Shown: positions 1-64,000 of the stretch, piece after piece | Position numbering within the stretch: position 1 is the stretch's first letter | How the letters are laid out: every line of letters begins with the position of its first letter | Assembly: GCF_018704125.1 (NCBI RefSeq) | Contig: NZ_JAGTIS010000015.1 | Span: 1 to 64,000, forward strand | Direction: 5' to 3' | DNA length: 64,000 nucleotides | Origin: Metapseudomonas boanensis | Lineage (GTDB): Bacteria > Pseudomonadota > Gammaproteobacteria > Pseudomonadales > Pseudomonadaceae | Program-made: the position numbers and the translations under genes | Notes under the pieces: model-generated | What the model was told of the DNA's origin: nothing | What the model saw: only the letters and a program-made list of their open reading frames with translations | Database searches by the model: none

Positions 1-2
1 GG

Positions 3-155
3 GGCATCAACGCCTTCGACCAGTGGGGCGTCGAACTGGGCAAGGAGCTGGGCAAGGGTGTCTACTCGCGGCTGGTCGGCCAGGAAGACGCGGCCGCCGA
101 AGATGGCTCGACCCAGGGCCTGATCGACTTTTTCCGCGCCCGCCATCGCGGCTGA
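3..155 (+). CDS. pgi: Glucose-6-phosphate isomerase, C-terminal end (partial)
   Basis: This is the last 50 codons of a gene that enters from the left edge. The residues [14 protein letters not shown] at the start of the fragment are the conserved C-terminal segment of glucose-6-phosphate isomerase, which interconverts glucose-6-phosphate and fructose-6-phosphate in the cytoplasm. It ends RARHRG and stop. The same gene lies just before acs in P. aeruginosa, as I remember it, which supports the call. Nothing can be said about the N-terminus. Confidence 0.9.
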
Positions 156-173
156 GGCTCTCGGCAAAAGCAT

Positions 174-216
174 CTTGCTCGCAGAAGACACTGCGCGTGT
201 CTTCTTCGCGAGCAAG
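174..216. repeat. REP-like imperfect inverted repeat
   Basis: The arms at 174-190 and 198-216 are near reverse complements (cttgctcgc...gaagaca against tgtcttc...gcgagcaag) around a short loop. The right arm holds gcgagcaagctcgctcc, a core familiar from Pseudomonas repetitive extragenic palindromes. It lies between pgi and acs, where it can form a strong RNA hairpin behind pgi. There is no clear U tract, so it is called a repeat and not a terminator. Confidence 0.7.
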
Positions 217-347
217 CTCGCTCCTCCGCACCGGAAGCCCCCTCTGAATCCTCGAAGAGCCATGAACGACCAGTCATCTCTTGAACCCGGCCATGGCTTG
301 GAGGCACCCTAGCGGCTATCTCGGCTAAACAACAACAAGGACCCGCC

Positions 348-2285
<1,938 letters not shown>

Positions 2286-2349
2286 GGCCACGCACGCCGG
2301 CCCCGAGACTGCAGCCCGGAGCCGGCATCACAACCGACCTAAGCGCCTC

Positions 2350-3225
2350 ATGGACCTCATCCGCCGCCGCATCGAATCCCAGGTCATCGGTCTCACCGGG
2401 CTTGCCCTGGGCCAGATCGACTTCGAAACGCCCAAGGGCGATCCCGGCCTGTTCGGGCCTGACTCCGCCTGCTGGAGGGTTCACGGCGACTTCACCTCGA
2501 TGCTCATCGGTGGCATCAGTGCCCTGCTGCTGCAGGCCCTACACCCCCTGGCACTGGCAGGTGTCTGGGACCACTCAAACTTCCGCCAGGACCTACTCGG
2601 CCGTCTGCGCCGCACCGGCCAATTCATCTCGGGCACCACCTATGGCACGCGCCGAGACGCTGACTGGCTGATCGATAAAGTCCGCACCATCCACCTGCAA
2701 GTGGCGGGACACGCTCCTGACGGCCGCCCCTACGCTGCCAGCGACCCTGACCTTCTGACCTGGGTCCACGTGGCCGAAGTCAGCAGCTTTCTGAAAGCAC
2801 ACCTGCGCTACCTCAACCCACAGCTCCCGGGTGAAGAGCAGGACCGCTATTACGCCGAAATCGCCCTGGTCGCCGAGCGACTCGGCGCACGGGACGTGCC
2901 GCGCTCACGCCAGGCCGTGGCGGAATACCTCGACGCGATGCGCCCACAATTGAGGTGTGATGAACGCAGCCAGGAAATCGTCCGGGTCCTGCTGGCCGCG
3001 CCCGCTCCCAGCGCCCTCGCCAAACCCTTTGGCTGGCTGATGTTGCGCGCCGGCATCGAACTGCTTCCAGACTGGGCCAGTACGCTGCTGGAACTCCAGC
3101 AATCGCCGTGGCAGCGTCGACTGATCCACCACGGCGTGAACCAGATCGCCCCGATCCTGCGTTGGGCTGTGCGCAATGGCGCGGTCCACCGCGCTCGTCG
3201 GCGCATGGGCCTTCCGGCTCGTTGA
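2350..3225 (+). CDS. Oxygenase MpaB family protein (DUF2236)
   Basis: The 291 residues show the hallmarks of the DUF2236/MpaB-like family: an N-terminal region with RVHGDFTSMLIGG followed by LLLQALHPLALAGVWDHS, then WVHVAEVSSFLKAH in the middle. The fungal namesake MpaB is an oxygenase; bacterial members are mostly uncharacterised and thought to bind haem through conserved histidines. There is no signal peptide. The hydrophobic stretch near residues 55-70 could be membrane-associated. It lies 64 bp after acs on the same strand and may be cotranscribed. Substrate unknown. Confidence 0.8.
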   Translation: MDLIRRRIESQVIGLTGLALGQIDFETPKGDPGLFGPDSACWRVHGDFTSMLIGGISALLLQALHPLALAGVWDHSNFRQDLLGRLRRTGQFISGTTYGTRRDADWLIDKVRTIHLQVAGHAPDGRPYAASDPDLLTWVHVAEVSSFLKAHLRYLNPQLPGEEQDRYYAEIALVAERLGARDVPRSRQAVAEYLDAMRPQLRCDERSQEIVRVLLAAPAPSALAKPFGWLMLRAGIELLPDWASTLLELQQSPWQRRLIHHGVNQIAPILRWAVRNGAVHRARRRMGLPAR

Positions 3226-3311
3226 GGTTGGTCCGGCCCTTATCGCTGTGCGACCATTGAGTCCTTCGCGGTCAATGTTCGACCGTTTTCCATCGCAGTG
3301 AGGACCGTTTC

Positions 3312-4490
3312 ATGCGTGAAGTCGTTATCGTCGCCGCCACCCGCACCGCCATTGGCAGCTTTCAGGGCGCCCTGGCCACTATCCCCGCCCCCGAATTGGG
3401 CGCTGCGGTGATCCGCCAGCTACTGGCACAGACTGGCCTGGACGGTGCCGAGGTAGACGAAGTGATCCTCGGCCAGACACTCACCGCAGGCTCCGGGCAA
3501 AACCCGGCACGCCAGGCGGCGATCTTCGCCGGCCTGCCCCATGCGGTGCCAGCGATGACCCTGAACAAAGTCTGCGGATCCGGCCTCAAGGCCCTGCACC
3601 TGGCCGCCCAGGCCATCCGCTGCGGCGACGCGGAAGTGATCATTGCCGGTGGCCAGGAGAACATGAGCCTGGCTCCGTACGTGATGCCTGGTGCTCGCAC
3701 CGGCTTGCGCATGGGGCACGCCAAGCTGATCGACACCATGATCCATGACGGCCTGTGGGACGCCTTCAACGACTATCACATGGGGACCACTGCCGAGAAC
3801 CTGGTGGAGAAATATGGCATCACCCGCGAGGCCCAGGATGCCTTCGCCGCAGCCTCGCAGCAGAAGGCGGTGGCCGCCATTGAAGCGGGTCGCTTCCAGG
3901 ACGAGATCACCCCGATCATGATCCCGCAGCGCAAGGGTGACTCCATTGCCTTCGCCACTGACGAAAATCCGCGTGCCGGCACCACCGCTGAAGCACTGGC
4001 CAAGTTGAAGCCGGCCTTCAAGAAGGACGGCAGCGTCACCGCCGGCAACGCCTCCAGCCTGAACGACGGCGCTGCCGCCGTGCTGCTGATGAGCGCCGAG
4101 AAGGCCAAGGCACTGGGCCTGCCAGTGCTAGCGCGCATCGCCGGCTACGCCAATGCCGGTGTCGACCCGGCGATCATGGGCATCGGCCCGGTGTCCGCCA
4201 CCCGCCGGTGCCTGGAAAAGGCCGGCTGGAGCCTCGAGCAACTGGATCTGATCGAAGCAAACGAAGCGTTCGCCGCCCAGGCATTGTCGGTGGGCCAGGA
4301 ACTGGGCTGGAACTCGGCCAAGGTCAATGTCAACGGTGGTGCGATTGCCCTGGGTCACCCGATCGGGGCGTCGGGCTGCCGCATTCTGGTGACGCTGCTG
4401 CACGAGATGATCAAGCGTGATGCCAAGAAGGGTTTGGCAACGCTGTGCATCGGTGGGGGCCAGGGCGTGGCGCTGGCGATCGAGCGTTGA
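3312..4490 (+). CDS. Acetyl-CoA C-acetyltransferase (thiolase)
   Basis: This is a biosynthetic-type thiolase that condenses two acetyl-CoA to acetoacetyl-CoA or runs the reverse cleavage. The 392 residues are typical. The acyl-accepting cysteine is in [10 protein letters not shown] (about Cys88), the histidine in LGHPIGASG (about His349), and the second catalytic cysteine in CIGGGQG (about Cys379). An aggacc ribosome site precedes the ATG. The gene follows acs and the MpaB-like gene on the same strand and is closed by a terminator. It could be named atoB or phaA in databases; the true role, whether ketone-body use or polyester supply, cannot be decided here. Confidence 0.93.
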
Positions 4491-4512
4491 TTGCGATGTT
4501 ATAGGTGAGGAT

Positions 4513-4536
4513 GCCGACCCTTGGGTCGGCGCTTTT
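4513..4536 (+). terminator. Intrinsic terminator after the thiolase gene
   Basis: gccgaccc and gggtcggc form an 8-bp GC-rich stem with a tight turn, followed by gctttt. It lies 22 bp after the thiolase stop codon. Confidence 0.75.
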
Positions 4537-4603
4537 GTAGGTGCACCAGCTACCCTCAGCCCCAGACTGATAGACTACCCACCCCTTCAACGAGACGTCG
4601 CGC

Positions 4604-5623
4604 ATGCCCTCCTCTCTCGACCAGGCGCTGCGCGCCGCCCTTCTATCCCGCCAAGCGCTGCTGGCCGAACTCCACCAGCAAGGTACCGATTGCTACCGCC
4701 TGTTCCACGGCAGCCAGGAAGGCGCGGCCGGGCTCACAGTCGATCGCTACGGCCCCCAGTTGCTGGTGCAAAGTTTCCATGAGACGCTGGAGCGCGAAGC
4801 GCTGTTGGGCTTGGCCGACCTGATCAATAAGACCCTCGATCAACAACTGCTGCTGGTCTACAACGACCGCTCCCAAGGCAATTCCCGAGTCGACCGCCGC
4901 GACCCCATCTACCAAGCGGAACCTGCTGCGCTGGAGGACCTGGTCGGGCACGAATGGGGCCTGAAGTACCGTGTGCGTGGGCGCCACGCCGGTCAGGATC
5001 CATTGCTGTTTCTCGACCTGCGCAATGCCCGTGGCTGGGTGCGCCAGAACAGCGCAGACAAGTCGGTGCTCAACCTCTTCGCCTACACCTGCGGCGTCGG
5101 TCTCTGCGCAGCGGCTGGTGGCGCGCGGGAAGTCTGGAACCTGGATTTCGCAGAAGGCAACCTGGCGGTCGGTCGTGAGAATGCGGCGCTGAATCCCGAG
5201 CTGGCGCCCATGCGCTTCCTGCAGTCCGACTACTTCCCCGCCATTCGCCAGCTGGCCGGGCTGCCCATTGCGCGGCGCCATGGCCAGCGCCTGCCCAGCT
5301 ACCCAAGACTGGAGCAACGGCACTTCGACCTGGTATTTCTCGACCCGCCCGCCTGGGCCAAGAGTGCCTTTGGCACCGTGGACCTGCAACGTGACTACCA
5401 GAGCCTGCTCAAACCTGCCCTGCTGGCCACCGCCGAGGGGGGCACCCTGGTCTGCAACAACAACCTGGCGAAGGTCGACCTGGAAGGCTGGCGAGAGCAG
5501 GTGCTGCGCTGTGCCAGCAAGCTGGGTCGGCCGGTACGTGACTGGCAGGTACTGACGCCGGCAGGCGACTTTCCATCCCTGGACGCCCGCCCGCCCCTGA
5601 AGACCCTGGTGCTGAACTTCTGA
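4604..5623 (+). CDS. Class I SAM-dependent methyltransferase (RlmI-like)
   Basis: The 339-residue protein carries a SAM-binding motif I region (LNLFAYTCGVGLCAAAGG) and the catalytic-type motif FDLVFLDPPAWAKS near the C-terminal third. It matches the RlmI/RlmL group that methylates 23S rRNA bases. The N-terminal GLTVDRYG resembles the pre-catalytic domain of RlmI. The exact target base is not knowable from sequence. The start at 4604 follows a cgagacgtcgcgc stretch with only a weak ribosome site. It stands alone between a terminator and the DUF748 gene. Confidence 0.8.
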   Translation: MPSSLDQALRAALLSRQALLAELHQQGTDCYRLFHGSQEGAAGLTVDRYGPQLLVQSFHETLEREALLGLADLINKTLDQQLLLVYNDRSQGNSRVDRRDPIYQAEPAALEDLVGHEWGLKYRVRGRHAGQDPLLFLDLRNARGWVRQNSADKSVLNLFAYTCGVGLCAAAGGAREVWNLDFAEGNLAVGRENAALNPELAPMRFLQSDYFPAIRQLAGLPIARRHGQRLPSYPRLEQRHFDLVFLDPPAWAKSAFGTVDLQRDYQSLLKPALLATAEGGTLVCNNNLAKVDLEGWREQVLRCASKLGRPVRDWQVLTPAGDFPSLDARPPLKTLVLNF

Positions 5624-5723
5624 TCAGGAGAACCACCACTCAAACGCTCCTACTGCAACGAGCGGAACCTTGAGGCCGTGCCATAATCCAACGCATCTTT
5701 GCCGGGATAGATGGCGCCTCACC

Positions 5724-8639
5724 ATGTACAAAGGACTGAAACGCGCTGTTTGCGCCTTGTTGATCGTCGTTGCACTTTATAGCCTGCTTGGCTTTCTGAT
5801 CATTCCGGGTATCGCCCTACGGGTGGCCAACCAGCAACTGGCCCAATACGCCACGGTGCCGGCACGGTTGGAGCGTATCCAGTTCAACCCTTATAGCCTG
5901 GAGCTGAACCTCTGGAGCCTGCGCATTGGCGAGCAGGACGCCGAACAGGCAGGCTTCCAGCGCCTCTACGCCAACGTTGAGCTGGACAGCCTGTGGACTG
6001 GCGCCCTGCACCTCGCGGACGTCGAGCTCGAAAAATCCACCACCGAGGTGCTGTTCGCGAAGGACGGCACCCTCAACCTGGCGCAACTGTTCAAGGTGCC
6101 GCCCAGCGAGCCAAAGCCGGCGGCCCCTGCCAGCGGGCCGTTCCCTCTGCGTATCGACCGCATCGAACTGATCGAAGGTGGCCTGCACTTTGAGGACCTG
6201 CGCCCGAGCGAAGCCATAGAATTCGTCTACGACTCGCTCAACCTTGAACTGCGCAATCTCAGCACCCTCCCGGACGACTCTGCCGAGATGTCGCTGGTGG
6301 CGACCGGTCCCCACGGCGGTCGTATCGACTGGCAAGGCCAGGTCAGCCTGGTGCCACTCACCTCCAGCGGCCAACTGAAGATCACCGATGGCAAGTTGAA
6401 AGGCATCTGGCCCTACGTTCGCGACGCCGTACCCCTGGTCCTCGAGAATGGTGTAGTCAGCCTGTCCGGTGATTATCGCTTGAGCCTGGCGGAAGGCACC
6501 CAGCTCAACCTGGACAACATCTGGATCAAGATCGCTCCGTTTGCCATCAAGGCCCCCGATAATCGGCCGTTGGTGCGCCTGGATGAGCTGGAGGTCAGTG
6601 AAACCTCGCTGGACCTTGCCAAGCAGGAGGTAGTGGTCGGCAAGGTCCGCAGCCAGAACCTGGAAACCTGGGCAGCCCGCGAAGCTGATGGCCAACTCGA
6701 CTGGCAGAAGCTCTTCGCCGGACAACCCAAACCTGCGGCAAATGCCGAGGAGAAGCCCGCAGCGGGAACCGCTGAACAAGCCACCAAGGTCGCGGACTCT
6801 CCCGCCAAGCCCTGGGTTGTCGTACTGCGCGATACGCAGCTGCGCGGCTACAAGGTCCACCTCGCGGACCGCGTCCCCAAGAAGGCCGTTGAGCTGGATG
6901 TAGGCCCGCTGAACCTGGACATCAAGGACTTCGACAGCCGCGGCGAATCTCCCTTCAACCTGAGCCTGGATACCGGTCTAGGCAAGCAGGGCAAGCTACA
7001 GGCCGTCGGTCAGGCCCAGCTCAAGCCGACCACCGCGAAGCTGCAAGTACAAACCCGGGATATCGACCTGCGTCTGGCGCAAGCCTACATGGAGCCCTTC
7101 GTACGCCTCGAACTGCGCAGCGGCATGCTGGACAGCGATCTCGAGGTTAGCCTGAAGGGCACCGAGCCCTTGGCTCTCGGCGTCACCGGTCGTGCCCTGG
7201 TCAACCAATTGCACACGCTGGATACGCTCAAGGAGCGCGATTTCGTCAGATGGCAGCAGCTTCTGGTCGAAGGTCTGGACTACCAGCACGGCGACACCCT
7301 CAGCATCGCCACGGTAAGCCTCAACCAACCCTACGCACGCTTCATCATCAACGAAGACCTCACCACCAACGTCAACGACCTGATGATTCCACAGCCCTCC
7401 CAGCCAACACCGGCCCAGGCCGAACCTGCTGGCAAGCCGCTGGGCATCCACATCGGCGCCATCAACATCAAGGAGGGTTCCGCCAACTTCGCCGACTTCA
7501 GCCTGACCCCGAACTTCGCAACCGCTATCCAGCAGCTCAACGGTGAAATAGGCACCCTCGATAGCCGAAAACCTGAGCCAGCCAAGGTGCAGGTGGCAGG
7601 CAAGGTCGACCGTTATGCCCCGGTCACCATCAAAGGCAGCGTGAACCCCTTCAACCCACTCGACAGCCTGGACATAGCCACCAGCTTCAAGCGCGTAGAA
7701 CTGACCACCCTGACGCCCTACTCCGGCAAGTTCGCCGGCTACCGCATTCGCAAGGGCCGCCTGAATCTGGATCTTCATTACCGGATCAAGCAAGGCCAGC
7801 TGAACGCGGACAATCACCTGGTCCTCGAGCAATTGCAGTTGGGAGAACAAGTCAGCAGCCCGGATGCGGTAGACCTCCCCATCCGCCTGGCCGTGGCTCT
7901 GCTGAAGGACGCCGAAGGCAAAATCGACATCGAGCTTCCGGTAGCTGGCAACCTCAATGACCCTCAATTCAGCGTGGCTCCCATCATCTGGCAGACCCTG
8001 CGCAATCTGATCCTGCGTGCAGTCCAGGCGCCCTTCAAGTTCGTTGCGGGCCTAGTCGAGGGCGGTACTGAGGAACTTGGCCAGGTTCCCTTCAACGCAG
8101 GTAGCAGCGAACTGGAGAGCGATGCCCAACGCAACCTCGATACCCTGGCCAATGCACTCAAGGAACGCCCGGCCCTGCGCCTGGAGATCGAAGGCCTCAG
8201 TGCCAAGGCTGCGGATGGGCCTCTGCTGGCCGAACAGCGCCTGGAGCGCGAATACCAGAGCACCTACTACAAGATTGCTCAACGGCGCGGTGACAAGGTG
8301 CCGGCAGAAGCCAAGCAGATCGAAGTCCCGGATGACGAGAAGGCCCCCATGCTGGAAGGCATCTACCGCAGCCGACTGAAACAACAGCCGCCGACCGAAT
8401 GGGCTGAACTGGACGGCGAGCAGCGTGCCGCCAAGCTTCAAGAAGCAGTGCTGGCCAACTGGGCGCAGAGTGACCTCCTGTTGCGCCAACTGGCCCAGGC
8501 TCGCGCGGCCAGCATCAAGGATTACCTGGTGGACCGTGGCGGCCTGGCCGATGAGCGGGTATACCTGCTGGATGTCAGCATCGGCGAGGCCGACCCGAGC
8601 GGTAAGGTCGTGACTCCGCTGCACCTGGGAAGTGAATAG
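5724..8639 (+). CDS. DUF748 family AsmA-like envelope protein
   Basis: A large protein of about 971 residues with one N-terminal membrane anchor (residues about 7-30, VCALLIVVALYSLLGFLI) and a long periplasmic part of repeated beta-rich segments such as LELNLWSLRIG and NLELRNLSTLP. These are typical of DUF748, a relative of AsmA/TamB proteins implicated in lipid movement between the two membranes. The final quarter (SELESDAQRNLDTLANALKE) recalls the OmpA-type peptidoglycan-binding start. The ATG at 5724 is preferred because it puts the hydrophobic anchor at the N-terminus; a TTG at 5670 would add 18 unlikely residues. The stop overlaps the next gene's possible GTG start. Confidence 0.82.
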   Translation: MYKGLKRAVCALLIVVALYSLLGFLIIPGIALRVANQQLAQYATVPARLERIQFNPYSLELNLWSLRIGEQDAEQAGFQRLYANVELDSLWTGALHLADVELEKSTTEVLFAKDGTLNLAQLFKVPPSEPKPAAPASGPFPLRIDRIELIEGGLHFEDLRPSEAIEFVYDSLNLELRNLSTLPDDSAEMSLVATGPHGGRIDWQGQVSLVPLTSSGQLKITDGKLKGIWPYVRDAVPLVLENGVVSLSGDYRLSLAEGTQLNLDNIWIKIAPFAIKAPDNRPLVRLDELEVSETSLDLAKQEVVVGKVRSQNLETWAAREADGQLDWQKLFAGQPKPAANAEEKPAAGTAEQATKVADSPAKPWVVVLRDTQLRGYKVHLADRVPKKAVELDVGPLNLDIKDFDSRGESPFNLSLDTGLGKQGKLQAVGQAQLKPTTAKLQVQTRDIDLRLAQAYMEPFVRLELRSGMLDSDLEVSLKGTEPLALGVTGRALVNQLHTLDTLKERDFVRWQQLLVEGLDYQHGDTLSIATVSLNQPYARFIINEDLTTNVNDLMIPQPSQPTPAQAEPAGKPLGIHIGAINIKEGSANFADFSLTPNFATAIQQLNGEIGTLDSRKPEPAKVQVAGKVDRYAPVTIKGSVNPFNPLDSLDIATSFKRVELTTLTPYSGKFAGYRIRKGRLNLDLHYRIKQGQLNADNHLVLEQLQLGEQVSSPDAVDLPIRLAVALLKDAEGKIDIELPVAGNLNDPQFSVAPIIWQTLRNLILRAVQAPFKFVAGLVEGGTEELGQVPFNAGSSELESDAQRNLDTLANALKERPALRLEIEGLSAKAADGPLLAEQRLEREYQSTYYKIAQRRGDKVPAEAKQIEVPDDEKAPMLEGIYRSRLKQQPPTEWAELDGEQRAAKLQEAVLANWAQSDLLLRQLAQARAASIKDYLVDRGGLADERVYLLDVSIGEADPSGKVVTPLHLGSE

Positions 8640-8646
8640 TACGCCC

Positions 8647-8937
8647 ATGCGCAAGCTGCCGGCCGCCCTTTGCCTTCTAGCCCTGGCCACTTCCGCCGGG
8701 GCCGAGACCATGCGCTGTGGCAGCAAGCTGGTGAGTGTTGGCGACCGTAGCTTCGAGGTCTTGCAGAAATGCGGGGAGCCCGTCAGCCGCGATCTGATCG
8801 GATACACGCTGGGTTCATATGACCAGCGCGATTACAAGATCGAGGAGTGGGTGTACGGCCCCAACAATGGCATGTTCCGCATCCTCACCTTCGAGGGTAA
8901 TCGACTGAAAAGCATCGAGACCCGCCGCGACCACTGA
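8647..8937 (+). CDS. DUF2845 exported small protein (first of two)
   Basis: This small protein of 96 residues has a clear signal peptide (MRKLPAALCLLALATSAGA, cleavage before ETMRC). The mature part carries CGSKLVSVGDRSFEVLQKCGEP and EWVYGPNNGM, the DUF2845 pattern, with two cysteines that may form a disulfide. It begins almost directly behind the DUF748 gene, so the two probably share a transcript. A GTG at 8632, overlapping the DUF748 stop, is an alternative start, but ATG 8647 places the signal peptide correctly. Function unknown. Confidence 0.8.
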   Translation: MRKLPAALCLLALATSAGAETMRCGSKLVSVGDRSFEVLQKCGEPVSRDLIGYTLGSYDQRDYKIEEWVYGPNNGMFRILTFEGNRLKSIETRRDH

Positions 8938-8992
8938 CGGGGCCTTGGCTCGGGTGTAGGCTGTGCCCATCACTCGATTCCAGGACCACCTC

Positions 8993-9295
8993 GTGCACCC
9001 CCGACTCCTGCTTAGCCTGTCTCTACTCCTTGTGCTGAGTAACACCGAAGCGTCCTCCACCCTGCGCTGCAACAGCGGCCTGATCAGCGTCGATGACACC
9101 GTCGGTGAAGTTCTGGAAAAGTGCGGCGAACCGGCTAGCCGCAGTGACCTCGGCTACAAGGAGGTGGTTGACGAGTACCGCCAGCGCAGTGAAGTTCGGG
9201 TCGAGGAATGGGTCTACGGACCACGCAACGGCATGTACCAATTCCTCCGGTTCGAGGGTAACCGCCTGCGCAACATCGATAGCAAGCGCAACTGA
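8993..9295 (+). CDS. DUF2845 exported small protein (second of two)
   Basis: A tandem paralogue of the preceding gene. It has a signal peptide (HPRLLLSLSLLLVLSNTEA) and then LRCNSGLISVDDTVGEVLEKCGEP and EWVYGPRNGM, the same framework with both cysteines kept. The GTG at 8993 is chosen because agga lies 7 bases upstream and the product begins directly with a signal peptide; GTG 8963 would add ten residues. The pair are probably envelope proteins made together with the DUF748 protein. Function unknown. Confidence 0.75.
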   Translation: MHPRLLLSLSLLLVLSNTEASSTLRCNSGLISVDDTVGEVLEKCGEPASRSDLGYKEVVDEYRQRSEVRVEEWVYGPRNGMYQFLRFEGNRLRNIDSKRN

Positions 9296-9313
9296 CACGA
9301 CTGAACGCTCGAG

Positions 9314-9349
9314 AACTCCAAGCCCGACTGATTAGCGGGGCTTGGAGTT
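9314..9349. terminator. Bidirectional terminator between convergent genes
   Basis: aactccaagccc and gggcttggagtt form a perfect 12-bp stem around a 12-base loop. It sits between the second DUF2845 gene and the convergent BON-domain gene and could end transcription from both sides. Confidence 0.7.
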
Positions 9350-9394
9350 TGCAGATGGCGGAGTGACCCGCCACACTATGGTTATCCCAGGCTA

Positions 9395-9757
9395 TCAATT
9401 GGCCGACTTGAGGCCATCGGCGGATACAGCCATCACGCCTTTGATTCCCTTGGCCGTTGTGATCGCCAACTCACGCTCGGCATCACTCTTGACCATACCG
9501 GACAAGGAAACGACGCCCTTGTTGGTTTCCACCTTAATGTCCAGGGCACTGAGGTTCTTGTCAGCCAGGAAGCTGGATTTGACCTTGCTGGTGATCCAGG
9601 TGTCGGACACCGCCTCTTCCGCCTTCTGCACAGTCTCACTCGCCGCAAGCATGATCGGCTGGGAGGCTGTCTCGGCGAAGGCACCGGATGCGAACGGGAG
9701 GCTCAGGGCAGCGGCAGTGACAGCGGCAAAGGTCCACTTGTTGAAAGACTGTTTCAT
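9395..9757 (-). CDS. BON-domain periplasmic protein (OsmY-like)
   Basis: The 120 residues start with a signal peptide (about residues 1-28, cleaved after SGAFA) and contain one BON domain: AVSDTWITSKVKSSFLADKNLSA, then VETNKGVVSLSGMV, and a C-terminal AKGIKGVMAVSADG. BON proteins bind phospholipid surfaces; OsmY is induced by osmotic stress. E. coli OsmY has two BON domains and this has one, so it is OsmY-like and not an orthologue. A gaggagaagc ribosome site precedes the ATG. It is transcribed towards the DUF2845 genes. Confidence 0.85.
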   Translation of the reverse strand: MKQSFNKWTFAAVTAAALSLPFASGAFAETASQPIMLAASETVQKAEEAVSDTWITSKVKSSFLADKNLSALDIKVETNKGVVSLSGMVKSDAERELAITTAKGIKGVMAVSADGLKSAN

Positions 9758-9934
9758 GAGGCGCTTCTCCTCTTCTACTCCACAACGTCTGCAGCAGCTT
9801 CCTCCTGCAGGGTTACGAAAAAGACGGCAACTCCTGTGCCACCCGGGTGGGAAAGAAAAACACCATATGAATCATTGTATTAGGGAAACGAGCATCTAGC
9901 CTCGAACAGGCACTCTGCACGTTTGGACAAGTAC

Positions 9935-9955
9935 CGTCGTGCAGTCTGCACGACG
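9935..9955. repeat. Perfect 9-bp inverted repeat in a gene-free stretch
   Basis: cgtcgtgca and tgcacgacg flank the three bases gtc. It is the only strong structure I see in the 316 bp between the BON gene and pnp, apart from the pnp terminator; promoter elements for the BON gene must lie in this stretch but none is clear. It could be a protein-binding site or a small hairpin. Confidence 0.5.
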
Positions 9956-10018
9956 ACCCACTGCTCACCGCCCCTCAGATCCAATCTGCCCGGGTCACCT
10001 GGGTGCTAATCGCTGGAC

Positions 10019-10047
10019 AAAAAAAGAGGGCCCACAAGGGGCCCTCT
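10019..10047 (-). terminator. Intrinsic terminator of pnp
   Basis: On the minus strand agagggccc and gggccctct form a 9-bp stem with a 5-base loop, followed by a run of seven or more T. It lies 26 bp after the pnp stop and ends the rpsO-pnp transcript. Confidence 0.9.
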
Positions 10048-10073
10048 TCTCATTTCGCAAAGCGAGTCGTCGA

Positions 10074-12179
10074 TCAGACGCCCGAAGCCTCGGCAGCTTC
10101 TACGTCCTTCATCGACAGCTTGATGCGACCACGGTTGTCGACGTCCAGAACCAGGACTTTGACTTCCTGGCCTTCCTGCAGCACGTCGGTAACCTTGTCG
10201 ATGCGCTTGTCGCTGATTTGCGAGATGTGCACCAGGCCGTCCTTGCCAGGCAGAATGTTGACGAAGGCACCGAAGTCAACGATGCGCTCAACCTTGCCGA
10301 CGTAGACCTTGCCGATCTCAGCTTCCGCGGTGATGGCCAGAACGCGCTGTTTGGCAGCCTCGGCCGCTTCCTTGGTCTCGCCGAAGATCTTCACGCTGCC
10401 ATCGTCTTCGATGTCGATCGAAGCTTTGGTCTCTTCGCAGATGCTGCGAATCGTGGCGCCGCCCTTACCGATGACGTCACGGATCTTGTCCGTGTCGATC
10501 TTCATCGCCAGCATGGTCGGTGCGTTGGCCGACAGCTCGCTGCGGGACTGGGAAATGACCTGGTTCATCTGACCGAGAATGTTCAGGCGCGCTTCAAGCG
10601 CCTGGTTCAGGGCGATTTCCATGATCTCTTCGGTGATGCCATTGATCTTGATGTCCATCTGCAGCGCGGTCACGCCTTTGGCGGTACCGGCTACTTTGAA
10701 GTCCATGTCGCCCAGGTGGTCTTCGTCACCCAGGATGTCGGTCAGGACGGCGAACTTGTCACCTTCCTTCACCAGACCCATGGCGATACCGGCAACCGGA
10801 GCCTTCATCGGCACGCCCGCATCCATCAGCGCCAGGGAAGCACCGCAGACCGAAGCCATGGAGCTGGAACCGTTGGACTCGGTGATTTCGGAAACCACGC
10901 GAATGGTGTAAGGGAACTCGTCACCGGTCGGCAGCATCGCCTGAACGCCACGACGGGCCAGACGGCCGTGGCCGATTTCGCGGCGACCAGCGCTGCCCAT
11001 ACGACCGCACTCACCGACCGAGAAGGGCGGGAAGTTGTAGTGCAGCATGAAGGGGTCCTTGCGCTCGCCTTCCAGGGTGTCCAGCAGCTGCGCGTCACGG
11101 GCGGTACCGAGGGTCGCAACGACCAGGGCCTGGGTTTCGCCACGGGTGAACAGAGCGGAACCATGGGTCTTGTCGAGCACACCGACTTCCACTTTCAGCG
11201 GACGCACGGTGCGGGTGTCACGGCCGTCGATACGCGGCTTGCCGTTGACGATGTTCTCGCGGACGGTGCGGTATTCCAGCAGACCGAATGCGTCCTTGAC
11301 CTCGCCAGTTGGGAACTGACCGTCTTGCTCGCCAGCGAAGCGGGCAATGACCTGGTCACGCAGCTCGTCGAGGCGGTTGTAACGGTCCTGCTTGATGGTG
11401 ATGGTGTAAGCCTGGGAGATGGCTTCGCCGAACTCGGCCTTGATGGCGCTGAGCAGGGCAGTGTTCTCCACTGGAGCGGACCAGTTCCAGGTCGGCTTGC
11501 CAGCTTCGGCAGCGAATTCCTTGACCGCCTTGATCACGGACTGGAATTCCTGATGAGCAAAGAGCACAGCGCCGAGCATCTGGTCTTCGGTCAGTTCCTG
11601 GGCTTCGGATTCCACCATCAGAACCGCGTCTTCGGTACCAGCAACGACCATGTCCAGGCTGGAGGCCTTGAGCTGCTCGTAGTTCGGGTTCAGCAGGTAG
11701 CCGGTCTCTTCGTGGAAGGCCACGCGAGCGGCACCGATCGGGCCACTGAACGGGATGCCGGAGATAGCCAGGGCAGCAGAGGTACCGATCATGGCGGCGA
11801 TGTCCGGATCGGTCTTCTTGTTGGTGGAAAGCACGGTGCAGATGACCTGCACTTCATTCAGGAAGCCTTCCGGAAACAGCGGGCGGATCGGACGGTCGAT
11901 CAGGCGCGAGGTCAGGGTCTCTTTCTCGGAAGGACGGCCTTCACGCTTGAAGAAACCGCCGGGAATGCGGCCGGCCGCGTAAGTTTTTTCCTGGTAGTGG
12001 ACGGACAGCGGGAAGAAGCCCTTGCCCGGGTCGGCCTGCTTGGCGCCAACGACGGTGACCAGCACGGTCACTTCGTCCATGGAGACCAGGACTGCGCCAC
12101 TGGCCTGACGGGCCACACGGCCGGTCTCGAGGGTTACGGTCGATTGACCGAACTGGAACTGTTTGATTACCGGGTTCAC
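10074..12179 (-). CDS. pnp: Polyribonucleotide nucleotidyltransferase (PNPase)
   Basis: PNPase degrades RNA from the 3' end by phosphorolysis and is a core of the RNA degradosome. The 701 residues contain two RNase PH domains, then the KH domain ([18 protein letters not shown], about residue 560) and the S1 domain ([17 protein letters not shown], about residue 630). The GTG at 12179 is chosen because it gives the conserved N-terminus [12 protein letters not shown] behind a gagaagg ribosome site; an in-frame start at 12248 would add 23 unlikely residues. It lies behind rpsO with a hairpin between them, as in other gamma-proteobacteria. Confidence 0.97.
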
Positions 12180-12250
12180 GGTGTATTTACCTTCTCTTTG
12201 TTGCCTTGGGGGAAATTGTAGGAATGAGGGGAGTCGGACCCGATTCAATC

Positions 12251-12319
12251 CCTAAAAAAGCATGAAGCTGGAAAGCCGAAAGCTGGAACGATGTCCAGCT
12301 TCCGGCTTCCAGCTTCATG
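12251..12319 (-). terminator. rpsO-pnp intergenic hairpin built from a repeated element
   Basis: Positions 12261-12319 form one long near-palindrome: arms of about 26 bases (catgaagctgg...) around a 6-base loop. On the minus strand the hairpin is followed directly by cttttttaggg, so it has the form of an intrinsic terminator between rpsO and pnp. The arms are made of the GCTGGAAGC-type units also found at 14030 and 31944. It may also serve as a processing site for pnp mRNA. Confidence 0.75.
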
Positions 12320-12333
12320 CTCGTCTGTGTCGC

Positions 12334-12603
12334 TTAACGACGCAGACCCAGACGACCGATCAGGGCGCTGTAACGAGTGGTGTCCTTACCCTTCAGGTAG
12401 TCCAGCAGCTTGCGGCGCTGGTTGACCATGCGGATCAGACCACGACGGGAGTGGTGGTCTTTGCCGTTGGCCTTGAAGTGATCCTGCAGCTTGTTGATGT
12501 TGGCGGTCAGCAGGGCAACCTGCACTTCCGGAGAACCGGTATCGCCTTCAGCTTGCTTGTACTCGTTAACGATCTGGGCTTTTTCTGCAACGCTCAGTGC
12601 CAT
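12334..12603 (-). CDS. rpsO: 30S ribosomal protein S15
   Basis: This 89-residue protein is the standard length for S15, a primary 16S rRNA-binding protein of the small-subunit platform. It matches at [22 protein letters not shown] near the start and at the basic region [22 protein letters not shown], which contacts helix junctions of 16S rRNA. An agaggaag ribosome site lies just upstream of the ATG. It is placed between truB and pnp, the usual order. S15 is known in E. coli to repress its own translation; that is family knowledge, not visible here. Confidence 0.98.
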
Positions 12604-12648
12604 GATGGGCTTCCTCTGAGGTAATAGGCCGGGACCTTTGCCCCGTGT

Positions 12649-12689
12649 TTAAAAAAGAGGATTGACCGTGCCTACTAACAGCCATCCTC
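12649..12689 (-). terminator. Possible weak terminator after truB
   Basis: On the minus strand gaggat and atcctc can pair across a long loop and are followed by TTTTTT. The stem is only 6 bp, so at best it reduces transcription into rpsO. It sits in the 93-bp truB-rpsO gap. Confidence 0.45.
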
Positions 12690-12696
12690 GGTTCGG

Positions 12697-13614
12697 TCAT
12701 TCCGACCGAATCAGTCGACGCGGCGCTACGCGCCCATCGTCGCTCACTTCACCGATACCGATGAAGCGACCGGTATGATCCTGCACCCGCATCATGCCGA
12801 ACTTCGGCGCCTCCGGTGCTCGCACCGGCTGACCATGCAACCAGTAATAAGCACTGTGCTCGGTCAGCTGGATCAGCGGCCAGTGTTCAAGGCCACTGTC
12901 GACCGGCAGGAGAAACTGATCCAGCGCCTCGCTACCACCTTCAGCATGAGCCTTTTCCAACGCCTCCAGGCTGATTGCCTGGGCAAGCACAAAGGGGCCG
13001 GCCTGGGTACGCCGCAGTTCTGCGACGTGGGCGCCACACCCCAACACCTGGCCGAGATCCTCGACCAAGGTACGGATATAGGTACCTTTGCTACATGCCA
13101 CAGCAAGACGCGCCTGGCCATTCTCGAAGGCCAGCAAATCCAAGCGCGCAATAGTAACAGAACGCGCCTCGCGCTCCACTACTTCCCCTGCACGAGCCAA
13201 CTTGTAGAGGGGTTGACCGTCCTTCTTCAACGCCGAGTACATCGGGGGTATCTGCTTGATTTCGCCGCGAAAACGCGGAAGCAGCGCCTCGACATCCTCA
13301 CGACCAACGGTCACTTCCCGACGCTCCACAACCTCGCCTTCGGCGTCCCCCGTAGAGGTTTTCACACCTAGTTGAGCCAGGGTTTCGTAGCCTTTGTCGG
13401 CATCCAGAAGGTACTGGGAGAACTTGGTCGCCTCGCCGAAGCAAAGCGGCAGAACGCCGGTCGCCAGTGGGTCGAGGCTTCCCGTGTGCCCGGCCTTCTC
13501 TGCGTTGAGCAACCAGCGGACTTTCTGCAGCGCAGCGTTGGAGCTCATGCCGCGTGGTTTGTCGAGAATCAGCACACCGCTGACGTTACGACGGATACGT
13601 TTCACCTGGGCCAC
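12697..13614 (-). CDS. truB: tRNA pseudouridine(55) synthase
   Basis: TruB makes pseudouridine 55 in the T loop of most tRNAs. The 305 residues include the catalytic motif [11 protein letters not shown] with the nucleophile Asp48, the PRGMSSN motif near residue 20, and a C-terminal PUA-like part. The ATG start is 4 bp after the rbfA stop, showing tight operon coupling with rbfA, infB and nusA. The gene is intact and of typical length. Confidence 0.97.
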
Positions 13615-13618
13615 GTCG

Positions 13619-14008
13619 TTACTCCTCGGCGTTGCCCGGGTGCTTGCGGTCTTCTGCTACGGCGCGTTCGATCAATGCGGAAAGCTCAGCGCCGCGGCGG
13701 ATGCTGGCATCGTAGTAGAAGTGCAATAGCGGCATGCTGCGCAGCTTCATGGCCTTACCCAGTTGCATGCGCAGGAAACCTGCGGCGTCCTGGAGAATAT
13801 CCAGGTTGGACTTGATCTTCTCAGCATTGTCGTCCTGCCCCATCACGGTGATGAACACCTTGGCGTGGGACAGATCCCGGGTCACTTCGACCGCGGTGAT
13901 GGTGACCAGGCCCAGACGCGGATCCTTGATCTCACGCTGGATCAGCAACGCCAGTTCGCGCTGCATCTGGTCGCCGATGCGTTGGGTACGGCTATATTCT
14001 TTGGCCAT
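13619..14008 (-). CDS. rbfA: Ribosome-binding factor A
   Basis: RbfA is a KH-like 30S maturation factor needed for 16S rRNA 5' end processing, especially in the cold. The 129-residue sequence starts [20 protein letters not shown] and contains the family motifs [26 protein letters not shown] and the C-terminal [16 protein letters not shown]. It lies between infB and truB in the conserved operon. About 100 bp, holding a repeated element, separate it from infB. Confidence 0.97.
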
Positions 14009-14029
14009 AAATTCGTTGCACTCATAAAA

Positions 14030-14098
14030 GCGGAAAGCTGGAAGCCCGAAGCTGGAAGCCGCTTATTGCTGCTTCCAACCCCAGGCCCCCAGCTTACG
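14030..14098. repeat. Intergenic GCTGGAAGC-type repeat, infB-rbfA gap
   Basis: The stretch reads as repeated units (aaagctggaagcccgaag, then ctggaagcc) followed, after a short spacer, by gcttccaacc...cccccagctt, a partial reverse complement of the first half. It is the same sequence type as the hairpins at 12261 and 31944, each sitting between two core genes. Confidence 0.65.
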
Positions 14099-14110
14099 GA
14101 TGACTCGCGA

Positions 14111-16663
14111 TCAGAGCGTCCGCGCCACTTGGACCTTCTCGAACACTTCGATCTTGTCACCGACCTTGACGTCGTTGTAGCTCTTCACGCCGATACCGCA
14201 CTCCATGCCGGCACGCACCTCGGACACGTCGTCCTTGAAGCGGCGCAGGGATTCCAGCTCGCCTTCGAAGATCACCACGTCGTCGCGCAGAACACGGATC
14301 GGACGGTTGCGGTGCACCATGCCCTCGAGGACCATGCAGCCGGCGACCGCACCGAACTTCGGCGAACGGAACACATCGCGGACCTCGGCGATACCCAGGA
14401 TGTTCTCTCGGACTTCGCTGCCGAGCATGCCGGAAAGCGCTTTCTTAACGTCTTCGATGATGTCGTAGATGATGTTGTAGTAACGCAGGTCCAGACCTTC
14501 CTGCTCGACAATCTTGCGCGCACCGGCATCGGCACGCACGTTGAAGCCGAACAGCACGGCGTTGGAAGCCAGCGCCAGGTTGGCATCACTCTCGGTGATA
14601 CCGCCCACACCGCCACCGACTACGCGAACTTGGACTTCCTCGTTGCCGAGGTCAGCCAAGGCGCCTTGCAGAGCCTCGAGCGAGCCGCGCACATCGGACT
14701 TGAGCACGATGTTGAGCGTCTTCTTCTCGTCCTGGCCCATGCTTTCGAAAATGTTCTCGAGCTTGGCAGACTGCTGACGAGCCAGTTTGACTTCGCGGAA
14801 CTTGCCTTGACGGAACAGGGCAACTTCGCGAGCTTTCTTCTCGTCCGCAACCACGGTGAGGTCGTCACCGGCATCCGGAGTGCCATCCAGGCCGAGGATC
14901 TCGACTGGAATAGACGGACCAGCTTCTTTCACCGGCTTGCCATTCTCGTCGAGCATGGCGCGAACGCGGCCATAGTTGACGCCGCACAGAACCATGTCGC
15001 CCTGACGCAGGGTACCGTCCTGAACCAGCACAGTAGCAACCGGGCCACGACCCTTGTCCAGGCGGGACTCGACCACCACACCACGACCGGGGGCCGATGG
15101 AGTTGCCTTGAGCTCCAGTACTTCCGCCTGCAGCAGGACAGCTTCCAGGAGCTCGTCAACACCGGTACCGACCTTGGCCGACACAGGGACGAACTGGGTG
15201 TCGCCACCCCACTCTTCCGGAATCACGTCACGGCCGGCCAGATCGTTCTTGATCCGGTCCAGGTCGGCTTCAGGCTTGTCGATCTTGTTCACCGCAACGA
15301 CGATCGGTACGCCGGCCGCTTTCGCATGCTGGACGGCCTCTTCGGTCTGCGGCATCACGCCGTCGTCCGCTGCCACCACAAGGATGACGATGTCGGTAGC
15401 CTTGGCACCGCGAGCACGCATGGCGGTAAACGCCGCGTGGCCGGGGGTGTCCAGGAAGGTCACCATGCCACGGTCGGTTTCGACGTGATATGCACCGATG
15501 TGCTGGGTAATACCACCGGCCTCGCCGCTGGCCACCTTGGTGCGACGGATATAGTCGAGCAGCGAAGTCTTACCGTGGTCGACGTGACCCATTACGGTCA
15601 CGACCGGAGCACGAGTAAGCGCTTCACCTTCGAACTTCAGGGATTCGGCTAATTGCTCTTCCAGAGCGTTCTCGCTGACCAGCTTGACCTTGTGACCGAA
15701 CTCCTCGGCAATCAGCTGGGCAGTTTCTTGATCAAGCACCTGGTTGATGGTCACCGGAGTGCCCATCTTGAACATGAACTTGACGATTTCTGCGCCCTTG
15801 ACCGCCATCTGCGCGGCCAATTCGGCCACGGTGATGGTTTCGCCAATGCTGATGTCGCGCACAATCGGTCCTGTTGGGCTCTGGAACCCATGTTGGTTAC
15901 GCTTCTTCAGCTTCGACTTGCCACCACGACCACCGCCGCGACGACCAAAAGCATCGCTCTCTTCTTCGGTGCTGCGCGGCGCAACGCGGGGAGCCGGAGC
16001 CTTTTCCTTCTCCTTGAGGGAAGGACGATGCTGCGCATGCTTGCGATCGCGGCGCTCATCTTCGTCGCGAGCACGCTCGGGACGACGAGGTTCTTCCTTC
16101 TTGCGCTCGACACCCGCTGCATCCGTTGCAGCACCAGGCGCCACTGTCGATGCAGCTTCAGCGGCGACAGGCGCCGCTACTACGGTCTCAACAGCTGGCT
16201 TAGCCTCCCCAACCGCCGGAGCGTGCGTCGCTTGCTTGGCACGTGCCGCCGCTTCGCGACGGGCTTCTTCCTCAGCACGCTGGCGAGCGGCTTCCTCAGC
16301 CTTCAGGCGAGCGGCCTCCTCAGCTGCACGCTGCTCCTCCAGCTCACGCTGACGCTCCGCCTCGATCTCGTCGGGGCTGCGCTTTACGTAAGTTTTTTTC
16401 TTGCGCACTTCGACACTGATGGTCTTGCTACCGGCAACTCTCAGCGTGGTAGTGGTCTTGCGCTGCAGGGTAATCTTGCGTGGCTCCTCCAGTCGCTCAC
16501 CGTGGCTGCTCTTGAGATGGGCCAGCAGGGCCTGCTTCTCATTATCGGTCACCACCTGCTCGGCGCTGGTGTGCGGCAATCCCGCCTCGCGCATCTGCAG
16601 CAGCAGGCGCTCCACCGGTGTATCGACCACTTGGGCCAGTTCTTTCACCGTGACTTGCGTCAT
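14111..16663 (-). CDS. infB: Translation initiation factor IF-2
   Basis: IF-2 is the GTPase that brings initiator tRNA to the 30S subunit. The 850 residues comprise an IF2_N domain ([24 protein letters not shown]), a long charged Ala/Glu/Arg-rich linker (residues about 100-250), a second IF2_N domain ([19 protein letters not shown]), and the G domain with [23 protein letters not shown] and NKID, then domains II to IV. The length is slightly above the roughly 840 I recall for P. aeruginosa, with the difference probably in the linker. Clustered with nusA and rbfA as usual. Confidence 0.98.
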
Positions 16664-16689
16664 GCACTTCTCTCCTCAGGCCGCGAAAC

Positions 16690-18171
16690 TCACTCGAACC
16701 AATGGGCTCGGGCGGCCATGATCAGCTTGCCGGCACGCTCTTCATCCATGCCGTCGATGTCGAGCAGATCGTCGATCGACTGCTCGGCCAGATCTTCGCG
16801 GTTAATTACGCCTCGTACGGCGAGTTCTACAGCCAGGTCGTTGTCCATGCCTTCCAGGGAAAGCAGGTCTTCGGCCGGCTGGGCATCCGCCAGCTTTTCT
16901 TCAGTCGCGATCGCCTTGGTCAGCAAGCGGTCCTTGGCACGAGCACGAAGCTCGTTGACGATGTCCTCGTCAAAACCGTCGATGCTGAGCATCTCTTCCA
17001 TCGGAACGTAGGCAATCTCTTCCAGGCTGGTGAAACCTTCCTCGACCAGTACCTGCGCCAATTCCTCGTCGACTTCCAACTCGTCGACGAAGGCGCGCAT
17101 GATGTCGCCGGTTTCGGCCTGTTGTTTGGCCTGGATATCTGCTTCGGTCATTACGTTAAGGGTCCAGCCGGTCAGCTGGCTGGCGAGACGAACATTCTGG
17201 CCACCGCGACCGATAGCCTGGGCCAGATTGTCTTCGGCGACGGCGATGTCCATCGCGTGGGCATCTTCGTCGACAATGATCGCAACCACTTCGGCCGGAG
17301 CCATGGCGTTGATCACGAACTGTGCGGGGTTGTCATCCCAAAGCACGATATCAACGCGCTCACCACCCAGCTCACCGGAAACGGCCTGTACACGGGAACC
17401 ACGCATACCGATGCACGCGCCTTGGGGGTCGATACGCTTGTCCTTGGAGCGCACGGCAATCTTGGCGCGCGAGCCCGGATCACGGGAAGCGGCCATTACT
17501 TCAATCAGTTCTTCAGCGATTTCCGGCACTTCGATGCGGAACAGCTCGATCAGCATCTGCGGAGCAGTGCGGGAAAGGATCAGCTGAGGGCCACGGTTTT
17601 CGGTGCGGATTTCTTTGAGCAATGCACGCACACGGGCGCCAACCCGAAAAGTTTCGCGCGGAATGATGTCCTCGCGGGCCAACAGTGCCTCGGCATTGTT
17701 GCCCAGGTCGACGATCACGTTGTCGCGGGTAACCTTCTTCACGGTACCGGAGATGATGTCGCCCAGCTTTTCACGGTAGGCTTCAACCACCTGAGCGCGC
17801 TCGGCCTCGCGGACCTTTTGCACGATGACTTGCTTAGCAGTCTGTGCGGCAATGCGGCCGAACTCGATGGAATCGATCTTTTCCTCAACCACTTCACCGA
17901 TCTTGGCACCAGGCTCTTTCTCCTGGGCCTGCTCGGCGGTCAACTCAGCCGCCGGATTCTCCAGCTCTGCCTCATCGACGACAGTCCAGCGACGGAATGT
18001 GTCGTAGTTGCCACTTTGACGATTAATCGCCACACGCAGGTCGACTTCATCTTCGTAACGCTTCTTTGTGGCGGTGGCCAGGGCAAGCTCCAACGCCTCG
18101 AAAATTACGCCAGCCGGTACGCCCTTTTCGTTGGACACCGACTCAACAACCAGCAGTACTTCTTTGCTCAT
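16690..18171 (-). CDS. nusA: Transcription termination/antitermination factor NusA
   Basis: NusA binds RNA polymerase and modulates pausing, termination and antitermination. The 493 residues begin [17 protein letters not shown], followed by the S1 domain ([19 protein letters not shown]), two KH domains ([19 protein letters not shown] and [17 protein letters not shown]) and two C-terminal acidic helix-hairpin repeats. ATG 18171 is chosen over an upstream in-frame start because it gives the conserved N-terminus. It sits between rimP and infB. Confidence 0.98.
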
Positions 18172-18218
18172 CGTACGCCTCGCCTTTCGCAATCCATTGG
18201 ACCCGCGGGATCCGCGTC

Positions 18219-18677
18219 TCAGTCAAAACGGGGAATGATGTTGGCCTTATCGATCGAGTCGATCGGCAACAGGTATTCGTGATCGTCCACAAGAACCACC
18301 ACATCCTGATCCTCCACCCCGCGGAGGAGGCCCTGAAAATTGCGTCGCCCCTCATAGGGGGAGCGCAGTTTGATCTTCACCAACTCACCGGCGTGGGCCG
18401 CAAACTGCTCAATTGTAAACAGCGGACGATCCATGCCGGGCGAAGAAACTTCGAGGGTGTACTCACTGCTGATCGGGTCCTCGACGTCGAGAACGCCGCT
18501 AATCTGACGGCTGACCTTTTCGCAATCTTCGACAAGGATGCCGTTCTCGTGATCGATGTAGATCCGCAGCAATGAATGCCGACCTTGGGACAGGAACTCG
18601 ATACCCCAGCACTGATATCCGAGCGCTTCGACTACCGGGGCCAACAAGGCCTGCAACTGTTCTAGCTTGCTCGACAC
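18219..18677 (-). CDS. rimP: Ribosome maturation factor RimP
   Basis: RimP assists 30S subunit assembly. The 152 residues contain the family's N-terminal alpha/beta domain ([23 protein letters not shown]), the motif [24 protein letters not shown], and [12 protein letters not shown], with an SH3-like C-terminal half. It is the first gene of the rimP-nusA-infB-rbfA-truB run and directly follows tRNA-fMet on the same strand, as in many gamma-proteobacteria. The length is normal. Confidence 0.96.
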
Positions 18678-18773
18678 CTGATTGCCTCTCGCATGCTGTG
18701 CAAATAAAAAATGGGCGAAACGCCCATCCCTACTAAACTCCCTGATCGAAGACCGGGGTCGACTGTCCAGCTA

Positions 18774-18798
18774 GCAAAAAGCCCCTAAAAAGGGGCTT
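18774..18798 (-). terminator. Terminator after tRNA-fMet
   Basis: On the minus strand aagcccct and aggggctt form an 8-bp stem with a four-base loop, followed by a T-rich run. It lies 9 bp after the tRNA 3' end and separates the tRNA from the rimP operon. Confidence 0.85.
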
Positions 18799-18807
18799 AG
18801 CGACTAC

Positions 18808-18884
<77 letters not shown>

Positions 18885-18949
18885 TCAAAGCTGGTGCGAG
18901 ATTATACGGCCACGACCTAAGGCGGTCAACCGCACATCCCGCTAACTAG

Positions 18950-18974
18950 AAAGAAAGCCCGCATCACTGCGGGC
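18950..18974 (-). terminator. Terminator after tRNA-Leu
   Basis: On the minus strand gcccgca and tgcgggc form a perfect 7-bp stem with a four-base loop, followed by tttcttt. It ends the secG/tRNA-Leu transcript. Confidence 0.85.
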
Positions 18975-18985
18975 GCTCTTGTATA

Positions 18986-19071
18986 TGGTACCGAGGAGGG
19001 GACTCGAACCCCTACAGCCTATGGCCACTACCACCTCAAGGTAGCGTGTCTACCAATTCCACCACCTCGGC
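18986..19071 (-). tRNA. tRNA-Leu, anticodon GAG
   Basis: An 86-base type II tRNA from GCCGAGG to an encoded CCA. The anticodon stem CTACC/GGTAG encloses the loop TTGAGGT, giving GAG. A long variable arm and the GGTTCGAGTCC T-arm are present. It begins 11 bp after the secG stop codon on the same strand, so it is probably cut from the secG transcript. Confidence 0.95.
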
Positions 19072-19082
19072 AAAAACTTGCC

Positions 19083-19466
19083 TTACTTCTGCTCTGGAGC
19101 CTGAGGCACTTCCGCCGCACCACCTGCCGGCTTTTGCTCTTCGAGCACCGGCACATCACTTGCCGCCGGCTTGCTTGGCTGAACCTCGAGAACTGCCGGA
19201 TCCGGCAGACCAACGTTGCTCAGCGCATCAGCCTTTTCTTTAGCGAAGAACGCTAAGCCCAGACTGGTTATGAAAAAAACCGCGGCGAGTATACCAGTAA
19301 CTCGACTCAAAAAGGTAGCAGAACCTTGGCTTCCGAAAACAGTCCCCGAAGCGCCAGCACCAAAAGAAGCACCAGCATCTGCACCCTTACCCTGCTGGAT
19401 CAGCACCAGGCCAACAACACCCAAAGCAACCAGCAAGTGCACAACAATAACGACAGTTTCCAGCAT
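19083..19466 (-). CDS. secG: Preprotein translocase subunit SecG
   Basis: SecG is the small accessory subunit of the SecYEG channel in the inner membrane. The 127 residues begin [38 protein letters not shown], which is the family signature, then [15 protein letters not shown] and a second membrane segment ([13 protein letters not shown]), ending in a low-complexity Pro/Glu/Lys-rich tail typical of Pseudomonas SecG. The start at 19466 is preferred because upstream in-frame codons add a non-conserved extension overlapping tpiA. It follows tpiA by 4 bp. Confidence 0.95.
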
Positions 19467-19470
19467 CTCG

Positions 19471-20226
19471 TCAGCTTCCTGCGGCACGACAAATCGCGCC
19501 GAACTCATCCGCATTCAGGGAGGCACCACCAACGAGCCCCCCATCAATATCCGGCATGCCGAACAGGTCAGCCGCGCTGGCCGCCTTCACACTGCCGCCA
19601 TACAAAATCCGCACACCACGAGCGATCTCTGCACTCTCCGCCGCCAACTGCGCACGAATGGCAGCATGAACCTCTTGCGCCTGCGCCGGTTCAGCCGTCA
19701 GACCAGTGCCTATCGCCCATACAGGCTCATAAGCCACCACCGCCTGCGAGAACGCGCCCACTCCAAGCTCTTCAATCACACTACCCAGCTGACGCCCAAC
19801 AACCTCAAGCGTCTTGCCAGCTTCGCGCTCCGCCAGAGTCTCACCGACACAGAGCACCGGAACCAGACCACACGACTGAGCCGCTGCAAACTTGCGACTC
19901 ACAACCTCATCGCTCTCACCAAGAACCTGACGACGCTCCGAGTGACCAACAAGCACAAGACTGCACCCAACGTCTGCCAACTGACTTGCCGCAACTTCAC
20001 CGGTCAGGGCTCCCTGAGCCGGCTCTACCGCACAATTCTGCGCACCAATGGCAATCGACTTGCCATCCAGGCCTTGAACAACCTGATCAATGAACAGACA
20101 GGGCGGCATTACCGCGACTTCAACACCAGCCGGCAGCACCAATTGGCGCAAGCCCTTGATCAGCTCTGCGACGCTGGCGCGGGTACCGTGCATTTTCCAG
20201 TTACCGGCTACCAGAGGGCGGCGCAT
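19471..20226 (-). CDS. tpiA: Triose-phosphate isomerase
   Basis: This glycolytic enzyme interconverts dihydroxyacetone phosphate and glyceraldehyde 3-phosphate. The 251 residues include GNWKMHG with the substrate-binding Asn-Lys, the electrophilic His in LVGHSERR, the catalytic Glu in [12 protein letters not shown], and the phosphate-binding ILYGGSVK. Length is standard. It sits between glmM and secG, the usual Pseudomonas order, and is tightly spaced to secG. Confidence 0.98.
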
Positions 20227-20291
20227 GCTTAACCTCGTCGATCAAAGTGGGCGCAGATGTTACCCAAGACTTTTCAAACAAGCAAGCCAAA

Positions 20292-21629
20292 TCAAGCACA
20301 TACCTCTTTAACCACTTTAGCGAGCTCCTCGGCATAAGAACGAACCTGCGTCTCGTCCTCACCTTCGACCATTACCCGCACCAATGGCTCAGTACCGGAC
20401 TTGCGCAACAGCACTCGCCCCTTGCCACCCATGCGCTGGGTAACTTGCTCACAGGCCTCCTTGACTGCCGGATGCTCGACCGGGTCCTGACCACCAGCAA
20501 AACGGACATTTACCAGGACCTGCGGACACATGCGCATGGCCTGCCGGGCCTGCGCCAGACTCTCCCCGCCTCGCTGCAGCGCCAGTAGCACTTGCAGCGC
20601 AGAAATAATGGCATCTCCCGTGGTAGTGAGATGACCGCACACGATGTGGCCGGAGTTCTCGCCACCAATTGCCCAGTCGCGAGTCTGCAACTCACTCATT
20701 ACGTAGCGGTCACCGACCTTGGCGCGAACGAAGGGGATATCCAGTTCTTTCAATGCCAATTCAAGACCCAGGTTACTCATCAGCGTGCCGACCACACCAC
20801 CCTGCAACTTGCCGCGACGAAGCAGATCGCGGGCAATCAGGAACAGCAACTCGTCACCATCGACCACTGCCCCCGCGTGATCGACCATCAGCACTCGGTC
20901 ACCGTCACCATCAAATGCGATCCCCAAGTCCGCCTTCTGAGCCACCACTGCCTCCTGCAGGCTCGCCATATGCGTCGAGCCGCAGTTTTCATTGATGTTC
21001 AGTCCATTCGGCTGAGCGGCCAGCACAGTCACATGCGCTCCGAGTTCACGAAAGACGCTAGGGGCAACCTTGTAGGTAGCACCATGAGCACAGTCGATGA
21101 CCAGTTTCAGGCCACCGAAATCGGTACTCATGGGGACGCTGCTCTTGCAGAACTCGATGTATCGCCCTGCCGCGTCGTTGATACGCGAAACCTTGCCCAA
21201 TTGCTCCGAGCTCACAACCTCCATGGGCTGATCCAGGAGCGATTCGATCATCAGCTCCAGCTCATCCGAGAGTTTGGTTCCCTTTCCGGAAAAGAACTTG
21301 ATGCCGTTGTCTTCGTGCGGGTTATGAGAAGCACTGATCACGATGCCGGCATCGGCTAGGAAGGTGCGAGTCAGATAGGCAATCGCCGGGGTAGGCATCG
21401 GCCCGAGCAACATGACATCGGCGCCGGCTGCCGACAGACCCGCCTCCAGGGCCGATTCGAACATGTACCCGGAAATACGCGTGTCCTTACCGATCAGGAT
21501 GCGACACTTGCCCTGCTTGCGAAACGCCATGCCGGCTGCCCAGCCGAGCTTGAGCATGAAGTCCGGAGTAATCGGGAATTGACCAACATGCCCACGAATA
21601 CCGTCGGTGCCAAAATACTTTCTGCTCAT
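20292..21629 (-). CDS. glmM: Phosphoglucosamine mutase
   Basis: GlmM converts glucosamine-6-phosphate to glucosamine-1-phosphate for peptidoglycan and lipopolysaccharide precursors. The 445 residues start with [12 protein letters not shown], carry the phosphoserine loop [17 protein letters not shown] (about Ser102), the metal-binding [13 protein letters not shown], and the phosphate-binding [15 protein letters not shown] near the end. All key motifs are intact. It lies 19 bp after folP. Confidence 0.98.
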
Positions 21630-21648
21630 GAAAATGCTCCGTCTTTTC

Positions 21649-22500
21649 TTATTCCGCCGCCATTACTGCAGCGATCATGCGTACCGCGTCGACCGTCTCG
21701 GCGACGTCGTGCACGCGAAGAATGCAGGCACCCTTGGCCACCGCGAGCGCGGCAAGGGCAATGCTTCCATACAGTCGTTGATCGACCTCGCGCCCCAAGG
21801 CCTGGCCGATCATGCTTTTACGCGAAACGCCAACCAACAGAGGACGCCCGAGCGAGTGCAGCTCCTCAAGGTGCTTGAACAAGCTCAGGTTGTGCGCCAG
21901 TGTCTTTGCAAAGCCGAACCCCGGATCAAGTACGATTCGCTCAGCGGGAATGCCGGCAGCCGCGCATGCTGACATACGCTCGACAAGAAAATCCCGCACC
22001 TCGCACACAACATCTTCGTAATGGGGATTTTCCTGCATATTCCCTGGCTCCCCAAGCATATGCATCAGGCAAACGGGCAATCCGGTTTCCGCTGCGGCGT
22101 CCAGCGCGCCATCGCGACGCAATGCGCGCACGTCATTGATCATACCCGCACCAAGACGAGCCCCCTCCCGCATCACAGCGGGCGTGGACGTATCCAGCGA
22201 GATCACAACATCCAGCTCTTTGGCTATTGCCTCGACAACAGGAGCGACCCGCTCCAACTCCTCGGTTGGTGATACGGACCTGGCCCCTGGACGAGTCGAC
22301 TCTCCGCCGACATCGATCAGGGTTGCGCCGGCCAGCACCATCTCCTCGACATGGCGCAACGCGGAGTCCCGCGCGCTGAAGCGACCGCCATCGGAGAATG
22401 AGTCAGGAGTGACATTGAGGATGCCCATTACCTGCGGCCGGGCCAAATCAATAACCCGGCTGCCGCAAGGCAACCGGGTCGGGTACTGCAGTGACTTCAT
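21649..22500 (-). CDS. folP: Dihydropteroate synthase
   Basis: FolP joins p-aminobenzoate to the pterin in folate synthesis and is the sulfonamide target. The 283 residues carry [36 protein letters not shown] and DPGFGFAKT, the standard pterin- and diphosphate-binding motifs. It follows ftsH by 9 bp and precedes glmM, a conserved arrangement. The sequence looks intact. Confidence 0.97.
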
Positions 22501-22509
22501 TTAAAGGCC

Positions 22510-24423
22510 TTAATGCTCGCCTGCCGGCCCGCCAATCGGGGTTTCGGGACGCTTGGCCTCTTCACGCGGTGCCGGCGTACCGGAAGCTCCCGATCCACCT
22601 TCCCAGTCCTTGGGTTGGCGCGCAGTACGACCCGCCATGATGTCATCGATCTGTTCGGAGTCGATGGTTTCGTACTTCATCAAGGCTTCAGCCATCGCGT
22701 CCAGCTTGTCACGGTTCTCCGCGAGCAGGCTCTTGGCGGTGGTGTAGCAGTCATCGATGATACGACGAACCTCCTGGTCAATCATCTTCGCCGTTTCACC
22801 GGACACATTGGCATGCTGCGAACCAGCACTGCGCCCCAGAAACACCTCGCCCTCCTCCTCGGCGTACATCAGTGGGCCAAGCTTTTCGGACAGCCCCCAC
22901 TTGGTCACCATATTCCGGGCAATCTGGGTTGCACGCATGATGTCGTTGGAGGCACCCGTGGTAACACCATCGAAGCCCAGGGTCATCTCCTCGGCGATTC
23001 GACCACCGAACAGCGAGCAGATCTGGCTGATCAGGGCACGCTTGGAAAGGCTGTAACGGTCCTCCTCAGGAAGGAACATGGTAACGCCAAGAGCACGGCC
23101 ACGCGGAATGATCGACACCTTGTAGACCGGATCATGCTCCGGTACCAGGCGGCCAACGATAGCGTGCCCTGCCTCGTGGTAGGCGGTGTTGAGCTTCTCT
23201 TTCTCGGACATGACCATCGATTTGCGCTCTGCGCCCATCATGATCTTGTCCTTGGCCAACTCGAACTCCTTCATCTCGACCAGGCGCTTATTGACGCGCG
23301 CCGCGAACAACGAGGCCTCGTTCACCAGGTTGGCCAAGTCGGCACCGGAGAAGCCCGGCGTACCACGTGCAATGACCCCAGGATCGACATCGTCCCCCAT
23401 CGGTACTTTGCGCATGTGCACCTTGAGGATCTGCTCACGACCACGGATATCCGGCAGCCCCACCACGACCTGACGGTCGAAGCGGCCAGGACGCAGCAGC
23501 GCGGGGTCGAGCACATCCGGACGGTTGGTCGCAGCGATGACGATGATGCCGTCATTCATCTCGAAACCATCCATTTCGACCAGCAACTGGTTGAGGGTCT
23601 GCTCACGCTCATCGTGACCGCCACCCAGGCCGGCACCGCGATGACGGCCAACCGCATCGATCTCGTCGATGAAGATGATGCAGGGAGCATGCTTCTTGGC
23701 CTGGTCGAACATGTCTCGTACGCGGGACGCACCGACCCCTACGAACATCTCGACGAAGTCGGAACCGGAAATGGTGAAGAACGGTACCTTGGCCTCGCCA
23801 GCAATGGCTTTGGCCAGCAGGGTCTTACCGGTACCGGGCGGGCCGACCATCAGCACGCCACGAGGGATGCGGCCACCCAAACGTTGGAACTTGCCCGGAT
23901 CACGCAGGAATTCGACCAGCTCACTGACCTCTTCCTTGGCCTCGTCGCAACCCGCAACATCGGCAAAGGTAGTCTTGACCTGATCTTCCGAGAGCAGTCG
24001 GGCCTTGCTCTTGCCGAAGCTCATAGGACCTCCACGACCGCCGCCGCCACCCTGCATCTGGCGCATGAAGAACATGAAGACAGCAATGATCACCAGGATC
24101 GGGAAGCTGGCCACCAGCAACTGTGTCCAGATGCTCTGCTGCTCCGGCTGCTTGCCCTCGATGACAACGTTGTTGTCAATCAGGTCCCCAATGAGGCCAC
24201 CATCCTGAATGGCGGGACGAACGGTCTTGAACGGTTCGCCGTCATTGCGCTTCCCGGTAATGACGAAGCCATCGACGGTCACCCGCTCGACCTTGCCTTC
24301 CTTCACCTGCTCGATGAATTCGGAATAGTTCAGCGTCTGCGGCTCGCTCGGGCTGGAGAAGTTGTTCATCACCGTGACAAGCACAGCGGCGATGATCAAC
24401 CATAGGATGAGATTTTTTGCCAT
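22510..24423 (-). CDS. ftsH: ATP-dependent zinc metalloprotease FtsH
   Basis: FtsH is a membrane-anchored AAA+ protease that degrades misfolded membrane proteins and regulators such as RpoH and LpxC. The 637 residues show a first membrane segment (about 4-22), a periplasmic loop, a second segment (about 100-120), Walker [13 protein letters not shown], the second region of homology with [20 protein letters not shown], and the zinc site HEAGH. ATG 24423 is chosen; a TTG three codons upstream is less likely. The gene is followed by folP and preceded by the damaged rlmE. Confidence 0.97.
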
Positions 24424-24620
24424 ATCGTTCAATTAGCTACCCTCTGGAGCGAGTACCGTCCTGGCACGAACCCCGCATGACGGCTGGTGAATAACCGGCC
24501 TAACTTACTACACAACCCCTGCCCCTGGCAGGCGCCGTCTGTAACCCTTTATGAGGCCTCTGGCCTCCCGGTAGCGACGAATCCTGGCGTAGGACCGACG
24601 AACCAAGCATCCGCTGCAGT

Positions 24621-25245
24621 CTATTCCCCGCGAAAGCCTCGCGCGAGCATGTATTGCTCCTAGGAGCGATCACGCGACGAAAGCGGCTTGCACATCTGCA
24701 CCTTGTCGAACATTTCACACACTTGCTTGTGGTAGACGTCGAAGCCTTCGCCTTGGAATATCTTGATCAGAAAATCCCCCACCCGCCCGTGGCGCACGCC
24801 CCGCGAGATCCAGAGCCAGTTCACACAAGTACATGGATCGAGACTGATCGGCAGCCCTCACCCCACTCATATTGGGGGCCATATCAGAAATCACAAGGTC
24901 TACCGGGTGTTCGCCGATGGACTCGAGAATCTGCGCGAACACGGCATCGTCGACGAAGTCGCCCTGAATGAAGGTCACGTCAGGGATGCTGCCCATCTCC
25001 AGGATGTCGGAAGCGATCAATCGACCACGGTCACCGAACACCCGGCTGGCGACCTGAGACCACCCTCCCGGCGCGGCACTGAGGTCGACCACAGCCAAGC
25101 CAGACCGAAGGATGCGGTCCCTCTCCTGAAGCTCGAGCAACTTGTAACTTGCACGCGAACGATAACCGTCCTTTTGCCCCATCTTGACGTAAGAGTCATC
25201 GAAATGTTCTTTCAGCCAACGTTGGCTAGTCTTGGAACGGACCAC
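24621..25245 (-). pseudogene. rlmE: Damaged 23S rRNA Um2552 methyltransferase gene
   Basis: RlmE (RrmJ/FtsJ) methylates U2552 in the ribosome's A loop. From GTG 25245 the frame reads [16 protein letters not shown] and stays recognisable to [13 protein letters not shown]. An extra G in a GGGGG run at about 24776-24781 then shifts the frame and ends the product at 24715, after 176 residues. The correct frame ([13 protein letters not shown], then SSRDRS and EQYMLARGFRGE) continues to 24621 but also holds an in-frame TAG at 24660-24662. Several family residues are changed: DLGAAPGG reads DLSAAPGG, and two C-terminal positions that are Arg in my memory of the P. aeruginosa protein read Cys. Together this looks like gene decay; sequencing error could explain the frameshift but not easily all changes. 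Confidence 0.75.
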
Positions 25246-25321
25246 GGGATACCTCGTGTTCGGCTGTGCGCCCCGGAGGCACTCGGGTAAACTAGCAGCC
25301 TTTTTTCGCAGGGGTCTGATT

Positions 25322-25636
25322 ATGGCGCTCTCACCAGAGCACAAGAAGCAATACAAATCTATCGGCCATCACCTGAAACCGGTATTGACGGTGGCCGAGA
25401 ATGGTTTGACCGAAGGCGTGCTCGCCGAGCTCGAACGCGCACTGAACGATCACGAATTGATCAAGGTGCAGTTCCGCATCACCGAGCGCGATGATCGTCG
25501 GGCGCTGATCGAGGAACTTTGCTCGGCCGGCAACTGCGAGCTGGTGCAGATCATCGGCAAGATGGCCGTCGTCTACCGCAGGAACCCCAAGCCTAACCGC
25601 AACCTGTCCAACATCAGCCGTTTCAGCGGTCTTTAA
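25322..25636 (+). CDS. yhbY: Ribosome assembly RNA-binding protein YhbY
   Basis: YhbY is a small CRM-domain protein that associates with the 50S precursor. The 104 residues contain the family features [41 protein letters not shown] and the GxxG-like [13 protein letters not shown]. It is divergent from rlmE, the usual arrangement, sharing a short promoter region. ATG 25322 is chosen because longer in-frame starts run back into rlmE without conservation. Confidence 0.92.
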
Positions 25637-25657
25637 GGCCGTAATGAGGGCGCGCGC

Positions 25658-26056
25658 TCAGCGCGCCCGGCCACTTGCAGCCCTCGAAGGGGCCGCCTGC
25701 ACAACCAATATCAATCCACACAAAGCCAACAGCAGATAGCTGAAGTTCAACCAGAACAGCGCGGTCGGCGCCCATAAGCGCGTCAGCAGGAAAACCGCGG
25801 AAAGCGCGATTGCCACCAAGAGCAGCTGGCCGCGCAGGTCCCGCCAGAGGCTCGTAGCCCCCACCGCCTGAATCAGCAGCAATGCCTGAACCAGCGTGCA
25901 GAATCCTGCAAAAGCAACCAACAACGGACGCAAACTCCCCGCCACCATCTCAACGAGGAGCGGCGCCAGACCAATCCGGTCCAGCGCCGGCAATACAACG
26001 AAGTGCAGCAACCACAGGCCACCGACCCAGAATGCCTGGGCCAGCTGCCATGCCAT
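25658..26056 (-). CDS. DUF4149-type membrane protein
   Basis: About 132 residues with four predicted membrane helices: AFWVGGLWLLHFVVLPAL, LLVAFAGFCTLVQALLLIQAV, QLLLVAIALSAVFLLTRLW and FSYLLLALCGLILVVQ. The WQLAQAFWVGG start resembles the DUF4149 family, a conserved gene next to greA in Pseudomonas. Function unknown. ATG 26056 is chosen; an in-frame start at 26107 would overlap greA. It probably shares the carAB-greA transcript. Confidence 0.75.
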   Translation of the reverse strand: MAWQLAQAFWVGGLWLLHFVVLPALDRIGLAPLLVEMVAGSLRPLLVAFAGFCTLVQALLLIQAVGATSLWRDLRGQLLLVAIALSAVFLLTRLWAPTALFWLNFSYLLLALCGLILVVQAAPSRAASGRAR

Positions 26057-26084
26057 CACGCCCGCCCTGCTGAGCAGTCTCCGA

Positions 26085-26557
26085 TCAGACGTGGCGGACT
26101 TCGACAATCTCGTACTCGACGATACCGCTAGGAGTTTTGACGGTCACCACGTCGCCCTCCTCCTTGCCCACGAGGGCCCGAGCGATTGGCGAACTGACCG
26201 ACAACTTGCCTTGCTTGATATCCGCCTCGTCGTCACCAACGATCTGGTAGGTCACGGCTTCGTCGGTATCGACGTTGGCGATATCCACGGTCACTCCGAA
26301 GATCACCTTGCCAGTGCGCGGCAAGGAAGCGACGTCAATCACCTGGGCATTCTGCAAACGCCCTTCGATATCACGGATACGTGCCTCGACCATGCCCTGC
26401 TGCTCACGGGCGGCATGGTACTCAGCGTTTTCCTTCAGGTCGCCCAACTCACGCGCCTCGGCGATTGCCTGGGTGATCTGCGGACGCAACACGGTCTTCA
26501 GGTGCTTCAACTCTTCTTCCAGGGCGCGAGCGCCCTGGACGGTCATCGGGAACTTGG

Positions 26558-26561
<4 letters not shown>
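26085..26561 (-). CDS. greA: Transcription elongation factor GreA
   Basis: GreA enters the secondary channel of RNA polymerase and stimulates cleavage of backtracked transcripts. The 158 residues begin with the coiled-coil domain ([23 protein letters not shown]), whose tip holds the acidic motif [16 protein letters not shown], followed by the FKBP-like C-terminal half ending [13 protein letters not shown]. The start codon overlaps the carB stop by 4 bases, so it is translationally coupled to carB. Confidence 0.97.
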
Positions 26562-29779
<3,218 letters not shown>

Positions 29780-29818
29780 GTTTGTTACTCGAATCCTTTG
29801 GTCAGTCGGCAGGCTTGC

Positions 29819-30955
29819 TTAGCGGCGCTTGGCCATGGCTTCGATGAAGCGATCGAACAGCGGAGCCACGTCGTGCGGACCGGGGCTGGCTTCTGGGTGA
29901 CCCTGGAAGCTGAAGGCCTCCTTGTCGGTGCGCTCGATACCCTGCAGGGTGCCGTCGAACAACGACTTGTGGGTGGCGCGCAGATTGCCCGGCAGAGTGG
30001 ACTCTTCCACAGCGAAACCGTGGTTCTGGCTGGTGATCATCACCACACCGGAATCGAGGTCCTGCACCGGGTGGTTGGCACCGTGGTGGCCGTGCCCCAT
30101 TTTCAGGGTCTTTGCGCCGGAGGCCAGGGCCAGCAGCTGGTGGCCGAGGCAGATGCCGAATACCGGGATGTCGGTCTCGAGGAACTCGCGGATAGCCTGG
30201 ATGGCATAGTCGCAAGGCTCGGGGTCGCCAGGGCCATTGGAGAGGAAGATGCCGTCCGGGTTCAGTGCCAGCACTTCGCTGGCCGGAGTCTGGGCCGGCA
30301 CCACGGTCAAGCGGCAACCACGGGCGACCAGCATGCGCAGGATGTTCAGCTTCACGCCGAAGTCATAGGCCACGACATGGTAAGGCAGGTCGCTTGCAGC
30401 GATCTCCGGGTGGCTGTCGGTCGCAAGGTTCCAAACGCTGGAGCGCCACTCATAGCGCTCTTCACAGGAGACCACCTTGGCCAAGTCCATGCCTTTGAGG
30501 CCCGGGAAGCTGCGAGCCAGCTCCAGTGCTTTCTCCTCGGTGGCGTCCGCGCCCGCAAGGATGCAACCGTTCTGCGAGCCCTTTTCACGCAGGATGCGGG
30601 TAAGGCGACGGGTGTCGATGCCGGCGATGGCGACCGTATTGTTGGCTTTCAGGTAATCCGGCAGCGACTGCTTGTCTCGCCAACTGCTGGCCAGCAGTGG
30701 CAGATCACGAATGATCAGGCCCGCAGCCCACACACGGTTGGACTCGGCATCCTCCGGGGTAGTCCCGGTGTTGCCGATATGTGGGTAAGTCAGGGTAACG
30801 ATTTGCTGGGCATAGGAAGGATCGGTAAGGATTTCCTGATAGCCGGTCATGGCAGTGTTGAACACTACCTCGCCGATGGTATGGCCATCGGCCCCAATGG
30901 CTTCGCCGCGAAAAATGCTGCCGTCGGCAAGCGCGAGTATGGCTGGCTTAGTCAA
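29819..30955 (-). CDS. carA: Carbamoyl-phosphate synthase small (glutaminase) subunit
   Basis: CarA hydrolyses glutamine and channels ammonia to CarB. The 378 residues start [20 protein letters not shown] and contain the class I amidotransferase site [16 protein letters not shown] with the nucleophilic Cys, and [11 protein letters not shown] with the catalytic His and Glu. The TTG at 30955 is the chosen start: it gives the conserved N-terminus and stands behind a good gggaggt ribosome site. An ATG far upstream would read through the leader hairpin in another frame. Confidence 0.95.
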
Positions 30956-30971
30956 GAAGACCTCCCGTAGA

Positions 30972-31049
30972 TCAAGGCTGAAGCAAACGCAGGTTGTAAA
31001 AAAGCGGGATGACGTTGATACCGTCACCCCGCTTTTTTATCTGAGCCAT
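30972..31049 (-). CDS. carA leader peptide (25 residues)
   Basis: A short ORF ahead of carA starting ATG GCT CAG ATA and ending CTT CAG CCT TGA. Its product has [10 protein letters not shown] at one end and [10 protein letters not shown] at the other. The whole terminator hairpin at 30998-31038 lies inside it, including a codon run CTT TTT TAC made by the U tract. This layout is what a translation-coupled attenuator would need. From memory, a carA leader polypeptide has been described in Pseudomonas; I have not been able to verify that this is the same one. Confidence 0.65.
30998..31038 (-). promoter_or_regulatory. Attenuator hairpin in the carA leader
   Basis: On the minus strand aaaaaagcggggtgacg pairs with cgtcatcccgctttttt over 17 positions with one G-U pair and a 7-base loop. 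The six T at the end make it a complete intrinsic terminator lying about 43 bases before the carA start codon, inside the leader ORF. Its position before carA and not after a gene argues for regulation and not simple termination. Confidence 0.8.
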
Positions 31050-31139
31050 TCTGCGTAACTTTTAGTGGACACACTAAAGCTGCAGTTTACAGGAATGCGT
31101 CATTTTGGTCCACCCGAATGACACCCCCAATTCAGCGAC

Positions 31140-32021
<882 letters not shown>

Positions 32022-33149
32022 TTAGAGATCGCCGAAAAAGCGCTTCATGCCTTCGAACCAGTTACTGGCCCTGGGCGAGTGGGAACCATCGCTCTGGAGC
32101 GTCTTGCGAAACTCGTCGAGCAGCTCACGCTGACGCTTGTCGAGGTTCACTGGCGTCTCGACCACAACGCGGCACATCAGGTCGCCAGCGCCACCACCAC
32201 GCACCGGCGCCACGCCCTTGCCACGCAGACGGAACAGCTTGCCGGTCTGGGTCGCCTCAGGAATCTTCAGTTTCACTCGGCCATCCAGGGTCGGCACTTC
32301 AAGCTCACCCCCCAGCGCCGCATCAGCGAAGCTGATCGGAACCTCGCAGTAAAGATGCTTGCCGTCGCGCTGGAAAATCGGGTGCTCACGCACATTGACC
32401 ACTACGTAGAGGTCACCCGCCGGGCCGCCGTGGGCGCCCGCCTCGCCTTCGCCCGAAAGCCGAATGCGATCGCCTGTGTCAACGCCGGACGGAACCTTTA
32501 CCGACAGCGTCTTGTGCTCCTCGACGCGCCCCTGACCATGGCAGCTGCCGCATGGGTCAGCGATCATCTTGCCGCTGCCATGGCAACGCGGGCAGGTCTG
32601 CTGCACAGAGAAGAAGCCCTGCTGCATACGCACCTGCCCGATACCACCGCAAGTGGTACAGGTCACTGGACTGGTGCCCTTCTTCGCCCCTGAACCTTCG
32701 CAAGTCTTGCAGTTGACCAAGGTCGGTACGCGAATGGTTACGGTCGTGCCGCGTACCGCCTCTTCCAGATCCAGCTCCAGCGTGTAGCGAAGGTCGCTGC
32801 CACGCTGCGGACCGCCGCGCTGGCCACCGCGCTGACCACCAAAGAAGTCGCTGAACACATCACCGAAGATATCGGAGAAGCTCGCACCACCGAATCCAGC
32901 ACCCGCGCCAGCCCCCATCTGCGGATCGACGCCCGCATGGCCATACTGGTCGTACGCTGCACGCTTGCTGGCGTCGGACAGCACTTCGTAGGCCTCGTTG
33001 GCCTCCTTGAATTTCTCTTCGGCGGCCTTGTCATCCGGGTTACGGTCCGGGTGATGCTTCATTGCCAGGCGCCGATACGCCTTCTTCAGCTCGGCCTCGC
33101 TCGCACCGCGCTCTACACCGAGGATTTCGTAAAAGTCACGTTTAGCCAT
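32022..33149 (-). CDS. dnaJ: Chaperone protein DnaJ
   Basis: DnaJ is the Hsp40 that loads substrates onto DnaK and stimulates its ATPase. The 375 residues contain the J domain with [10 protein letters not shown], a Gly/Phe-rich linker ([17 protein letters not shown]), four zinc-binding CxxCxGxG repeats ([32 protein letters not shown]), and the C-terminal peptide-binding domain. It follows dnaK in the same direction with 124 bp between. Confidence 0.98.
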
Positions 33150-33192
33150 AGGTTTCCTGCACTCTAAATTTCGCCCCCTCCAGACACGTCAA

Positions 33193-33212
33193 CGCGGGAG
33201 CAAGCTCCCGCG
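33193..33212. repeat. REP-like palindrome between dnaK and dnaJ
   Basis: cgcgggagcaagctcccgcg is a near-perfect 20-bp palindrome with a gcaagc centre, the shape of a common Pseudomonas extragenic palindrome related to the one after pgi. Confidence 0.7.
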
Positions 33213-33225
33213 TGGCGGTTCAGGC

Positions 33226-33248
33226 GTGCGGGGCGATCAACCCCGCAC
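33226..33248. other. Hairpin after dnaK
   Basis: gtgcgggg and ccccgcac form an 8-bp stem around cgatcaa, 25 bp after the dnaK stop on the minus strand. There is no U tract. It may lower dnaJ expression relative to dnaK or protect dnaK mRNA. Confidence 0.55.
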
Positions 33249-33273
33249 ACTGGTGCGGAAGCAAGCGTGACAC

Positions 33274-35187
33274 TTACTTGTTTTCCTTGACCTCTTCGAA
33301 CTCGGCGTCGACCGCATCGTCACCCGCCTTTTCGCTGGCACCCGGAGCCTGCTCGCCCGGCTGCTGGCCCTGCTCGGCATACATCTTCTGCGCCAGCGGG
33401 GTAGAAGCCTGGGACAACGCGTTCATCTTGGCCTCGATCTCAGCCTTGTCGTCACCCTTCACGGCCACTTCCAGTTCGCCCACCGCTTTCTCAATGGCCG
33501 CTTTCTCGTCGGCAGTGGCCTTGTCGCCAGCCTCGGAAACCATCTTGCGGGTCGCATGAACCAGCGCATCGCCCTGGTTGCGCGCAGCAGCCAGCTCTTC
33601 GAACTTGCGATCTTCCTCGGCGTTGGCCTCGGCATCGCGCACCATTTGCTGGATCTCTTCCTCGGACAGGCCTGAGTTAGCCTTGATCACGATGGACTGC
33701 TGCTTGCCAGTGGCCTTGTCCTTGGCGGACACGTGCAAAATGCCGTTGGCGTCGATATCGAAGGTCACTTCGATCTGCGGCACGCCACGCGGAGCCGGCG
33801 GAATCTCGGCCAGGTCGAACTTGCCCAGGGACTTGTTCTGCGCGGCTTGCTTGCGCTCGCCCTGCAGCACATGAATGGTCACCGCAGACTGGTTGTCGTC
33901 AGCGGTCGAGAACACCTGGGACTTCTTGGTCGGGATGGTGGTGTTCTTTTCGATCAGCGCAGTCATCACGCCACCCAGAGTTTCGATACCCAGGGTCAGC
34001 GGGGACACATCGAGCAGCAGCACGTCTTTCACGTCACCGGCCAGTACGGCACCCTGAATGGCAGCGCCGATGGCGACAGCTTCGTCCGGGTTCACATCCT
34101 TGCGCGGCTCTTTTCCGAAGAAGTCGGCGACCTGCTTCTGCACCAGCGGCATACGAGTCTGACCACCAACCAGGATCACTTCCTGGATGTCGGACACGTC
34201 CAGGCCGGCATCTTTCAGCGCAATGCGGCACGGCTCGATAGTGCGCGCGACCAGATCCTCCACCAGCGCTTCCAGCTTGGCACGAGAAATCTTGACGTTC
34301 AGGTGCTTCGGACCGGTCTGGTCTGCAGTGATATACGGCAGGTTGACGTCGGTCTGTTGGGCGGAGGACAGCTCGATCTTGGCCTTCTCGGCAGCCTCTT
34401 TCAGGCGCTGCATGGCCAGCGGGTCGCCCTTGAGATCCATGCCGGATTCTTTCTTGAATTCGTCGACGAGGTAGTCGATCAGACGAATATCGAAGTCCTC
34501 ACCACCCAGGAAGGTGTCACCGTTGGTGGCCAGCACTTCGAACTGGTGCTCGCCGTCGACTTCGGCGATCTCGATCACCGACACATCAAAGGTACCGCCA
34601 CCCAGGTCATAGACGATCACGGTATGGTCGCCCTTGGCCTTGTCCATGCCATAGGCCAGTGCGGCCGCAGTCGGCTCGTTGATGATGCGCTTGACGTCCA
34701 GACCGGCAATGCGGCCTGCGTCCTTGGTAGCCTGGCGCTGGCTGTCGTTGAAGTATGCCGGAACGGTGATCACCGCTTCAGTCACCGGCTCGCCGAGGTA
34801 GTCTTCGGCGGTTTTCTTCATCTTCTTCAGCACTTCCGCGGAGATTTGCGGCGGCGCCATCTTCTGGCCCTTCACCTCGACCCAGGCGTCACCGTTGTCG
34901 GCCTTGGCGATCTTGTAAGGGACCATTTTGATGTCTTTCTGCACGACGTCTTCTTCGAAGCGACGACCGATCAGGCGCTTCACTGCGTACAGAGTATTGT
35001 GCGGGTTGGTCACAGCCTGGCGCTTGGCGGACTGGCCCACCAGGGTCTCACCATCGTTGGTGTAGGCGATGATGGATGGCGTGGTGCGCGCGCCCTCGGC
35101 GTTCTCGATGACCTTGACGCTACCGTTTTCCAGGATGGCCACACAGGAGTTGGTGGTCCCCAGGTCGATACCGATAATTTTGCCCAT
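33274..35187 (-). CDS. dnaK: Chaperone protein DnaK (Hsp70)
   Basis: DnaK is the ATP-driven Hsp70. The 637 residues begin [19 protein letters not shown], with the ATPase motifs [14 protein letters not shown] and [11 protein letters not shown], the linker [19 protein letters not shown], the substrate-binding domain, and an acidic tail ending [15 protein letters not shown] 35187 gives the universal N-terminus. A sigma-32-type promoter lies just upstream, overlapping the end of grpE. Confidence 0.98.
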
Positions 35188-35263
35188 ATTCTCTCTCCCG
35201 AAACTTTTGAATTCGTCGCGGCCTACCAAACCAGCCGCGCCAGCAAATAAACGCTTGATCTAA

Positions 35264-35292
35264 CAGATGGGGCCCCGAGCCAGGATTTCAAG
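35264..35292 (-). promoter_or_regulatory. Sigma-32 (RpoH) promoter of dnaK
   Basis: On the minus strand CTTGAA (35287-35292) and CCCCATCT (35265-35272) are separated by 14 bases, matching the heat-shock consensus CTTGAA N11-15 CCCCATNT. It lies about 75 bp upstream of the dnaK ATG and overlaps the grpE stop codon. Confidence 0.8.
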
Positions 35293-35857
35293 CCTTCTCA
35301 TCGATCGAGGGCGGGGTTTGCGTGGGCGCCTTGCTCACCACCACCATGGCGGGGCGCAGCAGGCGACCGTGGAGCAAATACCCCTTCTGGAACACCTTGA
35401 GCACGCTGCCCGGCTCGGCATGAGTGCTCTCTTCCATCGCCATGGCCTGGTGGTGCTCCGGATTGAACGGGGCGCCATGGGGGTCGACCGGCTCCAACTG
35501 GTAACGCTTGAGGGTGTCGTGGAACAGCTTGAGCGTCAGCTCCATACCTTCACGCACCGGCCTGATCGACTCGTCATCAGCACTGGTCAGCTCCAAGCCG
35601 CGCTCCAGGCTGTCGACTACAGGCAGCAGGTCGTTGGCGAACTTTTCGAGGGCGAACTTGTGCGCCTTTTCCACGTCCTGCTCGGCACGGCGACGAATGT
35701 TTTGCAACTCAGCGGCGACACGCAGCGACTGATCCTGGGCTGCGGCCAGTTGCTCTTCCAGCACCTGCACGCGAGCAGCCAGATCGTCGCCCGACGCGGC
35801 CTCGGCAGTGGGATTCGCTTCCGGGGTCTGGGTATCCAGGGTCTGTTCGTCGGCCAT
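35288..35857 (-). CDS. grpE: Nucleotide exchange factor GrpE
   Basis: GrpE releases ADP from DnaK. The 189 residues have an acidic N-terminus ([16 protein letters not shown]), a long coiled coil ([32 protein letters not shown]), and the C-terminal beta domain with [18 protein letters not shown] and [25 protein letters not shown] 35857 follows a strong gaggagga ribosome site. Driven by the sigma-32-type promoter upstream, it precedes dnaK and dnaJ. Confidence 0.97.
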
Positions 35858-35910
35858 GTGTTCCTCCTCATAAAAGACGGCTGCGGGAATAACCCGCCGT
35901 TCTGCCGGCC

Positions 35911-35941
35911 TATATGGGGTCGCAATTTGTCGGTTCAAGGG
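35911..35941 (-). promoter_or_regulatory. Sigma-32 (RpoH) promoter of grpE
   Basis: On the minus strand CCCTTGAA (35934-35941) and CCCCATATA (35911-35919) are 14 bases apart, a near-perfect heat-shock promoter about 55 bp upstream of the grpE ATG. Confidence 0.88.
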
Positions 35942-35972
35942 CCAGGGGTAATTGTCAGCCAGAAAACAAACA

Positions 35973-35988
35973 CTGTATAAATAGACAG
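35973..35988 (+). promoter_or_regulatory. LexA (SOS) box upstream of recN
   Basis: ctgtataaatagacag fits the LexA consensus CTG-N10-CAG with the expected AT-rich centre. It lies 24 bp before the recN ATG, where bound LexA would block transcription. recN is an SOS gene in most gamma-proteobacteria. Confidence 0.85.
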
Positions 35989-36012
35989 CCATCACAGCGC
36001 GGGAGTCGCACC

Positions 36013-37686
36013 ATGCTGGTACACCTGTCTATTCACAACTACGCCATCGTCGAGCATCTGGACCTGGAGCTCGAAGGCGGCATGTCGGTGATCACCGGTG
36101 AAACCGGTGCCGGCAAGTCGATCATGCTCGACGCACTTGGCCTGACGCTCGGCGACCGCGCCGAGAACAGCGTGGTCCGACCCGGCGCGGACAAGGCGGA
36201 TATCCTGGCCAGCTTCGACATTGGCGATATCCCTGAGGCCCGCGCCTGGCTGGCCGAACGCGACCTGGAAAATGAAGGCCCCTGCATTCTTCGCCGAGTG
36301 ATCACGGCAGAAGGCCGCTCTCGCGCCTACATCAACGGCAGCCCCTGCCCACAAAGCGACCTCAGGGCCCTCGGCGAGCTGCTGATCGACATTCACAGCC
36401 AGCACGAACACCAGTCACTCCTGAAGACCGATACGCACCGTCGACTGCTCGACGAATACGCAGGCGCCAGCGAACTCGCCCGCCAAGTCCAGCTGGCTGC
36501 GCAGCGCTGGCGGCAGACCCGCCATGAACTTGAACGGATATCCCGATCGAGCGATGAACACCGCTCCCGCCACCAACTGCTGAGCTACCAGCTCGACGAA
36601 CTGGAAAGCCTCGCATTGGGCGAGAACGAACTCGAGCAGCTTGAAATCGAGCACAAGAACCTGGCGAATGCAGAAAGCCTGCTGGCGGCTTGCCGGCAAG
36701 TGGTCGAGCTCTGCAGTGAAAGCGACGCCGGCAACGTGCTAAGCGCACTGACCTCCAGCCTCAACCGGCTGACCGCCTTCCCGACGCAACCGACGGCCCT
36801 TGGCGAAGCCGTCACATTACTGTCCAGCGCACAGATTCAGGTGGAGGAGGCCATGGGCGAGCTCAATCGATTCCTAGACCACTTCGATGCCGACCCGGAG
36901 CGCCAACAACAGCTGGAAGAACGTCTAGACACGATCTACACCCTGGCGCGCAAACACAGGGTCCAGCCGAGCGACCTCGCTAATCTTCAGCAGAGCCTTC
37001 TGGAAGAGCTGGAAACGCTCAACGCCGACGACGAAGCCGCCGAGCGCCTCGCCGAGGAGCTGACTGCCTATACCCGTCACTATCAGGAGAAAGCCAGCGA
37101 GCTCAGCAACCTGCGCGCCCGGGCAGCGGACCACCTCGCAAGCGCGGTCGAGGCGGAGATGCAACGCCTGGGAATGCCCGGCGGACGCTTCAGCATCCAG
37201 TTACGCGCCAGCCAAACCGACGAGCCGCAGCACTTCGGCCTGGAGCAAGTGGAGTTTCTCGTCAGCGCCAACCCCGGCCACCCACTAAAGACGTTGGCCA
37301 AGGTCGCCTCAGGTGGCGAACTGTCACGTATCAGCCTGGCGATTCAGGTCATCACCGCACAAACCTCGCGAGTCCCAACCCTGGTGTTCGACGAAGTCGA
37401 CGTCGGCATCGGCGGCCCTACCGCAGAAGTGGTCGGCCAGCTACTGCGCCGCCTTGGCGAGCGTGGCCAGGTGCTGACCGTGACCCACCTACCACAGGTT
37501 GCCGCCCAAGGGCACCACCACCTTTTCGTACACAAGGATCGCCGCAGCCAGGAAACCCGGACGGCAGTGACCAAGCTGGGCGAGGCTCCGCGCATCGAGG
37601 AAATCGCGCGCATGCTCGGCGGCCTCGACCTGACCGACGAATCCCTGGCACACGCCAGGAAGATGGTCACCAGCGCGAAGGGCTGA
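36013..37686 (+). CDS. recN: DNA repair protein RecN
   Basis: RecN is an SMC-like ATPase that holds DNA ends together in double-strand break repair. The 557 residues show Walker [16 protein letters not shown] (residues about 29-43), central coiled coils (about 150-360), the ABC signature [17 protein letters not shown] and Walker [18 protein letters not shown] 36013 is chosen because it gives the conserved [16 protein letters not shown] start behind a gggag ribosome site. A LexA box lies directly upstream. Confidence 0.97.
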
Positions 37687-37703
37687 AACGGCCCCAGGGA
37701 AAC

Positions 37704-37731
37704 AAAAAAGGCGACCCCAGGGCCGCCTTTC
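37704..37731. terminator. Bidirectional terminator between recN and fur
   Basis: aaaggcg and cgccttt pair, with further ccc/ggg pairs inside, and T/A runs lie on both sides. It lies between the convergent recN and fur genes. Confidence 0.75.
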
Positions 37732-37748
37732 TCATCACGCAGCAAGAA

Positions 37749-38153
37749 TTATTTCTTCTTGCGCACGTACAACACCAGATTGTGGTCGACCAACTCGAAG
37801 CCGCGCTCCTTGACGATCTCCTTCTGGCGTTTTTCGATCTCAGGATCGAAAAACTCGATAACCTCGCCGGTGTCCACGCAGACCATATGATCGTGATGGC
37901 CGCTATCGGCCAACTCGAACACGGCATGACCACCATCGAAGTTGTGGCGAACCACCAGACCGGCCGCTTCGAACTGGGTCAAGACCCGGTAAACGGTGGC
38001 CAATCCCACATCTTCGCCAGCCTCCATAAGCGCCTTGTAGACATCCTCGGCGCTCATGTGGCGCTGCTCGGCAGAGTCGAGCATCTGCAGGATTTTGACC
38101 CGAGGCAAGGTTACCTTCAGGCCGACTTTTCGCAGTTCGTTGTTTTCAACCAT
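37749..38153 (-). CDS. fur: Ferric uptake regulator Fur
   Basis: Fur represses iron-uptake genes when bound to Fe(II). The 134 residues have a winged helix with the recognition region [22 protein letters not shown], then the metal-site motif [22 protein letters not shown], and a C-terminal [13 protein letters not shown]. The length matches P. aeruginosa Fur, and the divergence from the bamE/omlA gene is the known Pseudomonas arrangement. Confidence 0.97.
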
Positions 38154-38202
38154 GGTCAGCTTTCTCGAGGAATGCGGCTTTCGCAGCTTCCCTTAATGCA
38201 GG

Positions 38203-38208
38203 TATGAT
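38203..38208 (+). promoter_or_regulatory. Likely -10 box of bamE
   Basis: tatgat lies 43 bp before the bamE start in the fur-bamE divergent gap. A -35 box is not clear. The call rests on similarity to TATAAT and position only. Confidence 0.4.
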
Positions 38209-38251
38209 CGGGCTTTTAATGCCCAGCCAAGATAGTGGAAGTCTCCCACCG

Positions 38252-38779
38252 ATGCAAAACACCAAGCTCCTGCTGACCAGCCTCTCCTTCGCAGGCTTGC
38301 TCGCACTCGCCGGTTGCTCGTTCCCTGGGGTCTACAAGATCGATATCCAGCAGGGCAACGTCGTAACGCAGGACATGATAGACCAGTTGAAGCCTGGAAT
38401 GACCCGACGTCAAGTGCGGTTTATCATGGGCAACCCGCTGATTACCGATACGTTTCACGCCAACCGCTGGGATTATCTGTACAGCATGCAGCCAGGCGGA
38501 AGCCAGCGCATGCAAGAGCGCGTCAGCCTGATGTTCGACAACAACGATCAACTGATCGGCCTGGCCGGTGACTTCATGCCTGGCGTGAGCCGCGACGAAG
38601 CCATTCTGGGGACCGAAAGCGGCACCACCGAGGTCAAGCCCTCGCAAGCTGCCGAGCAACCCAAGGCTGACGAGCCGCCGAAACCCGGTTCACTGCAAGA
38701 ACAAATCCAGAAGGAAGTGGACAGCGTCGAAACGATCCCTGTGCCCATGCCGGAGCCGCTGGAAACCGCGCCCCAGTAA
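38252..38779 (+). CDS. bamE: Outer membrane assembly lipoprotein BamE (OmlA)
   Basis: BamE is a lipoprotein of the BAM complex that folds outer membrane beta-barrels. The 175 residues start with a lipoprotein signal whose lipobox is LALAGC, followed by [41 protein letters not shown], the family core. The C-terminal part after residue about 115 is Pro/Glu-rich and longer than E. coli BamE (113 residues), as in Pseudomonas OmlA. ATG 38252 puts the signal peptide at the N-terminus. Confidence 0.94.
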
Positions 38780-38791
38780 TACGCGACAAAC

Positions 38792-38821
38792 AAAAAAGCC
38801 CGGGCTGGACCCGGGCTTTTT
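38792..38821. terminator. Bidirectional terminator between bamE and rnfH
   Basis: aaaaaagcccggg and cccgggctttttt form a long stem with a 5-base loop, with A and T runs at the ends. It serves the convergent bamE and rnfH genes. Confidence 0.92.
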
Positions 38822-38834
38822 CTTGCCTGCGGCA

Positions 38835-39155
38835 TCAGTCGCCCAGCGACCCCTGCCGCGCCTGGACCGCCCTGGCCGCACGTTGTTTACGCACTTCCTT
38901 GGGGTCAGCAACCAGCGGCCGATATATCTCCACCCGATCCCCCTCCTCCAGCACTCGCTCCTCGGGCCTGGGCAGGGATTTGCCAAATATGCCCAGCGAG
39001 CAAGTCGCCAAGTCCAATTCCGGAAAATACGCCCCCATTCGCGAGTGCAGCACCGCAGCCCTGGCGGTGGTTCCTGGCGCCACCTGCACACACAGCAACT
39101 GCTGCCGATCAGGCAGCGCGTAGACCACTTCGACCTTGATCAAAGACTCAGCCAT
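38835..39155 (-). CDS. rnfH: RnfH family ubiquitin-like protein
   Basis: The 106 residues match the RnfH (UPF0125) family: IKVEVVYALPDRQQLLCVQVAPGTTARAAV, LGIFGKSLPRPEERVLEEGDRVEIYRPL and DPKEVRKQRAARA. The fold is ubiquitin-like; the role is not settled. It overlaps ratA by 8 bases, and the ratA-rnfH pair is conserved across gamma-proteobacteria next to smpB. ATG 39155 gives the conserved start. Confidence 0.93.
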   Translation of the reverse strand: MAESLIKVEVVYALPDRQQLLCVQVAPGTTARAAVLHSRMGAYFPELDLATCSLGIFGKSLPRPEERVLEEGDRVEIYRPLVADPKEVRKQRAARAVQARQGSLGD

Positions 39156-39582
39156 ACAACTGCTTCGCACGCTGGCAGAAGGCATCGACGAGGGTATTGG
39201 CGGCCTGGTTGAACAGCGGACCTAATGTGGCTTTCACGATAGGACCGGCGTAGTCGAAGGTCAGGTCAAGGCTGATTTTGCATGCCTTGTCGCCCAACGC
39301 CTTGAAATGCCAGATACCGTGCAACTGGGAGAAAGGCCCCTCTGCCAGATTCATCTCGATGCTCTGGCCGGCAACCAGCGCATTACGAGTCACGAAGCGC
39401 TGAGTAAGGCTACCCTTGGCCACCTCTAGGCTAGCCAGCATATGCACCTCACTCTCCTCCATCACCACGGCAGCCGAGCACCAAGGCAGGAAATCCGGAT
39501 AGCTCTCAACATCGTTGACCAAGTCGTAGAGCGCCTGCGCAGGGAACGGCAATAGGGCGGAGCGCTGGATATGCGTGGTCAT
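39148..39582 (-). CDS. ratA: RatA family (START/coenzyme Q-binding) protein
   Basis: A 144-residue START-like domain protein: [31 protein letters not shown] at the start and [27 protein letters not shown] at the end. E. coli RatA was reported to block 70S ribosome association; relatives (Coq10) bind coenzyme Q. Which applies here is unknown. The ATG at 39582 is preferred over an upstream in-frame start. It is divergent from smpB and translationally coupled to rnfH. Confidence 0.93.
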
Positions 39583-39721
39583 CTTGGCCTCGAAACAGAT
39601 ACCGAGCCTCGCCACACGGATACGTGCCGGGACGGGCTGGTCAAAAAAAGATCCGCATTGTCAGGGATTCGCCGACGTCGCTCAAGCCTACGCCACCGTA
39701 GCCGCGCCGTCTTCGACTCCC

Positions 39722-39727
39722 TATAAT
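39722..39727 (+). promoter_or_regulatory. Consensus -10 box directly upstream of smpB
   Basis: A perfect tataat ends 9 bases before the smpB ATG. If used, transcription would begin within a few bases of the start codon. A -35 box is not evident. Confidence 0.5.
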
Positions 39728-39736
39728 GCGCCGCCT

Positions 39737-40216
39737 ATGGCTAAGCAAAAGAAACACCCCCAAGGCACCATCGCCCTTAACAAGAAGGCGCTGCACGACT
39801 ATTCCATCGAACAGAAGTTCGAGGCCGGACTGGCTCTCGCCGGCTGGGAAGTGAAGAGTCTGCGCGCTGGCAAGGCGCAACTGGTGGACAGCTACGTGCT
39901 GCTCAAGGACGGCGAGGCATGGCTGCTCGGTAGCCACATTACCCCGCTGAAAACCGCCAGCACCCACGTGATCGCAGACCCGACTCGCACGCGCAAGCTG
40001 CTCTTGCACAAGCGCGAACTGGGCAAACTGTTCGGTGCAGTCCAGCAGAAAGGCTACGCCTGCGTGGCACTGTCGCTGTACTGGAAGAAGCACCTGATCA
40101 AGTGCGAGATCGCGCTGGCGAAAGGCAAGAAGGAATTCGACAAGCGCGCCACGGAGCGGGAACGCGATTCCGACCGCGAGATCCAGCGCGCCATTCGCAG
40201 CAAAGGCAAGGAATAA
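39737..40216 (+). CDS. smpB: SsrA-binding protein SmpB
   Basis: SmpB carries tmRNA to stalled ribosomes for trans-translation. The 159 residues begin [22 protein letters not shown] and contain the tmRNA-binding core [24 protein letters not shown] and [13 protein letters not shown]; the basic tail ([20 protein letters not shown]) enters the decoding centre. No ribosome-binding site is visible; a TATAAT lies 9 bases upstream, so the mRNA may be nearly leaderless. Its partner ssrA is about 12 kb downstream in this window. Confidence 0.97.
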
Positions 40217-40234
40217 CGGGCGAGTCTTCGCCCG
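40217..40234. other. Short hairpin between smpB and lldR
   Basis: cgggcga and tcgcccg form a 7-bp stem with a 4-base loop right after the smpB stop. It lacks a U tract; it may still help separate the two convergent genes. Confidence 0.45.
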
Positions 40235-40239
40235 CCGTC

Positions 40240-41007
40240 TCAGTGCCTCTGACGGCGCTGCGCCCGGGCCATTCTCTGAGCCTCCAACTGCGACTCCTCG
40301 AGCACTTCCTGCACATACTGGATGTGCTGATGTGAGATTTCCCGCGCCTCGATCGCCCGCCTCTCGATGATGGCCTCGTACAGCGCGCGATGCTGGCTCA
40401 TCAGCATCTCGCGGGTTTCACCGCGCTGCATGTACATGCCGCCAATATTGGTTACCACGTTGTGCTTGAGCAGATCGAACAAGCCTCTGATGGTATGCAG
40501 TAGCACCGCGTTGTGGCTCGCCTCGGCTATTGCAAGGTGGAAACGAGCATCCGCCGCCCCCTCCTCCTCGCGAGTTGCGTTGCTGCCTGGCGCATAGCAC
40601 CCCTGCAGCGCCTCGAAGGCTTCGGTCAGGCGCTCATGGTCCACCGGCGTCGCGCGCTGCGCCGCATAGAAGGCGCACGAGCCTTCCAGGGTATGGCGGA
40701 ATTCCAGCAGATCGCGCTGGGCCTCCGGGTTGTTCTCCAGCAGCAGCAGCAACGGATCACTGAAGGTCGAGCCCAACTCGGCCGCCACGTAGTTGCCACC
40801 GCCCTGCCGACTGACCAACAACCCTCTGGCTACCAACTTCTGGATCGCCTCGCGAAGCGATGGCCGGGACACGCCAAACTGCTCGGCAAGCGCCCGTTCA
40901 GCCGGAAGACGCTCTCCCGCCCTCAAGGTGCCTTCGAGAATCATCGACTCCAGCTGGCTGACGATATCGTCCGACAGACGGCGCTGCCGTACCTGACCAA
41001 AACCCAT
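40240..41007 (-). CDS. lldR: GntR/FCD family lactate-responsive regulator LldR
   Basis: LldR represses the lactate operon and is released by lactate. The 255 residues have a GntR winged helix (LSDDIVSQLESMILEGTLRAGERLPAERALAEQFGVSRPSLREAIQKL, about 10-60) and a C-terminal all-helical FCD effector domain with ARFHLAIAEASHN. ATG 41007 gives the conserved start; in-frame upstream codons form a Cys-rich unlikely extension. It is divergent from lldP, and a perfect operator lies in the 321-bp gap. Confidence 0.9.
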   Translation of the reverse strand: MGFGQVRQRRLSDDIVSQLESMILEGTLRAGERLPAERALAEQFGVSRPSLREAIQKLVARGLLVSRQGGGNYVAAELGSTFSDPLLLLLENNPEAQRDLLEFRHTLEGSCAFYAAQRATPVDHERLTEAFEALQGCYAPGSNATREEEGAADARFHLAIAEASHNAVLLHTIRGLFDLLKHNVVTNIGGMYMQRGETREMLMSQHRALYEAIIERRAIEAREISHQHIQYVQEVLEESQLEAQRMARAQRRQRH

Positions 41008-41198
41008 AGCTCCATCCACCCTTCCACGCCCCTCAGGCGGCCTTATAACTCGGCGCTTTTGGCGCTTGCCGCAGCAGCCTAACCAGAGCATCACACACAG
41101 ACAAGAACAACATCCAAAACAACCGATCGACCAAAGTTGTAGGGCGACAAATTGACACAACCACAACAAGGCTTTTACTCTGAGCCGTCGCTTTTGTA

Positions 41199-41215
41199 AA
41201 TTGGTATTACCAATT
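41199..41215. promoter_or_regulatory. LldR operator
   Basis: aattggtattaccaatt is a perfect 8+1+8 palindrome with the TGGT...ACCA form bound by FCD-type GntR regulators including LldR. It lies in the otherwise gene-free 321 bp between lldR and lldP. A ttgaca at 41152-41157 may be a -35 box but its -10 partner is poor. Confidence 0.88.
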
Positions 41216-41328
41216 ATTCGACAAATAGCGCCGACTCGGTCTTAGCCTGCCGTTTCGCCACAAGCGAGGCGGTCACCGCCCGATCCGGCTAACAGGCACT
41301 CCAAAAACAATTAGGGAGCCACCCCAAG

Positions 41329-43014
41329 ATGCAAACCTGGCAGCAGCTCTATACCCCCCTCGGCAGCCTCGGGCTGTCGGCGCTCGTAGCCCTGATCCCC
41401 ATCGTGTTCTTCTTCCTCGCCCTTGCGGTTTTCCGCATGAAGGGCCACATCGCCGGCACCATTACTCTGGCGCTGTCACTGGCAGTCGCCATCATTGCTT
41501 TCGACATGCCCGCTGACATGGCCTTTGCCGCCGCCGGCTATGGCTTTGCCTATGGTCTGTGGCCGATCGCGTGGATCATCGTGGCCGCTGTATTCCTCTA
41601 CAAACTCACGGTAAAGAGCGGCCAGTTCGAAGTGATCCGCAGCTCGGTGCTGTCGATCACCGACGACCAGCGCCTGCAGGTGCTGCTGATCGGCTTCTCC
41701 TTCGGCGCATTCCTTGAGGGGGCTGCTGGCTTCGGCGCTCCGGTAGCGATCACCGCTGCCCTACTCGTCGGCCTGGGCTTCAATCCGCTCTACGCGGCTG
41801 GCCTCTGCCTGATCGCCAACACTGCACCTGTAGCCTTCGGCGCCCTGGGCATCCCGATCATCGTCGCAGGCCAAGTCACCGGCATCGATGCGTTCAAGAT
41901 CGGCGCCATGACAGGCCGTCAACTGCCGCTGCTGTCGATTATCGTGCCCTTCTGGCTGGTCGCCATGATGGACGGCTGGCGCGGCATCAAGGAAACCTGG
42001 CCAGCAGCCCTGGTGGCCGGCGCCAGTTTCGCCGTCACCCAGTACTTCACATCCAACTTCATCGGTCCGGAACTGCCGGACATCACCTCGGCGCTGGTCA
42101 GCCTGGTTTCCCTGACCCTGTTCCTCAAGGTATGGCAACCCAAGCGTGCAGAAGACGCTGAAGTGGTCGGCATTTCGGGTGGCGCAGCCGTGCTGGGCGG
42201 CTTCGGCGGTCCGCGCACCACCACACCTTCACCCTACAGCTTTGGCGAAATCGTCAAGGCCTGGTCGCCTTTCCTGGTTCTCACCGTGCTGGTGACCATC
42301 TGGACCCTGAAACCCTTCAAGGCCATGTTCGCCCCGGGCGGCGCACTGGAGCAGTTCGTCTTCCTGTTCGCCATCCCGCACCTGGACCAGTTGGTGATGA
42401 AAGGCGCTCCGATCGTTGCGACCGCCACAGCCATCCCGGCCGTGTACAAGTTCGACCCGGTATCGGCTACCGGTACCGCGATCTTCTTTTCGGCCCTGAT
42501 CTCCATGGCCGTCCTTTCCATCCATGTAAAAATTGGTCTTACCACTCTTAAGGAAACATTCGTCGAGCTGAAGTGGCCGATCCTCTCTATCGGCATGGTG
42601 CTGGCATTTGCCTTTGTCACCAATTTCTCCGGCATGTCCACCACCCTGGCCCTGGTTCTGGCCGGTACCGGCGCGCTGTTCCCGTTCTTCTCGCCGTTCC
42701 TCGGCTGGCTGGGCGTGTTCCTGACCGGTTCGGACACCTCCTCCAATGCTCTGTTCGGCTCGCTGCAAGCAACCACTGCCCACCAGATCGGTGTCAACGA
42801 CACCTTGCTGGTCGCGGCCAACACCAGCGGCGGCGTGACCGGCAAGATGATCTCCCCGCAATCCATTGCCGTTGCCTGCGCCGCAACCGGAATGGTCGGC
42901 AAGGAGTCGGACCTGTTCCGCTTCACCCTGAAGCACAGTCTGATCTTTGCCACCATGGTCGGCCTGATCACCTTGGCCCAGGCCTACGTGTTCACCGGCA
43001 TGCTGGTTCATTGA
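41329..43014 (+). CDS. lldP: L-lactate permease
   Basis: LldP imports lactate with protons across the inner membrane. The 561 residues form about 12-14 membrane helices, with the family motifs [36 protein letters not shown] and [23 protein letters not shown], and [19 protein letters not shown] near the end. A ggagccacc ribosome site precedes the ATG. It is the first gene of the lactate cluster and faces the LldR operator. Confidence 0.95.
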
Positions 43015-43213
43015 TAGCTGCCGTGGGAGTCTCCCTGCCGCTCTCGACAAGCCGGGCGGCAGTCGACTCTCTCGACAGGACTGTTGATAAGACTTGAGAT
43101 AAAACGGTGCCGGCCAGCCCGGCGCCAGCAACCCAGAACCCGCCCTGCAAGGTTGCCGAAAGCTTTGGCGCCTATGCTGGACGGATAACCGGGACCACCC
43201 GGAGAAACGCCAG

Positions 43214-44038
43214 ATGAGCGAGCTTTTCCATGACGCCGCGCCTAACGCCACCCGCGTTGCGCCGCCCCTGCCAGCCCCACGCACCTACCCCGTGCAAAAG
43301 CCGGCACAGGTCTACCTCTTCGGTACCTGCGTAGTCGATCTGTTCTTCCCCGAGGCCGGCCTGGATGCCATCCGCCTGCTGCAACGCGAAGGCATCAAGG
43401 TGCACTTCCCACAAGGGCAGAGCTGCTGCGGCCAGCCGGCCTATACATCCGGCTACACCGAGGAAGCACGCAAGGTCGCGAGGGCCCAGCTGGCGCTGTT
43501 CCAGGAGGACTGGCCCGTCGTGGTGCCTTCCGGCTCCTGCGCCGGCATGCTGCGTGAGCACTATGCAGAGCTGTTCAAGGACGAGCCGGAACTGTTGAAG
43601 CAGGCCCGCGCTTTAGCGGCACGGACCTTCGAGCTGGCCGAGTTCCTCCTGCATGTATGCAAAGTGCAGCTCAAGGACCAAGGCAGCCCGGTGAAGGTGG
43701 CGCTGCACACGTCATGCAGCGCACGCCGCGAAATGAACACCCACCTGCACGGCCGTGCCTTGTTGGCGCAGCTGGGCCAGGTGGAACGGATCGATCATGA
43801 CCATGAGAGTGAGTGCTGCGGTTTTGGCGGCACCTTCTCGGTACGCATGCCGGATATTTCCGGTGCCATGGTCGCGGACAAGACCCGTGCCCTGAAGGAG
43901 TCCGGCGCCCACCAGGTGATCAGCGCTGACTGCGGCTGCTTGATGAACATCAACGGCGCATTTGAGAAACAAAAGGAAGCGCTGCGCGGGCAACATCTGG
44001 CGACCTTCCTCTGGCAACGCACCGGAGGAAGGCGATGA
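43214..44038 (+). CDS. lutA: L-lactate dehydrogenase complex Fe-S subunit LldE/LutA
   Basis: First subunit of the NAD-independent L-lactate dehydrogenase complex (LutABC, also LldEFG) that oxidises lactate to pyruvate. The 274 residues carry two cysteine-rich CCG motifs: SCCGQPAY near residue 72 and SECCGFGGTF near residue 199, which bind iron-sulfur clusters or are the redox site. An atypical 25-residue N-terminal extension precedes the usual start (VYLFGTCVVDLFFPEAG). It overlaps lutB by an ATGA junction. Confidence 0.93.
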   Translation: MSELFHDAAPNATRVAPPLPAPRTYPVQKPAQVYLFGTCVVDLFFPEAGLDAIRLLQREGIKVHFPQGQSCCGQPAYTSGYTEEARKVARAQLALFQEDWPVVVPSGSCAGMLREHYAELFKDEPELLKQARALAARTFELAEFLLHVCKVQLKDQGSPVKVALHTSCSARREMNTHLHGRALLAQLGQVERIDHDHESECCGFGGTFSVRMPDISGAMVADKTRALKESGAHQVISADCGCLMNINGAFEKQKEALRGQHLATFLWQRTGGRR

Positions 44039-45480
44039 ACATGGAAGCCCGTATCCCGGCGGTGCAACTGCACGATGATTTCAAATCCAGGGCCCACGAA
44101 GCCCTGGGGGATGGCCAGTTGCGGCGCAACTTCCGCAGTGCCATGGACTCGCTGATGGCCAAGCGCGCCAGCGCCTTCAGCGATGCCGACGAACGCGAGC
44201 GACTGCGTGCCCTGGGCAACCGCATCCGCGCCCGCGCGCTATCCAGGCTGCCCGAGCTGCTCGAGCAGCTTGAGCAGAACCTGACCCGCAACGGTGTGAA
44301 AGTGCACTGGGCGGAGACGGTGGACGAGGCCAATGCCATCGTCCTCTCGATCATCCAGGCTCACGAGGCCCGGCAAGTGATCAAAGGCAAATCGATGGTC
44401 AGCGAGGAAATGGAAATGAACCATGTCCTCGAAGGCCATGGCATCGAATGCCTGGAATCGGACATGGGCGAGTACATCGTCCAGCTCGACCACGAGAAGC
44501 CCTCTCATATCATCATGCCGGCAATCCACAAGAATGCCGGCCAGGTCGCGTCCCTGTTCCACGACAAGCTCGGCGTAGAGTACACCAGGGACGTCGACCA
44601 GCTTATCCAGATCGGGCGGCGTACCCTACGGCAGAAGTTCTTCGAGGCCGATATCGGCGTCTCCGGGGTCAACTTCGCCGTGGCAGAAACCGGCACCCTG
44701 CTGCTGGTGGAAAATGAAGGCAACGGCCGAATGTCCACCACTGTGCCGCCGGTGCACATTGCCGTGACCGGCATCGAGAAAGTGGTGCAGAACCTGCGCG
44801 ACGTGGTGCCCTTGCTGTCCCTGCTGACCCGCTCCGCGCTGGGCCAGCCGATCACTACCTACGTCAACATGATCTCCGGCCCACGCAAGGCTGATGAACT
44901 GGACGGCCCAGATGAAGTCCACCTGGTGCTGCTGGACAACGGCCGCAGCCAAGCCTTCGCCGACAGCGAGCTGCGCCAGACGCTGAACTGTATCCGTTGC
45001 GGCGCCTGCATGAACCACTGCCCGGTGTACACCCGCGTTGGCGGCCACACCTATGGCGAGGTCTACCCCGGCCCGATCGGCAAGATCATCACCCCGCATC
45101 TTGTGGGCCTGGACAAGGTCCCGGACCATCCAAGCGCCTCCTCCCTGTGCGGCGCCTGTGGCGAAGTGTGCCCGGTGAAGATTCCGATTCCCTCGCTTCT
45201 ACGCCGCCTGCGCGAAGAGAACATCAAGGCACCGGACGATCCGCACAAGGTCATGCGCGGCCAAGGCAGCAAGTACTCGCCCCGCGAACGGCTGTTGTGG
45301 AAAGGCTGGCGCATGCTCAACACCTCGCCTGCGCTGTACCGCGCCTTCAGCTTCCTGGCCACCCGCCTGCGCGGCCTCACGCCGAATAACATCGGCCCCT
45401 GGACGCAGAACCACAGCGCGCCGAAACCGGCCTCGCGCTCCCTGCACGAACTGGCCCGCGAACACCTGGGGAACGACTGA
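44035..45480 (+). CDS. lutB: L-lactate dehydrogenase complex Fe-S subunit LldF/LutB
   Basis: Second subunit of the LutABC complex, with LUD domain and ferredoxin-like clusters. The 481 residues contain GKSMVSEEMEMNHVLE in the LUD domain, then LNCIRCGACMNHCPVY (about residue 320) and CGACGEVCPVKIPIPSL (about 372), two 4Fe-4S sites, and a C-terminal tail. The start ATG overlaps the lutA stop; a second ATG two codons later is possible. It is followed by lutC after 1 bp. Confidence 0.94.
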   Translation: MNMEARIPAVQLHDDFKSRAHEALGDGQLRRNFRSAMDSLMAKRASAFSDADERERLRALGNRIRARALSRLPELLEQLEQNLTRNGVKVHWAETVDEANAIVLSIIQAHEARQVIKGKSMVSEEMEMNHVLEGHGIECLESDMGEYIVQLDHEKPSHIIMPAIHKNAGQVASLFHDKLGVEYTRDVDQLIQIGRRTLRQKFFEADIGVSGVNFAVAETGTLLLVENEGNGRMSTTVPPVHIAVTGIEKVVQNLRDVVPLLSLLTRSALGQPITTYVNMISGPRKADELDGPDEVHLVLLDNGRSQAFADSELRQTLNCIRCGACMNHCPVYTRVGGHTYGEVYPGPIGKIITPHLVGLDKVPDHPSASSLCGACGEVCPVKIPIPSLLRRLREENIKAPDDPHKVMRGQGSKYSPRERLLWKGWRMLNTSPALYRAFSFLATRLRGLTPNNIGPWTQNHSAPKPASRSLHELAREHLGND

Positions 45481-45481
45481 C

Positions 45482-46149
45482 ATGAGCGCCAAGCAGAACA
45501 TCCTCGCCAAGCTGAAGAGAAGCCTGGAAGGCACCACGCCGATTGCCGACGAGTTCGACGAAGCCCTGGTGACCCAGCCCTGGAGTTACCCGGTCGAGCA
45601 GCGCATCCCGCGTCTGCGCCAACTGATGGAAGCGGTGCACACCGAAACTCACCTCACCTGTCGTGACGAGTGGCCGGCCCTGCTCGCGCGCCTGGTCACC
45701 GAACGCGGCCTGCCCAACCTGCTGATCGCCCCTGGCACCGAGCATGGTCGGAAAGTCCAGGAATACTGGCAGCAACACGCCATTCAGACTCCGCTCAAGG
45801 CCTACGATCGACCTATCGAAGAGTGGAAGGCCGAGCTCTTCAACGACACCGCCGCCAGCCTGACCGGCACCCTCGGCGGCATCGCCGCCACCGGCAGTCT
45901 GATCATATGGCCAACGCCTGATGAGCCACGGCTGATGAGCCTGGTGCCACCCGTGCATTTCGCCCTCCTGAGCGCCAGCGAGGTGCAGGACAACTTCTAC
46001 GAGGTGCAGCAGAAGCACCGCTGGGCGGCCGGCATGCCGACCAACGCCCTGCTCGTTTCCGGTCCCTCCAAGACCGCTGACATCGAGCAGGTGCTCGCCT
46101 ACGGCGCCCATGGGCCGAAGGATCTGGTGGTGTTGATCCTGGAGGATGC

Positions 46150-46153
<4 letters not shown>
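45482..46153 (+). CDS. lutC: L-lactate dehydrogenase complex subunit LldG/LutC
   Basis: Third subunit of LutABC, a LUD-domain protein without cysteine clusters. The 223 residues show AELFNDTAASLTGTLGGIAATGSLII and the C-terminal LVSGPSKTADIEQVLAYGAHGPKDL, typical of LutC. It is tightly spaced after lutB and overlaps the next gene by 4 bases, so all four are translated together. Confidence 0.93.
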
Positions 46154-48963
<2,810 letters not shown>

Positions 48964-49146
48964 GCAGGCGCGGGCGGAGCTTTTCGTCACACCGTCGGAT
49001 GGGGTCGGCCAAGTTGGTAAAATGCGCGATACCCATCGCTGTGGGACGGTGGGTACCACTTCGCTCAATCCACCCCACGGCAAATCCAACGCCCCTCCAG
49101 ACCTTTCCTATACTGCAGGGCACCCCATCCTGACTGGAGGTTCGCT

Positions 49147-49392
49147 ATGCGCCGTCTTGCCATTTTCCTTGCCGCCGCTGTGCTCAGTACTCCGCTCTGG
49201 GCTGCACACTGCCCAGCCGACATGGCCAAGATCGATCAGCTGCTGAAAACCGACCCGCCTGCCGACCCCACAGTGCTTGAAGAAGTGAAAAAGCTTCGCG
49301 CCGAGGGTGAAGCGCTGCACAAGTCCGGCGACCACGCAGAGTCGGTCAAGGTGCTGGGCGAAGCCCTGAACCTGCTGCAATCCAGCGAGTAG
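49147..49392 (+). CDS. Small exported helical protein
   Basis: 81 residues with a signal peptide (MRRLAIFLAAAVLSTPLWA, cleaved before AHCPAD). The mature part (about 62 residues) is charged and helical (DMAKIDQLLKTDPPADPTVLEEVKKLRAEGEALHKSGDHAESVKVLGEAL), with a TPR-like second half. A tggaggttcgct ribosome site precedes the ATG. It stands alone, convergent with the sensor kinase gene two bases beyond its stop. I do not recognise a function. Confidence 0.75.
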   Translation: MRRLAIFLAAAVLSTPLWAAHCPADMAKIDQLLKTDPPADPTVLEEVKKLRAEGEALHKSGDHAESVKVLGEALNLLQSSE

Positions 49393-49394
49393 CC

Positions 49395-52307
49395 CTAAGC
49401 CTCCTGGCCGAGCAACGACAGCGCGATTCGCCGTACCTGCTTGAGGTCCACGGGTTTGCTCAAGCAAGCATCCGCCCCCCGGCGACGCGCTTCGGCCAGG
49501 AGTTTCTCGTCTACCGCAGCGCTCACCACCAGTACCGGCGTTTGCGCCAGGCGGGCATCGCCGCGAACGAAATCGAGCACCTCCAAACCGTCGCCGTCAG
49601 GCAGATCCAGATCCAGCAGCAACAACGCCGGCGTACTGGCCTCCAGCATCGTCACGGCCCTACCCACCGACCCGGCACCGCGAACATCAGCCAAGTCCCT
49701 GAGCCCCTCTTGCAGCACCTTCAGGCAGGCCGGGTGGTCCTCCACGCATAGCACCTCTGGCAGCGATTGAGGCTCGCTGACCTCCGGCTCGGCCGGCACC
49801 TCGGCCTCACTGCGCTCCGCCGCACTGGGCAGGTCGATCCAGAAGCGACTGCCGACATCCGGCGCACTACTGACGCCCATCTCACCGCCCATCAGCTCTG
49901 CCAGTTCACGGCAGAGCACCAGGCCGATCCCGGTTCCGGGAATGGTGGAATTCTCTCGCCCCAGCCGCTGGAAGGGCTGGAAGAGCATGGCCTGCTGTTC
50001 CGGGCTCAGGCCCGGACCACTGTCGGCCACCCACAGACGCACGCCTGCGGCACGCACCTCATAACCCATGCTGACCATTCCCTGCGGGCTGTTGTACTTC
50101 ATCGCGTTGGACAACAGGTTCAGCACCACTTGACGCAGCCGGCGCGCATCCGCCAACACATGCAAAGGCGGCTCGGGCGGAGGCATCTGTTGCAGCTGCA
50201 ATCGGCGCGCCTGCAATTCCGGCTGGATCAACTCAGCGCAGCTGGCCAGCAGCGGCCCGATATCCACGGGCGTCAATTGCAGCTGTTGGCGGCGACTCTC
50301 GATGCTCGACAGGTCGAGAATGTCGTCCACCAACGAGGTCAGGTGACGACTGGCGTTGACGATCTCGTGGGCGTAGTCGCCCTCTACCTTGCGATCCTCC
50401 CGCCCCTCGGCTTCCAGCCCGATCAACTGGGCGAATCCATTGATCGCATTGAGCGGCGTGCGAAGCTCGTGGCTCATGCTGGAGAGGAATCGGCTCTTGG
50501 CCTGGCTGGCGGCCTGGGCTTCGCGCGTTGCCAGACGCAACTCTTCCTCCACTTCCTTCAAGCGCGTGATGTCCACATGGGTGCCCGCCACCAGCAAGGC
50601 GTGACCGTCGGAATCGCGCTCCAGAACCTTGCCGCGACTAAGCAGCCAGGCATAGTTCCCCTCGGCGTCGGCAAAGCGATACTCGGCATCGAAGTTGTCC
50701 TGCTCGCTGCTGGAGAACAGCAAGCGCAGGCGCCGCGCTCGCTCGACGTCATCCGGATGCACCCGATCGTTGAATTCGTTGAGGGGCAAGTGGTCGCTGC
50801 GCAAACCAAAACGCTTCACGAAGCGCCCGCTCATCTTGATCGACTGGCTGCCCGCATCCACCTCCCACAGGCTTTCCGTGGTGCTCTCAAGTACCAGGTC
50901 AAGGTTGCGCCGGGCCTCCAGGCGCTCCTCCTCGCTGGCCTGCAGCTGCGAGCCGCTCAGCTGCACAGCCTCAGCGAGTGCCTGCAACTCAGCGATTCGG
51001 CTGGTCGGTGCAGGAGGCCGGAAATCGCCTACGCCAATGCGTTGCATCATCCCCATGATGCCTGCCATGGGCTGCGCCAGCTCATTGCTGAGACGCCGCG
51101 AGCGCGACCACATCCAAGCGAAGAACAAGGCATAGAAGAACGCCAAGCCGGCGATCAGCAGGTAACCGATCTGCTGGTAGCGCTCGGCCAGGCGGTTGGT
51201 TTCGCGAAAGATGTTCGCTTCGTCCACCACCATCATCAACCGCCAGCCGGTCTGCGGAATCTCGCTCCAGGCCACCAACTGCTTGCGTCCCCCCAACTCC
51301 ACCTCCTGCACGTTGCCCTTGCCGGCGGCCATGGCATCCAGCAACGGCTGCATCTCGCGGTGGCGGGTCAGGCTGAAATCCTCTGGCTTAAGCACTTCGC
51401 GGCGAACGGCCTCTTCATAGGAATAACGGGTCAGCTCACGCAGTCCGAAATCACGCTCCCCCGCCTCGGGCAGGGCCATGATGCTGTGGTCGCGGCTCAC
51501 CAGCATTGCGTATCCCTGCCAGGGCACTTTGAGATCACCGATTTCGCTGAGCATTTGCCCGACGGTGATATCCAGCCCGACCACCCCCTCCAGAAAGTCG
51601 CCTCGGTAGACCGGCGCAATGGCCGACATCATCCAGCCCAACCCGGCAGGGTCCAGGTAGACGTCGGTCCAGGCCATCTTGCGTTGCGGGTTGTGCTTGG
51701 CGTCGGCGAGGTAATAGAAGTTGTAGTTCGGTATCACCATGTCATGGGGATACTGCTCGGGCGTCATGAAGAAAGGAAAGATGCGGTTATAGCTGTCCCA
51801 GCTGTTGAAATAGACCGCCGCCACCAACGGATTGGCCTCCCGGATCGAACGCATCAGCGGGTCCACCTGCGACAGACGCAGCGCCTTGTCGTGGTCCTGG
51901 CGTTCTACCGGCGTGCTGCTGGCATAAAAGGAGGCGGCCCGGCCGTTGTCGGTCTTGGTATAGAGCACACCGTCCGAACTCAGCACATGACGGTCACGCT
52001 CGAGCTGGTCCGGCTTGAAGCTGCGATCCTGCAGCGCACGCCCAACCGCGTCACGAAACAGTCGCGTAGGCACCTCGATACTTTGCAGGCGCACGTCGAT
52101 GACCTTGCCCTCACGCTGCACCGCACTGCTCAAGTCCTCCAGCGCACTCTGCTGCAGGTAATCGACCTGCGCATCACGGATCGCGCTGTTGGTCAGCAGG
52201 TAGGCAGTGATCAGCACTGACTCCACCAGCACCAACGGGATCAGGGCGCTTTGGACGAATGCACGCCATATCCACTGGCGCAGGGGAGTTCGGGCGGAAC
52301 GCGGCAT
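49395..52307 (-). CDS. Hybrid sensor histidine kinase with Cache and PAS domains
   Basis: A 970-residue membrane sensor. Membrane segment one (about 15-37) leads into a periplasmic double-Cache domain (about 40-370); segment two lies at about 380-400. Then come a HAMP-like linker, a PAS domain (about 470-585), HisKA with [16 protein letters not shown] (phosphorylatable His613), the HATPase with [18 protein letters not shown] and GTGIGLVLC, and a C-terminal receiver ([12 protein letters not shown], acceptor Asp near 892; KPVD lysine). The ligand and the partner regulator are unknown; Cache domains of this kind often bind small organic acids or amino acids. It lies next to the lactate genes but on the opposite strand. 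Confidence 0.9.
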
Positions 52308-52427
52308 GGCGACGTCTCAGCTCAAAAAGTCTTCCTGACGATAGCTTGCAATCATACCGCAAGCCCCCATATAGCTGGCATGGACGAATACACCAAATGC
52401 GCAGTCGACGCTGCGCGGCCCATGCCG

Positions 52428-52433
52428 TAGAAT
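52428..52433 (+). promoter_or_regulatory. Possible -10 box of ssrA
   Basis: tagaat lies 27 bases before the mature tmRNA 5' end, leaving room for a short leader removed by RNase P. The -35 box is unclear. Confidence 0.4.
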
Positions 52434-52460
52434 AGACGATGTTGTACACCCAGCAGTTTT

Positions 52461-52835
52461 GGGGCCGATTAGGATTCGACGCCGGTAACAAAACTCTAGG
52501 GGCATGCCGAGCTGGTAGCAGACCTCGTAAATTAGCTGCTGCAAACTATTAGTTGCCAACGACGACAACTACGGGGCGGCCCTCGCGGCCTAACCCTTCT
52601 GGCGGCTTCGGCTGCCAGCAGTCACTAGGGGATGCCTGTAAACCCGAAACGACTGTCAGATAGAACAGGATCGCCGCCAAGTTCGCTGTAGACGTAACGG
52701 CTAAAACTCATACAGCTCGCTCAGAGCACCCTGCCAGTCGGGCCGCAATGAGCTAACTCAGTAGACTTGGCTAAGCATGTAGTCCCGAAAGCGGAGAGCT
52801 GGCGGACGGGGGTTCAAGTCCCCCCGGCTCCACCA
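52461..52835 (+). ncRNA. ssrA: Transfer-messenger RNA (tmRNA)
   Basis: The 375-base RNA starts GGGGCCGATTAGGATTCGAC and ends GGTTCAAGTCCCCC..CTCCACCA; the ends form the alanine-type acceptor stem and T arm. The tag reading frame at 52555-52593 starts at GCC after tagtt and encodes ANDDNYGAALAA and stop, two residues longer than the ten-residue E. coli tag but ending LAA, which ClpXP recognises. The 3' end is the insertion site of the island that follows. SmpB, its partner, is at 39737. Confidence 0.96.
52801..52835 (+). other. Island attachment site (attL) at the ssrA 3' end
   Basis: The last 35 bases of ssrA, including the T arm and CCA, abut an integrase gene starting 184 bp downstream in the same direction. 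ssrA is a known target for P4-type integrases. The exact core cannot be fixed because the second copy is outside the window. Confidence 0.7.
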
Positions 52836-52846
52836 TACAACCATCT

Positions 52847-52872
52847 AAAGACGTCCTCGGACGTCTTTTTTT
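52847..52872 (+). terminator. Terminator behind ssrA, on the island side
   Basis: aaagacgtcc and ggacgtcttt form a stem followed by further T. It lies 11 bases past the tmRNA 3' end, just inside the island if the att core ends at CCA. Confidence 0.85.
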
Positions 52873-53019
52873 GTGCCTGAAACCCAGTAAAAACGGGGCT
52901 TTCAGCGTTATCACGATCCGATAGCGTCCAGCGGGATCCATGAGATTCTGTATTCCAAGTGGTATTCCAAGCCCTCAGCTGGTAATTTTTGGAATACACA
53001 AACAGCACTGGAATACACC

Positions 53020-54276
53020 ATGGGTGCCCAAGCCACGCGCCTTTCAGACCTCAAAGTCAAAGCCGCCAAACCTAAGGAAAAGGACTACACGCTCACTGAT
53101 GGCAATGGACTTCAATTGCGAGTGAGAATCAATGGCTCAAGGCTGTGGAATTTCAACTATATCCATCCCGTAACCAAAAAACGGATCAACATGGGACTAG
53201 GCACCTTCCCCGAGGTGAGCCTGGCTCAAGCACGCAAGCGAACCGTTGAGGCCAGGGAGCTCGTCGCTCAGGGACTAGATCCCAAAGAAAGGCGCAATGC
53301 TGATCGACAAGCCAAAAAGGCAGCGACTGAGCATACGTTCCAGAACGTGGCAACGGCCTGGTATGAACTGAAAAAGGATGCGGTTACCCAGGCCTACGCC
53401 GAGGACATCTGGCGCTCTCTCACGCTACACATCTTCCCTGACTTGGGCACCACCCCCATCTCTGCCATCAACGCCCCTCAGGTCATCAATCTGCTCCGCC
53501 CGCTCGAAACCAAGGGCAGCCTTGAGACCGTTAAACGGCTGACGCAGCGGCTCAACGAAATCATGACCTACGGGGTCAACTCGGGACTGATTCACGCGAA
53601 CCCGCTCAGTGGGATCCGCTCCGTCTTCAAGAAGCCGAAGAAGAAGAACATGGCGGCACTGCCCCCAGATGAGCTGAAAGAGCTCATGGTGGCAATCGCC
53701 AATGCCAGCATCAAAAGAACGACCCGCTGCCTGATTGAATGGCAGCTTCACACCATGACCCGGCCAGCCGAGGCAGCGACCACCCGCTGGGCGGACATCG
53801 ACATCGAGAAGAAGGTCTGGACAATTCCCGCCGAACGAATGAAGAAACGCCGCACGCACATTGTCCCGCTCACGGAACAGGCGCTGGCGCTTCTGGAAGC
53901 GATCAAGCCTTACAGCGGACATCGCGAATACGTCTTCCCTGCAGACCGTAACCCGCGCACCCACTGCAATAGTCAGACTGCCAACATGGCCCTGAAACGC
54001 ATGGGTTTCGAAGGGCGCCTGGTCAGCCATGGCATGCGATCAATGGCCAGCACCATCCTCAACGAACACGGCTGGGATCCAGAATTGATCGAGGTAGCGC
54101 TTGCCCACGTCGACAAGGACGAGGTTCGCAGCGCCTACAACCGGGCGGACTACATTGAGCGCAGGCGCCCGATGATGACCTGGTGGAGCGAGCACATCCA
54201 AGAAGCAGCTATGGGCAATCTGTCGGTGTCAGCTGTCAAGGAGAATCGGGACAGAAAAGTCGTTTCGATACGCTGA
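53020..54276 (+). CDS. Tyrosine recombinase (P4-type integrase)
   Basis: The 418 residues have an N-terminal arm-binding DUF4102 domain (RLSDLKVKAAKPKEKDYTL and MGLGTFPEVSLAQARKR), a SAM-like core-binding part (about 105-205), and the catalytic domain with Arg248 (HTMTRPAEAATTRW), HGMR (His337, Arg340), His363 in LAHVDKD and Tyr373 in SAYNRADY. It integrates and excises the island at ssrA. All catalytic residues are intact, so it may be active. Start ATG 53020 matches family N-termini. Confidence 0.95.
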   Translation: MGAQATRLSDLKVKAAKPKEKDYTLTDGNGLQLRVRINGSRLWNFNYIHPVTKKRINMGLGTFPEVSLAQARKRTVEARELVAQGLDPKERRNADRQAKKAATEHTFQNVATAWYELKKDAVTQAYAEDIWRSLTLHIFPDLGTTPISAINAPQVINLLRPLETKGSLETVKRLTQRLNEIMTYGVNSGLIHANPLSGIRSVFKKPKKKNMAALPPDELKELMVAIANASIKRTTRCLIEWQLHTMTRPAEAATTRWADIDIEKKVWTIPAERMKKRRTHIVPLTEQALALLEAIKPYSGHREYVFPADRNPRTHCNSQTANMALKRMGFEGRLVSHGMRSMASTILNEHGWDPELIEVALAHVDKDEVRSAYNRADYIERRRPMMTWWSEHIQEAAMGNLSVSAVKENRDRKVVSIR

Positions 54277-54331
54277 TAAATGGGTAACTACCGGAAAGCA
54301 GCCATACTGCCCCAACAAGATCAGTAGTAAT

Positions 54332-54877
54332 TCAATCGTAGTGAACCCAGCGTTGATCTTCGAAGCTGTATTCGTATTTTGAAAAGGAGTCCCCGGCGGC
54401 TGAAGGCACAGCCAAATAGGGACGTCCTTCCCTCACTCGGTAGATCACCTCCGGCTGGAAGACGGCAATCCGTACTGCCGGAAGTCTTGGCAGATGCTTG
54501 GGGCTGAGGGCCGCAAGAGTTTCCGGATAGCCCCCATTTTCCTGCTTGAAGTCTTCGATCGCCTTGGCGATAGGCGATGCCATTCCCGGGGTAAGCTTGT
54601 CGGTTTTTAACACCGCCACAACCGCCAGGGCTGAAACAACCATCATCACGACCACTCGCCGGCACAGGCGTGCGCACCACGCTTTATCTTTAATAACGAG
54701 AAATGCTGCCAGCGCAGTGGGAATCCCCAGCAGAACGACACCAATCAGCACCATCATTGAAAGAATCGCCGTGCCGAATAGCACAGCAGGTACAACTGTG
54801 AGCAGAAGCACTAAAACCCACGTAATGCGAATTTCGCTTACCCAGGCTTCCCAACGCTTTCTACAAAACTCTGTCAT
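54332..54877 (-). CDS. Membrane protein of unknown function
   Basis: 181 residues with two or three membrane helices (ITWVLVLLLTVVPAVLFGTAILSMMVLIGVVLLGIPTALAAFLVI near 18-62, and VVVMMVVSALAVVAVL near 75-90), then a soluble part: PIAKAIEDFKQENGGYPETLAALSPKHLPRLPA. The latter resembles the globular part of pilin-like or secretin-pathway pseudopilins (DFKxENGxYPETLxxL), found in many uncharacterised proteins. It is on the opposite strand to the integrase, in the AT-richer cargo region. Function unknown. Confidence 0.65.
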   Translation of the reverse strand: MTEFCRKRWEAWVSEIRITWVLVLLLTVVPAVLFGTAILSMMVLIGVVLLGIPTALAAFLVIKDKAWCARLCRRVVVMMVVSALAVVAVLKTDKLTPGMASPIAKAIEDFKQENGGYPETLAALSPKHLPRLPAVRIAVFQPEVIYRVREGRPYLAVPSAAGDSFSKYEYSFEDQRWVHYD

Positions 54878-54895
54878 GGTGAGGCTCTGAAACCC

Positions 54896-55192
54896 TTATG
54901 TGCGATAATAAACAAGCAAAGCCATTTCTATTACCTCCCGAACGCCGCAAAGACTCTCATCCTCCGCTGCATCAATCCACCCAGGAAGCATTGAAATCAT
55001 TTCCAGACCCTCTTCATCCAGCTTTCCGCTCCGAGGAAGCAGTATCTCAGCGACCCAAGCCGCCTCTAGCGCAGTCCCATTCAGCACATCGAACAAGCAC
55101 AACCGGAGCATATAAAGACCATACCGCTCTTTCTTGGCAGCATCAATTGCAGCCCTGACAGCGTTAGCCTTATTTGAATTGGGAACACGCAT
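54896..55192 (-). CDS. Hypothetical protein
   Basis: 98 residues, no signal peptide and no membrane segment: MRVPNSNKANAVRAAIDAAKKERYG, then LRLCLFDVLNGTALEAAWVAEILLPR, and ISMLPGWIDAAEDESLC. Mostly helical. ATG 55192 is chosen over an in-frame start seven codons upstream. It is 18 bp before the membrane-protein gene on the same strand and may be made with it. I do not recognise a family. Confidence 0.55.
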   Translation of the reverse strand: MRVPNSNKANAVRAAIDAAKKERYGLYMLRLCLFDVLNGTALEAAWVAEILLPRSGKLDEEGLEMISMLPGWIDAAEDESLCGVREVIEMALLVYYRT

Positions 55193-55356
55193 TATAAACA
55201 GCCCCCGCGTCACACCAAAAAATTCAGGACCTGATAAAAGCGCATGAAATTCAATTCAGATTCGCCAAACCCTAATAGCAAGGCGATTCTTTAAGCACGA
55301 CCAGAGCGACAATCAAACCACCCACACGCCCCTACCGCATCATTACCTTTAACAAG

Positions 55357-56886
55357 TTAAGCTCCAGCGCAATGATGCGCCATAACATCCTCTACATCCA
55401 TCAATCGAAGATCAGGAAAAAGGATGTCATTCCCCCTCAAAAGCTTATACCAATTTAAGTCACTCTCAAAATACTCCACCTGCGCCTCTGTTAAAGAAAA
55501 GGGATTCCTACTCCCCAGCGCACTCCATTTCAATTTATCCGAAAAACGATCAATTAATCCAAAAGACCATGGAATGGTTTTATTGGAAAATAATTGCCTC
55601 CACCCCCAGAGCCCTTCAAACCGTTCAATTAGCTCTACTGACCAAGGCAGAGCCTCATTTGAAGAAAGCACCTCCCAAAACCATTTCCCCTGAAATCGTT
55701 CAATCAACTCAAGCGACCAAGGTAAAGCCATATTTCTAGAAAGACCCACCCAATCCCAATGATCTTCGAAACGTTCGACCAAATCAATCGACCAAGGTAG
55801 GGCTTGGTTTTCAGACAATGCAGACAACTTAAATCGCCCCGAAAAATAATCGATAAAGCCGACAGACCACGGGATCTTTTTATTTTTAAACAACACATCC
55901 CAATCCCAGTGATCTTTAAAACGCTCCACAAGAAAAATTGACCAAGGCAAAGCCACATTGCGAGACAGCGTAGACCAACACCAGCAATCCTCATAACGTT
56001 CGATCAACTCGACGGACCATGGTAGAGCAGTATTATTGGAAAGCTGCAGCCAATTCCAGCGACCCTCAAAGTTCTCAATCAGATCTACTGACCATGGCAA
56101 CCCTTTATTCTCAGACAACCCAGACCAGTCCCAACGCCCCTCAAAACACTTGAGCAACCCAAATGACCAAGGAAGCGTGGGAACAAGACTCAGACTTCGC
56201 CAATTCAAAGAATCCGCATAATACACTATCAACTCCGCCGACCACGGAATGGAAAAGTTATAACTAAGACACTCCCACTCCCAACGATCTTTAAAGTGAT
56301 CAATTAGCCCGAGTGACCACGGCAGATACTCATTACTAGAAAGCCCCTCCATTGCCTCCCAGTCCCAGCGCCCCTCAAAGCGCTCAATCAGTTCGATTGA
56401 CCATGGCAAGTCTTGTCTTATGGACAGCCCCCACCAGTCCCAACGACTCTCAAAGCGCGCTATCAGTTCGTCTGACCATGGCAATGATTTATTTTGAGAA
56501 AGACCCGACCAGCACCATCGTTCCTCAAAACGCTCAATCAATTCGAATGACCAAGGTAACGCGGTATTCATGGAAAGGGCTTTCCAGTTCCAGCGATCCT
56601 CATAACGCTCAATCAAATCGATTGACCAAACCAAGGCTCTATTACAGGATATTCCAGCCCAGTCCCATTGCGTCAGATAGGATTCTAAAAGATCGCCAGA
56701 AAGCACCTGCTTACAGGACAGAAAGCTTTTTGTACCCTTAAATGAAACTCGCTTGAGCATGGCAACTAGCCGCCCCCGCTCAAGTTCCATGCACATAGCC
56801 TGTCGCCTGCCGGCCATCGGCACCTGCTCCGGATAGTGATTAACACTTGCAGGTAGCGATTCGCGGCGAGATTCTTGCTCACTCAT
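55357..56886 (-). CDS. Protein of seventeen 25-residue W/LPWS repeats
   Basis: The 509 residues consist of an N-terminal stretch of about 73 residues followed by tandem units of 25 residues with the pattern WxWxxLSxNxxLPWSxELIERFExR. I count seventeen units; one (EAMEGLSSN) carries a three-residue insertion, and the last two are degenerate. Each unit spans 75 bp of DNA. There is no signal peptide or membrane helix. The GC content is clearly below that of the core genes, which suggests transfer. A gaggcaaatct ribosome site precedes the ATG. I recognise no family; the repeats are likely to form an extended solenoid scaffold. Confidence 0.7.
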   Translation of the reverse strand: MSEQESRRESLPASVNHYPEQVPMAGRRQAMCMELERGRLVAMLKRVSFKGTKSFLSCKQVLSGDLLESYLTQWDWAGISCNRALVWSIDLIERYEDRWNWKALSMNTALPWSFELIERFEERWCWSGLSQNKSLPWSDELIARFESRWDWWGLSIRQDLPWSIELIERFEGRWDWEAMEGLSSNEYLPWSLGLIDHFKDRWEWECLSYNFSIPWSAELIVYYADSLNWRSLSLVPTLPWSFGLLKCFEGRWDWSGLSENKGLPWSVDLIENFEGRWNWLQLSNNTALPWSVELIERYEDCWCWSTLSRNVALPWSIFLVERFKDHWDWDVLFKNKKIPWSVGFIDYFSGRFKLSALSENQALPWSIDLVERFEDHWDWVGLSRNMALPWSLELIERFQGKWFWEVLSSNEALPWSVELIERFEGLWGWRQLFSNKTIPWSFGLIDRFSDKLKWSALGSRNPFSLTEAQVEYFESDLNWYKLLRGNDILFPDLRLMDVEDVMAHHCAGA

Positions 56887-56923
56887 AGATTTGCCTCAAT
56901 ACTCCTGATAGGAGGAACGCTAC

Positions 56924-57046
56924 ATGAACCGCCTCGGCGATGAAACCTGTCGACGGCATTGCAAGTACGCAGGCGACGTTTTACACAGCTTGGGTCGATG
57001 GCGCGTTAGAATTTTCGTAGAAGCGCCAGAATCGGTCATTTTTTGA
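56924..57046 (+). CDS. Possible 40-residue protein
   Basis: An ORF of 40 codons (MNRLGDETCRRHCKYAGDV at the start) with an aggagg ribosome site 8 bases before its ATG. It is in the 320-bp gap between the repeat gene and the zinc-ribbon gene, divergent from the former. The rest of the gap holds the direct repeats at 57027 and 57085. Coding status is uncertain; there is no recognisable domain. Confidence 0.3.
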   Translation: MNRLGDETCRRHCKYAGDVLHSLGRWRVRIFVEAPESVIF

Positions 57047-57095
57047 GCTACAGAGACAGCTCCCGCCAAAGTCGGATTTTTCAACAGAATCGGTC
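57027..57095. repeat. Two direct copies of cagaatcggtc
   Basis: The 11-base word occurs at 57027-57037 and 57085-57095, 58 bases apart, in the gap before the zinc-ribbon gene. It could be a remnant of a mobile element end or a binding site; no inverted terminal repeat was found with it. Confidence 0.45.
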
Positions 57096-57206
57096 GACTG
57101 CCGCCGTCACAGCCTTAGTTCTGATGCACACGACACAGCAATTCGATTCGAAAAAATCTCAGCCCTACATAACAGCAATGACACCCCTACCAAGGAGCTT
57201 CTAACC

Positions 57207-57536
57207 ATGTCATTGCAGTGCCCTCGCTGCCACTCCCCAAAAGTCGCTTCCTTCCACCACGCCATGAAAGTCGGCGCGGCCATCGGCACCGTCGGTGGTA
57301 TTGCGCGTGGCGTCAGCACTGCCCTCGCTGGTGGTCAGGCCGGCGCAGCGCTCGGTGCTTTCGCCGGGCCCATCGGCATCACGCTCGGAACCGTGTCGGG
57401 CGCCATCCTTGGTGGACTGGCTGGCGGTGTTAGTGGCTGTGCGCTCGGCGCCCAATTGGGCGAATCGCTCGACCGCCACTTCCTGGCCCATAACCTCTGC
57501 CTGCTCTGCGGACATCGCTTCAACCTGCCGGCCTAG
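57207..57536 (+). CDS. Zinc-ribbon protein with Gly-rich hydrophobic core
   Basis: 109 residues: an N-terminal CPRC (MSLQCPRCHSPK), a long Gly/Ala stretch (VGAAIGTVGGIARGVSTALAGGQAGAALGAFAG...ILGGLAGG) of glycine-zipper type, and a C-terminal LCLLCGHRFNL. The two CxxC pairs probably share one zinc, holding the ends of a membrane-inserting or oligomerising middle. An aaggag ribosome site precedes the ATG. A protein of similar build lies at 60964. Function unknown. Confidence 0.6.
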   Translation: MSLQCPRCHSPKVASFHHAMKVGAAIGTVGGIARGVSTALAGGQAGAALGAFAGPIGITLGTVSGAILGGLAGGVSGCALGAQLGESLDRHFLAHNLCLLCGHRFNLPA

Positions 57537-57630
57537 TCCGGCGCCCCCCTCTCCTCATTTCATTCGTCCGGTCGGTGCTGCGCCTCGCGCAGCGCTTTAT
57601 GCCGGCCTGCACCCAAAAGGAATCTCAAGA

Positions 57631-58599
57631 ATGGCACATCTCGTCGAAACCATGGCCTACGCTGGCGCCACTCCGTGGCATGGCCTGGGCAATCAACTCA
57701 CCCAGAAGCAACCCATCGAAGTCTGGCAGCGCGAAGCGGGCATGGACTGGCAAATACTGGAGAGCCCCGTGCACTTCAAGTCGGATGCCGTTGGCCATCT
57801 GGGCGCCATCCACTCCTTCCCCGAGCAGAAGGTGCTCTACCGCTCGGATACCAAGGCGCCGCTGTCGGTGGTTTCCCAGCGCTACCACACGGTGCAACCT
57901 CGGGAAGTGATGGAGTTCTACCGGGATCTGACCGAGGTCTCCGGCTACGAGCTGGAAACGGCCGGTGTGCTCAAGGGCGGTCGAAAGTTCTGGGCGCTGG
58001 CACGTACCGGGCAAGGTGCAGCCCTGAAGGGCAACGACCAGGTGAACGGCTATCTGCTACTGGCCACCTCGTGCGACGGCACCCTAGCCACTACGGCCAC
58101 GCCGACCACCGTGCGTGTGGTCTGCAACAACACTCTGACCATCGCTCTGGATGGCACCAGCCGAGCGATCAAGGTGCCGCACAACACCCGCTTCGATCCG
58201 AAGGCAGTGAAGAAGCAGCTGGGCATCGCCGTCTCAGGCTGGGACGACTTCATGTACCGCATGCGCGCGTTGGCCGAGCGCAAGGTGCAGTGGCATGAGG
58301 CACTGGGCTTCTTCATGAACGTGCTGTGCGAAACCACGCCGACCTCCGCCTTGCCGGAAGTGCTGCCCAACGAGCGCGCCCTGCGCAAAGTCCAGGAGCT
58401 GTACGAAGGCCGTGGCCGGGGCAGTCAACTGGACTCGGCTCGCGGTACCGCTTGGGGGCTGCTCAACGCCGTGACCGAGTACGTTGACCACGAACGCCGT
58501 GCCCGCAGCAACGAGTACCGCATGGACTCGGCTTGGTTCGGTCAGGGTGCGCAGATCAAGCAACGCGCGCTGGACACCGCTCTGCAATTGGTCGCCTGA
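57631..58599 (+). CDS. DUF932 domain protein (phage/plasmid-like)
   Basis: 322 residues beginning MAHLVETMAYAGATPWHGLGNQL, with VVSQRYHTVQPREVMEFYRDL and TTVRVVCNNTLTIAL, the features of the DUF932 / TIGR03299 family seen on plasmids, phages and integrative elements. Its function is not established; it usually neighbours recombination genes, as here. ATG 57631 follows an aaaaggaatctc ribosome site. It is the first gene of a same-strand module with the YqaJ nuclease. Confidence 0.82.
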   Translation: MAHLVETMAYAGATPWHGLGNQLTQKQPIEVWQREAGMDWQILESPVHFKSDAVGHLGAIHSFPEQKVLYRSDTKAPLSVVSQRYHTVQPREVMEFYRDLTEVSGYELETAGVLKGGRKFWALARTGQGAALKGNDQVNGYLLLATSCDGTLATTATPTTVRVVCNNTLTIALDGTSRAIKVPHNTRFDPKAVKKQLGIAVSGWDDFMYRMRALAERKVQWHEALGFFMNVLCETTPTSALPEVLPNERALRKVQELYEGRGRGSQLDSARGTAWGLLNAVTEYVDHERRARSNEYRMDSAWFGQGAQIKQRALDTALQLVA

Positions 58600-58679
58600 C
58601 TCCTTACTTCCTCCACCCCCATGACGCCCGGTCAGCCTCGCCGCTGATCGGGCGTTTCTATGTCCGCAAGGTGAACGCG

Positions 58680-59681
58680 ATGAAAGCGACTCCATTGAGC
58701 AGCAAGGGCAAGGCGCGCCCAGCACTGCGCCTGATTAGCACCAAGGAACTGCCCCGCGAAGACTGGCTGGCGGTGCGCAAGCAGGGCATCGGCAGCTCGG
58801 ATGCCGCCGCCGCCGTTGGCCTCAATCCCTACAAGTCGCAGCTGGAGCTGTGGCTGGAGAAGACCGGCCGCGACACCACACTGCCGAAAGCCGATCCTCA
58901 AGATGAGGAAAGCCCCGCCTATTGGGGCAACGTGCTGGAACCCATCGTGGCCTGGCATTACAGCAAGCGCACCAAGCACAAGGTCCGACGCATCAATGCC
59001 GTGTTGCAGCATCCGGATCCGGCGCTGCCCTGGATGCTGGCCAACATCGACCGCGAGGTGATCGGGGCCGAAGATGTACAAATCCTCGAATGCAAGACCG
59101 CCGGCATAAACGGGGCACGCCTCTGGAAAGAGGGCGTGCCCGAGTATGTGCAACTGCAGGTGATGCACCAACTCGCTGTCACCGGCAAGCAGGCGGCGGA
59201 CGTGGCCGTGTTGCTCGGCGGCCAGACGCTGGAAATTCACCGCATCGAACGGGACGAGCAGATGATCGCTCGGCTGATCGAGCTGGAGCGCAAGTTCTGG
59301 CAGTACGTGGAGTCCGATACCCCCCCGCCGGCCGACGGCACCGCTTCCGCTGAAGCGGCCCTGCGCTGCCTCTACCCAGAAGACAACGGCCAAACCGTCG
59401 ACTTCAGCTCCCATGCCGGGTTGGCGGCTGCCTACCTAGAGCTCAAGGCCGTGCGCCAGTCCATCAGCGAGAAGGAAACGCGCGAGGCCCAACTCAAGCA
59501 GCTGCTGCAGCAGGCCATGGGCGAGGCCACTCGGGCAGACTTCAGCCACGGCTTCGTCAGCTGGAAGAAAGCCAAAGACAGCTCCGTGCTCGATGTGGAG
59601 CGCCTGCTGAAAGAAAAGCCCTACCTGCAAGTCCGTTACGCCAAGCGCAAGGAAGGCAGCCGACGCTTCCTGATTAACTGA
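58680..59681 (+). CDS. YqaJ-type viral recombinase/exonuclease
   Basis: 333 residues of the YqaJ family, related to lambda exonuclease and the PD-(D/E)XK fold. The motif WLAVRKQGIGSSDAAAAVGLNPYKS at the start, then EDVQILECKTAG (catalytic Glu and Lys) and YVQLQVMHQLAVTG are typical. Such nucleases chew 5' strands for annealing-type recombination. No single-strand annealing partner is visible next to it. The ATG at 58680 follows an aaggtg ribosome site. Confidence 0.85.
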   Translation: MKATPLSSKGKARPALRLISTKELPREDWLAVRKQGIGSSDAAAAVGLNPYKSQLELWLEKTGRDTTLPKADPQDEESPAYWGNVLEPIVAWHYSKRTKHKVRRINAVLQHPDPALPWMLANIDREVIGAEDVQILECKTAGINGARLWKEGVPEYVQLQVMHQLAVTGKQAADVAVLLGGQTLEIHRIERDEQMIARLIELERKFWQYVESDTPPPADGTASAEAALRCLYPEDNGQTVDFSSHAGLAAAYLELKAVRQSISEKETREAQLKQLLQQAMGEATRADFSHGFVSWKKAKDSSVLDVERLLKEKPYLQVRYAKRKEGSRRFLIN

Positions 59682-59755
59682 TCCACCTCCCTCATCCCCT
59701 CTTGGCCACTAGGGCGCACGCCCAGTGGCCTTTTTTCGTTTTTAGGAGAATTACC

Positions 59756-60649
59756 ATGTTGAAAGGTCTCGCGCTCATTCCGCCCGCGCTCGGTCGCATC
59801 TCCATCGGTAAGGTCATCGAGAAGAACGGTAAGCGCCTGCCGGAGAAAGATGACCAGTTCACCATCACCTCCCAGGTGCAAAGCAGGGATGGCTGGTTGC
59901 TCCACCCGCTGAACGACGAGCTGCGCCAAGGTAAGGAAGACAAACTGCGCAGTATCCCGGTACGCCTGCTGTTCAACGAGCCGGAGCTGAATTTTCGGGC
60001 CGACTACACACTCTTCGATAGGCAGTCCGGACGGCCGCTGTGCGTCGGTAATGGCGACACCTGCAAGCGCATCACCCAGGATGGGATGCAGTCGCTGCCC
60101 TGCCCTTCGCCGGATGCCTGCCCGCTGGCCAAGGGTGGCGCCTGCAAGCCCTATGGCCGACTGAACGTGGTCATTGGTGATGAGGATCCGCTGGGCACCT
60201 TCGTGTTCCGCACCACCGGCTTCAATAGCATCCGCACCCTCGCTGCTCGCCTGCACTACTTCCAGGCCATCTCCGGCAATCGCCTGGCCTGCCTGCCGTT
60301 GGAGCTACGCCTGCGCGGCAAGTCAACTCGCCAGAGCCACGGCACGCCGATCTTCTACGTCGACCTCACGGTACGCAGCGGCCTGGACATGGCCGAAGCG
60401 CTGCAGCAGGCGAGCGAACTCAAGGCGCAACGACAAGCAGCAGGCTTCGACCAAGGGGCGCTGGATGAGGCAGCCCGCCGGGGCTTCGGCAATGGCGCCT
60501 TCGAGGACAGCGAAGAGGACAGTCACGCCGTGATCGAGGAGTTCTTCACCTCCCCAGAACCTGCCAGCTCGGCTGGCCAGCTTGATTCACCGCCGGCGCC
60601 CAAATCCCTCGCGGGCAAGCTGGAAGCCCTCGCCTCGCAGCCCCACTGA
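59756..60649 (+). CDS. Metal-binding protein, possibly recombination directionality factor-like
   Basis: 297 residues. The central cysteine-rich segment (CKRITQDGMQSLPCPSPDACPLAKGGACKPYGRLNVVIG) and the flanks ILFxxF-like FNSIRTLAARLHYFQAIS recall the phage Gp3-like recombination directionality factor family, often annotated 'hydrolase or metal-binding protein' in Pseudomonas islands. The call is a hypothesis from pattern memory. A taggaga ribosome site precedes the ATG. It follows the nuclease gene and likely belongs to the same transcript. Confidence 0.6.
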   Translation: MLKGLALIPPALGRISIGKVIEKNGKRLPEKDDQFTITSQVQSRDGWLLHPLNDELRQGKEDKLRSIPVRLLFNEPELNFRADYTLFDRQSGRPLCVGNGDTCKRITQDGMQSLPCPSPDACPLAKGGACKPYGRLNVVIGDEDPLGTFVFRTTGFNSIRTLAARLHYFQAISGNRLACLPLELRLRGKSTRQSHGTPIFYVDLTVRSGLDMAEALQQASELKAQRQAAGFDQGALDEAARRGFGNGAFEDSEEDSHAVIEEFFTSPEPASSAGQLDSPPAPKSLAGKLEALASQPH

Positions 60650-60703
60650 ATCCCCTGCCTGCGCTGCATGCATCAGCCAGGCAGGAATCCCCGGAGACAC
60701 ACC

Positions 60704-60892
60704 ATGCCCCTACTTCGATTCCTACTCCACCTGTTCCTCTTCATTGGCGCGCTCGCCGCCGCCAGCGTGTTGGTATTGAGCATTCTGCTCATGCTGCGCT
60801 TTCCACCGCTGTTACTCGCCGTGGTCCTGGCCTGCTGGATGCTGAGTCGCGTGCTCAGACTGCTGCGCCCCGACCAGGGCAATCCCACCTGA
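60704..60892 (+). CDS. Small two-helix membrane protein
   Basis: 62 residues: MPLLRFLLHLFLFIGALAAA and LLLAVVLACWML mark two membrane helices, with an Arg-rich C-terminal tail (SRVLRLLRPDQ). A ccggag ribosome site lies upstream. It lies between the metal-binding gene and the zinc-ribbon gene on the same strand. No known family recognised. Confidence 0.55.
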   Translation: MPLLRFLLHLFLFIGALAAASVLVLSILLMLRFPPLLLAVVLACWMLSRVLRLLRPDQGNPT

Positions 60893-60963
60893 GAGCCCCA
60901 GCGACGACATTCAATCACCGCCAGCGGCCGTGTACATGGCCGCTGTTACCAGGAGGAAGAACC

Positions 60964-61287
60964 ATGATCAGACGCTGCTTGATCTGCGAGTCCAAGGCCA
61001 TCCTGACCCAAGACGCGGCGAAGGGCATCGCCATGCTAGTCAGCCTGGCCAACAGCGCACTGCAGGGGGCTCAGGCTGAGAATGCAAGCACCTCCGCCCA
61101 AGGGAGCAACGCGCTGATCAATGGGCTGGCTGCCATCACGCACGCCCATCCCCAAGCATCACGCGTGGCCGAGGATGTCGCCAAATATCACTTCGCCGGG
61201 TTCGGGTGTTTGTGCCTGCGCTGCGGGGCCCTGTTCGATGAGCCAGGGACTGAGGAGGCTTCCGAGCCAGCCCAGCAGTCGCCGTGA
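60964..61287 (+). CDS. Zinc-ribbon protein (second in the island)
   Basis: 107 residues with CLIC near the N-terminus (MIRRCLICESKA) and CLCLRCGALFDEP near the C-terminus, the same two-pair frame as the gene at 57207, but the middle (SLANSALQGAQAENASTSAQGS) is helical and not a glycine zipper. Probably one zinc site joins the ends. An aggaggaag ribosome site precedes the ATG. Function unknown; it ends 8 bp before the convergent XRE gene. Confidence 0.6.
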   Translation: MIRRCLICESKAILTQDAAKGIAMLVSLANSALQGAQAENASTSAQGSNALINGLAAITHAHPQASRVAEDVAKYHFAGFGCLCLRCGALFDEPGTEEASEPAQQSP

Positions 61288-61295
61288 TTCAACAT

Positions 61296-61643
61296 TCAGT
61301 CATGGCCGAGCCGAGTGACCAGACGCTCTACCATGTCCATCACGAGCTCACGGTCTTGCGCCTCCAGCCGGGACAGCAAGTCATAGAGCCTACGTGTCTG
61401 GTCCGCAGGGCGTGAGCTCCCCGCCGTCAGCAGGTCGGCGGTTTCGCAGCCAAAGATGGCCGCCAGTTCGACCAGACGCTCGACATTGGGCATAACGATC
61501 CCACGCTCGATGCGGGATACGGCCTCGCTCCCTATCCCCAGCCGCTCCGCAACCTGCTCCTGGCTCAGCTCGCAACGCGCACGCTGGCGAGCAATCGCCT
61601 GGCCCACCAGTTCCGCCAACTCCTTCGAATCAGTTTTCGACAT
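61296..61643 (-). CDS. XRE-family transcriptional regulator
   Basis: 115 residues with an N-terminal Cro/CI-type helix-turn-helix (LSQEQVAERLGIGSEAVSRIERG, about residues 26-48) followed by PNVERLVELAAIFG and a helical C-terminal part (LYDLLSRLEAQDRELVMDMVERLV) for dimerisation. ATG 61643 is chosen. It is divergent from the gene at 61783; two matching 17-bp operator-like sites lie between, so it probably represses itself and the neighbour. Confidence 0.88.
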   Translation of the reverse strand: MSKTDSKELAELVGQAIARQRARCELSQEQVAERLGIGSEAVSRIERGIVMPNVERLVELAAIFGCETADLLTAGSSRPADQTRRLYDLLSRLEAQDRELVMDMVERLVTRLGHD

Positions 61644-61657
61644 GCCGCCCCTCCAGA

Positions 61658-61674
61658 TCAACCTGGATGGTTGG
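61658..61674. promoter_or_regulatory. Operator-like site 1 of the XRE regulator
   Basis: tcaacctggatggttgg keeps the left half tcaacct of the perfect site at 61715 and a near match of the right half, with the same 17-bp span. It is 15 bp upstream of the XRE start. Confidence 0.55.
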
Positions 61675-61714
61675 GCATCAACCCATTGACATGAAGGACT
61701 TCACAAACCGAGAC

Positions 61715-61731
61715 TCAACCTTAAAGGTTGA
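61715..61731. promoter_or_regulatory. Operator-like site 2 of the XRE regulator
   Basis: tcaaccttaaaggttga is a perfect 8+1+8 palindrome in the intergenic region between the XRE gene and the divergent gene at 61783. Confidence 0.65.
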
Positions 61732-61782
61732 TATTCAACTTTTCTTCCAACACCAATGCCCGAGCAGGGAGCGCAGAACAGC

Positions 61783-62136
61783 ATGAACGTCATCACTGGA
61801 CTGAACGAAGCGCAGATTGAAAGTCTCGTGCGCAGCAAAGCGTCCTTCGAGATCAACGGCCTCAGGGGCAACTTCATGGCCGGCATCAAACTGGTCGAAA
61901 CCAAGATTGAAAGCCTGGGGATGAAGTGTCGGGTCAAAAGCGACGTGAAAAACGCGCTGGTACAAGGCGGCGCACTAGGAGCCGCATTCGGCGTCATCTC
62001 AGCACCCGCCACGCTGACCGTGGCAACGCTCGGTATCGCCGCAGGCCTGGGACATACCCTGGCCACCTACAACCCTGACTACGAAATCCTGAAGGACTAC
62101 GTGAATCAGAGGCTCAGGGTCATCTACAAGAAGTAG
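61783..62136 (+). CDS. Hypothetical protein with hydrophobic centre
   Basis: 117 residues: MNVITGLNEAQIESLVRSKASFEINGLRGNFMAGIK, then a hydrophobic Gly/Ala stretch (GGALGAAFGVISAPATLTVATLGIAAGLGH, about 63-92) and NPDYEILKDYVNQRLRV at the end. One membrane hairpin is likely. ATG 61783 is chosen because agggag lies upstream; an in-frame ATG at 61756 has no ribosome site. It is divergent from the XRE repressor, so likely its target. Function unknown. Confidence 0.6.
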   Translation: MNVITGLNEAQIESLVRSKASFEINGLRGNFMAGIKLVETKIESLGMKCRVKSDVKNALVQGGALGAAFGVISAPATLTVATLGIAAGLGHTLATYNPDYEILKDYVNQRLRVIYKK

Positions 62137-62151
62137 CTCAGCTCACCTGGA

Positions 62152-62250
62152 GTGCCGGGACAGCTGAACAACCTGGTCACCCTCAAGCCGGACGACGAGA
62201 TCGCGAAACACCCGATCGATAACCGTATCGTCGTCAAGTTCAAGAAGTGA
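62152..62250 (+). pseudogene. Possible remnant of a truncated gene
   Basis: A 32-codon frame ending LVTLKPDDEIAKHPIDNRIVVKFKK and stop, which reads like the C-terminal end of a longer protein but starts without any N-terminal domain right after the stop of the upstream gene. GTG 62152 has no good ribosome site. It may be scar from a deletion. I do not recognise the parent family. Confidence 0.35.
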
Positions 62251-62274
62251 ATCATCCTCAAAAGGTATACCAAC

Positions 62275-62775
62275 TTGAAAATGATCAAACTGGCTGTTCT
62301 GACCACGCTAGCTGTTGCAACTCTTCCTGCCATGGCCGCTGAGTACGTCCTCGGTGTTGACTACCAACCCTGCGCCACCGAGAAAACCAAGGGCGTCATG
62401 ACCAGGTACCGGGACTGCACCATCCCCAACACCCAGCCGAGCTACAGCGAGGTCTACACCGCCGATGACGGCACCCGGCGGGTGAGGGAAATCGAAGGCA
62501 AGTTCCTGATTGAATGCAGTGCTTCGCGTGTCTGTTCATCGGTCGGCTCCAAGACCTATGAAAAGGGCTTTTATGCCGGCAATGGCGATCAGGGTGACTA
62601 TGCCCTCACTTACAACTTCTACCTCGACGAGGACTACAACGGCAATGCGGTGGCCTACGCCGCCGGCCGTGGCCCGAAGTTCAAGGAGGATCCAGTGGGT
62701 AACCCGTGGGCCTCGGAAAAAGGTGGTGCGCCGGTGGCTCCCGGAAGTGAAGCCTGGGATGAGGAGAACGAATGA
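62275..62775 (+). CDS. Exported protein of unknown function
   Basis: 166 residues with a signal peptide (MIKLAVLTTLAVATLPAMA, cleaved before AEYVLG) and a mature part with cysteines near YQPCATEK, YRDCTIPN, IECSASRVC, probably disulfide-linked, then a Tyr/Asp/Asn-rich segment (YALTYNFYLDEDYNGNAV) and an acidic end. The TTG at 62275 stands 9 bases behind aaaggt; ATG 62281 is the alternative and gives the same signal peptide. It is followed by a terminator. No family recognised. Confidence 0.65.
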   Translation: MKMIKLAVLTTLAVATLPAMAAEYVLGVDYQPCATEKTKGVMTRYRDCTIPNTQPSYSEVYTADDGTRRVREIEGKFLIECSASRVCSSVGSKTYEKGFYAGNGDQGDYALTYNFYLDEDYNGNAVAYAAGRGPKFKEDPVGNPWASEKGGAPVAPGSEAWDEENE

Positions 62776-62834
62776 TCGGATCCTTCGATCTGACGCGGGA
62801 TGGCACGCAACCCGTGTGAATAGAACTCGAAGAT

Positions 62835-62867
62835 AGGAGGCCGCCAGGCCTCCTGACTCGGTTTATT
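62835..62867 (+). terminator. Terminator after the exported-protein gene
   Basis: aggaggcc and ggcctcct form a perfect 8-bp stem with a 4-base loop, then gactcggtttattttttcg. It lies in the otherwise empty 301-bp gap before the DUF4258 gene. Confidence 0.75.
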
Positions 62868-63076
62868 TTTTCGTAAACGGAGCAGAGGTTATTACACCGT
62901 TCTGCTCAGTACATTCAGCAGCATGCGCGATGCGGGCGACAGGTTTCCGACCCGCAATTCGCGCAAGACATCTCCTGACTACGTGCAAGCCTCACACAAC
63001 GTCTCGGCCCGTGCCAGCACGAGTTACACGGCTTCCTCCGGCTGATCCGGTGAGTATTAACGTTAGCTACTTCACT

Positions 63077-63406
63077 TCAGGCCGCCCTGTGCTCCTGACC
63101 GCACGAAGTCAACCGGCGACGGTAGTGAGCCTTCGATTTGCGTACGCAGAAGGACGTCTGGCGATGGCCGACGGTGACGATGCAATCCCCGATCACCACC
63201 ACATAAGAGTTCCTGGCCTTTTCTGCCAGTTGCCGCTCAGCTGGCGACAGGCCCAACAACAGGCAGTGGAAACACTCGCGGTCGAAGTAGAAGACGCGGG
63301 CGCCGCGATTCCAGGTTTGGGCACCGTGGTCGATCAACCACTCAACCTGAAGCGGGCGAATACCCCGTTGGTGGCAACGTTGAACAGCATGCGCACTGAA
63401 CTCCAT
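63077..63406 (-). CDS. DUF4258 domain protein
   Basis: 109 residues starting MEFSAHAVQRCHQRGIRPLQVEWLIDHG with YVVVIGDCIVTVGHR near the end, the pattern of DUF4258 proteins. These small proteins occur on mobile elements and are sometimes thought to be toxin-like, but no function is established. No partner gene lies next to it on the same strand within the window. ATG at 63406. Confidence 0.75.
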   Translation of the reverse strand: MEFSAHAVQRCHQRGIRPLQVEWLIDHGAQTWNRGARVFYFDRECFHCLLLGLSPAERQLAEKARNSYVVVIGDCIVTVGHRQTSFCVRKSKAHYRRRLTSCGQEHRAA

Positions 63407-63650
63407 CCCGCACCTCCAGAACCTGATCCGGCCTGTTTGTGACGGCCGTCCGTGGCCTTGCGGAGTCCTTCCCTGCCGGCTTCCAACCAGGCACGTCGAA
63501 AGGATATGTCGCGCAACTTGACAGACAAATACTGGGCGCCCACACAGGACAACTATTGGGGCAGGTTCTGTGCCGCTAATTGCATTCGGCGGTTTTTTAC
63601 AGGCTGGCGGCGGATCGATGCGTCAACTATTCGCACTGATCTTCCCCGTG
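63407..63650. other. Gap with no convincing gene
   Basis: 244 bp between the DUF4258 gene and the unfinished gene at the edge. A plus-strand frame with an ATG at 63507 is open but overlaps the end of the edge gene, has only a weak ribosome site and no recognisable content. I see no terminator or palindrome here. Confidence 0.4.
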
Positions 63651-64000
63651 TCAGGCGAGGCTGGCGAGCCAGGGTTGGATGATGCGCTCCCGCTGCTGCG
63701 CGGTCAGAGTCGAGGTGCCGTCCTTGACCAGCGCCTTCTTGTCGCCGGTATGCGGATTGACGACATAGGTGCCAATACTCTGCCGGGTCGCCGGGTTGGC
63801 ACTCCAGCGCAGATTGAAGGCCGCCAGTTTGGGGAACCAGAACTGACTGGCATACGGCAGATTTTCGTGGATCCACCAGGCCAGCGGCGTCCAATCGCCA
63901 CGCTGCTCGTACCAGGGCAGCAATGCCGGCACGACGATGCAGGCCGTGGCACCCAAATATCCGTCGCTGTCCGAGTAATCCCAGATGTGCGCGGCAAAGT
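63651..64000 (-). CDS. C-terminal part of an unrecognised gene (partial)
   Basis: An open frame running off the right edge, giving 115 residues: FAAHIWDYSDSDGYLGATAC, then LLPWYEQRGDWTPLAWWIHENLPYASQFWFPKLAAFNLRW, then NPHTGDKKALVKDGTSTLTAQQRERIIQPWLASLA. It is rich in Trp and Pro. I do not recognise the family and cannot tell its N-terminus; the position in an integrative element would allow a conjugation or cargo role. Confidence 0.6.
   Translation of the reverse strand, partial: FAAHIWDYSDSDGYLGATACIVVPALLPWYEQRGDWTPLAWWIHENLPYASQFWFPKLAAFNLRWSANPATRQSIGTYVVNPHTGDKKALVKDGTSTLTAQQRERIIQPWLASLA

Follow-up and report, generated by a model that had tools for sequence, protein, structure and literature searches.

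A gene whose product consists largely of short tandem repeats, set beside the integrase of a genomic island, raises the questions of what family such a protein belongs to and what it does for the bacterium that carries it. The gene lies in a 64,000-nucleotide stretch of the Metapseudomonas boanensis genome (hereafter the window), and the original prediction, drawn from this DNA, proposed a solenoid sensor or scaffold of a defence or host-interaction system.

Architecture and divergence of the repeat array

The repeat gene occupies positions 55357–56886 on the minus strand of the window, as an open reading frame with an ATG start and no internal stops that encodes a tryptophan-repeat protein of 509 residues, predicted to be an alpha-solenoid. 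Residues 1–73 form an N-terminal cap (positions 56668–56886, same strand), of exactly the length first proposed, that is common to the partner-linked subfamily described below. The cap is followed by 15 units of 25 residues scored by the unit profile (residues 74–451, positions 55534–56667, minus strand), one of which (residues 174–201) is 28 residues long, and by two degenerate units beyond the profile-scored array (residues 452–476 and 477 onward), which together with the C-terminal tail make up residues 452–509 (positions 55360–55533, minus strand), where model confidence is low. The seventeen-fold array of the original prediction is obtained if both degenerate units are counted, whereas the profile scores 15, and its unit of 25 residues per 75 bp applies in general, with the exception of the 28-residue unit.

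The units follow the consensus W-x-W-x-x-L-S-x-N-x-x-L-P-W-S-x-E-L-I-E-R-F-E-x-R. In a comparison of 14 units that leaves out the 28-residue unit and the last two, W14 and S15 are present in all 14, and W3 and P13 in 13. Positions 2, 4, 5, 8, 10 and 11 are variable and presumably lie on the solenoid surface, whereas the core positions are nearly invariant. Mean pairwise identity among these units is 0.51 at the amino-acid and 0.58 at the nucleotide level, with a pS of 0.73 (near saturation) as opposed to a pN of 0.33. At the DNA level, Tandem Repeats Finder detects a 75-bp period over 3.6 copies only, indicating that the array has diverged. The near saturation of synonymous change, together with retention of the W-W...LPWS core, argues for an ancient array maintained by selection for its fold, in agreement with the proposal that the copies differ yet keep the Trp pair and the LPWS motif. 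The AT-richness that had been noted holds relative to the window only (46.7% GC for the repeat gene versus 60.4%). Candidate promoters and terminators were no more numerous than in shuffled sequence.

Predicted fold, family and distribution

The AlphaFold2 model computed with 12 aligned sequences has a mean pLDDT of 81.7, with 310 of the 509 residues at or above 90 (mean pLDDT of 63 without the alignment), and exhibits two short helices per unit. The window protein is thus modelled as an alpha-solenoid, as anticipated, and may resemble leucine-rich variant repeats. ARM/HEAT and PPR helical repeats likewise form short-helix solenoids; the top VIA-align matches are PP2A scaffold chains with a Z-score of 6.7, and values this low are common among helical repeats. 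Foldseek against the PDB gives nothing at E ≤ 0.001 for the window model, and neither Pfam nor the PDB was found to hold a curated family model or reference structure for the repeat. A housekeeping protein was rejected for the lack of any Pfam match, of any NCBIfam match above cut-off and of a convincing PDB relative; the NCBIfam model TIGR02235 reaches 32 bits against a cut-off of 225, with no stretch passing alone. Pfam matches of the Salinibacter copies to CaM-KIIN and Sigma_1s were likewise rejected as repeat artefacts with no passing stretch.

Against viral models, Foldseek yields 49 matches at E ≤ 0.001. The first in rank is unnamed, ranks two and three go to entomopoxvirus proteins that bear the tryptophan repeat name, and those that follow are uncharacterised giant-virus and phage G proteins. 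We take the name ‘tryptophan repeat’ to originate in entomopoxvirus genomics. Two members of this gene family, MSV205 and a protein of a Mythimna separata entomopoxvirus among them, match at E values of 1e-18 and 5e-19 with a probability of 1.00, but differ from the window protein in being viral, in having no partner enzyme known from these searches, in an identity of 18–19% and in TM-scores of 0.34–0.48 (long members). The family of phage proteins phrog_3532 also matches the window protein, at E 9.2e-23. The repeat family is hence already known by name, contrary to the earlier statement that no family has this exact unit. Three jumbo-phage proteins match phrog_3532 at E 5e-79 to 4e-92, but are shorter than the window protein (233–279 aa) and lack the LPWS core, and two of them are unmatched by our repeat profile A2. 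One member of the tryptophan repeat gene family has been reported with an F-box (PMC7728225), and the available portions of the open-licence literature state no function for the family (PMC7728225, PMC3901692, PMC6540820, PMC6669658).

Kinship of this kind may point to a virus-derived host-interaction or anti-defence protein that the island carries as a passenger gene. Six adjoining Bacillus phage BpSp genes are annotated as tryptophan repeat proteins, like the entomopoxvirus family, and these genes, the phrog_3532 match and the fold shared with several phage G, entomopoxvirus and giant-virus proteins are consistent with such an origin. The nearest relatives of the window protein, by sequence and by cap, are nevertheless bacterial genes adjoining the PLD/J partner described below and not phage genes, the phage relatives being only 25–27% identical to it, and we regard a viral passenger as rather improbable.

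The distribution of the repeats is patchy. The window genome (5.7 Mb) carries one copy, none of 17 congeners has the gene, and the repeats occur in at least 1 of 298 genomes of its family and at least 1 of 369 of its class, in both cases the window genome itself. Relatives were found at 15 loci on genome contigs (14 distinct, L011 being a duplicate of L010), in four plasmid records, in four phage records, two of which are the same phage G, and in one viral contig. Within the phylum of the Rikenella MAG, assumed to be Bacteroidota, at least 5 of 395 genomes contain the repeats, one being already known as L023, and the family of the Rhodocyclaceae MAG contributes 1 of 86 genomes, an already known locus. 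The identical ORFs of L010 and L011 were binned in two MAGs, assigned to Proteobacteria and to Nanoarchaeota, and one of these bins is probably contaminated. Profile A2, built from six sequences, matched 26 of 29 real proteins and none of the 1189 control sequences derived from them by shuffling or reversal. L006a, L007 and L008a, all from phage, are unmatched by this profile and are linked to the family by tblastn, L007 and L008a by phrog_3532 as well.

Partner genes and fusions in the relatives

A PLD-like/coiled-coil/J-domain protein, or part of one, adjoins the repeats or is fused to them at 9 of the 14 distinct genome-contig loci, a count that drops L011, which has the ORFs of L010, and L024, where the contig begins inside the gene. 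In L009, L012, L013 and L018 the partner gene encodes ∼480 aa and lies directly upstream (−8 to +7 bp), and its product combines a PLD region (PF13091, E 3e-18 to 5e-20) bearing HKD and GSYNW motifs with a coiled coil and an HPD-bearing J-domain. The L017 partner is located 92 bp downstream of the repeat gene and is 52% identical to that of L018, whereas L010 retains the coiled-coil/J end of the partner at the contig edge. L016 has a J-domain gene with no Pfam PLD match, in which a stretch resembling a degraded PLD is seen by eye, and in L020 and L021 a PLD is fused to and adjoins the repeats, respectively, in both cases without a J-domain. A J-domain ORF precedes the repeat gene at the contig edge in L066. 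PF00226 scores above cut-off in L010 and L016 only; in L009, L012, L013, L018 and L066 it falls below, and the J-domain assignment rests on the HPD motif, which is present in 8 of the 10 partner sequences examined. Of the eight partner sequences that show a PLD region, three (L016, L020 and L021) have lost the catalytic histidine, so that the partner should not be taken for a nuclease at every locus.

The remaining 5 of the 14 loci (L014, L015, L019, L022 and L023) have another partner or none. A UvrD helicase gene precedes the L015 repeat gene at a distance of 99 bp, L019 has the repeats fused to Sel1 repeats, and no partner was recognised in L022 or in L023, the latter with an internal stop. 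In L002 the repeats are fused to ankyrins; a UvrD partner shared between L002 and L015 was considered and rejected, the helicases having only 79 aligned residues in common. Association with ankyrin and Sel1 repeats means that the solenoid may be a generic binder.

Repeat gene and partner are both rare. The partner search recovered at least 3 of 399 genomes of the order, one of them a known pair and two PLD-only. The partner was not found beside the plasmid and phage copies; 151 partner pattern matches in viral contigs, and two PLD-only matches in unrelated phage records, yielded no confirmed partner. Relatives of the coiled-coil/J gene occur on chromosomes of one gammaproteobacterial family (L038–L041) with no adjoining PLD or repeats, and none were found in E. 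coli. PADLOC gives weak matches of the partner to the PLD defence proteins DrmC of DISARM, MkoC and DpdK (E 1e-7 to 6e-3), from which it differs in its coiled coil, J-domain and adjoining repeat protein; the other neighbours of the partner, read by eye, included no recognisable DISARM, Mokosh or Dpd set.

Repeat proteins usually diverge fast. Among L009, L012, L013 and L018 the repeat proteins are 0.49–0.53 identical, compared with 0.73–0.81 for the partners, and the gap narrows in comparison with L017 (0.51–0.54 for the partner versus 0.42–0.49 for the repeat protein).

In a further set of relatives the repeats are joined to other enzymes. A DarT domain lies behind the repeats in L004 (1376–1578), L063 (from 1263), L064 (1263–1462) and L014 (506–677), and three of these four fusions have a NADAR or macrodomain gene behind them, the next gene being a macrodomain gene in L063 and L064 and a NADAR-DarT1 antitoxin gene (E 2e-89) in L014. 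DarTG has been described as an anti-phage system (PMC11543638). The relatives with repeats fused in front of a DarT domain resemble DarTG1 and DarTG2 in this domain and in the gene behind it; the window protein differs from these systems in having no Pfam DarT match and no NADAR or macrodomain match among its scanned neighbours. The gene before the L063 fusion encodes an AAA/superfamily-1 helicase by Pfam, and its L064 counterpart is 55% identical; the L063 fusion itself (2935–8781) is a 1948-aa protein whose C-terminal region past DarT is without a Pfam match. In L065 the repeats follow a PIF1 helicase within one protein, and upstream of the repeat gene on an Acinetobacter plasmid is a Fic-like gene (PADLOC SoFic, 9e-44).

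An apparent orphan copy in a defence slot, and its proposed role

By its N-terminal cap, the window copy belongs to the PLD/J-linked subfamily: the cap is 37–47% identical to those of L009, L012, L013 and L018 (shuffle Z of 22–24) and 22% identical to that of L017 (shuffle Z of 3.8). The partner was not found beside the window gene, in the contig or in the genome, and tblastn detects no remnant in the upstream intergenic stretch (positions 56887–57206), which is the partner position in several relatives. The search used (A3) recovers 7 of the 11 genomes or records behind partner loci and so provides a positive control for the empty result. The recurring partner nuclease that had been put forward as a sign of a defence role is accordingly found in relatives, but not in the window, where the copy looks like an orphan since its genome yields no partner.

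The orphan state keeps alive a different reading of the pair, in which the repeat protein is an antitoxin or immunity part that silences the PLD/J effector by binding to it, and a copy without a partner survives by protecting against incoming effectors of this kind. The spacing of −8 to +14 bp in eight measured loci is as tight as in toxin–antitoxin pairs, and an intact orphan ORF with no detectable partner fits immunity more easily than a lone sensor. Set against this, the repeats of the DarT fusions sit on the toxin polypeptide itself, a PLD is fused to the repeats in L020, and the separate macrodomain or NADAR gene after the L063, L064 and L014 fusions implies that the repeats are not needed as antitoxin there. 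We consider an antitoxin role possible, although clearly disfavoured.

The setting of the window copy is that of a mobile island. The tmRNA gene ssrA (positions 52461–52835, plus strand) is the inferred insertion site, and the tyrosine integrase that forms the left border of the cargo slot is confirmed at 53020–54276 (plus strand), near the repeat gene as described. A duplication of the ssrA end marking the far end of the island was sought and rejected, its last 15 or more bases having no second copy in the contig. Besides the repeat gene, the slot contains two small genes that run in the same direction on the minus strand, an ORF of 181 aa (54332–54877) whose N-terminal half is hydrophobic by eye and which has no match above a curated cut-off, and an ORF of 105 aa (54896–55213) with no Pfam or NCBIfam match, which a DNA search did not find in congeners. 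These two genes (54332–55213) were rejected as recurring partners, no match occurring in the fetched loci or plasmids. On the right, the slot is bordered by a small gene kept in congeners (57207–57536, plus strand), with weak zinc-ribbon and glycine-zipper matches below cut-offs, which is overlapped by an ORF containing a DUF932/TIGR03299 phage-plasmid protein (57295–58599, plus strand). In a DNA search of 18 congeners including the window genome, the tmRNA region is matched in all 17 others, the integrase at full length in G013 only (94% identical) and the window cargo in none.

Eight loci from seven genomes that carry the zinc-ribbon border gene (68–94% identity) were compared. L077, from G013, shares the integrase and encodes a CBASS phospholipase effector, a cyclase and an E1-E2 protein, a CBASS-like operon (2671–6525) in the same integrase/zinc-ribbon slot, whereas the other seven have the zinc-ribbon border alone in common with the window. 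Beside that gene are a complete and directly adjacent QatABCD set in L078 (664–5725), PDC-S35 and HEC-02B in L080, and Gabija GajA/GajB side by side with Wadjet-type JetA/JetC in L082 (3–10813). L084 contributes a DpdF-like helicase; the two proteins scanned in L083 gave a single weak match (PDC-M33A, 1e-14), and the one scanned in L081 gave none (PADLOC was given three proteins of L077, four of L078, three of L080, five of L082, two each of L083 and L084, and none of L079). Clear defence genes thus lie beside the zinc-ribbon gene at 4 of the 8 loci. The proposed link to defence is supported by this slot and by the recurring effector partners in relatives.

The slot also bears on whether the solenoid is a chaperone adaptor that picks Hsp70 clients through its J-domain partner with no part in defence. 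Retention of HPD in 8 of 10 partners while the catalytic PLD motif is absent from 3 of 8, as well as the existence of chromosomal coiled-coil/J genes without a PLD, would suit such an adaptor; a rare and patchy distribution (at least 1 of 369 genomes of the class), a location in a defence slot and the lack of any Pfam J-domain match in the DarT and PIF1 fusions speak against it, and make it quite improbable.

We favour, at a probability of about 0.5, an alpha-solenoid that serves defence effectors acting on nucleic acid as their recognition or regulatory subunit, a reading drawn from neighbours, fusions and location. The conserved core with its free positions, the faster divergence of the repeat protein among the four close pairs (less marked in comparison with L017) and its association with several nucleic-acid enzymes favour a binding module that would set the timing or the target of an effector. 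What the computation itself provides is the anatomy and homology of the protein, its predicted fold, the recurring partner and the fusions in relatives, the undetected partner in the window genome and the slot; each functional step is inferred. What the solenoid binds would most likely be either a product of the phage or a host factor altered by infection, and binding would release or target the attached effector. The J-domain of the partner suggests that Hsp70/DnaK is recruited to remodel the complex, after which the effector may attack nucleic acid and phage growth would stop, with the caveat that some PLD copies are without the catalytic histidine.

The PLD/J and repeat pair and the DarT and PIF1 repeat fusions were not found in the open-licence literature searched; the recurrence of the partner and these fusions are new here. 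More speculatively, the Trp-repeat solenoid might be a so far unrecognised module with which bacterial immunity in general senses pathogens, mounted on PLD/J, DarT and PIF1 effectors much as leucine-rich or tetratricopeptide repeats are in other immune receptors. The Trp-repeat proteins found in jumbo phages and in large DNA viruses would then be its viral counterparts, acting as decoys or as binders of a shared ligand. The PLD/coiled-coil/J protein and the Trp-repeat protein constitute a candidate two-gene defence system whose repeat part is without a model in PADLOC-DB 2.0.0 (0 families at E ≤ 0.01), and a family named in insect viruses, recurring in bacteria beside or fused to nucleic-acid enzymes, thereby acquires a testable role.
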